From contig DVNI01000029.1 of the NCBI GenBank assembly GCA_018714505.1, forward strand, positions 1 to 38,666: DNA of 38,666 bases, read 5' to 3'. This document shows positions 1 through 38,666 of this stretch, piece after piece. Numbering within the stretch: the first letter of the stretch is position 1; every line of letters starts with the position of its first letter. The notes beneath the pieces were generated by a model. The model had not been told where the DNA came from, searched no databases, and was given only the letters and a program-made list of their open reading frames with translations. The DNA comes from Candidatus Avacidaminococcus intestinavium (GTDB taxonomy: Bacteria; Bacillota; Negativicutes; Acidaminococcales; Acidaminococcaceae). The position numbers and the translations under genes were made by a program.

Positions 1-203
1 TTTCTACCGCTGCTCTATTGGTTATGTTATGGTGTCTGGGAGCAAAAATCGGTTGTAATGAAGAATTGCTAGCAAATTTAGGCTTATTGGGCTTTAAAGC
101 AACTTTTATTGCGATAGGTGTTATTATTGGAAGCTTGTTTTTCTTATGGTTACTTACACGTTTTTTAGCAGTGGAGCTACCTCGAATAGAGGAGGATAAC
201 TGA
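1..203 (+). CDS. LysO-type lysine exporter, N-terminal subunit (5' partial)
   Basis: The reading frame is open from the first bases of the window to a stop at 201-203, so the gene begins outside. The visible 66 or so residues are almost entirely hydrophobic and form two membrane segments (about LLVMLWCLGAKIG and FIAIGVIIGSLFFLWLLTRF), ending in a charged tail. Alone this is weakly diagnostic. The next gene is clearly the C-terminal part of the LysO/DUF340 family and its ATG overlaps this stop (TGATG), so this is most likely the short N-terminal half of a two-gene LysO. In Escherichia coli, LysO is one chain of about 300 aa; split versions occur in Firmicutes. The inferred role is L-lysine export at the inner membrane. 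Confidence 0.65.
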   Translation, partial: STAALLVMLWCLGAKIGCNEELLANLGLLGFKATFIAIGVIIGSLFFLWLLTRFLAVELPRIEEDN

Positions 204-802
204 TGATTATAGGCATAATGCTTGCGATTGTGTTAGGTGTTTTGGGTGGATTTTTATGGCTCGAACAGTCTAGCATACCGCTCTTAGATACGATATTAAT
301 GAGTGCGTTATCTTTTATTGTTTTTGTTGCCGGTAGTGAAATCGGTGGCAACCGTCATATCTTGAAAAAAATATGGAATCCTCAAGGTATTGTTTTAATG
401 CTGGCAATTCCAGTAGCGGTTATTGTAGGCAGTTTAGTCGGTGGCACACTTTTTGGTACGGCGGTAGGCTTAGCGAAAGAAGATGCTTTGTTGGTAAGTG
501 CTGGACTCGGTTGGTATAGTTTATCTTCCGTAGTTATCAGTGCGATGTATAGCGTTGAACTTGGAACAATTTCTTTTTTGACGAATGCATTAAGAGAAAC
601 ATTGTCTTTTGGTTTGATTCCTTTAGTCGCTAGGTATAATAAAGTGCTGAGTATAGGGATTGGTGGTGCCTGCACAATGGATTCCACCTTACCAGTTATT
701 ATTAAGTATACTAATTTGCAAATAGGAATTTTAGGTTTTGTGAATGGTTTAGTTTTGACCTTATTAGTGCCTTTTTTATTATCGGCTTTGATGCCGGTAT
801 AG
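203..802 (+). CDS. LysO-type lysine exporter, C-terminal subunit (DUF340)
   Basis: This 199-aa integral membrane protein has about six hydrophobic segments. It carries the family hallmark near residues 40-52, a membrane segment running into GSEIGG, and a second conserved patch around GLGWYSLSS with nearby acidic and Asn residues (TNALRETLSF). Family knowledge: LysO (YbjE, DUF340) exports L-lysine and its toxic analogue thialysine. The ATG overlaps the stop of the preceding N-terminal gene by one base, so the two are translationally coupled and probably form one transporter. The next gene, a MATE pump, starts 21 bases downstream, so a small efflux operon is likely. Regulation is not visible because the promoter is outside the window. 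Confidence 0.8.
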   Translation: MIIGIMLAIVLGVLGGFLWLEQSSIPLLDTILMSALSFIVFVAGSEIGGNRHILKKIWNPQGIVLMLAIPVAVIVGSLVGGTLFGTAVGLAKEDALLVSAGLGWYSLSSVVISAMYSVELGTISFLTNALRETLSFGLIPLVARYNKVLSIGIGGACTMDSTLPVIIKYTNLQIGILGFVNGLVLTLLVPFLLSALMPV

Positions 803-823
803 TTAAGAGTGAGGATGAAGAAG

Positions 824-2209
824 ATGAATGTACAAGATAAAATAGCAGTACACGATAATATTTTAGCCTATGAAAGCCCAGCTAAACTACTTAAAATGTT
901 TGCGTGGCCAGCTATTATTTCGATGTTGGCTAATTCTTTATATAATATTATTGACCAAATCTTTATTGGTCATGCCGTGGGTTATTTGGGAAACGCTGCG
1001 ACAACAGTTACTTTTCCTATTGTTACGGTTGTGCTAGCAGTTGCTACTTTATTTGGTGTCGGTGGTAGTGCTGTTGCAGCAATAAGATTAGGAGAAGGTC
1101 GTAAGGATATTGCTGAAAAAGTATTGAATACTGTTGTTACAGTGGCTCTTGTGATTGGAATCGTAATGACGATTATCGGCCTTAGTATTATGGATCCGCT
1201 ACTTATTTTATTTGGGGCAACTGAGAACACAATGGAGTATTCTCGTCAATTTGGCAGTGTTATGATTTTAATTATTCCTGTTAGTATTTTGATTATTGCT
1301 TTAGCTAATTTGGCGAGGGCTGATGGCAATCCACAAATTGCGATGCGTGGAATGGTCAGTGGCGTTATTTTAAACTTTGTATTAGCTCCTTTGTTTATTT
1401 TTGCTTTTAAGTGGGGCGTCTTAGGGGCAGCCTTTGCAACAGCCTGTGCACAACTGCTTTCTTTATTTATTTTTGTGCGTTATTTTACACTCAAAAGTAA
1501 TATGCGCTTACAAAAAGCCTATTTACTTAATCCTGATTGGCGATTAGGCTTTCAAGTTGCTACGTTAGGTTTTTCTAGTTGTATCTTACAATCTGGAGCA
1601 ACACTTTTACAAGTCGTAATGAACAATGCACTACTATACTATGGCGATTTGAGTGGTGTGGGTGGTGATTTAGCTATTAGTGCAATGGGCGTTGTGATGA
1701 AAGTTAATATGATTGTGATCTCGATTTGCATTGGTATTGGTGCTGGATCACAGCCAATAATTGGTTTTAATAAAGGTGCTGGGCAATTGCAACGAGTCAA
1801 AGAGGTTTATTTGTTAGCGGTTAAAATTGCTTCCGCTGTCACAATTTTTGGCTGGTTATGCTGTCAGTTTATACCAGAACCATTACTAGCAATTTTTGGT
1901 GTAGATAATCCGGAATTTATGGATTTTGCTGTTGCCTGTATGCGTTTATTTTTGGGTGGCGTTTTTTTAGCAGGATTTCAGATTATTTCTACAAGTTATT
2001 TCCAAGCAACGGGTCAACCGCTTAAAGCAAGCTTTTTATCGACATTACGTCAATTATTACTTTTATTGCCATTGTTGATTATCTTGCCTTGGTGGTATGG
2101 TATTACTGGTATTTTATACGCTGGGATGATTTCAGATTTTGGCTCGGCGATGATTATTGGTATTTTTATGTATTTTGAATTAAAGAAACTAAATCAAGCC
2201 AAAATTTAA
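824..2209 (+). CDS. MATE family multidrug/Na+ efflux transporter
   Basis: The 461-aa protein has about 12 hydrophobic segments in two homologous halves, the MATE architecture. Half one starts around PAIISMLANSLYNIIDQIFIG, with the conserved Asp-Gln-Ile-Phe-Ile-Gly. Half two includes GIGAGSQPIIGFNKGAG, a typical MATE loop with the QP-I-G-FN-GA pattern. Family knowledge: such pumps expel cationic drugs or metabolites using an Na+ or H+ gradient. In-frame starts lie at GTG 809, ATG 815 and ATG 824. I chose 824 because GAGG at 811-814 stands 9 bases before it, whereas that box touches the ATG at 815. Substrate cannot be read from sequence. It follows the LysO pair closely and may be co-transcribed with it. 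Confidence 0.9.
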   Translation: MNVQDKIAVHDNILAYESPAKLLKMFAWPAIISMLANSLYNIIDQIFIGHAVGYLGNAATTVTFPIVTVVLAVATLFGVGGSAVAAIRLGEGRKDIAEKVLNTVVTVALVIGIVMTIIGLSIMDPLLILFGATENTMEYSRQFGSVMILIIPVSILIIALANLARADGNPQIAMRGMVSGVILNFVLAPLFIFAFKWGVLGAAFATACAQLLSLFIFVRYFTLKSNMRLQKAYLLNPDWRLGFQVATLGFSSCILQSGATLLQVVMNNALLYYGDLSGVGGDLAISAMGVVMKVNMIVISICIGIGAGSQPIIGFNKGAGQLQRVKEVYLLAVKIASAVTIFGWLCCQFIPEPLLAIFGVDNPEFMDFAVACMRLFLGGVFLAGFQIISTSYFQATGQPLKASFLSTLRQLLLLLPLLIILPWWYGITGILYAGMISDFGSAMIIGIFMYFELKKLNQAKI

Positions 2210-2385
2210 GACTGAATTTGGAATAAATGTGAAAAGTTTGTGACAGATAGAAATAATTAAGCAGTAACAATTTTTGATGAAAAAGGATAATTACTTAAGT
2301 TTTTAACTACTTATTTCTTGCAATACCGCACTCTGAGTGTAGTTTGGGTAAATAGATGGTTGAAGAAAAGATTTATAAATTTAGC

Positions 2386-2422
2386 TTGACGAAAAAGAAT
2401 TCAGAAAATATAATAAATTCTG
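2386..2422 (+). promoter_or_regulatory. Sigma-A promoter with dyad over the -10, upstream of the PerR/Fur gene
   Basis: TTGACG at 2386-2391 and TATAAT at 2409-2414 are separated by exactly 17 bases, a near-consensus housekeeping promoter. A dyad CAGAA (2402-2406) / TTCTG (2418-2422) brackets the -10 box and is a candidate operator for autoregulation, though it is not a good match to the classical Bacillus PerR box. The rest of the 285-base gap from 2210 shows no gene and no clear terminator for the MATE gene. Confidence 0.65.
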
Positions 2423-2494
2423 TAAGTTGTTTTGTTGCTTTGTTAAGTATATTATGTACTACATACCTTTGGAATCAGATAAGGAGGAAGAAAA

Positions 2495-2923
2495 ATGATC
2501 TCGGGACAAAAACTTGCTGGCATATTGCGTGACCATGGTTTTAAAGTTACGCCACAACGCCTCGCGGTCTATGAAGTGTTGGCTGAAAGTCAATCCCATC
2601 CTAACGCTGAGATGTTGTATAACCAATTAAGACCTAAGTATCCATCAATGAGTTTTGCTACTGTATATAAAACGGTGGAGATTCTTAGTCAATTAGGATT
2701 AATTAAGATCCTTAACACAGGCGAGGGTAGTTCAAGATATGATGCGATTATATCGGAACACTCACACGTTCAATGTAATGAATGTGGCCGCGTTGAAAAC
2801 GTTGGGCCTCTTTCAGCAGCAGATCTTGATAAAGAAGTCGCTGCTAAAACGGGCTATAAGGTAGAAGAAAAGCAGTTCTACTTTTATGGAATTTGTGGTG
2901 ACTGCCAAAAAAAACAAAATTAA
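2495..2923 (+). CDS. PerR-like Fur-family transcriptional repressor
   Basis: At 142 aa it aligns without gaps to B. subtilis PerR (from memory) after an offset of two. The winged helix is in the N-terminal half (TPQR at 19-22, ATVYKTVEIL at 55-64). The structural zinc site is intact: C94, C97, C134, C137. Regulatory metal ligands are H35, D83, H89 and H91, matching PerR H37, D85, H91 and H93. Two positions differ. The fifth ligand (PerR Asp104) is Asn102, and the DNA-specificity residue (PerR Asn61, Fur Arg) is Lys59. Role inferred: metal-dependent repressor of peroxide or metal-homeostasis genes. A strong promoter lies upstream, the Shine-Dalgarno is AAGGAGG, and a terminator follows, so it is monocistronic. 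A general Fur-family label is the safe alternative. Confidence 0.9.
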   Translation: MISGQKLAGILRDHGFKVTPQRLAVYEVLAESQSHPNAEMLYNQLRPKYPSMSFATVYKTVEILSQLGLIKILNTGEGSSRYDAIISEHSHVQCNECGRVENVGPLSAADLDKEVAAKTGYKVEEKQFYFYGICGDCQKKQN

Positions 2924-2930
2924 TCTAAAA

Positions 2931-2978
2931 AAAGGCGGCCTCAGAATAATCTGAGACCGCCTTTACGCATTTTTTTTA
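2931..2978 (+). terminator. Rho-independent terminator of the PerR-like gene
   Basis: A GC-rich stem is formed by AAAGGCGG...CTCAGA (from 2931) and TCTGAG.ACCGCCTTT (to 2964), with one bulged position. Eight thymines follow at 2970-2977. Confidence 0.85.
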
Positions 2979-2997
2979 CAATTTATAGCTTAATATT

Positions 2998-3006
2998 TGT
3001 TATAAT
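2998..3006 (+). promoter_or_regulatory. Extended -10 promoter for the deoC operon
   Basis: TGTTATAAT at 2998-3006 is a perfect extended -10 element. No good -35 lies 16-18 bases upstream; the nearest, TTTACA at 2975-2980, is 20 bases away and overlaps the preceding T-run. The 15 bases from 2998 are identical to those from 27081 upstream of divIC. Confidence 0.6.
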
Positions 3007-3039
3007 ATAAAGCAAGTGGAGTTTTAAGGAGCTGGTGCT

Positions 3040-3693
3040 ATGATATTTTTTCCCCAATATATTGAACATACATTGTTGAAGCCAGAAGCAACTAAAGCTG
3101 ATATAGAGAAACTATGTGCTGAAGCTGAGCAATATGAATTTTATGGTGTTTGTATTAATCCTTGTTATATTAGTTTAGCAAAACGGCGTTTAGCGTCTTC
3201 AACGGTAAAAGTTATTAGTGTGGTTGGTTTTCCTCTGGGCGCAACTTTTACAGAGATTAAAAGCAGGGAAACGCAGTTAGCGATTGACAGTGGTGCCGAT
3301 GAAATCGACATGGTAATGAATATTGCTGATTTTAAATCTGGCGAATATGAAAAAGTACAAAAAGAAATTGCAGTTGTTGTAAATGCTGCTGGTGAAAAAC
3401 CAGTTAAAGTGATTATTGAAACAGCTTTATTGACTAGAGAAGAAAAGCAGAAGGCTTGTAAGATTGTCATTGCTGGTGGTGCTGCTTTTGTTAAAACAAG
3501 TACGGGTTTTAGTTCTCATGGCGCAGTGATTGCCGATATTGAGTTAATAAAGTCAATGGTGCGTGGTAGTGGAGTAGGCATCAAAGCAGCAGGTGGTATC
3601 CGCGATCGAGCTACGATAGAAGCGATGATTAACGCGGGAGCTGATCGTATTGGAACTAGCGCTGGTGTAAGAATTATGGCGGAAGACGCATGA
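3040..3693 (+). CDS. deoC: Deoxyribose-phosphate aldolase
   Basis: DeoC cleaves 2-deoxy-D-ribose 5-phosphate to glyceraldehyde 3-phosphate and acetaldehyde in deoxynucleoside salvage. The 217-aa chain has the TIM-barrel landmarks of the bacterial class I enzyme: H-T-L-L-K-P near residue 10, EIDMVMN with D90, the Schiff-base lysine K152 in FVKTSTGF, and the second lysine K182 in GIKAAGGIRD. Length is normal. ATG 3040 is preceded by AAGGAG at good spacing. Its last codons overlap walJ by four bases (ATGA), so it heads the deoC-walJ-htrA-rlmH operon. No nucleoside phosphorylase or phosphopentomutase gene is nearby. Confidence 0.95.
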   Translation: MIFFPQYIEHTLLKPEATKADIEKLCAEAEQYEFYGVCINPCYISLAKRRLASSTVKVISVVGFPLGATFTEIKSRETQLAIDSGADEIDMVMNIADFKSGEYEKVQKEIAVVVNAAGEKPVKVIIETALLTREEKQKACKIVIAGGAAFVKTSTGFSSHGAVIADIELIKSMVRGSGVGIKAAGGIRDRATIEAMINAGADRIGTSAGVRIMAEDA

Positions 3694-4475
3694 GTAAGGA
3701 GTTTTCAGTTTGTGTGATTGCTAGTGGCAGCAAAGGTAATGCAACTTTAATTAAAGCTGGGGATACAGCGTTTTTGGTTGATGCAGGTATTAGCTGCCGC
3801 CGTATTACGGCTGGACTTAAAGAGCTAGACCTTGATCCACTTGATTTAAGTGGTGTTTTGATTACGCATGAACATCGTGATCATGTAGCTGGCTTACCAG
3901 TCTTAACACGTAAGTATAAATTGCCTGTTTTTGCTAATGAAGAAACTTGGGGTGCAATGGAAGTACGCAATGATATAGAAAGAGTTTGCCATCGCTTGTT
4001 GCCGCAGAATTTTTCTTTAGGTCAGGTAGAAATATCTTCTTTTGCAATATCGCATGATGCGGCTCAGCCTGTTGGTTATTCTTTTGTCTGTCGTGGTGAG
4101 AAATGTAGTTATCTAACTGATAGTGGCTTTGTTAATGAGTCGATTAGACAAGGTACAGCGGGTTGTGATATTCTAATTTTAGAAGCTAATCATGATGAGG
4201 ATATGTTAAAAAATGGTGACTATCCACGCATGCTCAAGAATCGCATTTTAAGTGCACGCGGGCATCTATCTAATACAGCAGCAGGTTGGTTTTTAGCCAA
4301 TCTTGATAAAATGCCAAAGGAGGTTTTTTTAGCGCATTTGAGTGCAGAAAACAATAGACCTGAATTGGCCTCTGAAACTATTAAAAGGATAATTAGTGAT
4401 GCAGGTTGCGCTCGTGAACCGAAGCTTTTTATCGCATCACAAGAACATATTACACATAATATAAGTAAGGAGTGA
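3690..4475 (+). CDS. walJ: MBL-fold metallohydrolase WalJ/YycJ
   Basis: This 261-aa metallo-beta-lactamase fold protein opens with VIASGSKGNATLI, typical of YycJ/WalJ. It carries the di-metal signature H60-x-H62-x-D64-H65 in THEHRDH, with further ligands expected at SHD (about 113-115) and YLTDSGF. Family knowledge: WalJ is encoded with the WalRK cell-wall two-component system in Bacilli and has been linked to 5'-3' exonuclease activity and coordination of cell division with replication. Here walRK is not adjacent, but htrA and rlmH follow as in the Bacillus locus. The start overlaps the deoC stop by four bases. Assignment to the family is firm; substrate is by homology only. Confidence 0.88.
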   Translation: MSKEFSVCVIASGSKGNATLIKAGDTAFLVDAGISCRRITAGLKELDLDPLDLSGVLITHEHRDHVAGLPVLTRKYKLPVFANEETWGAMEVRNDIERVCHRLLPQNFSLGQVEISSFAISHDAAQPVGYSFVCRGEKCSYLTDSGFVNESIRQGTAGCDILILEANHDEDMLKNGDYPRMLKNRILSARGHLSNTAAGWFLANLDKMPKEVFLAHLSAENNRPELASETIKRIISDAGCAREPKLFIASQEHITHNISKE

Positions 4476-4480
4476 GTCTT

Positions 4481-5575
4481 TTGAAAAAGAATATTTTTCG
4501 TAATACAGCTTCTGTTTTATTTGGGATGATGCTAGGAGTGGTTTTGGTAGTTGGTGGTTGCGCAGCAGCAAAGACGCATACACCGAATATTAGTTCTTCT
4601 GTTACAACGCCGGTATTAGCGGCGGATCCTAGTGGGGCAAGAAATACACCTGTTGTAAAAGTTGCCAAAGATGTTGGACCAGCTGTGGTTGGTATTACGA
4701 ATAAAGCATTAGTTAGAGATTTTTTTAATCGTGTACAATTGACGGAGAGAGGAACTGGCTCCGGCGTTATTTATGATAAATCTGGTTTAATTGTTACTAA
4801 TAATCATGTTGTAGAAGGCGCGCAAGAGATTGTGGTGAGTCTTTCGGATGGCCGCTCAGTGCCGGGAAGAGTTTTGGGGGTAGATGCGGCGACTGATTTA
4901 GCTGTAGTTAAAATTGATGCCGATAATTTGACGGTAGCAACTTTTGGTGATTCTGATCAGACCTTGGTCGGTGAACCTGCTATTGCAATTGGTAATCCAC
5001 TAGGATTGGAGTTTCGTGGGAGTGTAACCGTAGGCGTCATTAGTGCTTTAAACCGTTCTATCGACTTAGGTGAACGTAGATTCAAACTGATTCAAACTGA
5101 TGCTGCGATTAATCCAGGTAATTCCGGTGGTGCATTAGTGAATGCTGATGGTGAAGTTATTGGTATAAATAGCGCTAAAATCGCTGTTTCTGGTGTTGAA
5201 GGTATCGGTTTTGCGATTCCTATTAATTCTGCGAAACCGATCATTGCTGACTTGGAGAAGCAAGGGCGCGTTATTAGACCATATATCGGAGCTTCTTTAC
5301 TTGATAAAGAGATAGCTGAGCGCTATGGCATAGATATTGATTTACATGACGGTATTTATGTATTGAAAATCGCTGCGGGTGGGCCAGCCTGGAAGGCAGG
5401 TATTCGTACAAATGATATTATTCTTAAGTTTGATGGTGCAGCAATTAATCTAGTTAGCGATTTGCGTGATAGGATTTCTAATATGAGTGTGGGCGAAAAA
5501 GTAAAGATGGAAATCTTGCGTGGTGATGAAAAGCTGACTTTTAACCTGACTCTAGAAGAAATGCCAGCTCAATAA
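4481..5575 (+). CDS. htrA: HtrA/DegP-type PDZ serine protease
   Basis: Extracytoplasmic quality-control protease. From the TTG at 4481 it is 364 aa: an N-terminal membrane or signal segment (VLFGMMLGVVLVVGG), a trypsin-like domain with triad H109 (TNNHVV), D139 (ATDLAV) and S215 (GNSGGAL), and one C-terminal PDZ domain from about 262 (YIGASL to the end). I prefer TTG 4481 because AAGGAG (4467-4472) is 8 bases upstream; the earlier GTG at 4472 overlaps that box. The signal segment ends in Val-Gly-Gly-Cys, a possible but non-ideal lipobox, so the protein may be lipid-anchored rather than membrane-spanning. Its place between walJ and rlmH matches the conserved yycJ-htrC-rlmH order of Bacilli. 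Confidence 0.92.
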   Translation: MKKNIFRNTASVLFGMMLGVVLVVGGCAAAKTHTPNISSSVTTPVLAADPSGARNTPVVKVAKDVGPAVVGITNKALVRDFFNRVQLTERGTGSGVIYDKSGLIVTNNHVVEGAQEIVVSLSDGRSVPGRVLGVDAATDLAVVKIDADNLTVATFGDSDQTLVGEPAIAIGNPLGLEFRGSVTVGVISALNRSIDLGERRFKLIQTDAAINPGNSGGALVNADGEVIGINSAKIAVSGVEGIGFAIPINSAKPIIADLEKQGRVIRPYIGASLLDKEIAERYGIDIDLHDGIYVLKIAAGGPAWKAGIRTNDIILKFDGAAINLVSDLRDRISNMSVGEKVKMEILRGDEKLTFNLTLEEMPAQ

Positions 5576-5577
5576 TA

Positions 5578-6057
5578 ATGAAGATATCACTTGTTTGCGT
5601 CGGAAAAATCAAAGAAAAATATTTAACGCAAGGTATTGAAGAATATTTAAAAAGGTTGGGACCTTTCTGTAAGCTAGAAATAATCAGTATTAATGAAGAA
5701 AAAATGCCGGATAATCCTTCACCCGCAGAAAAAACGCAGGTGATTGCTAAAGAAACTAAACGACTACTTGCAGTAATACCTGGAGGAGCGCATGTTGTGG
5801 TGCTTGATGTTATAGGTCAGCCGATTAGTTCGCCAGAACTATCTGATTTATTTGATGAGTTAGCGGTGCGTGGTCAGAGTCATATTGCTTTTGTGATTGG
5901 CGGCGCATTTGGGTTTAGTGATGAATTGCGTAAACGAAGTGACGAACGAATATCTTTTTCCCGGTTGACTTTTACGCATCAAATGATCAGACTGTTAGTA
6001 GTAGAACAGATTTATCGTGCGTTTAAGATTAGTCGTGGTGAAAAATATCATTGGTAA
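5578..6057 (+). CDS. rlmH: 23S rRNA (pseudouridine1915-N3)-methyltransferase RlmH
   Basis: RlmH is a small SPOUT-class methyltransferase that modifies pseudouridine 1915 in helix 69 of 23S rRNA. The 159-aa length is standard. Visible signatures are KISLVCVGKIKEKY at the N terminus, the SAM-binding knot with VIGGAFGFS near 101-109, and the C-terminal tail RGEKYHW (family YH motif). It starts two bases after the htrA stop, with the Shine-Dalgarno inside the htrA end, so the genes are co-translated. It is the last gene of the operon, followed at once by a strong hairpin. Confidence 0.96.
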   Translation: MKISLVCVGKIKEKYLTQGIEEYLKRLGPFCKLEIISINEEKMPDNPSPAEKTQVIAKETKRLLAVIPGGAHVVVLDVIGQPISSPELSDLFDELAVRGQSHIAFVIGGAFGFSDELRKRSDERISFSRLTFTHQMIRLLVVEQIYRAFKISRGEKYHW

Positions 6058-6060
6058 AAA

Positions 6061-6110
6061 AAGAAGCAGGTAAGCGCGTCTATTTAGACGCGCTTACCTG
6101 CTTCTTCTTT
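6061..6110. terminator. Bidirectional terminator between rlmH and the mscS-type gene
   Basis: A perfect inverted repeat with 22-base arms, 6061-6082 and 6085-6106, is separated by two bases. It has a GC-rich centre, TCTTT on the + side and A-rich sequence before it, giving a T-run for the minus strand. It serves both convergent genes. Confidence 0.9.
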
Positions 6111-6123
6111 AAGGACGTTGTCG

Positions 6124-7185
6124 TTATTGTTGCTTGCTAGTTCCTGGTGCTGCTGGATTATTAAAATAGATATTAGTACTAGTTGATGAGGAAGCAATTT
6201 GATGCTTAGTCATAATCTCTAGCAAGGCAAAATTTAATTCTTCTTTAATTTTTAAAAACTCGAGATAAACAGTGGTTTTAGAGTAGCAAAAAATATAGAT
6301 ATTAAGACTCTTTTCGCCAAAAGCATCGAAATTAACATTGAAGTTATTAGAATAAATACGTGGATGTTCGGTAATATAGCTTCGAATATCCGCTAATGCG
6401 TGTTCTAGCTTTTCGGAGGGCGTAGAGTCGGCAATTGATAGCGTAAACTCGATGCGACGTTTGGAGCGACGCGAATAGTTAGCAATTAAGGTGTTTGCTA
6501 AGAGCGAATTTGGTAAATAGACTAACGCTTCTGGGTAAGTACGAATACTGGTGCTTCGTAAAGAAATTTTTTCAACGGTGCCTTCAACGCCTAGTGTTTC
6601 AATCCAGTCGCCAATAACGAAGGGTTTGTCCATCAGAATAATAATGCTACCAAAAACATTAGCTAAAGCATCTTTTGCTGCTAATGAAACGGCTAAGCCG
6701 CCTAAGGAAAGTCCGGCGATAAAACCATTAATATCATAGCCCCATTCACTAACAATCATTGCAAAACCAACTGCTAATATGAAGAATTGTAGAAAGGTTG
6801 ATATAATGTTAGAAAGAACAGCATCTAAACGAATGGCAAAAGAACTTAATACTTTTAGGAAGATATCATGAGTTGAACTTACGAGATTAAAGAAAGTCCA
6901 AAAAATACTAATGATAACACAGGAACGAATTAGGTGTTTCATTAAAATATGATTAGTCATGCTTTCTAACGGTGAAACCATTAGTGCAAAGAAAAAAGCT
7001 AAAACCGCTAAAATAAAATCTGCAGGTGCTTTAGACGCATCAAGAATACCTTGAACGCTGGAGGCAGAGAGCTTTGCTGCAAAAAGCATAAGCAATTTGC
7101 GGATTAAAGGACGTAAAATTAGTTTGAAAAGAAAAAAGGATGCTAAAATTGCTAATGGCATGAGCCATGGTTCAAATATTTGCAT
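6124..7185 (-). CDS. MscS family small-conductance mechanosensitive channel
   Basis: This 353-aa membrane protein has about five predicted transmembrane segments before the MscS core. The pore-lining segment and beta domain are recognisable around GLSLGGLAVSLAAKDALANV and GSIIILMDKPFVIGDWI, followed by EGTVEKISLRSTSIRT, the typical beta-domain loop. Family knowledge: such channels open under membrane tension and release solutes on hypo-osmotic shock. The size and extra N-terminal helices suggest a YnaI-like member rather than minimal MscS. ATG 7185 is chosen over the upstream TTG at 7200 because GGAGG lies six bases before it. It is transcribed away from the DUF456 gene. Confidence 0.92.
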   Translation of the reverse strand: MQIFEPWLMPLAILASFFLFKLILRPLIRKLLMLFAAKLSASSVQGILDASKAPADFILAVLAFFFALMVSPLESMTNHILMKHLIRSCVIISIFWTFFNLVSSTHDIFLKVLSSFAIRLDAVLSNIISTFLQFFILAVGFAMIVSEWGYDINGFIAGLSLGGLAVSLAAKDALANVFGSIIILMDKPFVIGDWIETLGVEGTVEKISLRSTSIRTYPEALVYLPNSLLANTLIANYSRRSKRRIEFTLSIADSTPSEKLEHALADIRSYITEHPRIYSNNFNVNFDAFGEKSLNIYIFCYSKTTVYLEFLKIKEELNFALLEIMTKHQIASSSTSTNIYFNNPAAPGTSKQQ

Positions 7186-7212
7186 AAAACACCTCCACAA
7201 TTACTCTTATTA

Positions 7213-7242
7213 ATTGTACCACTGAATAAGGAAACGTGGCAA
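7213..7242 (-). promoter_or_regulatory. Promoter of the mscS-type gene
   Basis: Read on the minus strand, TTGCCA (plus 7237-7242) and TACAAT (plus 7213-7218) are 18 bases apart. This is close to the sigma-A consensus and sits 28 bases upstream of the chosen ATG. Confidence 0.55.
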
Positions 7243-7270
7243 TTGCTTGGTATCGTTATTAAGGGGAATA

Positions 7271-7279
7271 TGTTATAAT
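7271..7279 (+). promoter_or_regulatory. Extended -10 promoter for the DUF456 gene
   Basis: TGTTATAAT is a perfect extended -10 box without a convincing -35 (TTGGTA at 7247-7252 is 21 bases away). It is divergent from the mscS-type promoter, about 30 bases apart. Confidence 0.55.
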
Positions 7280-7329
7280 ACAACCAAAAATAAGACTTTA
7301 GAATCTAACAGAAGGGAGTCAGGCCTACT

Positions 7330-7836
7330 ATGGAACATATCATAAGTAATATAATTTTATACGTATTAGTTTTGGCTTGCCTATTTCTGACTTTTTTAAA
7401 TCTGATGGGTAATGCAGGCTTGCTATTAACAGGACTGGTTTTTGCTGTTTTTGATGGTTTTACACGCTTTAATGAAGATTTTTTGCTCTACTTTTTTATT
7501 GTATTTGCCATTGGTGAGTTATGGGAGTTTTTTGTTTCATTATTTGGAGTTAAGAGAAAAAATGTTTCGTGGTTTATGGTTTTTGTTATTGGTTTAGGAA
7601 CATTGTTTGGTGCAATTATTGGTACAGCGGTTTTGCCTATTTTAGGCTCGATTATTGGTGGTGCAGTGGGCGCTTTTTTAGTAGCTTATATTATTGAATA
7701 TGCCAAAAACAAGAGTAAGACAGATGCGTATAATTTAGCTTTTTTAGCATTTAAGACGCAGTTACTCGCAATCTTAGGTAAGATCACGGCTGGCGTAATT
7801 ATGGCAGTGATGCTAATAATGCAATCATTTAAATAA
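7330..7836 (+). CDS. DUF456 family membrane protein
   Basis: A 168-aa integral membrane protein with four or five hydrophobic segments. The pattern matches DUF456: an N-terminal segment ending in LMGNAGLLLTGL, an acidic loop (GELWEFF), then a Gly-rich pair of segments (GLGTLFGAIIGTAVLPILGSIIGG is the core, reading like a glycine zipper), and a final helix. No function is established for the family; YqgC of Bacillus is a member. AAGGGAG lies upstream with a longer than usual gap to ATG 7330. It heads a run of four + strand genes ending at the 10532 palindrome. Confidence 0.75.
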   Translation: MEHIISNIILYVLVLACLFLTFLNLMGNAGLLLTGLVFAVFDGFTRFNEDFLLYFFIVFAIGELWEFFVSLFGVKRKNVSWFMVFVIGLGTLFGAIIGTAVLPILGSIIGGAVGAFLVAYIIEYAKNKSKTDAYNLAFLAFKTQLLAILGKITAGVIMAVMLIMQSFK

Positions 7837-7851
7837 AGGCGGTGTTTGCTC

Positions 7852-8223
7852 ATGAAATTTAAATTTGCTCATAATAATTTTAATGTTTTAGATTTAGCAA
7901 AAAGTGTAGAGTTTTACGAAAAAGCGTTAGGACTTAAGGAAAAGAAACGTAAAGAAGCGGCTGATGGTAGTTTTATTTTGATTTATTTAGGTGATGATGT
8001 ATCAAATCACTTATTAGAATTAACTTGGTTGCGCGATCGTAGTGAACCCTATAATTTAGGCGAGAATGAATTCCATTTGGCTTTTGAAGTTGATGATTAT
8101 GAAGCTGCTTATAAGAAACATAAAACCATGGGGTGTATTTGTTACGAAAATCCAGCGATGGGCATTTACTTTATCAATGATCCTGATAATTATTGGCTGG
8201 AGATTGTGCCAGCAAAACATTAA
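7852..8223 (+). CDS. VOC/glyoxalase family protein (lactoylglutathione lyase-like)
   Basis: A 123-aa single vicinal-oxygen-chelate protein with two beta-alpha-beta-beta-beta modules. Candidate metal ligands occur at the four family positions: His7 in AHNNFNVLD, Glu in LLELTW, His in EFHLAFEV, and Glu in YWLEIVP near the C terminus. FYEKALGLKE and DPDNYWLEI are typical of glyoxalase I. Family knowledge: glyoxalase I isomerises the methylglyoxal-thiol hemithioacetal. Whether the thiol is glutathione or another is not visible. ATG 7852 is preferred to TTG 7846 because GGCGGT lies 8 bases before it. The neighbour, a 2-hydroxyacid dehydrogenase, could act on related hydroxyacids, but this is inference. 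Confidence 0.85.
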   Translation: MKFKFAHNNFNVLDLAKSVEFYEKALGLKEKKRKEAADGSFILIYLGDDVSNHLLELTWLRDRSEPYNLGENEFHLAFEVDDYEAAYKKHKTMGCICYENPAMGIYFINDPDNYWLEIVPAKH

Positions 8224-8256
8224 AAGCAAAAGTAATTAAAGTAGGAGGTAGAGCGG

Positions 8257-9216
8257 ATGCTAAAAGAAATGCAGGTACTAGCCACAGGTAAGCTACGAGA
8301 TACGGCTTTGAATATTTTACGAGCACAAGTGATATTGCATGACTGGCAAAAAGGTGGCAAAAGACCAGAAAACGAGTTTTATGCTTTGCTGCAAGAAGCA
8401 GATGCTTTATATTCTATAGGTAATGTCAAGATAGATGAAAGTTTTTTGGCTCGAGCACCAAAACTGAAAGTCATTGCACAGGCTTCTGTTGGTTATGATA
8501 ATATTGATATCGCCGCTTGCCAAAAGTTTGGCGTGCGGGTTGGTAATACGCCAGGGGTGTTAGTTGATGCAGTTGCCGACTTAGCTTATGCACTGCTCAT
8601 TGATACAGCAAGAGGTATTGTACGTGGACATGAACACGTTAAAAGTGGAGCATGGGGTGCAAGAAAAGGAGTCGGCTTTGGTGTTGATTTAGCTGGTAAA
8701 ATCGTCGGTATTATTGGCATGGGAGCAATTGGTGCAGCTTTAGCTAAGCGGGCACAAGCTAGTAAAATGCAGATTGTTTATCATAATACACGAGTGCGTA
8801 CAGATGAGGCAGAAATGGGCGCACAATATGTTGCTTTGGAAGAATTACTAAAAATCTCTGATTTTATTGTTGTATCAGTACCTTTGACGCAAGAAACTAC
8901 TGGTTTAATTGGCACGGCAGAATTTGCTAAAATGAAACCGACCGCAAGATTTATTAATACTTCTCGTGGTAAGGTTGTGGATACGATGGCCTTATATGAG
9001 GCTTTGCGTACGGGTGAGATTGCAGCGGCAGCCCTTGATGTTGTTGATCCAGAGCCGTTACCGAGCAATCATCCTCTTTTAACTCTTAGTAACATAACAA
9101 TTACACCTCATATTGGTACTTCTACTGTTGAAACACGTGATCAGATGGCTACGCTTGCTGCTAATAATATAATAGCAGCCCTTAGGGGAGATGCGATGCC
9201 AGCGGAAGTGGTATAA
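8257..9216 (+). CDS. D-isomer 2-hydroxyacid dehydrogenase (glycerate/glyoxylate reductase-like)
   Basis: A 319-aa NAD(P)-dependent enzyme. The Rossmann motif is G154-M-G-A-I-G159. The catalytic Arg-Glu-His set is R237 (NTSRGKVVD), E266 (DPEPLP) and H285 (TPHIGT). The N-terminal substrate domain includes the conserved QASVGYDNID. Family knowledge: members reduce glyoxylate, hydroxypyruvate or other 2-keto acids to D-hydroxyacids; length and motifs fit the glycerate dehydrogenase group (GhrB/GyaR-like). Exact substrate cannot be assigned. AGGAGG precedes the ATG. The CHAD-domain gene begins nine bases after the stop, so co-transcription is likely. Confidence 0.92.
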   Translation: MLKEMQVLATGKLRDTALNILRAQVILHDWQKGGKRPENEFYALLQEADALYSIGNVKIDESFLARAPKLKVIAQASVGYDNIDIAACQKFGVRVGNTPGVLVDAVADLAYALLIDTARGIVRGHEHVKSGAWGARKGVGFGVDLAGKIVGIIGMGAIGAALAKRAQASKMQIVYHNTRVRTDEAEMGAQYVALEELLKISDFIVVSVPLTQETTGLIGTAEFAKMKPTARFINTSRGKVVDTMALYEALRTGEIAAAALDVVDPEPLPSNHPLLTLSNITITPHIGTSTVETRDQMATLAANNIIAALRGDAMPAEVV

Positions 9217-9225
9217 AGTAGCTTT

Positions 9226-10533
9226 ATGAATAATGTATTAACGAAAGAATTATGTTTAAGCAACATTCAAAATCTAACAGAAAAAATGTTATTAGATTTG
9301 TTAGAAGATGAAAAGTACAGTGTTATTATTACTGATGAGCAGCACTTAAAAGAGGAAAAAGAGGTTTGTTGGCAGCGTCGCAAAGCAACTTTACAAAGAG
9401 TAGTACATAAAACAACAATCAGTATTAGGCACAAGCGTGAAAAAATTAGTGCTCGTTTGGAAATAGGAACGGTGAATGTAGAAGAAAGAGTTTTTTCACA
9501 ATGTGATCTTTATATCAGTTATACAAAAAAGAATATTGAACAAGTAGAAAAGTTTTTAGGCGAAGTTTTAAAAAAGAGTATTTTTGTACTGGTAGAGCCC
9601 AATATTTGGGAAAGAGCGAGTCAATTAGCCGGGTATTATCAGCCGCTTATTTCTTTACGCTATCAGCGGGACGATATTAAAACTGCCCTGGACACACATT
9701 TGTTTTGGCAAATATTTCTTATTAATCAAGGCTGGGTGGATTTTTTGTGTAAACCGTTAGAACGAATAACACTCAGACAATTAAGAGTAAAGCTTAGACG
9801 TCTACGTTCCTGTTTGGCTTTTTTTAAGCCAGTTTTAGAGCAACCTCAAGCCAGCCTGTGGCAAACGGAGTTACGAAGGCAGGGCGAAGAATTGTCATTG
9901 CTTCGTGAATTAGATGTGGCTTTAATGGCGATTGAAAAATTTTCAGCAAATACGACTCAAGAAGAGTTAGCCCAAGAGTATTTAGCTAAAATTCTTAGTC
10001 AGGCTAGAGCAATCGAAGCGAAACGTGTTAAACAAAAAATGCAATTAGCGACCCTAACCTTTACTTTTGCTAGGCTAATTATGTGGTTAAGTGATGAGCC
10101 CTTGACTGCTAGTTGTGAGCGGTATGGCTTGGAAAGTTTTTTTAGGCGTAGAATTAGGGAGTGGAGCAAGAACATTATTTCTTTAACACAGCGGTATCCG
10201 GATTTTTCTGATGTAGAAAAAATGCATAAAATTCGGATTAAAGTTAAAAAATTTCGTTATGTTATGATGAGTTTTCCAGAAATTAATCATAATACGAATA
10301 CAATGTTACGGCGTTTGAAGAAACTACAGGATATGTTAGGTTTCTTACATGATGAATATATTAATAAAGAATTGGCTCAGCGCATTATGCAAGCAGATGG
10401 CAGTAAAACATCGTTAAAGCAAACAGTTTTTTGCGGTTGGGAGAGTGCTAAAACCGCAGAAGCCTTGGCAATTGTGCCAGATTTATGGGAAGATTTTTGT
10501 GAAGACTTAGAATTATGGCGAGATACAATCTAA
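9226..10533 (+). CDS. CHAD domain protein with divergent N-terminal region
   Basis: The protein is 435 aa. From about residue 150 it is a CHAD domain: a helical region with LRQLRVKLRRLRSCLAFF (183-200), the LRELDVAL segment, then M333-H334-K-I-R-I-K-V-K-K-F-R-Y and LGFLHDEY. Family knowledge: CHAD binds inorganic polyphosphate through basic side chains and often follows a CYTH triphosphatase domain. In the first CHAD helix the usual His-x-x-Arg begins with Leu/Arg in place of His; the second His (H334) is kept. The N-terminal 150 residues are rich in charged residues and could be a degenerate CYTH, but no clear ExExK signature is present. The Shine-Dalgarno is weak, so translation may depend on the upstream gene. 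Confidence 0.85.
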   Translation: MNNVLTKELCLSNIQNLTEKMLLDLLEDEKYSVIITDEQHLKEEKEVCWQRRKATLQRVVHKTTISIRHKREKISARLEIGTVNVEERVFSQCDLYISYTKKNIEQVEKFLGEVLKKSIFVLVEPNIWERASQLAGYYQPLISLRYQRDDIKTALDTHLFWQIFLINQGWVDFLCKPLERITLRQLRVKLRRLRSCLAFFKPVLEQPQASLWQTELRRQGEELSLLRELDVALMAIEKFSANTTQEELAQEYLAKILSQARAIEAKRVKQKMQLATLTFTFARLIMWLSDEPLTASCERYGLESFFRRRIREWSKNIISLTQRYPDFSDVEKMHKIRIKVKKFRYVMMSFPEINHNTNTMLRRLKKLQDMLGFLHDEYINKELAQRIMQADGSKTSLKQTVFCGWESAKTAEALAIVPDLWEDFCEDLELWRDTI

Positions 10534-10573
10534 AAAACTCCTCATGCTAACTAGTTAGCATGAGGAGTTTTTT
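10532..10573. terminator. Perfect palindromic bidirectional terminator
   Basis: A 42-base perfect palindrome has arms 10532-10552 and 10553-10573, six A at the left and six T at the right, and ACTCCTCATGC as core stem. It lies between the convergent CHAD gene and the GltD-like gene and works in both directions. Its first two bases lie in the CHAD stop codon. Confidence 0.92.
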
Positions 10574-10599
10574 GTTAACTATTTGTAGAAGACAGAAGG

Positions 10600-11958
10600 T
10601 TATTGGCAATCTGCTAGTAGTTTTTTTGCATCAATGTATTGCGCGATACCGGCAGCCACTTTCTTGGACTCTTTCATCGCCAAAACAACTGTTTTAGGAC
10701 CATGTACAACGTCGCCGCTACTAAATACGCCAGCTCTTGTCGTCATGCCATAAGGGCGTTCTTTGGTAATGACAAAACCACGGTCATCGACTTGAATACC
10801 TTTTGTTGTGGAAACGATTCGCGAAGCGGGTTTTTGTCCTACGGCTAAAATCACAAAGTCACAAGGGAGAGCTTGCTGTTGATTAGTGCTAGTAAAGTTA
10901 CCGTCGGCATCTTTGGCTATTGTTTCAAATAAAATGCCAGCGACTGGTGCTGCACTTGCCGTAGCCGGAGTAGCATAATCATGGAGTTGTTGCTCATCTA
11001 AATATGCTACTGGTTTTTTTAAGAATTCGAATTGCACACCTTCGGCGAGTGCCGCCTCGTATTCTGAATGTAGGCAGCTCATTTCAGCTGCTGTTTTATG
11101 ATAGACAACAGTAACGGAACCGGTAGTGCGTCTGATGGCTGTGCGCGCTGCATCGACGGCAACATTGCCGGCACCAATAACAATCACATTAGCCTCAGCG
11201 TCTAAGAGTGTTTCTTTTTTGTCTAGTTTCCCTGAATCGGATAGCACAATGACTCTTAAGAAATAAGTTGAAGTTACGATGCCTGCATAATGTTGACCGG
11301 GGATATTTAAAATATTGGGTAAGGCTGTGCCAGTACCCATAAAAATAGCATCGAAATCTTTAGCAAAAAGGTCATCGACATTAAGATCAGGGCCAACGAG
11401 CACATCGGTAATAATTTTAACACCTAAATCTTTTAGAATACTAATTTCGCGTCTGACAACATTTTTTTCTAAACGAAACTCAGGAATGCCAAACAGCAAG
11501 ACGCCACCTGGTTCTGGTTGTGATTCAAAAATTGTTACGTCAAAGTCCATTTTTGCTAGGTCACCAGCAACTGTAAGACCAGCAGGTCCTGAACCTATAA
11601 TGGCCACTTTACCTCGTTTACCAGTTGAGGGGGGCAAGAGTGTGACACCATATTCATGAGCAAAATCGGCAATAAACATTTCTAAGCTGCCGATGGCAAT
11701 AGCGGCATTTTTTTTTGCTAGGATGCAGTGTGCTTCACATTGTCGCTCGTGAGCACAAACGCGACCACAAATTGCAGGTAGATTGCTACGCTCCGCAATG
11801 ATTTCGTAAGCCGCACCAATGTTCCCTTCGCTCAGGGCACGAATAAAGGCGGGTATATTGTTCTCAATGGGGCAACCCGTTCTACAAAGCGGTCGTGAAC
11901 AGTGCAGGCAACGCTTAGCTTCCGCTATTGCTTCATGCATGGTTAAAATTTTACTCAT
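10600..11958 (-). CDS. GltD/NfnB-like NAD(P)H-dependent FAD/Fe-S oxidoreductase
   Basis: A 452-aa flavoprotein of the glutamate synthase small-subunit superfamily. The N-terminal domain holds eight cysteines, C17, C20, C25, C29 and C64, C68, C74, C78, spaced for two [4Fe-4S] clusters. Next come the FAD fold GSGPAG with [13 protein letters not shown], the NAD(P) fold [13 protein letters not shown], and the C-terminal FAD-contact [13 protein letters not shown]. Family knowledge: relatives are GltD, archaeal-type GltA, NfnB and the DPD N-terminal domain. No gltB or nfnA is adjacent, so its partner is unknown and 'glutamate synthase small subunit' would be over-specific. Its ATG overlaps the cysE stop by four bases and its Shine-Dalgarno lies in the cysE coding end, so it is translationally coupled to cysE. 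Confidence 0.88.
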
Positions 11959-12674
11959 TTTTCCACCTCTCTTGTTTCTTTTTCAGTATCTTCAATGCTT
12001 TTATTTTCTTTTTGCATAGTTATGAGCGTTTTTTCTAAATCCTTCATGCGACGGTCTAAGAGTTTGAGGTAATCAGCGATTCTTGTTTCAGATTCAGCTA
12101 CGGGATCTGGTAAAACATCATGATTAAGGTCAATGCCACCATCAGGCGTTACTTTAACGCCATTGCGTGTGACTACACGGCCAGGAATGCCGACTACAAC
12201 TGAATTCGGCGGAACGGCATGAAGCACTACTGAACCGGAGCCAATTTTGGAGTTAGCACCAACGGAAAAAGATCCTAGAACTTTAGCTCCACTGGCAACT
12301 ACGACATTATCACCAATTGTTGGATGTCTCTTGCCACGTTCTTTTCCTGTTCCGCCTAAAGTAACACCTTGATACAGCGTGACATTAATGCCGATTTCTG
12401 CTGTTTCACCAATGACGACGCCCATGCCATGGTCAATAAATAGGCCTTTGCCTAATTTGGCACCGGGATGAATGTCGATGCCCGTTAAAAAACGTGAAAA
12501 GGTATTTAATAGGCGCGGCAAAATAATCCAGCCTTTTTTATATAGCTTATGAGCTAAGCGATGTAACCATATAGCATGCAGTCCGGGATAACAGAGTACT
12601 ACTTCCATCCTTGATTTTGCGGCTGGGTCTCTTTGCATAACGACTTTGATATCTTCTTTTAATGTTTTAAACAT
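11955..12674 (-). CDS. cysE: Serine O-acetyltransferase
   Basis: CysE makes O-acetyl-L-serine from L-serine and acetyl-CoA, the first step of cysteine synthesis. The 239-aa chain has the short-form layout: N-terminal helices ([24 protein letters not shown] is the conserved region), then left-handed hexapeptide repeats with [25 protein letters not shown] (the catalytic His is in IDH) and [12 protein letters not shown], then a variable tail that looks like a coiled coil (about 190-239). AAGGAG stands seven bases before the ATG. It is followed with a four-base overlap by the GltD-like gene. No cysK is in the window, and no T-box or S-box leader was recognised upstream. Confidence 0.96.
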
Positions 12675-12719
12675 AGTACAGCTCCTTTCTCCCGGGTGCG
12701 GAATATTCTTTGAATTTTA

Positions 12720-12748
12720 ATTTTATCATAGGCCTAGTTAAAACACAA
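12720..12748 (-). promoter_or_regulatory. Possible promoter of cysE
   Basis: On the minus strand, TTGTGT (plus 12743-12748) and TAAAAT (plus 12720-12725) are 17 bases apart, with TG one base before the -10. The -35 is weak. Confidence 0.35.
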
Positions 12749-12889
12749 AAAGGAATTTATGGCTGCCACTACGTATTACTACTAGATTTATTTATCTTAG
12801 AGATGGAACTTTAGCTCACCACAGGTAAAGCTGATTTTGAGAAGTACTTCTATGAGAAGTATTTTTAGAAGAAGAAAGCAGATTCTTGA

Positions 12890-12918
12890 TTGAAAAAGTT
12901 TTTAAAATACGATAGAAT
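12890..12918 (+). promoter_or_regulatory. Promoter of the 156-aa unknown gene
   Basis: TTGAAA at 12890-12895 and TAGAAT at 12913-12918 are 17 bases apart. About 40 bases upstream lies a 12-base palindrome (AGAAGTACTTCT, 12840-12851) followed by a partial copy AGAAGTAT at 12856-12863, a possible regulator site. Confidence 0.5.
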
Positions 12919-12948
12919 AAAAGGAGTTTAAGGCGAGGAGGATTTACA

Positions 12949-13419
12949 ATGTCTGAAGAAAAAATCCTGACGACCGCTTCGTTTTCGAGCGTCATTCATA
13001 ACAATGAAGTCAGCGACGAGATCGTTAAATGGGGAAACGCCAATGGCTATCCTGTGCAAAAAGCAAAATTGGTCAATGAACTTGAAGGTTATGTCGGTTT
13101 TGCCAAAGAATATTTGATTATAGCAAAACGGCAGCCACCAATCCCAGGAGGATGGGATGTGGTGGTTAAATCTTTTGCGTCGGAGCAGCGAGTAATTCCT
13201 GTTAATGTAAAGGAAGTACAGGCAGCTGATGGTAGTAAAACTTATGAGATCAATAAATTTATTTTAAAGATGGTTGACGAATATCGTAAGGAAGGTTTGC
13301 AAATAGAAATCGGAGAAGAAGCCTCTGACTTCTACGGCTTTGCTGTCCGTGAATTGACTTGCACTGGACACCCTGTTCTTATTAATAAATTTGAAGATTT
13401 TATTGAAAATATGCGATAA
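12949..13419 (+). CDS. Unrecognised conserved-looking protein
   Basis: I do not recognise this 156-aa protein. It is soluble, without signal peptide or membrane segment, acidic overall, and has no Cys cluster (one Cys near position 138). The pattern suggests mixed alpha/beta: a central segment GGWDVVVKSFASEQRVIPVNV looks like beta strands (19 of these residues are non-repetitive), then a long amphipathic helix (FILKMVDEYRKEGLQIEI) and a C-terminal helix (INKFEDFIENM). The reading frame is solid: promoter, very strong GAGGAGG seven to eight bases before the ATG, and a terminator after it. The early codons are richer in C-ending forms (ATC, GTC, AGC, GAC) than neighbouring genes, compatible with high expression. 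It is monocistronic and divergent from cysE. Confidence 0.75.
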   Translation: MSEEKILTTASFSSVIHNNEVSDEIVKWGNANGYPVQKAKLVNELEGYVGFAKEYLIIAKRQPPIPGGWDVVVKSFASEQRVIPVNVKEVQAADGSKTYEINKFILKMVDEYRKEGLQIEIGEEASDFYGFAVRELTCTGHPVLINKFEDFIENMR

Positions 13420-13430
13420 AATTGGATTAG

Positions 13431-13461
13431 TGCCCGCTGCTTTTGCAGTGGGTAATTTTTT
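13431..13461 (+). terminator. Terminator of the 156-aa unknown gene
   Basis: Stem GCCCGCTGC (13432-13440) pairs with GCAGTGGGT (13445-13453), including two G-T pairs, across a TTTT loop. It is followed by AA and six T (13456-13461). Confidence 0.85.
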
Positions 13462-13493
13462 GGCATAATGAAAAGAAAATGCTTTCTTTAATC

Positions 13494-13522
13494 TTGTAGA
13501 AAATATAAGTATCATATATAAT
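13494..13522 (+). promoter_or_regulatory. Promoter of the DUF1934-argS operon
   Basis: TTGTAG at 13494-13499 and TATAAT at 13517-13522 are 17 bases apart. Directly after the -10 an inverted repeat GTATAAAG (13523-13530) / CTTTATAC (13549-13556) covers the expected start site. A leader of about 155 bases follows before the DUF1934 start. Confidence 0.65.
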
Positions 13523-13642
13523 GTATAAAGGAATTTTTATAAAAACTTCTTTATACTGTGGTTTTATGTTTTCTGATAAGTTAAATAACAAAGTTTGGTT
13601 ACGGAGGCCTTGCTCCTTTTCTTTTCAACACGGAGTTCGATG

Positions 13643-13699
13643 ATGAAAGGGTGGCAGGCTTTTCTCGTTATGCGGAGTGAAGAAGATTGCGTAAGGTGA
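13643..13699 (+). CDS. Possible 18-codon leader ORF overlapping the DUF1934 start
   Basis: ATG 13643 opens an 18-codon frame (MKGWQAFLVMRSEEDCVR) with GGAG seven bases upstream, ending in TGA at 13697-13699. It overlaps the TTG start of the DUF1934 gene by 13 bases in another frame. Its last sense codon is Arg, and argS lies downstream, but there is no run of Arg codons. It may be a coupling ORF or chance. Confidence 0.2.
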   Translation: MKGWQAFLVMRSEEDCVR

Positions 13700-14118
13700 A
13701 AATTAAAGTAGAGGGTTTGTCAGCAGGCGAAGCAGGACAAGACGAGATGACGCAAGAGACTCAAGGTACTTTGCGCCATAAGAATGATAAGTATTATGTT
13801 GTGTATGAGGAACCAGCTGCAACAGGGCTCGGCAAAACAAAGACCACGCTCAGATGGGATAGTGAGCGGGTGCTTTTGTTGCGTCATGGACAAGTCGAGT
13901 GTAGGCAAGAGTTTGCAAATGATTTTGAAGATCATGCTTTATATATTACGCCGGAGCTTACAATACCTTTACGAACTTTAACTAAAGAACTGCAAATTTC
14001 ACAAGAAGTAAAAAGCTGGCAACTTGAAATCAAATTTCAAATGCAAATTGCTGGTAGTGAACCTAATGATATGAACCTGAAGATTGTAATTGAGGAGGTT
14101 GACACGGATGAATGTTAA
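13687..14118 (+). CDS. DUF1934 family protein (YwiB-like)
   Basis: A 143-aa protein predicted to form an all-beta barrel (calycin-like), with the family features GTLRHKNDKYYVVYEE, TTLRWDSERVLLLRHG and the C-terminal LKIVIEE. Family knowledge: DUF1934/YwiB lies immediately before argS in many Firmicutes; its function is unknown. I take TTG 13687 as start because GGAGTGA lies nine bases upstream; GTG 13696 is an alternative. The end overlaps argS by 11 bases, and the argS Shine-Dalgarno (GAGGAGG) is in its final codons, so argS translation is coupled to it. Confidence 0.82.
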   Translation: MRKVKIKVEGLSAGEAGQDEMTQETQGTLRHKNDKYYVVYEEPAATGLGKTKTTLRWDSERVLLLRHGQVECRQEFANDFEDHALYITPELTIPLRTLTKELQISQEVKSWQLEIKFQMQIAGSEPNDMNLKIVIEEVDTDEC

Positions 14119-15766
14119 AAAAATTCTAGCTGAAGCAATTATACAAGCAATGCACAAGGCCATGGAAGAAGGACTTGTCAATAAGGGCGAGGTGTCAGCA
14201 CCAGTTTTAGATGTGCCACCGCAAAAAGAATTTGGTGATTTTGCTACTAATTTTGCGATGCAAACTGCTAAGAGCTTGCGCATGAACCCACGACTTTTAG
14301 CACAAGTAGTTATTGATAAGTTAGAGTGTCCTTACGTTGCTAAAGCAGAAATTGCAGGACCTGGATTCATTAATTTTTATTTAAAAGAGGACTGGCTTTA
14401 TGCTACATTAAGAGAAGTTTTGCTTAAAGGTGAGCACTATGGCTCTTTAGAGCGTGCAGAAAAAGCAAAAGTGCAAATAGAATTTGTGAGTGCTAACCCA
14501 ACAGGACCACTACATGTTGGACATGGCAGAGGTGCAGCTGTGGGTAGTGCTTTAGCGAATTTATTGCTGGCGGCAGGCTTTGAGGTAGAGCGTGAGTATT
14601 ACATTAATGATGCGGGTAATCAGATGGAAATCTTAGCAGCATCTGTTAATGCTCGTTATTTAGAGTTGCTAGGCAAAAAATGTGAATTTCCTGCTAATGG
14701 CTATCATGGAAAGGATATCATTGAGACTGCTGAGCGCATTATTAAAATTCATGGTGATAAATTTTTGCAGATGGAAGAAGAGGTTCGTCTGGAAGAATTT
14801 AAGACTCTTGCGCTAAAAGAAAAGATGGCGGCACTTAAAGAAGATTTAGCAGCTTTCAATGTAGAGTTTGATGTTTGGTTTAGTGAAAAAACCCTGCATG
14901 AAGCAGATAAGATTAAAGCCGTTTGTGATGTGTTATTGGCTCAAGGCGATATGTATGAAAAAGATGGTGCTTTATGGTTGAAATCTACTGCTTATGGTGA
15001 TGATAAAGATCGTGTAGTTATTCGTGAGAATGGCGTACCTACTTATTTAGCCGCTGACATAGCTTATCATCTTAATAAATTAGAAAGAGGCTATGATCAT
15101 CTGATTAATTTATGGGGCGCAGATCATCATGGCTATATTGCCAGAATGAAAGCGGCTGTCGCAGCACTTGGTTACGCTCCGGAAAAACTTGAAGTATTAA
15201 TATTACAGATGGTGAGTTTGTATCGTAATGGTGAGCTAGTTAAGATGTCTAAACGTACTGGTCAAAGTGTGACGCTAAGTGAATTGATTGAAGAGGTTGG
15301 TACTGATGCGGCAAGGTATTTCTTTATTATGCGCTCTATTGATAGTCAACTAGATTTTGATTTGACGTTAGCTACAGAAAAATCAAGTGACAATCCTGTG
15401 TATTATGTACAGTATGCACACGCACGTATTACTAGTATTTTAAAACAAATGGAAGAAACAGGCATTGCGATTGATGCAGAAGCTCCTCTTACAATGCTGA
15501 CGCAACCGATAGAGATTGATTTAATCAAAAAACTTAGTGAATATCCGGAACTAATTGAAGTCGCTGCACGAGAAAGAGCTCCACATCGTATTGCTCACTA
15601 TGTGTATGATTTAGCAGGACTTTTCCATTCCTTCTATAACCAGTGTCGTATTCTTGGTGTAGAAAAAGATTTACAGCAAGCTAGATTATTATTAATTACA
15701 GCTGTTCGTAATGTTGTGCGTCATGCACTTGCTATCTTGGGCATTTCTGCACCAGAAAAGATGTAA
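14108..15766 (+). CDS. argS: Arginyl-tRNA synthetase
   Basis: ArgS is a class I aminoacyl-tRNA synthetase that charges tRNA-Arg. From ATG 14108 it is 552 aa, a normal length. It has the N-terminal Add-1 domain, the HIGH-type motif H136-V-G-H139 in SANPTGPLHVGHGRGA, the KMSKR loop K379-M-S-K-R383, and a C-terminal anticodon-binding DALR domain (VYYVQYAHARI to the end). The longer frame from TTG 14090 is rejected because AGGAGG at 14093-14098 is correctly spaced for ATG 14108. It shares a transcript with the DUF1934 gene; pyrG follows after 61 bases without an evident terminator. Confidence 0.97.
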   Translation: MNVKKILAEAIIQAMHKAMEEGLVNKGEVSAPVLDVPPQKEFGDFATNFAMQTAKSLRMNPRLLAQVVIDKLECPYVAKAEIAGPGFINFYLKEDWLYATLREVLLKGEHYGSLERAEKAKVQIEFVSANPTGPLHVGHGRGAAVGSALANLLLAAGFEVEREYYINDAGNQMEILAASVNARYLELLGKKCEFPANGYHGKDIIETAERIIKIHGDKFLQMEEEVRLEEFKTLALKEKMAALKEDLAAFNVEFDVWFSEKTLHEADKIKAVCDVLLAQGDMYEKDGALWLKSTAYGDDKDRVVIRENGVPTYLAADIAYHLNKLERGYDHLINLWGADHHGYIARMKAAVAALGYAPEKLEVLILQMVSLYRNGELVKMSKRTGQSVTLSELIEEVGTDAARYFFIMRSIDSQLDFDLTLATEKSSDNPVYYVQYAHARITSILKQMEETGIAIDAEAPLTMLTQPIEIDLIKKLSEYPELIEVAARERAPHRIAHYVYDLAGLFHSFYNQCRILGVEKDLQQARLLLITAVRNVVRHALAILGISAPEKM

Positions 15767-15806
15767 ATAACGACAGAACCATTTAAGCGACGGGAAAGCG
15801 TCGTAA

Positions 15807-17435
<1,629 letters not shown>

Positions 17436-17455
17436 CAAGGAAATTATGCGGCGTA

Positions 17456-17506
17456 GGGCAGGAGTATTGGGCGACTTACTTTAGTTGACGCCGAGCACTC
17501 CTGCCT
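17456..17506 (+). terminator. Two-tier hairpin after pyrG (terminator-like, no T-run)
   Basis: An outer stem GGCAGGAGT (17457-17465) / ACTCCTGCC (17497-17505) encloses an inner stem GGCG (17470-17473) / CGCC (17489-17492). No U-tract follows, so it could be a Rho-type end, an mRNA-stabilising structure or a small structured RNA. Confidence 0.4.
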
Positions 17507-17537
17507 TAGTAATTCGGGCGGTTAGCGGTGGTTTACG

Positions 17538-17566
17538 TTTAAAATTTGCGAGCATTAGGTTATAAT
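17538..17566 (+). promoter_or_regulatory. Promoter of sppA
   Basis: TTTAAA at 17538-17543 and TATAAT at 17561-17566 are 17 bases apart and 24 bases before the sppA start. This shows that the longer frame from 17546 is not the real gene start. Confidence 0.6.
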
Positions 17567-17590
17567 GAGAAGAAAACAAAGGAAAATGAG

Positions 17591-18532
17591 GTGAAAAAAG
17601 TGTTAAAAAGAATATTTATGAGTGTTATTTTATTGATTGCAATTTTGTCATTCGTTGTTTCCTTGTTGGATGGTAAAAACAACGAAAATGTTGCGCTACA
17701 AACTAGTGAACGAATTGCGGTTATTAGAGTTGAAGGAGAAATTACGTCAGGTGATGCTACTACTAGTTTATTTGATGAAAATGCAGCAACTACGGATAGT
17801 ATTATGGCGCAGTTTCGTGAAGCAGCTGAGGATAATACGGTGAAAGCAGTTTTATTGCGCATTAATTCACCGGGTGGTAGCGTTACGGCTGCGGAAGAAA
17901 TTGGTAGAGAGATAGAACGTTATAAAGCAACAACTGGTAGGCCGGTGGTGGTTTCTATGGGTGATACAGCGGCTTCAGCTGGCTATTGGTTAGCTGCTTA
18001 TAGTGATAAAATTTATGCGAATGCTTCGACTTTGACCGGAAGCATAGGTGTTTATATTCCGTATATGAATACAGAAGAATTATATAAAAAAATTGGTATT
18101 CAGAGTAAAAAGATAAAAAGTGGAGAATTTAAAGATATTTTATCTAACGAACGCCCCATGACACCAGCAGAACAAGAGCTTTTACAGAAAATGGTTAATG
18201 AAATGTATGAACAATTTGTTGATGTAGTCAGTCAAGGACGTAATTTAACACCAGAGCAGGTAAGAAGTTTAGCTGATGGGCGAGTTTATACAGGTAAACA
18301 GGCTAAAGAAGTAGGTTTAGTAGATGAACTTGGTAACTTTTATGATGCACTTGATGCTACTGGCGCTTTAGTGGGTATTAGTGGTACGCCCGAAGTTAAA
18401 GATTTCCGTAAAGCGAAACCTTGGGAGTCCTTATTTAGTAGTAAAGCGACAAACTTTTTGGTTGAATCGGTGGCAGAGAGAATCTTACAACAAGGAAGTA
18501 ATGGTTGGCAAACGCCACGTGCTGAGAGGTGA
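17591..18532 (+). CDS. sppA: Signal peptide peptidase SppA (36K type)
   Basis: A membrane-anchored serine protease of the ClpP/crotonase fold that degrades cleaved signal peptides. From GTG 17591 it is 313 aa with one N-terminal transmembrane helix (MSVILLIAILSFVVSLL). The Ser/Lys dyad is S129 (DTAASAGYW) and K181 (KSGEFKD), 52 residues apart as in B. subtilis SppA. RINSPGGSV is the conserved strand before the active site. GTG 17600 is an equally plausible start, with GAGGTG six bases before it. The Yip1-like gene follows after five bases. The transcript starts at the promoter ending at 17566. Confidence 0.95.
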   Translation: MKKVLKRIFMSVILLIAILSFVVSLLDGKNNENVALQTSERIAVIRVEGEITSGDATTSLFDENAATTDSIMAQFREAAEDNTVKAVLLRINSPGGSVTAAEEIGREIERYKATTGRPVVVSMGDTAASAGYWLAAYSDKIYANASTLTGSIGVYIPYMNTEELYKKIGIQSKKIKSGEFKDILSNERPMTPAEQELLQKMVNEMYEQFVDVVSQGRNLTPEQVRSLADGRVYTGKQAKEVGLVDELGNFYDALDATGALVGISGTPEVKDFRKAKPWESLFSSKATNFLVESVAERILQQGSNGWQTPRAER

Positions 18533-18537
18533 TCACG

Positions 18538-19104
18538 ATGAGAAGAAAGGTTTTTGATCTTTTGTTTGAACCTAAACAACGGATGACCGAACTGAGTGAT
18601 GTTTCTTCGTTATGGCGTAGTTTATTCTATTTTGTTTTAAGCATGGGTATTTGCTCAGGCATCGTCACCAATGTCTTATTTTCTGGGAGCTCTTTAGCGG
18701 TAAGAGGCGGAATTTTGTTAGGCTTTGTAGTTTTTCATTTAGTGGCGCTCATTGTTTATACTTGTTTTTTGCACGGACTTAGTGATGCTTGTGGCGCACC
18801 AGGGGGAGATATTCGGGCATTGTTAGGACTGCTTGGTTATGCGGCGTTACCGTATTTAGTGGTTGCACCGATATTTTTATTATCAGTAAAATTGGGCGGC
18901 TTTTGGTTAGTGTTTATCGTTTTAGCTGGCATGGGAGCTTCTCTGTGGGCGCTGTTTTTAGTGATCCGTGCCTTGCAAGCTGTTTATTTGCTAACTTTTT
19001 TTCGTGCCTGTGCGATGGTTTGCTTTAGCATTTTCCTATTGACGGTAGCGACTATCTTACCGATTTATTTAGCGAGTAAAATGCTACTTATTAGTTTTGG
19101 TTGA
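18538..19104 (+). CDS. Yip1 domain family membrane protein
   Basis: This 188-aa protein has about five hydrophobic segments after a short amphipathic N terminus beginning with FDLLFEPKQRM, typical of bacterial Yip1/YIP1-like (DUF1282-type) proteins. The central GDIRALLGLLGYAALPYLVV segment matches the domain's second conserved region. Function in bacteria is unknown. ATG 18538 is chosen because GAGGTG, overlapping the sppA stop, is six bases before it. It is co-transcribed with sppA, which suggests an envelope role, though this is inference. No Cys or His motif suggests catalysis. Confidence 0.75.
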   Translation: MRRKVFDLLFEPKQRMTELSDVSSLWRSLFYFVLSMGICSGIVTNVLFSGSSLAVRGGILLGFVVFHLVALIVYTCFLHGLSDACGAPGGDIRALLGLLGYAALPYLVVAPIFLLSVKLGGFWLVFIVLAGMGASLWALFLVIRALQAVYLLTFFRACAMVCFSIFLLTVATILPIYLASKMLLISFG

Positions 19105-19110
19105 TTGAAC

Positions 19111-19139
19111 TTGCGAAAAATCGCATAAAGTGCAATAAT
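19111..19139 (+). promoter_or_regulatory. Possible promoter of glpX
   Basis: TTGCGA at 19111-19116 and AATAAT at 19134-19139 are 17 bases apart, starting just after the Yip1-like stop and 59 bases before the glpX ATG. Confidence 0.4.
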
Positions 19140-19197
19140 CTTAGAAGAATCCGGAATCTTTTTGTGCTGGTTTTAATATTTGAAGGGAGTCAAAAGA

Positions 19198-20160
19198 ATG
19201 AATAGAGAATTATCAATGGAGTTTGTACGCGTTACAGAGGCAGCCGCAATTGCATGTGGCCGTAGTGTGGGACGTGGAGATAAAAATGGTGCAGATCAAT
19301 TGGCTGTTGATGCCATGCGCAAGATGTTCGACACAGTTAATATCAGTGGCACGGTGGTAATTGGTGAGGGTGAAATGGATGAAGCACCGATGCTTTATAT
19401 CGGTGAAAAAGTTGGTGGCGGCGGTGACGAAGTAGATATCGCTGTAGACCCGGTGGAAGGGACGAACCTAGTTGCGAAAGGTCAGCCAGGTGCCATTGCC
19501 GTTATTGCTATCGCACCTAAAGGTTGCTTGTTGCATGCACCTGATATGTATATGGATAAAATTGCTGTAGGACCTCGTGCCAAAGGCTGCATTAATATTG
19601 ATGCACCAATTAGTGAAAACCTAGAACGTGTTGCTAAAGCTTTGGAACGTAAAATAACTGATTTAACCGTAGTTGTGCTTGATCGAGAACGTCATGAAGG
19701 CATTATTGAAGACGTCAGACGTGCTGGTGCTCGCATTCAATTGATTACAGATGGTGATGTTAATCCTGTAGTAAACGCTGGTATCGAAGGTACTGGTGTT
19801 CACATGTATATTGGTAAGGGCGGTGCGCCAGAAGGCGTTCTAGCGGCAACAGCTCTTAAATGTCTAGGTGGTGACTTTCAAGCTCGTTTGCGCCCTGAAA
19901 ACGATGAACAAGTGGCACGCTGCTTGAAAATGGGCATTGCAGATATCAATCATATCTTGACTATTGATAATTTGGTTAAAGGCGATGACTGTATGTTCAC
20001 TGCTACTGCTATTACGGAATGTAATCTTTTACATGGTCTTAACTATTTTGGCGGTGGCGTACGTACGCATACTGTTTCCATGCGTTATTTGACGGGTACC
20101 GTTCGCTTTATTGATGCAGTACATTCTTTTGACAGAAGCAAATTGGAGATAAAACTGTAA
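19198..20160 (+). CDS. glpX: Fructose-1,6-bisphosphatase class II
   Basis: GlpX hydrolyses fructose 1,6-bisphosphate to fructose 6-phosphate in gluconeogenesis. The 320-aa protein has the lithium-sensitive phosphatase fold: GDKNGADQLAVDAM, the metal-site segment GEGEMDEAPM, and D84-P-V-E-G-T89 (DPVEGTNLVAKG). The C-terminal part contains GKGGAPEGVLAA, conserved in the class. ATG 19198 is preferred over TTG 19180 because AAGGGAG stands eight bases before it. It is monocistronic, with its own possible promoter and a terminator. Confidence 0.96.
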   Translation: MNRELSMEFVRVTEAAAIACGRSVGRGDKNGADQLAVDAMRKMFDTVNISGTVVIGEGEMDEAPMLYIGEKVGGGGDEVDIAVDPVEGTNLVAKGQPGAIAVIAIAPKGCLLHAPDMYMDKIAVGPRAKGCINIDAPISENLERVAKALERKITDLTVVVLDRERHEGIIEDVRRAGARIQLITDGDVNPVVNAGIEGTGVHMYIGKGGAPEGVLAATALKCLGGDFQARLRPENDEQVARCLKMGIADINHILTIDNLVKGDDCMFTATAITECNLLHGLNYFGGGVRTHTVSMRYLTGTVRFIDAVHSFDRSKLEIKL

Positions 20161-20181
20161 GTTGAAGAAAAAGCTATAAAG

Positions 20182-20212
20182 AAGGGTTTTAGCGAAGGCT
20201 GAAGCCCTTTTT
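20182..20212 (+). terminator. Terminator of glpX
   Basis: Stem AAGGGTTTTAGC (20182-20193) pairs with GCTGAAGCCCTT (20198-20209), with two G-T pairs and loop GAAG, followed by TTT. The T-run is five T including the last stem bases. Confidence 0.75.
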
Positions 20213-20232
20213 AGCGTATAAGGATAAAAGTA

Positions 20233-23200
20233 ATGAATAGTAAAGATGGTCTTATTGAATTAATTAAACAAGTTAATAGTATTAAAAAAGCCTTTGCTTT
20301 ATTAAAGCAAGGGCAGGGCGTTAATCTTAATGGTGTTAGTGATGCACAGAAAACTTCTGTCCTTGCAGCACTTTATGAAGCGACTACAATGACTGGACCA
20401 ATAGTCCTTTTGGTTGCAGATAGAGAGGCGGTGCGTACTTATCGACGTGAATTAAATTATTATTATCAAGCGATAAGTGTGCAAGAGTTTTATCCGGAAA
20501 GTAGAATGCAAAGTTCTGTTTACGCTAAAAGTCAAGAAGTGTCAGCAGCTCGAGTGATGGCTTTAAGAACACTCTATGAGAATAAGTTTGGTGTGGTCTT
20601 TGTCACAGCTGAAGCGGCTATGCAAAAATTGCCAGCGCCTCAGGAACTTTTTCAGAATAATCTAACTTTAAACCTCGGTGATAATGTTACGCAGGATGTG
20701 ATTATTCGAAAGTTAGTGCAGATGGGATATGAGAGAGTAGAGCAAGTGGATACTTTAGGACAATTTTGTCTACGCGGCGAAATCTTAGATGTTTATCCTA
20801 TTAATGAAAATAAACCAGTGCGTGTTGAATGGTTTGATGATTCCATTGATGCGTTACGTAATTTTGATTTAATTTCACAGCGTTCAATAGAAGTGCGTGA
20901 ATCGATTGAGATTGTGCGTTTAGCGAGTGTTGAAACAGCTTATGACAGTTCTGTTTTTGCATATATTAGCCAAGATGCAATGCTTGTTTTAGATGAACCA
21001 GTCAAATTTTTGGCTAATATTCAAAATGTTTTTAGTGAAAATATCAATGATGTGACTAATTTATTAAGTGCTGACGTAGTCGAAAAATTATGTGAAAAGC
21101 ATGCTTGCGTTACTTTGTCGGGGCTCGCTCATCATCATTTCGGTACTAACCAAAATATTGTAGTACCAGTAAGACGTATGGCTCCTTATAATAAAAATGT
21201 TGAAGTGCTACTAAATGATTTAGCGATGTGGCTTCAAGAAGGGCTCAAACCTTTTATTATGATGAGTAGTAGTGATAAAGCCAAAAATATTGTTGAAAAT
21301 TTGCGCCAAAATGGTGTAGAGGCGCTTTATTGTGAATCATCGTTAGCAATCAAAGCAAAAACTGTAGGTGTTTTTGTCGGAGAATTAACTGCGGGATTTC
21401 GTTTTTGGGATGAAGAGTGGCTGTTACTTACGGAAAATGATATTTGGGGTGTGCAAAAAAGGAAGCGTTTACGGCATAAACAAAGCGGACCACAAATACA
21501 AACTTTTAGTGAAATTAATGAAGGAGATTATGTAGTACATAGTGTGCATGGCATTGGTAGGTATCTTGGTGTAGAAACCTTACAAGTTGGAGATGGACAC
21601 CGTGATTACTTACTTTTGAAGTATGCAGGTGACGATAAACTCTATGTACCGATTGAGCATGTGGGTCTTTTACATAAATACATTGGCAATGAAGGGCAAG
21701 CGCCGCGCCTTTCTAAAATGGGCGGTAATGACTGGAAGCGCGTTACAACTAAAGCGAAGGCCGCGATTACTGAACTAGCGGCGGAACTTTTGAGGCTTTA
21801 TGCTGAACGTAAAATCGTGCAAGGCTATGCTTATGCGCCAGACTCTAATTTGCAAAAAGAATTTGAAGATGGTTTTCCTTTTGAAGAAACAGTTGATCAA
21901 CTGCGTGCGATTGTTGAAATAAAAAGAGACATGGAAAAACCGTTACCGATGGATCGCCTCTTATGTGGTGACGTTGGTTATGGTAAGACAGAAGTGGCAG
22001 TGCGTGCGGCATTTAAAGCTGTAACTGATGGTAAACAGGTAGCAGTACTTGTACCGACTACTGTTTTAGCGCAACAGCATTTTATGACTTTTAGTCAACG
22101 CATGGAACCTTTTGGTGTGACGGTTGCTATGGTTAGTAGATTTAAAACAGCGCGCGAACAACGGGAAATTTTTAATCGTTTGGAACAAGGAAAGATCGAT
22201 GTTTTAATTGGTACGCATCGTATTTTGCAAAGTGATGTCGTCTTTGCTGATTTAGGTTTATTGGTAATTGACGAAGAACAGCGTTTTGGTGTAGCTCAAA
22301 AAGAAAAAATTAAAAAGTGGACAATTGGCGTGGATATTTTGACCTTGTCAGCAACACCGATTCCACGCACTTTACATTTAGCACTGGTCAATGGTCGTGA
22401 TATGAGCGTGATAGAGTCGCCGCCAGAAGATCGGTTACCAGTAGAAACCTATGTAGCTGAATACAACGATAGTATGATTAAAGAAGCTTTAGAGCGAGAA
22501 ATTAAAAGAGGCGGACAGGTTTATTATGTCTATAATCGCGTACAAGGTTTGGAACGTATTGCTGATAAATTACGTAAATTAGTGGCAGGCATTGATGTGC
22601 GAATTGCTCATGGCCAGATGGGCGAAGAACTTTTAGAAGATACAATGATTTCGTTTTATGAAGGAAAGTTTGATGTTTTACTATGTACGACGATTATTGA
22701 AAATGGGTTAGATGTGCCGTTAGCTAATACAATTATTATTGATGGAGCAGAGAACTTTGGGCTCTCCCAACTCTATCAAATGCGTGGACGAGTGGGGCGC
22801 TCCTCAAGACTAGCGTATGCTTATTTTGTTTATAAAAAAGATAAAGTTTTAACGGAAATTGCCGAAAAGAGATTACAAGCGATTAAGGACTTTACGGAGC
22901 TTGGGGCAGGTTTTCGCATAGCAATGCGTGATTTAGAAATTAGGGGAGCTGGCAATTTGCTGGGGTCACAACAACATGGACATATTGCGGGTATTGGTTT
23001 TGCGGCTTATTGTGATTTGCTAGAAAAAACAATTAAACAAATGAAAGATGGCATCAATCCAGCAGAAACAATGCCAGAGCCAGTTTTGGAATTAGATGTT
23101 GATGCATATATTCCTGATGAATATATGGATAGCCCACGTTATAAAATGGAGTTTTACAGACATTTTGCAGAAATGGCCTATAAAGATAAAGATGATCTAC

Positions 23201-23508
23201 TGGATGAATTGATTGATCGTTTTGGTACACCACCACCAGAAGTTATAACTTTGTGGCGTGTTGCTGTATGTCGTAGCTTGTGTCGTGAATTAAAAATTGC
23301 AGGGCTTGTAGTAAAAAATAAGGAAGTAAGAATTATTTTTGCGGAACAGACTTTGGTTGATCCAGAAAAAATCTTAAGCGTAATTAAACTTCATGGTAAT
23401 AATGCTAAGTTTAAAAATGGTAAGCAAGCGCAGCTCATTTTAAAAATGCGAGACATTAGTAAAAATGTACTAGAAGATTTGGAAAAATTGCTATTAAGTT
23501 TGGCGTAA
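20233..23508 (+). CDS. mfd: Transcription-repair coupling factor Mfd
   Basis: Mfd is a DNA translocase that removes RNA polymerase stalled at lesions and recruits UvrA. At 1091 aa it is slightly short of the usual 1150-1180. Domain order is complete: UvrB-homology region (1-about 330, with REAVRTYRREL and EILDVYP), RNA polymerase-interaction domain (GDYVVHSVHGIGRYLGV, about 435-500), RecG-like helicase with Walker A G579-D-V-G-Y-G-K-T586, DEEQ box D680-Q683, TPIPRT and QMRGRVGRS, and the C-terminal D7 domain. The Shine-Dalgarno is AAGGA. No promoter stands out after the glpX terminator. It opens the block conserved with Bacillus; spoVT, often next, is absent. Confidence 0.98.
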   Translation: MNSKDGLIELIKQVNSIKKAFALLKQGQGVNLNGVSDAQKTSVLAALYEATTMTGPIVLLVADREAVRTYRRELNYYYQAISVQEFYPESRMQSSVYAKSQEVSAARVMALRTLYENKFGVVFVTAEAAMQKLPAPQELFQNNLTLNLGDNVTQDVIIRKLVQMGYERVEQVDTLGQFCLRGEILDVYPINENKPVRVEWFDDSIDALRNFDLISQRSIEVRESIEIVRLASVETAYDSSVFAYISQDAMLVLDEPVKFLANIQNVFSENINDVTNLLSADVVEKLCEKHACVTLSGLAHHHFGTNQNIVVPVRRMAPYNKNVEVLLNDLAMWLQEGLKPFIMMSSSDKAKNIVENLRQNGVEALYCESSLAIKAKTVGVFVGELTAGFRFWDEEWLLLTENDIWGVQKRKRLRHKQSGPQIQTFSEINEGDYVVHSVHGIGRYLGVETLQVGDGHRDYLLLKYAGDDKLYVPIEHVGLLHKYIGNEGQAPRLSKMGGNDWKRVTTKAKAAITELAAELLRLYAERKIVQGYAYAPDSNLQKEFEDGFPFEETVDQLRAIVEIKRDMEKPLPMDRLLCGDVGYGKTEVAVRAAFKAVTDGKQVAVLVPTTVLAQQHFMTFSQRMEPFGVTVAMVSRFKTAREQREIFNRLEQGKIDVLIGTHRILQSDVVFADLGLLVIDEEQRFGVAQKEKIKKWTIGVDILTLSATPIPRTLHLALVNGRDMSVIESPPEDRLPVETYVAEYNDSMIKEALEREIKRGGQVYYVYNRVQGLERIADKLRKLVAGIDVRIAHGQMGEELLEDTMISFYEGKFDVLLCTTIIENGLDVPLANTIIIDGAENFGLSQLYQMRGRVGRSSRLAYAYFVYKKDKVLTEIAEKRLQAIKDFTELGAGFRIAMRDLEIRGAGNLLGSQQHGHIAGIGFAAYCDLLEKTIKQMKDGINPAETMPEPVLELDVDAYIPDEYMDSPRYKMEFYRHFAEMAYKDKDDLLDELIDRFGTPPPEVITLWRVAVCRSLCRELKIAGLVVKNKEVRIIFAEQTLVDPEKILSVIKLHGNNAKFKNGKQAQLILKMRDISKNVLEDLEKLLLSLA

Positions 23509-23539
23509 GTAAAGCGAGAAAAAGAAAGGAGGCCAACTC

Positions 23540-25102
23540 TTGATAAAAGACAAATTTTTGCGCGGTGCGTTAATTTTAACTGTGGCTGGTTTAGTAGTTA
23601 AATTCATTGGTGCTTTCAATCGCATTTTGCTTTCACGACTTTTAGGTGGCGAGGGAATAGGTCTTTATCAGATGGCTTATCCTGTCTATCTTTTAATGGT
23701 ATCAATATCCTCAGCAGGCATACCAATTGCAATCTCTATTATTGTTGCGGAAAAAGTTGCTAAACGAGATTTCGCCGGTGCAAGTAGAATTTTTAGAGTG
23801 TCTTTAGGATTTATGGCGATAATGGGCACCTTATTTGCATTACTCCTCTACGGTCTAGCTAACTTTTTAATTGCGCATGATTATATTAGGGACGCTAGAG
23901 CCTATTATGCTTTAATCGCTTTGACGCCAGCTGTATTTTTTGCTACTATTTTGGCGAGTTTTAGAGGTTTTTTTCAAGGACATCAAATGATGACGCCGCC
24001 TGCTATCTCCCAAATTATTGAACAATTTGTACGTGTAGTAACGATGGTTGCTTTAGCTTATTTACTTTTGCCGCGTGGTTTAGAATATGCAGCTGCTGGT
24101 GCTGCGTTTGGTGCACTGCCTGGAGCGCTGACTGGTTTACTTGTCTTAACCTACTTTTATTGGAAAAATCGCCAGCGGTGGCAAGCCTTTGAGCCGACGG
24201 GAGTCGTAGCTAAGCAAGAAAAAGTTAGTGAAATTGCATTGCGCTTGGTTAAATTAGCCCTACCTGTATCTTGCGCCAATATAATGTTACCGGTAGTCAC
24301 TGGTATTGATATGTTGTTGGTGCCAGGTCGTTTAGAAGTCGCTGGTTATATGACGGAGCAGGCTACTACCCAGTTTGGTTATTTTGCTGGAATGGGCTTA
24401 CCCCTTGTTATGTTAGCGACAATCCCTACGCTTTCTTTAGCGGCGAGTATTGTGCCAGCGGTTTCAGAAGCATTTGCATTGCATGAATATGAAAATATTA
24501 AGAAAAAAGCGCAAACTGCTTTGCAATTGTGCTTGTTACTTACGTTGCCGGCAATGGCTGGTTTATTAGTACTGGCAGAGCCTGTCTCCCTTGCTTTGTA
24601 TGGCACTCGTTATGCTGCTTTATCAATTGCTCATTTAGCACCGGCTATTTGCTTATTAGGTTTGCATCAAGTGACGACTGGCATTTTACAAGGTGTAGGA
24701 CGACCGATGATTCCCATGTTTAATATGTTAATTAGTATTTTTTTCAAAATTGTTTTAGTCTGGTTTTTAACGGCTGATCCAGAGTATGGTATTATTGGCG
24801 CAGCGTGGGGAACTAATATTAATTTTGGGATTGCCGCACTCTTAAATATGTTTTTCCTAAATAAATATTTCTATATTGCTTTGCCCTTAAAACAGGTCAT
24901 AAAGTTAACGGGGGCCGCTCTTGTGACCGCACTTACCGCATATTTTGCTTATGAAGAGCTCAGAATATTTGGCGCTAGTAATTTATTGAGCACGCTTTTA
25001 GCTATTGCGTCCGGTGCTTGTAGCTATTTAATAGTATTAGTGATTAGTGGTGAAGTAGATCGTGAGAAGATAAAGCAGATCATAAAACGTAGTAAAAAAT
25101 AA
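23540..25102 (+). CDS. SpoVB/YabM-type polysaccharide/lipid flippase (MOP superfamily)
   Basis: A 520-aa membrane protein with about 14 hydrophobic segments, of the MVF/SpoVB branch. The N terminus is typical: FLRGALILTVAGLVVKFIG, then NRILLSRLLGGEGIGLYQMAYP. ILASFRGFFQGHQMMTPPA is a diagnostic loop. Family knowledge: relatives (MurJ, YtgP, SpoVB, YabM) move lipid-linked glycans across the membrane; YabM sits between mfd and yabN in B. subtilis. Given the lack of sporulation genes here, a general envelope-polysaccharide or peptidoglycan role is more likely than spore cortex. The start is TTG 23540, supported by AAAGGAGG seven bases upstream. Confidence 0.9.
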   Translation: MIKDKFLRGALILTVAGLVVKFIGAFNRILLSRLLGGEGIGLYQMAYPVYLLMVSISSAGIPIAISIIVAEKVAKRDFAGASRIFRVSLGFMAIMGTLFALLLYGLANFLIAHDYIRDARAYYALIALTPAVFFATILASFRGFFQGHQMMTPPAISQIIEQFVRVVTMVALAYLLLPRGLEYAAAGAAFGALPGALTGLLVLTYFYWKNRQRWQAFEPTGVVAKQEKVSEIALRLVKLALPVSCANIMLPVVTGIDMLLVPGRLEVAGYMTEQATTQFGYFAGMGLPLVMLATIPTLSLAASIVPAVSEAFALHEYENIKKKAQTALQLCLLLTLPAMAGLLVLAEPVSLALYGTRYAALSIAHLAPAICLLGLHQVTTGILQGVGRPMIPMFNMLISIFFKIVLVWFLTADPEYGIIGAAWGTNINFGIAALLNMFFLNKYFYIALPLKQVIKLTGAALVTALTAYFAYEELRIFGASNLLSTLLAIASGACSYLIVLVISGEVDREKIKQIIKRSKK

Positions 25103-25151
25103 CCAGCTAGTGGTTTGTGGCAAAAATGAGCGAGAGGGGAGCAGGTGTTTG

Positions 25152-26603
25152 ATGAAATTGACGATTGCTGGTTTAGGACCAGGAGGAGCAAATTTATTAT
25201 CAGTAGAAACAATGCAGGCACTGCAAAATGCAAGTACAGTTATTTTGCGCACGAAGCTGCATCCAGCCGTAGCAGCTCTTGATAAAGCTGGTATTACGTA
25301 TGAAACTTGTGATGCCTATTATGAAGATGGAAAAAGCTTTGAAGAAGTGTATCAAAAAATAACAGAATACGTTGTAGCTAAGGCGAGAGAAACCGATGTT
25401 TTATATGCTGTCCCTGGCAGTCCCTTGGTTGCAGAAAAAACCGTAGTCATGTTGCGTAAAGCTTTTAGTGAGGATCCTAGTCGGTTAGAGATTTTACCTT
25501 CCATGAGTTTTTTGGATTTAGTGTATGCAAAACTTCATCTAGATCCCATTAATGGTTTACGTATTGCTGATGCTAGTGATACAGAGGCTTTAGCTGACGC
25601 TGGACGTTACCCACTAGTCTTAACGCAGGTTTATAGCAAATTTATTGCTGCAGAGCTAAAAATCAATTTAATGGAGGTATTATCTGATGAAACTCCAGTT
25701 TTCTTTTTGCATAATTTGGGATTAGAGGACGAAGTTTGTAGAACGATACCTTTATATGAATTAGATCGGCAGGAAGAAATTGATCATTTAACAACCGTTT
25801 ATATACCAAAAGCGGCACAAGTGATGGATCTTAATCCTTTAATTGACATTGTAAAAGTATTGCGCGAGCCAGGTGGCTGTCCGTGGGATAGGGTGCAAAC
25901 ACATACTAGTATTCGTAAAGGTCTGGTTGAAGAAACTTATGAATTACTAGAAGCCATTGATAATAACGATCCTACGGGTATGCTAGAAGAACTAGGTGAT
26001 ATATTGCTACAAGTGGTATTTCACGCGAGAATTGCTGAAGAAGACGGATTTTTTACAATGCAGGACGTAATTACCGTTATTACTGATAAACTCGTGTATA
26101 GGCATCCTCATGTTTTTGGTACGGTAGAAATTAATGATGAGGAGACGGTAATTGATCGCTGGGAGCAATTAAAGGCCTTGGAGAAGAAAGATAGAACTAA
26201 AGTTTTAGATGGTGTTTCACCTGGTTTACCTAGTTTAATGCGAGCTTATAAGTTGCAGTCTAAAGCGGCAAAAGTTGGTTTTGATTGGCCGAATTTAGAA
26301 GGAGTTCTGGACAAAGTTGTCGAAGAAGTAAATGAAATTAAAGAAGCATCGCTCTTAAAAGATCAAGAAAGTATAGAATGGGAAATAGGAGATTTGCTTT
26401 TTGCACTAGTTAATTACATTAGGCATTTAGAGCTAGAACCAGAAACAGCCTTGAATAGAGCCAATAATCGTTTCAGGCAACGCTTTAATTATATTGAGGA
26501 AAAAGTGCAGTTGTCGGGCAAGAAATGGCAGGATTTTTCAGTTGAAGAACTCGAGAAATGGTGGCAAGATGCAAAAAAATGTGACAAATTAGTAAAAAAA
26601 TAA
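25152..26603 (+). CDS. mazG: YabN-type fusion: tetrapyrrole methylase domain plus MazG pyrophosphohydrolase
   Basis: The 483-aa protein has two domains. Residues 1 to about 220 form a SAM-dependent tetrapyrrole (corrin/porphyrin) methylase fold with TIAGLGPGGANLL at the start and AVPGSPLVAEKTV. From about 225 comes MazG, with GGCPWDRVQTHTSIR, EETYELLEAID and EELGDILLQVVFHARIAEE providing the EExxE...ExxD metal site. Family knowledge: MazG hydrolyses NTPs to NMPs and cleans non-canonical nucleotides; the role of the methylase domain is unresolved. ATG 25152 is preceded by GCAGGTG, and the long upstream frame from 25110 lacks support. Position after the flippase matches B. subtilis yabM-yabN. 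Confidence 0.93.
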   Translation: MKLTIAGLGPGGANLLSVETMQALQNASTVILRTKLHPAVAALDKAGITYETCDAYYEDGKSFEEVYQKITEYVVAKARETDVLYAVPGSPLVAEKTVVMLRKAFSEDPSRLEILPSMSFLDLVYAKLHLDPINGLRIADASDTEALADAGRYPLVLTQVYSKFIAAELKINLMEVLSDETPVFFLHNLGLEDEVCRTIPLYELDRQEEIDHLTTVYIPKAAQVMDLNPLIDIVKVLREPGGCPWDRVQTHTSIRKGLVEETYELLEAIDNNDPTGMLEELGDILLQVVFHARIAEEDGFFTMQDVITVITDKLVYRHPHVFGTVEINDEETVIDRWEQLKALEKKDRTKVLDGVSPGLPSLMRAYKLQSKAAKVGFDWPNLEGVLDKVVEEVNEIKEASLLKDQESIEWEIGDLLFALVNYIRHLELEPETALNRANNRFRQRFNYIEEKVQLSGKKWQDFSVEELEKWWQDAKKCDKLVKK

Positions 26604-26717
26604 GAAAATTGTTAAAAGTAAAGCAGGAATAACGCTTTTGGCAACGAATACTAGGCGTATGCAAGTATGTACTTAGCTTCGGCTCGTACAATATAAATAT
26701 TCAAGGAGGATTTTATT

Positions 26718-26996
26718 GTGAACAAAAGTGAATTAATTGCAGCTGTTGCAGAAAAAACCGGTTTAACTAAAAAGGATTCTGAGAAGGCAGTAGTAGCTTT
26801 GCTTGACATTATTAAGACCGCTGTTGCTCAAGATGAAAAAGTACAATTAATTGGATTCGGAACCTTCGAACCACGTGTTCGTGCTGCACGTACCGGTAAA
26901 AACCCTCGTACCGGCGAAGCTATCAAGATAGCTGAAGCTACTGTACCTGCTTTTAAAGCTGGTAAAGCTTTCAAAGACGCAGTTAACAATCAGTAA
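26718..26996 (+). CDS. hup: HU family DNA-binding protein
   Basis: Small histone-like nucleoid protein of 92 aa, canonical in length: helical dimerisation part ([25 protein letters not shown]), then the beta-arm region [24 protein letters not shown], with Arg, Asn and Pro at the arm tip, and the C-terminal helix [13 protein letters not shown]. It bends and compacts DNA non-specifically. The start is GTG with AAGGAGG optimally spaced. The last two thirds use GC-richer, highly biased codons (for example CGT, ACC, GGT), as expected for an abundant protein. It has its own terminator, so it is probably transcribed alone. Confidence 0.96.
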
Positions 26997-27026
26997 TAAT
27001 TTATTTGTAGCAAGCGTTATTTAGTG

Positions 27027-27058
27027 CAGCCTGTTGGTGATCCAGCAGGTTGTTTTTT
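27027..27058 (+). terminator. Terminator of the HU gene
   Basis: Stem CAGCCTGTTGG (27027-27037) and CCAGCAGGTTG (27042-27052), loop TGAT, then six T. Confidence 0.92.
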
Positions 27059-27080
27059 ATTCTGAAACAAGGATAAAAAA

Positions 27081-27089
27081 TGTTATAAT
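27081..27089 (+). promoter_or_regulatory. Extended -10 promoter of divIC
   Basis: TGTTATAAT at 27081-27089, with only TCTGAA at 27061-27066 in the -35 place. It is identical over 15 bases to the deoC promoter. Confidence 0.6.
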
Positions 27090-27128
27090 ATAAAGAAAGA
27101 GTTTAATCTTTGATTGTGAGGAAATGCT

Positions 27129-27452
27129 ATGGTGAGGAAAAAGCGAGGAATTAATGGATTTAAACTCCTTCTAATGCTTGTTATAGCTTGCTTTTTGCTG
27201 GCTTTAGCATATAAAGAGTTTGGTATTTATAAATTAAATCAAGAAATGCTAAAAACCCAGCAAAAAATTGAAGCATTAGAAGCTGAGCAAAAAGCATTAT
27301 CTGAAGAAAGACTGCGTTTAGACGACCCTAAATATATTGAAAAGCTTGCGCGAGAAGAACATAATATGGTTGGCAAAGATGAAGTTCCTCTTTTTATTAT
27401 TGAAGAAGAGGCACCAGTAGAGGGAAAAAAACCTATTGAAGAAGGTAAATAA
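27129..27452 (+). CDS. divIC: Septum formation initiator DivIC/FtsB
   Basis: A 107-aa bitopic membrane protein: basic N terminus (VRKKRG), one transmembrane helix (about 12-29, LLLMLVIACFLLALAY), then a leucine-zipper-like coiled coil (about 30-65, LNQEMLKTQQKIEALEAEQ) and the conserved DDPKYIEKLAREEHNMV. Family knowledge: DivIC/FtsB joins FtsL and DivIB/FtsQ in the divisome to activate septal peptidoglycan synthesis. Its position before the S1-domain gene matches divIC-yabR of B. subtilis. The acidic Pro/Glu tail is variable. Start ATG 27129 with GAGG upstream. Confidence 0.93.
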   Translation: MVRKKRGINGFKLLLMLVIACFLLALAYKEFGIYKLNQEMLKTQQKIEALEAEQKALSEERLRLDDPKYIEKLAREEHNMVGKDEVPLFIIEEEAPVEGKKPIEEGK

Positions 27453-27474
27453 GAAAGCTTGTGCGCTTTTGCGG

Positions 27475-27504
27475 TTGACACTTGTTTAAGTTGAGGGGTA
27501 TAAT
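27475..27504 (+). promoter_or_regulatory. Consensus sigma-A promoter of the S1-domain gene
   Basis: TTGACA at 27475-27480 and TATAAT at 27499-27504, 18 bases apart: both hexamers are perfect. One of the strongest promoters in the window. Confidence 0.85.
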
Positions 27505-27546
27505 TATTCGCAGGAACAATATTGATAAGGGGGATCATTGATCTTT

Positions 27547-27963
27547 ATGGCTCTTGAAGTTGGCGCTATTGTAGAAGGCGAAGTTTCCGGAATTACGAAT
27601 TTTGGTGCTTTTGTGCAGCTGCCAGAGGGAAAGGTTGGACTAATCCATATTTCCGAGGTATCCAATGTATATGTAAAAGATGTACATGATTTTTTGAAAG
27701 AGAAAGATAAGGTGACAGTGAAAGTTCTGTCTATTGATGAAAAAGGTAAAATCGGTTTGTCTATTAAGCAACTGATGCCACCGCCGGCTCCTAGGAGACC
27801 TGCGGGAGAAAGGCGTCCGATGGTGCCAAAAGCACCACCAACGGTTTCTTTCGAAGATAAAATATCTAAGTTTTTGAAGGACAGTGACGATAGATTATTG
27901 GATTTAAGAAGAAATACTGAATCCAAACGCGGTGGTCGCGGTGCCAGTCGCAAAAACGATTAA
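27547..27963 (+). CDS. S1 RNA-binding domain protein (YabR-like)
   Basis: A 138-aa protein with one N-terminal S1/OB-fold domain (about 1-75: VEGEVSGITNFGAFVQLPEGKVGLIHISEV, of which the GAFV and GLIHIS blocks are diagnostic), a Pro/Arg-rich linker (PPPAPRRPAGERRP) and a basic C-terminal helix and tail. Family knowledge: YabR and polynucleotide-phosphorylase-type S1 domains bind RNA or ribosomes. Start choice is uncertain: ATG 27547 fits the family N terminus, but AAGGGGG (27527-27533) is 13 bases away, while TTG 27538 is only four bases from it. It has its own consensus promoter, unusually strong for a minor protein. Confidence 0.9.
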   Translation: MALEVGAIVEGEVSGITNFGAFVQLPEGKVGLIHISEVSNVYVKDVHDFLKEKDKVTVKVLSIDEKGKIGLSIKQLMPPPAPRRPAGERRPMVPKAPPTVSFEDKISKFLKDSDDRLLDLRRNTESKRGGRGASRKND

Positions 27964-27976
27964 TCTTTGATGTTAC

Positions 27977-28007
27977 AAGGCACTCTTCATGAGTGCCTCT
28001 TTTATTT
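27977..28007 (+). terminator. Weak terminator between the S1 gene and tilS
   Basis: Stem GGCACTC (27979-27985) / GAGTGCC (27991-27997), loop TTCAT, then TCTTTTATTT. The stem is short; partial read-through into tilS is likely because no other promoter is seen before tilS. Confidence 0.65.
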
Positions 28008-28020
28008 CAAGGAGATAAAA

Positions 28021-29406
28021 ATGAGTAAGCAAAAAATGCTAACAGCACAATTAGAGAAGTTGATTCTAAAGCAAAGCTTGCTGCCTGAAGGTAGTAAGAT
28101 TGTTGTTGCTTGTTCAGGTGGCGCTGACTCGATGGCTTTAACCATGTTGTTGACCTCTGCTCAAGCGGTTAAAAAGTGGCAGTTATATGTGTGTCATATT
28201 CAGCATCATATTAGAGAAACAGAAGCAGAAAGAGATGCAGTATATGTCGAAGAATTTTGTCGTCAGCGGCAATTAATTTTTAAACGTATTGACTGCGATG
28301 TTCCTTGTTGGGCAGCTGAAAAGAAATTATCGCTAGAAGAAGCTGCGCGCGAATTGCGTTATCAGGCCTTACACGAATATGCAACTTTAGTTGGCGCGGG
28401 AATTATTGTTACTGCCCATCATAAAGACGATCAAGTTGAAACGGTTCTTTTAAATTTATTGCGTGGAGCTGGAACACGTGGCTTACGTGGAATGCTCGCT
28501 AAAAACGGTTTAATTGTTAGACCATTACTTAAAGTTAATAAAAGAGATTTAGAAATATATTGTCAAGAGCAAGGTGTTAAGTGGTTGGTAGATAGCACGA
28601 ATACAGATACTAGTTATCGTCGCAATCGTATTCGTTATGAACTCTTGCCGATGCTTATGACTTATAATAGCAAAATTACTGAGAAGTTACTCAGTGTTTC
28701 AGAATTAGCAGAGCAAGATGAAGCGGCGTTAGCTTGTTATGCCAATATTTATCTGCAAAAACATTTGAAAATAAAACAAACTGGTTCGCAGTTAAATGTG
28801 GAAAAATTATTGCAGATACCAAAAGCTGTTAGTACGCGTGTTTTGCGCGAGGCCTTTTATAAATCGCTTACTACTGAAAAGCAGCAGTTAGAACGCAAGC
28901 ATATAGAAGCGCTCTGGCGACTTGTGCAAAATAAACGTAGTGGCGTCAAGGTGAACTTACCAGGTATGGTTGTAAGTTATGCTTATGATGTTTTATCTTT
29001 TGGCAAACAACCTGCGCTTTTAAAAACTTTTAAGACGCAAGTGCTACACGTGCCAGGCGAAGTGCACTTACCTTGTGGTAGAATGATAAGCGCAGTTTAT
29101 AGTGAAGAAAGACCGCAAGGAGAGCAAACGGAATTTTTAGCGTATCCTGCTGAATTAATTACTGATATAATAGAAGTGAGAAATCGGCAGGCCGGAGATG
29201 TTTTTTTTGTTGAAGGTGTAGGACGAAAAAAATTAAAGAAATACTTAATTGACCGTAAAGTTGCCGTTACTAAACGTGATGAAATGGTTGTGGTAGCCAG
29301 TGGTAATAATGTTTTGTGGTTGCTTGATGAGCGCAAGGCTGGTTACTTATTACAAAGTAAATGCGAGAAATGGTTAATACTCAAAATTATAGGAGAGGAA
29401 AGTTAG
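28021..29406 (+). CDS. tilS: tRNA(Ile)-lysidine synthase
   Basis: TilS attaches lysine to C34 of the tRNA-Ile with CAU anticodon, changing it to read AUA. The 461-aa chain has the N-type PP-loop S32-G-G-A-D-S37, TAHHKDDQVETVLLNLLRG (conserved HH and DDQ...E), the RRNRIRYELLP segment, and the C-terminal TilS domain (RNRQAGDVFF, KKLKKYLIDRKV). ATG 28021 with AAGGAG upstream replaces the longer frame from 27967, which crosses the terminator. It is followed one base later by hpt, the usual tilS-hpt pair. Confidence 0.96.
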   Translation: MSKQKMLTAQLEKLILKQSLLPEGSKIVVACSGGADSMALTMLLTSAQAVKKWQLYVCHIQHHIRETEAERDAVYVEEFCRQRQLIFKRIDCDVPCWAAEKKLSLEEAARELRYQALHEYATLVGAGIIVTAHHKDDQVETVLLNLLRGAGTRGLRGMLAKNGLIVRPLLKVNKRDLEIYCQEQGVKWLVDSTNTDTSYRRNRIRYELLPMLMTYNSKITEKLLSVSELAEQDEAALACYANIYLQKHLKIKQTGSQLNVEKLLQIPKAVSTRVLREAFYKSLTTEKQQLERKHIEALWRLVQNKRSGVKVNLPGMVVSYAYDVLSFGKQPALLKTFKTQVLHVPGEVHLPCGRMISAVYSEERPQGEQTEFLAYPAELITDIIEVRNRQAGDVFFVEGVGRKKLKKYLIDRKVAVTKRDEMVVVASGNNVLWLLDERKAGYLLQSKCEKWLILKIIGEES

Positions 29407-29407
29407 A

Positions 29408-29950
29408 ATGCATAAGGATATAAAAGAAGTTTTATTTTCAGAAGAAGTAATAGCGGCAAAAGTACAAGAAATGGGAGCGCAAATTACGGCTGATTATGCA
29501 GGACAAAAATTGATTGTAGTTTCTTTATTAAAAGGGGCTGTTTATTTTACGGCTGATTTAACGAAGAAAATAGATTTACCGGTTCGTTTGGATTTTATGA
29601 TTGCTTCTTCATATGGTGATGAAAGTATTTCGGCAGGTAATATTAATGTAATTAAAGATATTGATGAAAAAATTGCTGGTAAACATGTTTTATTAATAGA
29701 TGATATTATTGATACAGGTTTGACTTTAGATAAAATATCTAAGTTGTTAGAAACGCATCATCCTTTGTCGGTGAAAACAGCAGTATTATTAGACAAAGGG
29801 GCACGCAGAGTTAATAATATGAATGCGGATTATGTGGGTTTTGAAATCCCTGATGAATTCGTCGTAGGTTATGGTTTAGATTTTGCTGGCGACTACCGTA
29901 ATTTGCCTTTTATCGGTATTTTGAAACCAGCTGTTTTTGCTAAGAAATAA
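29408..29950 (+). CDS. hpt: Hypoxanthine phosphoribosyltransferase
   Basis: Converts hypoxanthine or guanine plus PRPP to IMP or GMP in purine salvage. The 180-aa size is standard. The PRPP motif VLLIDDIIDTGLTL is at about 96-109, the SLLKGAVYF loop at about 38-46, SSYGDES forms the flexible loop, and VGYGLDFAGDYRNLPFIG is the C-terminal signature. ATG 29408 begins one base after the tilS stop, with GGAGAGG in the tilS end as ribosome binding site. Order tilS-hpt-ftsH is conserved in Firmicutes. Confidence 0.97.
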   Translation: MHKDIKEVLFSEEVIAAKVQEMGAQITADYAGQKLIVVSLLKGAVYFTADLTKKIDLPVRLDFMIASSYGDESISAGNINVIKDIDEKIAGKHVLLIDDIIDTGLTLDKISKLLETHHPLSVKTAVLLDKGARRVNNMNADYVGFEIPDEFVVGYGLDFAGDYRNLPFIGILKPAVFAKK

Positions 29951-29956
29951 TTATGC

Positions 29957-29985
29957 TTGTTATCAAAAACAGATTAGTGTATCAT
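29957..29985 (+). promoter_or_regulatory. Possible ftsH promoter
   Basis: TTGTTA at 29957-29962 and TATCAT at 29980-29985 are 17 bases apart. An alternative -10, CATAAT, lies at 29983-29988. Confidence 0.4.
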
Positions 29986-30023
29986 AATAAAATACAATGA
30001 AAAAATAGAAAGGAGGGCATTTT

Positions 30024-31985
30024 GTGGGTAAGTTTTTTAGAAATGTCAGCTTTTACTTATTTATTATTATTATAGCTATATGGATGCTCGAACAATATTC
30101 TGCTAATACTATTAGCAAAACAGACATTACATATAGTAATTTTATGAGACAAGTACAACAAAATGAAGTTGAAAATGTAACCGTGGTTGATAATATAATT
30201 TCAGGAAAGCTAAAGTCAGGTGCTGATTTTAGTACGATTGCTCCTAACGATCCTGAATTAATCAATACTTTGCGCAGTCATAATGTGGAGATTAGCGCAG
30301 AATTACCGCCTCAGCCTCCCTGGTGGATGACGATTATTACGTCCATGCTACCAATGCTTTTAATTATTGGAATCTGGTTCCTTTTAATGCAGCAAAGCCA
30401 AGGTGGCGGCGGACGCGTTATGTCTTTCGGTAAAAGTAAGGCAAAAATGTATGGTGACGAAAAAGTTAAAATTACGTTTAAAGATGTAGCAGGAGCAGAT
30501 GAAGCAAAGCAGGAACTATCGGAGGTTGTAGAGTTTTTAAAGAAACCTAAAAAGTTTAATGAATTAGGTGCTCGTATTCCTAAGGGCGTTTTACTTTTTG
30601 GACCTCCTGGAACAGGTAAAACGTTACTGGCTAAAGCCGTAGCTGGAGAAGCTGGTGTGCCTTTCTTTAGTATCAGTGGTTCTGATTTTGTTGAGATGTT
30701 CGTAGGTGTTGGTGCTTCACGTGTACGTGATTTATTTGAACAGGCGAAGAAAAATGCGCCTTGTATCATTTTTATTGATGAGATTGATGCTGTTGGGCGT
30801 CAAAGGGGTGCCGGCTTAGGTGGCGGACATGACGAACGTGAACAAACCTTAAATCAGTTATTGGTTGAAATGGACGGTTTTGGTGCTAATGAAGGCATTA
30901 TTATGATTGCAGCTACCAATAGGCCGGATATTCTTGACCCAGCTTTACTAAGACCGGGGCGTTTTGATCGTCAGATTGTCGTAGATCGTCCTGATATTAA
31001 AGGGCGTCAAGAGATTTTGAAAGTGCACGTAAAAGGTAAACCAATCGCTAGTGATATTGATTTAGAAGTCGTGGCGAGAAGGACACCGGGCTTTACTGGT
31101 GCAGATCTTAGTAATTTGGTGAATGAAGCAGCGTTGTTATCAGCGCGCCGCAATAAAAAAACCATTAATATGTCAGAAATGGAAGAAGCAGCTGAGCGCG
31201 TAATGATGGGACCAGAACGCAGAAGTCGTGTGATTAGCGATAATGAAAAAAGATTGACGGCTTACCATGAGGGTGGACATACTTTAGTGGGCATGCTTTT
31301 AGATCATACAGATCCTGTTCATAAGGTAACGATTATTCCGAGAGGTAGAGCTGGCGGTTATACCCTGAGCTTACCAAAAGAAGATCGCTATTATGCAACA
31401 AAAAGCGAACTTTTAGATGAGTTAAAATTACTTTTGGGTGGACGTGTTGCTGAAGCGTTGGTCTTAAAAGAAATATCCAGCGGTGCTAGTAATGACTTGC
31501 AGCGAGTAACGGCTTTAGCACGTCAGATGATTTGCGAATTTGGGATGAGTGAAAGTTTGGGAACTATGACTTTTGGACACAGACAAGATCAAGTTTTTTT
31601 GGGACGTGATATTGCTAAAGACAAAGATTATAGTGAAGAAGTTGCAGCTCAAATCGATAAAGAAATTCGTAGATTTATTGATGAAGCGTACAAAGAAACT
31701 GAGAAATTATTAAGTGAAAATATTGATAAACTACATTTAATTGCTGATGCTTTAATGGAGCGAGAGACGCTTGAAGGTTATGAAGTAAAACAATTAATGG
31801 AGCAGGGTAAAATTTTGCCAAAAGAAGAGAATAAACAAGATCCGCTGCAACCAGCCCCACTTCCGGTAGATGAAGAGCAAGCGGTAAATCCGGCTAGTGA
31901 GGTAAAAACAGCTAAAGAAGTATTGCAGCCGGCTCCGGAAAATGCGCAGGGTGATTTAGCGCATCCGATTAAACAACAAGAATAA
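30024..31985 (+). CDS. ftsH: ATP-dependent zinc metalloprotease FtsH
   Basis: A membrane AAA+ protease of 653 aa. Two transmembrane helices (about 7-23 and 107-124) flank a small extracytoplasmic domain. The AAA module has Walker A G193-P-P-G-T-G-K-T200, Walker [14 protein letters not shown], the pore motif [11 protein letters not shown], and the second region of homology [20 protein letters not shown]. The zinc site is H415-E-G-G-H419 (usual form HEAGH) with third ligand D491. The C-terminal tail from about 605 is Pro/Ala/Glu-rich, with LQPAP occurring twice. GTG start with AAAGGAGG upstream. It degrades misassembled membrane and regulatory proteins. A terminator follows. Confidence 0.98.
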
Positions 31986-31992
31986 ATGTTTC

Positions 31993-32028
31993 AAAATCCC
32001 CACTATTTTAGATAGTGGGGATTTTTTT
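31993..32028 (+). terminator. Terminator of ftsH
   Basis: Stem ATCCCCACTAT (31996-32006) and ATAGTGGGGAT (32012-32022), extended by AAA/TTT, followed by T at 32022-32028. Confidence 0.94.
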
Positions 32029-32031
32029 GTC

Positions 32032-32060
32032 TTGACAATAGGTTAACCGATTGCTATTCT
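32032..32060 (+). promoter_or_regulatory. Promoter of birA-bioY-coaX
   Basis: TTGACA at 32032-32037 and TATTCT at 32055-32060, 17 bases apart. The BirA-like operator lies across the spacer, the -10 and the start region. Confidence 0.65.
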
Positions 32061-32071
32061 ATGGATAACAT
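32040..32071 (+). promoter_or_regulatory. BirA operator (biotin repressor box)
   Basis: AGGTTAACC (32040-32048) and GGATAACAT (32063-32071) are separated by 14 bases. They match the published Gram-positive BirA site, TTGTTAACC - 14 to 16 bases - GGTTAACAA, at 7 of 9 positions in each half. The site covers the birA promoter, and the downstream BirA has an HTH domain. Biotin-dependent self-repression is therefore expected. Confidence 0.65.
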
Positions 32072-32089
32072 AAAACGGGAAGTGATTAA

Positions 32090-33085
32090 ATGCGTACGCG
32101 AATACTAGAAGTTTTACGACGTAAAGCGCCAGAGGCTGTATCGGGAGAAGAAATCTCAAACTCTTTGGGAGTTTCTCGAACTGCTATCTGGAAACATATT
32201 CAAGTTTTAAAAAACAACGGTTATTTGATTGAGTCATTGCCTAAAAAAGGCTATATTTTGCGTAGTTCACCTGATAGTATTAGACCGGAAGAAATATTAA
32301 CGCGATTAAAAACAAAATGGTTAGGACGAGAGATTCATTATGAAGACTCGGTGGTATCGACTAATGAAGTGGCCAAAAAACTAGCTAATGCTGGGTGCAA
32401 TGATGGGTTACTTTGTGTAGCGGAAGAACAAGTGGGCGGTAAGGGACGACTAGCTAGAGGCTGGTTTTCACCCTATGCACAAGGCCTTTGGTTTTCTATT
32501 GTGCTAAAACCCCCGTTTTTGCCCGAAGAAGCTGCGAAGTGCACACTGTTGGCAGCAGTTGCGGTTGTACGTGCCGTACATGAATATACTGGAGTCGATG
32601 CTGGTATTAAGTGGCCGAACGACATATTGTTTGGCGGTAAAAAGCTAGTAGGTATTTTAACAGAAATGAATGCTGAATTTGGACATATTAATTACGTAGT
32701 GATTGGGATTGGGATTAATATTAAGATTAAAACAGTAGATTTACCACCAGAACTACAAGATATTGTTGCCTCACTTGCAGCAATTGCGCAGCAAGATATT
32801 AAACGTGCAGAATTATTAGCTTTGATTTTGCAAAATATGGAAGAGTTATATGAAATGGTTCTTAAAGAAGGGTTTGCACCGGTTTTTGCTCAATGGCGTA
32901 AGTGGTCAGTGACACTTGGTAAAGATGTTAAAGTTATTGCTCCCGCTGAAACATATGAAGGCCGAGCTGTTGATATTGATGAAGAAGGTTTACTGATTGT
33001 GCGGCGTAGTGACGGTAATCTAGTGAAAGTGATTGCCGGTGATGTGTCGATTAGAGCTACGGACGCTAAGGGAGGAAAATACTAG
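32090..33085 (+). CDS. birA: Bifunctional biotin-protein ligase / biotin operon repressor
   Basis: BirA activates biotin to biotinyl-AMP, transfers it to carboxylase subunits, and with its N-terminal HTH represses biotin genes. The 331-aa chain has the winged HTH (about 1-62: GEEISNSLGVSRTAIWKHIQ), the catalytic domain with the biotinyl-AMP loop G116-G-K-G-R-L-A-R-G-W125 (usual GRGRxGRxW, slightly divergent), KWPNDILFGGKKLVGIL with the catalytic Lys, and a C-terminal SH3-like domain. The start is ATG 32090 with GGAAGTGAT upstream. bioY begins one base after the stop. The operator upstream fits the regulator role. Confidence 0.95.
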   Translation: MRTRILEVLRRKAPEAVSGEEISNSLGVSRTAIWKHIQVLKNNGYLIESLPKKGYILRSSPDSIRPEEILTRLKTKWLGREIHYEDSVVSTNEVAKKLANAGCNDGLLCVAEEQVGGKGRLARGWFSPYAQGLWFSIVLKPPFLPEEAAKCTLLAAVAVVRAVHEYTGVDAGIKWPNDILFGGKKLVGILTEMNAEFGHINYVVIGIGINIKIKTVDLPPELQDIVASLAAIAQQDIKRAELLALILQNMEELYEMVLKEGFAPVFAQWRKWSVTLGKDVKVIAPAETYEGRAVDIDEEGLLIVRRSDGNLVKVIAGDVSIRATDAKGGKY

Positions 33086-33086
33086 G

Positions 33087-33653
33087 ATGCAACTACGTAA
33101 TATGCTCTTAGCGGCTACTTTTACGGCACTGATGATTATTAGTTCTTACATTGTAGTGCCGATTGGACCAGTTCCTCATACACTACAACCTTTAGTCGTA
33201 TTACTATCGGGAATGCTACTCGGACCGAAATGGGGACCTAGCAGTTTGCTGGTATGGATAGCTTTAGGGGTCTTAGGTTTACCGGTTTTTAATCAAGGAC
33301 AGGCTGGCGCCGTAATGTTAATTGGACCTACTGGTGGTTTTATTCTGGGCTTTGTAGTTTGCTCATGGTTAGTTGGTTGGTTAACTTGCCGTGATCCAAA
33401 AAGTGGTTATGGCAAGACCTTCATATATTTGTTTAGTGGTATTATTATTGCCTATGCAATGGGCATGGTTGGTTTTAAATTAAGTTTCCAATATTTTTTG
33501 CAAAAGCCGATGACTTGGGAAAAATCCATCATAATAGCTATTGCACCTTTTCTGCCTTTTGATATAATAAAAACAATCGCTGCAACTTATATAGGAGTGC
33601 ATGTGAGAAAGGCGCTCGTGGCGTCCGGTTTATATACAGTAAAACGCAAATAG
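33087..33653 (+). CDS. bioY: Biotin transporter BioY (ECF S component)
   Basis: A 188-aa membrane protein with about six helices. It shows the BioY signatures: PIGPVPHTLQPLVVLLSGMLLG in the first third (the biotin-binding loop follows), WIALGVLGLPVF, and GPTGGFILGF. Family knowledge: BioY imports biotin alone or with EcfA/A'/T. The longer frame from 33033 overlaps birA and is rejected; ATG 33087 has GGAGG 11 bases upstream. No biotin synthesis gene is in the window, so uptake plus ligation under a BirA operator suggests reliance on external biotin. That reliance is inference. Confidence 0.93.
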   Translation: MQLRNMLLAATFTALMIISSYIVVPIGPVPHTLQPLVVLLSGMLLGPKWGPSSLLVWIALGVLGLPVFNQGQAGAVMLIGPTGGFILGFVVCSWLVGWLTCRDPKSGYGKTFIYLFSGIIIAYAMGMVGFKLSFQYFLQKPMTWEKSIIIAIAPFLPFDIIKTIAATYIGVHVRKALVASGLYTVKRK

Positions 33654-33686
33654 CGTATAATCAACCACTTGTGGGGAGGAAACAAA

Positions 33687-34460
33687 ATGTTATTAGTAAT
33701 AGATGTAGGTAACTCTAATATTGTCGCTGGTGTTTATCAAGATAGTGAATTACTTGTTCATTGGCGTTTTTCTACAGATCGGTCAAAAACAGCAGATGAA
33801 TATGGAATTTTATTAAGCAGTATGTTTGGATATAGTCATGTAAGTATGAGCGAGGTTACTAATATCATTATCTCCTCTGTGGTACCTCCACTTTTAGTGC
33901 CGCTTAGCAGAATGTGTGAAAGATACTTTGAAATAGCACCATTACTGGTTGGACCGGGGTTAAAAAGTGGTCTACAATTGCGCTATGAAAACCCGAAAGA
34001 AGTTGGGGCTGATCGTATTGTGAATGCGGTAGCCGCTTTTGAAAAGTATAAGGAGAAAGGGCCGCTAATTATTGTAGACTTTGGCACAGCAACGACTTTT
34101 TGTGCTGTTTTACCGACAGGTGAGTACTTGGGAGGAGCTATTGCACCAGGTATTGGGATTTCTACTGAAGCATTATTTCAAAAAGCAGCAAAATTACCAC
34201 GTATAGAATTAATTACTCCGGGTAGCGTTATCTGTCGTAATACTGTAAAAGCCATGCAGGCAGGTGTGATTTATGGCTTTGTCGGACAAATGGATGGCAT
34301 TGTGAGCCGGATGATAGAAGAATTAGGTGGGAAAGCTTTTGTTATTGCAACCGGCGGGTTTGCAAATACGATGGCTGCTGAGTCAAATTTGATTAATGTC
34401 GTAGAATCGTTCCTTACTTTAGATGGCTTACGAATTTTGTTTGAGCGCAATTCTAAATAA
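33687..34460 (+). CDS. coaX: Type III pantothenate kinase
   Basis: CoaX phosphorylates pantothenate, the first step of coenzyme A synthesis, and is not feedback-inhibited by CoA. The 257-aa protein of the ASKHA fold begins [16 protein letters not shown] (D6 and N9 in the phosphate-1 motif). It has [15 protein letters not shown], then [14 protein letters not shown], and [14 protein letters not shown] 33687 with GGGGAGG upstream is chosen over 33669. It is the third gene after birA and bioY with a 33-base gap, and a hairpin follows. Grouping birA with coaX is common in Firmicutes. Confidence 0.96.
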
Positions 34461-34469
34461 ATATCTTAG

Positions 34470-34500
34470 AGGCCTGCTACTTAGCAGGCCTTAGTTATCT
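34470..34500 (+). terminator. Hairpin between coaX and dusB (weak terminator)
   Basis: Stem AGGCCTGCT (34470-34478) and AGCAGGCCT (34483-34491), loop ACTT. Only scattered T follow (TAGTTATCTTT). No promoter is seen before dusB, so read-through is probable. Confidence 0.6.
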
Positions 34501-34517
34501 TTAAGATGAGGTGGAAA

Positions 34518-35492
34518 ATGTTTTTAGGTAAACTTGAAGTAAAAATACCAGTTGTGTTGGCACCGATGGCGGGAATAACGGATTTGCCTTTTCGTTTACT
34601 ATGCCGCGAACTGGGGAGTGGTTTTACAATATCAGAAATGGTGAGTGCCAAAGGGCTTTTGCATAAGAATGACAAGACGTTTGCGATGCTACGGATAGAA
34701 GAGAAGGAACGGCCTACAGCTATCCAGCTATTTGGTTCAGATCCAAGGGAATTAGCTGAAGCGGCAGCAATTGTAGAAAAAAATGGCGCAGATATAGTTG
34801 ATTTTAATATGGGTTGTCCTGTACCAAAGATTGTTAATAATGGCGAGGGCTCAGCCTTGATGAAGAATCCTGAACTTGCTTATGAAATTTTGGCAAGAAT
34901 GGTTGATGCGGTGCAAATCCCCGTAACCGTCAAGTTTCGTTCGGGTTGGAACGAAAAAACTATGAATGCTGAAGAGATTGCACGCAAGGCCGAACTTGCT
35001 GGCGTTAGTGCCGTAGCTGTGCATGCTAGAACACGAGAACAACATTATAGTGGAACTGCTGATTGGCAGGTAATTAGGGCAGTGAAGGAAGTTGTAAAAA
35101 TACCTGTTTTTGGTAATGGTGATATAAAAAGTTTAGCAGATGGTAAGCGAATGATTGAAGAAACTAATTGCGATGGACTTATGCTTGGGCGTGGCGTTGA
35201 TGGTAATCCATGGTTGTTTCGTGACTTTGCAGCTTATTTTAAAGGAGAACCACAACCAGAACCAGTAGCATTAGAAGAACGCTTTGCCTTTATTATCAGA
35301 CATTTTTCCTTGTTAATCGCACATAAAGGGGAAGTTGTTGCTACTAAGGAAATGCGAAGACATCTGACTGCATACAGTAAAGGTTTGCCTTATGCCGCAG
35401 AATATCGCGGTAAATTTAATGCAATTACGGATTTTGAGCAAGCAAAAAAAATATTAGATGAATATTTGCAGAAACTTATTGCTGAAAGATAA
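34518..35492 (+). CDS. dusB: tRNA-dihydrouridine synthase DusB
   Basis: An FMN enzyme that reduces uridines in the tRNA D-loop. The 324-aa TIM barrel has VVLAPMAGITDLPFR at the start, the catalytic C100 in MGCPVPKIV, TVKFRSGW (FMN-binding Lys), HARTREQHYSG, GNGDI and LGRGVDGNPWLF; these fit the DusB group. ATG 34518 is supported by GAGGTGG seven bases before it; ATG 34506 overlaps that box. The gene stands alone between the coaX hairpin and the palindrome before the HTH gene. Confidence 0.95.
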   Translation: MFLGKLEVKIPVVLAPMAGITDLPFRLLCRELGSGFTISEMVSAKGLLHKNDKTFAMLRIEEKERPTAIQLFGSDPRELAEAAAIVEKNGADIVDFNMGCPVPKIVNNGEGSALMKNPELAYEILARMVDAVQIPVTVKFRSGWNEKTMNAEEIARKAELAGVSAVAVHARTREQHYSGTADWQVIRAVKEVVKIPVFGNGDIKSLADGKRMIEETNCDGLMLGRGVDGNPWLFRDFAAYFKGEPQPEPVALEERFAFIIRHFSLLIAHKGEVVATKEMRRHLTAYSKGLPYAAEYRGKFNAITDFEQAKKILDEYLQKLIAER

Positions 35493-35504
35493 TAGAAACT
35501 GTTG

Positions 35505-35534
35505 TTGAGCAATTCAGATAATTCATGTTAAAAT
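35505..35534 (+). promoter_or_regulatory. Extended -10 promoter of the three-gene cassette
   Basis: TTGAGC at 35505-35510 and TAAAAT at 35529-35534 are 18 bases apart, with TG at 35526-35527 forming an extended -10. The -10 overlaps the left edge of the 35-base palindrome. Confidence 0.5.
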
Positions 35535-35564
35535 AGGTGTGTACAATTTGTACACACCTATTTT
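35530..35564. promoter_or_regulatory. Perfect 35-bp palindrome, likely operator of the cassette
   Basis: Two perfect 17-base arms (35530-35546 and 35548-35564) flank one central T. The core reads TGTACA-ATT-TGTACA within GTGTGTACAA/TTGTACACAC. It covers the -10 edge and the expected transcription start and ends five bases before the Shine-Dalgarno of the HTH regulator, which fits an autoregulatory operator or a leader hairpin. It resembles a bidirectional terminator, but there is no room for a promoter between it and the gene. Confidence 0.7.
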
Positions 35565-35582
35565 GTATTAAGGAGAATGTTT

Positions 35583-36119
35583 ATGGATCCAATAAGAATC
35601 GGTGAGAAAATTATCAATAGAAGCCGTATCCATTATTTGGTGGATGAGATTGTTGATCTAAGAATGCAAGGCTTTTCACAACAAGAAGTAGCGAAAATTC
35701 ATGCAATTGATAGAACCTTTATCTCAAGACTAGAAAGTTTAGGTGAAATTCGTAAGGGTGGGCGAGTAGCGTTAGTTGCTTTTCCCGTTAGTAATAGAAA
35801 AGAGATAGTGGCGTTAGCTGAGCAAGTTGGTATTGAATATGTTGTGATTTTTTCAGAAGAAGAACGCTGGGCTTTTTTGCGTGATAAAAATGGTGTAGAA
35901 CTTTTTAATGCAGTAATGAAGATTGTTGGCAGATTACGAGAAAGTGATGTTGTAATCGTGGCTGCTTCTAATATGAGGATTAATCTCGCTAAAACTTTAC
36001 TGGATAAACAAGTCGTTGGTCTTGTGCTAGGAGAATCACCGATTGAAGAAGATAAATATTTAGAGCCACAGCTTGTTCAAGAGATCATGGAAAGTTTAAA
36101 GAAGGTGTCGAGCATTTGA
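35583..36119 (+). CDS. Small HTH transcriptional regulator of the cassette
   Basis: A 178-aa two-part protein. Residues about 15-60 hold a helix-turn-helix: LRMQGFSQQEVAKIHAIDRT then FISRLESLG, with the sparing Gln-Gln and the Arg/Ser recognition residues typical of DNA readers. The rest, from GRVALVAFPV, alternates strands and helices (YVVIFSEEERWAF, SDVVIVAASNMR, VVGLVLGES) like a small Rossmann-type sensor domain. I cannot place it in a named regulator family. ATG 35583 is chosen because AAGGAG is seven bases before it and only one base before ATG 35577. Its stop overlaps the next gene's TTG. The palindrome upstream suggests self-regulation. Confidence 0.8.
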   Translation: MDPIRIGEKIINRSRIHYLVDEIVDLRMQGFSQQEVAKIHAIDRTFISRLESLGEIRKGGRVALVAFPVSNRKEIVALAEQVGIEYVVIFSEEERWAFLRDKNGVELFNAVMKIVGRLRESDVVIVAASNMRINLAKTLLDKQVVGLVLGESPIEEDKYLEPQLVQEIMESLKKVSSI

Positions 36120-37015
36120 AACAAGTAGTGAGTATTAGTCTGGGGTCTAGTGAGAGAGATTCTGTTGTCTACGAAAACTTTGCTGGAGAAAGAGTCCGCA
36201 TTGAAAGGCGTGGCACTGATGGTGATAAAGCAAAAGCCAAAGCACTTTTATTAGAACATGACGGTGCAGTAGATGCCCTAGGACTAGGGGGCACAGATTT
36301 ATATATTTTTGCTGGAGGCAGAAGATATACTTTTGCTGAGTCGGCGCGATTGATTAAAAACCTTCAGCAGACACCGGTATTAGATGGCAGTGGACTTAAA
36401 AATACTTTGGAACGCTATGTAATTGAAGAAATAGATCGTCTAAAAATAATTGACTTTAAGGATAAAAAAGTATTGTTAGTTTGCGGTGTAGATCGTTTTG
36501 GTTTGGGAGAAGCTTTAAGTGCAGCAGGAGCCGAGGTTACTTTTGGTGATCTTCTCTACGGGCTTGGCGTTCCCTTGCCTATTAGATCACTCGCGCAATT
36601 AAGTACTCTAGCTAAAATTGTGGCACCAGTAGTTACCAAAATGCCTGTTAGCTGGTTTTATCCGGTGGGGCAGGCGCAAACCAAGAAGCAAGTTCTTTAT
36701 CCGGAATATTTTTATGATAGTGATATTATTGTTGGTGACTTTCATTTTATAAAGAAATTTATGCCCAAAACTTTACCAGATAAAATTATTATTACAAATA
36801 CGGTAACACAAAAAGATCGCGAGCTGTTAAAGGCTGCTGGAATAAAGCTTTTAATCACGACGACACCTAATTTTAAAGGGCGTAGTTTTGGGACTAATGT
36901 TTTAGAAGCAGTTTTAGTTGCCTTACAAGGCCAAAAACACGCTTTAAATGAAAATGAATATCGTGCAGCAATAAAAAAATATGGTATTGAGCCAGCTTTA
37001 GACTATTTGGCTTAA
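36116..37015 (+). CDS. Conserved protein usually annotated 'quinate 5-dehydrogenase'
   Basis: The 299-aa protein starts at TTG 36116, overlapping the regulator stop by four bases, with AAGGTG eight bases upstream. I recall similar proteins named quinate 5-dehydrogenase in Firmicutes genomes, but no quinate/shikimate dehydrogenase catalytic Lys-Asp motif or GxGxxG loop is visible. What is seen: an N-terminal region with LGLGGTDLYIFAGGRRY and LDGSGLKNTLERYVI, a Rossmann-like strand-turn-helix KKVLLVCGVDRFGLGEAL (about 120-137), and a C-terminal half with DIIVGDFHFIKKFMP and IKLLITTTPNFKGRSFGTN. It is soluble, without Cys clusters (Cys only near 124). The function is unknown; placement suggests it acts with the reductase that follows. 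Confidence 0.7.
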   Translation: MKQVVSISLGSSERDSVVYENFAGERVRIERRGTDGDKAKAKALLLEHDGAVDALGLGGTDLYIFAGGRRYTFAESARLIKNLQQTPVLDGSGLKNTLERYVIEEIDRLKIIDFKDKKVLLVCGVDRFGLGEALSAAGAEVTFGDLLYGLGVPLPIRSLAQLSTLAKIVAPVVTKMPVSWFYPVGQAQTKKQVLYPEYFYDSDIIVGDFHFIKKFMPKTLPDKIIITNTVTQKDRELLKAAGIKLLITTTPNFKGRSFGTNVLEAVLVALQGQKHALNENEYRAAIKKYGIEPALDYLA

Positions 37016-37029
37016 AAGGAGTTATGTTG

Positions 37030-38121
37030 ATGGAAAAATTCGCATTTGTTCTGCATCCTTTAGTAGTGGCGGATTTTGCCCGCAAATTTCCAATTCTGAA
37101 TTATGTGCCAGACCATTGGATTGAAAGTGCAATGAAAAGGGTAAAGGCTTTTAAGATATCGCATATTACAGGGGTGCATTCCCCATATGCTGAGGCAGAA
37201 GGATGGTTTATTGCTTGTCCGCTTACGGCAAAGCAAATGGTTAATTTACCAGAAGAATTTGTTTTGGATAAAATTACAGAAGCTTGTCAATTGGCTGAGT
37301 CGTTAGGTGCTAAGATTGTCGGCCTTGGAGCTTTTTCTTCGATTGTCGGTGATGCTGGTATTACAGTAGCTAAAAGAGTTAACATAGCAGTTACTAGTGG
37401 TAATAGTTATACGGTAGCGACGGCACTGGAAGGAACACGTCAAGCAGTAAGAATGATGGGGAAAGATTTAGCTAATGCTAATGTTGCGATTATTGGAGCC
37501 ACTGGATCAATTGGTGCGGCTTGCGCCAAGATTCTTACCCAAGAAGCAAAGCATATTACGTTAGTTGCTAGGGCGGAAAGTCGATTGGAAAGTTTGGCGC
37601 AGGAACTTTTTCTGGCTCAAAAAGCGACAATCACGATTACGTCCTCGTTACAAGAAGCTCTGCATGATGCCGATGTAGTATTAACGGTTACTAGTGCATT
37701 AGAAACGCTCATTGATCCCAAAGATTTAAAAAGCGGAGCTGTTGTTTGTGATGTAGCAAGGCCACGCAATGTATCCAAAGAAGTTTCACGCTTGCGTAAA
37801 GACGTGCTCGTAATTGAAGGTGGAGTTATTAACGTACCGGGTAGTGTTGATTTTGGCTTTAACTTCGGTTTTCCACCAAGAACGTCTTATGCTTGTATGG
37901 CTGAAACTATGATTTTAGCATTGGAAGGTCGTTATGAAAATTATACTTTGGGTAGACAATTATCGGTTGAACAAATCGTTAATATTAATAAATTAGCCGA
38001 GAAACATGAGTTTAGTTTAGCGGGCTTTCGTAATTTTGAAAAAGAGGTAACTAAGAAGGAAATTGAAGAGATACAGCACTTGGCAGGATGTCATTCTTTG
38101 CCGATAATGCCGAGAGGTTGA
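37030..38121 (+). CDS. Acyl-ACP reductase-like / shikimate dehydrogenase-like NAD(P) enzyme
   Basis: A 363-aa protein. From memory it follows cyanobacterial long-chain acyl-ACP reductase (AAR) nearly block for block: GLGAFSSIV (AAR ALGGFTSII), TSGNSYTVA (TTGNTHTAY), the NADPH loop G156-A-T-G-S-I-G162, LIDPKDLKSGAVVCD, VIEGGVINVPG, and C289 in YACMAETMILALEG, aligned with the AAR acyl-thioester cysteine (ACFAEAMLLEFEG). The tail YTLGRQLSVEQI matches FSWGRNQITIEK. AAR reduces acyl-ACP to fatty aldehyde. Databases often name such proteins shikimate dehydrogenase, but that enzyme is only about 270 aa. ATG 37030 has AAGGAG eight bases before it. Its stop lies within the greA -35. Confidence 0.8.
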   Translation: MEKFAFVLHPLVVADFARKFPILNYVPDHWIESAMKRVKAFKISHITGVHSPYAEAEGWFIACPLTAKQMVNLPEEFVLDKITEACQLAESLGAKIVGLGAFSSIVGDAGITVAKRVNIAVTSGNSYTVATALEGTRQAVRMMGKDLANANVAIIGATGSIGAACAKILTQEAKHITLVARAESRLESLAQELFLAQKATITITSSLQEALHDADVVLTVTSALETLIDPKDLKSGAVVCDVARPRNVSKEVSRLRKDVLVIEGGVINVPGSVDFGFNFGFPPRTSYACMAETMILALEGRYENYTLGRQLSVEQIVNINKLAEKHEFSLAGFRNFEKEVTKKEIEEIQHLAGCHSLPIMPRG

Positions 38122-38146
38122 CAACCTGCGTTCGAAAAATTATAAT
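38118..38146 (+). promoter_or_regulatory. Consensus sigma-A promoter of greA
   Basis: TTGACA at 38118-38123 and TATAAT at 38141-38146, spacer 17: a perfect promoter. The -35 contains the stop codon of the reductase-like gene (38119-38121). Confidence 0.88.
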
Positions 38147-38195
38147 TGAGGGCAGTGAATATAGTAGAAATTTTCTTAAAAAGGGGCATATACAA

Positions 38196-38666
38196 ATGGC
38201 AGATAAAGAAACAATTCTGACGAGTGCCGGTTTAAAAAAACTTGAAGATGAACTCGATAATTTGCGTTCAGTTAAACGTCAGGAAGTTGCTGAGCGAATT
38301 AAAGTCGCTATTTCTTATGGCGATATCAGCGAAAACTCTGAATATGATGATGCAAAAAACGAGCAAGCTTTTGTTGAAGGTAGGATTATTGAACTGGAGA
38401 AAATGATCCGTACGGCAAAAATTATTGATCATACGGCAATAAGTAAAGATATTGTCGCGCTAGGATCCACAGTTATTGTCGAAGATTTAGAATTAAAAGA
38501 AAAAGAAACCTATGTATTAGTAGGAACAACAGAAGCAGATCCATCAGAAAATCGCATTTCAAATGAATCCCCTCTCGGTGCAGCGATTTTAGGGCAGAAA
38601 GTGGGCACCAAAGTAAATGTAGTAACACCAACAGGGACACTGGTTTATAAGATTTTAAAAATAAAA
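38196..38666 (+). CDS. greA: Transcription elongation factor GreA (3' end cut by window)
   Basis: GreA binds in the RNA polymerase secondary channel and stimulates cleavage of backtracked RNA. From ATG 38196 the frame stays open for 157 codons to the last base of the window, so the stop lies outside; GreA is usually about 158 aa, hence only a codon or so is missing. The N-terminal coiled coil includes LTSAGLKKLEDELDNLRSV and the catalytic acidic tip GDISENSEYDDAKNEQA (the two Asp/Glu of the tip). The C-terminal FKBP-like domain runs from about 80 (GSTVIVED, SPLGAAILGQKVG). AAGGGG stands 10 bases before the ATG, behind a consensus promoter. Confidence 0.97.
   Translation, partial: MADKETILTSAGLKKLEDELDNLRSVKRQEVAERIKVAISYGDISENSEYDDAKNEQAFVEGRIIELEKMIRTAKIIDHTAISKDIVALGSTVIVEDLELKEKETYVLVGTTEADPSENRISNESPLGAAILGQKVGTKVNVVTPTGTLVYKILKIK

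Follow-up and report, generated by a model that had tools for sequence, protein, structure and literature searches.

A conserved inverted repeat at the promoter of an HTH regulator gene, probably an autoregulatory operator, within a lineage-specific 35 bp palindrome

The perfect 35 bp palindrome (35530–35564; 17 + 1 + 17) between dusB and the gene for a 178 aa HTH regulator very probably serves this regulator as the binding site for control of its own three-gene operon. Its 35 bp length is, on the sequence comparisons, a lineage-specific addition to a shorter conserved core. It is fairly probable that the whole element combines an operator for a dimeric regulator with a lineage-specific extension acting as a terminator or insulator for dusB, and operator versus terminator is probably a false choice. 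The window analysed is the whole 38,666 nt stretch of contig DVNI01000029.1 (Candidatus Avacidaminococcus intestinavium), in which the relevant features are as follows.

34506–35492, + strand: dusB, encoding tRNA dihydrouridine synthase and lying upstream (401 bits to TIGR00737, above cut-off); its read-through RNA would carry the full hairpin
35505–35534, + strand: predicted operon promoter (consensus scan), with −35 TTGAGC (35505–35510), an 18 nt spacer, TG, and −10 TAAAAT (35529–35534)
35530–35564, no strand: perfect 35 bp palindrome, made up of the candidate operator core and outer arms specific to the lineage; its RNA would form a 17 bp hairpin followed by UUUUGUAUU
35538–35545, + strand: left candidate operator half-site, TGTGTACA (core conserved in 75 of 79 named loci and in all 34 further Negativicutes)
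35549–35556, − strand: right candidate operator half-site, TGTACACA on the + strand and TGTGTACA on the − strand, on the same basis; 3 bp gap at 35546–35548
35570–35575, + strand: AAGGAG, the Shine-Dalgarno of the regulator gene, which the hairpin does not include (from the sequence)
35583–36119, + strand: regulator, 178 aa, with a beta-hairpin, an HTH (residues 13–54) and a Rossmann-like C-terminal domain (AlphaFold2, pLDDT 91)
36116–37015, + strand: gene 2, 299 aa Rossmann-type protein belonging to no family, nearly always linked to the regulator (linkage; model resemblance)
37030–38121, + strand: gene 3, 363 aa, acyl-ACP reductase/PigE-like (TIGR04058, 124 bits, below cut-off; Shikimate_DH fold)

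The two arms (35530–35546 and 35548–35564) are 17 nt each and 100% complementary around a single central T, as the initial annotation had described them, and the TGTACA cores at 35540–35545 and 35549–35554 measure the 15 bases end to end that it gave. The palindrome coincides with the extended −10 promoter (TGtTAAAAT), predicted start included, and ends five bases before AAGGAG, again as annotated. The start codon of the regulator is likely the ATG at 35583; an upstream ATG at 35577 is less likely. The palindrome had also been called longer and more exact than usual operators. Perfect arms in 20 dinucleotide shuffles of the window reached at most 8–11 nt, but long palindromes are not rare here. 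Three others occur (6057–6110, 10532–10573 and 31993–32025), two with longer arms and one with arms of 14–15 nt; they sit between convergent genes or just 3′ of the 30024–31985 ORF (FtsH by sequence) and look like ordinary terminators. As comparable or longer palindromes of this kind share the window, length alone is not special; what is unusual about the one at 35530–35564 is that it coincides with a promoter and has a phylogenetically conserved core. A promoter scan found no divergent promoter on the minus strand inside the palindrome. Elsewhere, a 12-of-12 sigma-70 consensus (TTGACA, 17, TATAAT) at 38118–38146 lies across the stop of gene 3, immediately ahead of greA.

The regulator matched no family in Pfam or NCBIfam. 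It is linked to gene 2 in almost all of 80 named loci, often with dusB nearby, and the model of gene 2 resembles the acyl-ACP reductase AAR (6jzq; TM about 0.5). Many relatives (L036–L058, L063, L065, L068, L091, L092 and L100) carry an extra gene ending in ...RFPFDPWG or similar between dusB and the regulator, the stop region of which often overlaps a terminator-like hairpin. Weak matches at profile positions 14–58 were also seen; in many genomes several of these lie in open frames of about 265 aa, which, judged by size, may encode ParB/Noc-type proteins with a similar HTH.

The core in the window reads TGTGTACA-ATT-TGTACACA, and its usual form elsewhere is TGTGCACA-n3/4-TGTGCACA. An inverted repeat like this was recognised by eye near the −10 in all 24 regulator-bearing genomes of a first search, that of the window included. 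The main set comprised the window and 80 named loci, drawn from Negativicutes, Clostridia and Atribacteria; 79 of these had enough upstream sequence. A core score of at least 11 was reached in 75 of these 79, against 4 of 790 shuffles and none of 79 inside-gene stretches, and a score of at least 12 in 73/79 against 0/790 shuffles. A further 34 Negativicutes, overlapping in organisms with the named loci, all carried the core. A few half-sites are one base off, such as TGTGCGCA in L018. The initial annotation had taken absence of the palindrome before orthologues as refuting its reading; instead, the core precedes nearly every one. The conserved unit is the pair of TGTGCACA half-sites with a gap of 3–4 bp, about 20 bp in total and not the whole 35 bp, and operators outside the order to which the window belongs are shorter and mostly imperfect. 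In most orthologues the core adjoins the −10 box; most also retain a −10 of the TGnTAAAAT type at this place. Because this position beside the −10 is retained even in Pelosinus, where the core lies at the promoter roughly 90–115 nt before the gene, the core appears to be tied to the start of transcription and not to that of translation. The half-sites stand 3 bp apart in the window and L031–L035 but 4 bp apart in almost every other locus, and a one-base difference of this kind is odd in a site for a dimer. Outside the order (L036–L058 and L126–L159), the core is followed directly on its right by TATACTA or TATAATA, a conserved sequence without symmetry.

Per genome, the core is nearly a single-site motif. 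When eight genomes were scanned, five regulator-bearing relatives (2.4–5.4 Mb) had one match apiece and a sixth had two; the only match in G020, with two mismatches, lies elsewhere than its operator, and the genome of the window had none, since the 3 bp gap of both these operators fell outside the pattern. When the window's genome was searched with a 3 bp gap, no convincing second site was found, and a regulon there was set aside as only one convincing site is present. The co-variation of arm bases with HTH residues, proposed in the initial annotation, was examined and proved weakly informative, the recognition helix being almost invariant; only the Atribacteria variant differs, which is one clade. 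In the four Atribacteria concerned (L080, L096, L102 and L108) the regulators have TQ and ER replacing SQ and DR around the HTH, and TGTATACA stands in both halves of three of the four operators and in one half of that of L102. Both halves read TGTATACA only in Atribacteria with this replacement, possibly a specificity switch, seen in the one clade.

Relatives lacking the regulator serve as natural deletions. Within the order of the window, 41 genomes have gene 2 and only seven of them the regulator. The palindrome is present in all seven, and the core in none of the 34 regulator-less genomes (26 + 8), all of which keep gene 2. It was likewise missing from six regulator-less Negativicutes elsewhere, giving 0/40 genomes with gene 2 and without the regulator, which are not independent cases and reflect few independent losses (three well supported). 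Mapped on the gene 2 tree, regulator presence takes six changes, of which well supported branches force three; the core is concordant in all six. The regulator-bearing clade of the window is nested among regulator-less relatives, so repeated loss of the regulator, or loss and regain, is possible. In many of the regulator-less members of the order, a promoter of the TGnTAAAAT type still separates dusB from gene 2. An obvious terminator at this junction is missing from most regulator-less relatives. Two from other families of Negativicutes (L221 and L222) have a plain AAAATA...TATTTT hairpin there, of 13–15 bp and followed by further T, with ends much like those of the window palindrome and without the TGTGCACA core.

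Core conservation and joint absence strongly support an autoregulatory operator, a reading that is very probable. The dimeric-regulator operator of the initial annotation thus gains from both results, while its extent shrinks from 35 bp to the roughly 20 bp unit. A regulator dimer would most likely read the half-sites at 35538–35545 and 35549–35556. Since these lie just past the −10 box and across the start, a bound regulator would be expected to block initiation, and control is quite likely to be by repression.

The outer arms behave differently from the core. Symmetry reaches 7–9 bp beyond the 8 bp half-sites only in the seven regulator-bearing genomes of the order and one MAG outside it; among 68 other loci, only L047 extends the symmetry by more than 5 bp. 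In all seven members of the order the extension engulfs the −10 box and ends in a T-run. The spacers between −10 and core (AGG, AAAG, GAAG, ATGG twice, ATAG and AAAGC) come in six different forms in the seven genomes and are matched every time by an exact complement on the right, so that pairing is kept while the sequence varies. These pairs were counted by script, as the MAFFT alignment misplaces the window arms, which are one base shorter on both sides than those of the other members of the order. Three of the −10 boxes read TAGAAT, which would give G.U pairs in RNA.

Read-through RNA from dusB would fold into a hairpin of −22.1 kcal/mol in the window (z −6.3) and of −22 to −27 kcal/mol across the seven genomes (z −6 to −9). 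RNA from the predicted start (about 35541) begins inside the left arm and, by computation, does not form it. The T-run is short (TTTTG in the window, TTTG in L086), giving four U followed by GUAUU in the window RNA and three to six U in relatives; a terminator scan did not list the palindrome, and a laxer script picked it up. The hairpins of L221 and L222 show that terminator-like structures do occur at the dusB/gene 2 junction, and on this basis the outer arms are read as a dusB terminator or insulator that grew around an older operator. In this order the arms would have expanded to take in the −10 box and the T-run, so that dusB read-through RNA would fold into the 17 bp hairpin and be terminated or insulated, whereas transcripts initiated at the operon's own promoter would lack the left arm and escape it. 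Termination itself is somewhat likely. The initial annotation had treated a terminator as the alternative to an operator, one that would leave the cassette promoterless; that opposition probably falls away, because RNA from the operon's own promoter would start inside the left arm and only dusB RNA has both arms, which leaves room for both functions. The idea that arms are extended strictly where dusB lacks another terminator was rejected: it fits the home order and fails outside it, in Pelosinus (dusB upstream, arms not extended) and in L047 (arms extended without a T-run). It is rather unlikely that the layers also interact, with −10 box, operator and terminator coupled such that bound regulator alters dusB termination, for example as a roadblock; if they do, one protein would set both the promoter activity and the insulation of its own operon.

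The regulator might instead read all 35 bp, with the outer sequence drifting symmetrically together with the protein in each lineage and with no terminator involved. The confinement of extended arms in the order to genomes with the regulator, and the L047 arms without a T-run, are consistent with this. It is nevertheless unlikely, since the helix is nearly invariant and yet the outer arms differ within one genus (ATGG in L033, ATAG in L035), most orthologues manage without any extension, and in three genomes a G faces a T, which breaks the symmetry of the DNA and keeps the pairing of the RNA. Complementary changes would likewise be produced by template-switch correction of an imperfect inverted repeat, perfecting outer arms that have no function around an operator core, and mutations of this type have been described in E. 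coli (PMC7202029). Such passive perfection is quite improbable here: the extension and the right-hand T-run are kept in all seven members of the order, the G.T positions were left uncorrected, and the same core did not become perfect in other lineages.

A dusB terminator with no operator at all would account for the hairpin and T-run, the AAAA/TTTT ends, the terminator-like appearance of the other long palindromes and the similar hairpins at the same place in L221 and L222; it is very improbable given a core whose sequence is maintained from Bacillota to Atribacteria, mostly with no T-run, and which is gone where the regulator is gone. A hairpin in the leader of the regulator mRNA that controls its translation is suggested by the five-base distance to the Shine-Dalgarno and is scarcely tenable, as it cannot be formed by RNA beginning at the predicted start, the Pelosinus core stays at the promoter far from the gene, and an Rfam search of the window gave no match to a known RNA leader element.

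The regulator is an undescribed one, its family being in no library searched and spread over Bacillota and Atribacteria. Open-access literature pairing TGTGCACA with 'operator' held, judged by titles, nothing on this regulator, and no description of an operator–terminator combination of this kind was found there. Pairing the family with a specific, nearly single-site candidate operator makes its first function testable, and with it that of the acyl-ACP-reductase-like partner proteins. Two further suggestions follow from the case: an 'operator' that is perfect and over-long may consist of a short conserved core to which one lineage has added a hairpin, and the −10 box of a promoter may lie within the 5′ arm of a terminator and still escape silencing by it.

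Some small HTH repressors control themselves through operators over the −10/+1 region, as at LexA- or Rex-type sites. The element resembles these in its two-fold symmetric half-sites by the −10, before the regulator's own operon and conserved together with it. It differs in its motif, in a regulator without a Pfam or NCBIfam family and in being nearly single-site. The regulator itself shares with XRE-type proteins only weak HTH sequence matches (3vk0, E 5e-4), from which its Rossmann-like C-terminal domain sets it apart; a fold search with its model gave no solved structure at E below 1e-3 and no reliable relative. Intrinsic terminators of the A-tract/stem/U-tract kind are often bidirectional, and the palindrome is like them in its long AT-ended stem, T-run, strong computed hairpin and position directly 3′ of dusB, while its T-run is short, its G+C lower, its 5′ arm occupied by a −10 and its stem by an operator core. 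Unlike LexA- or Rex-type operators, the symmetry in the lineage of the window continues through the −10 box into a hairpin.
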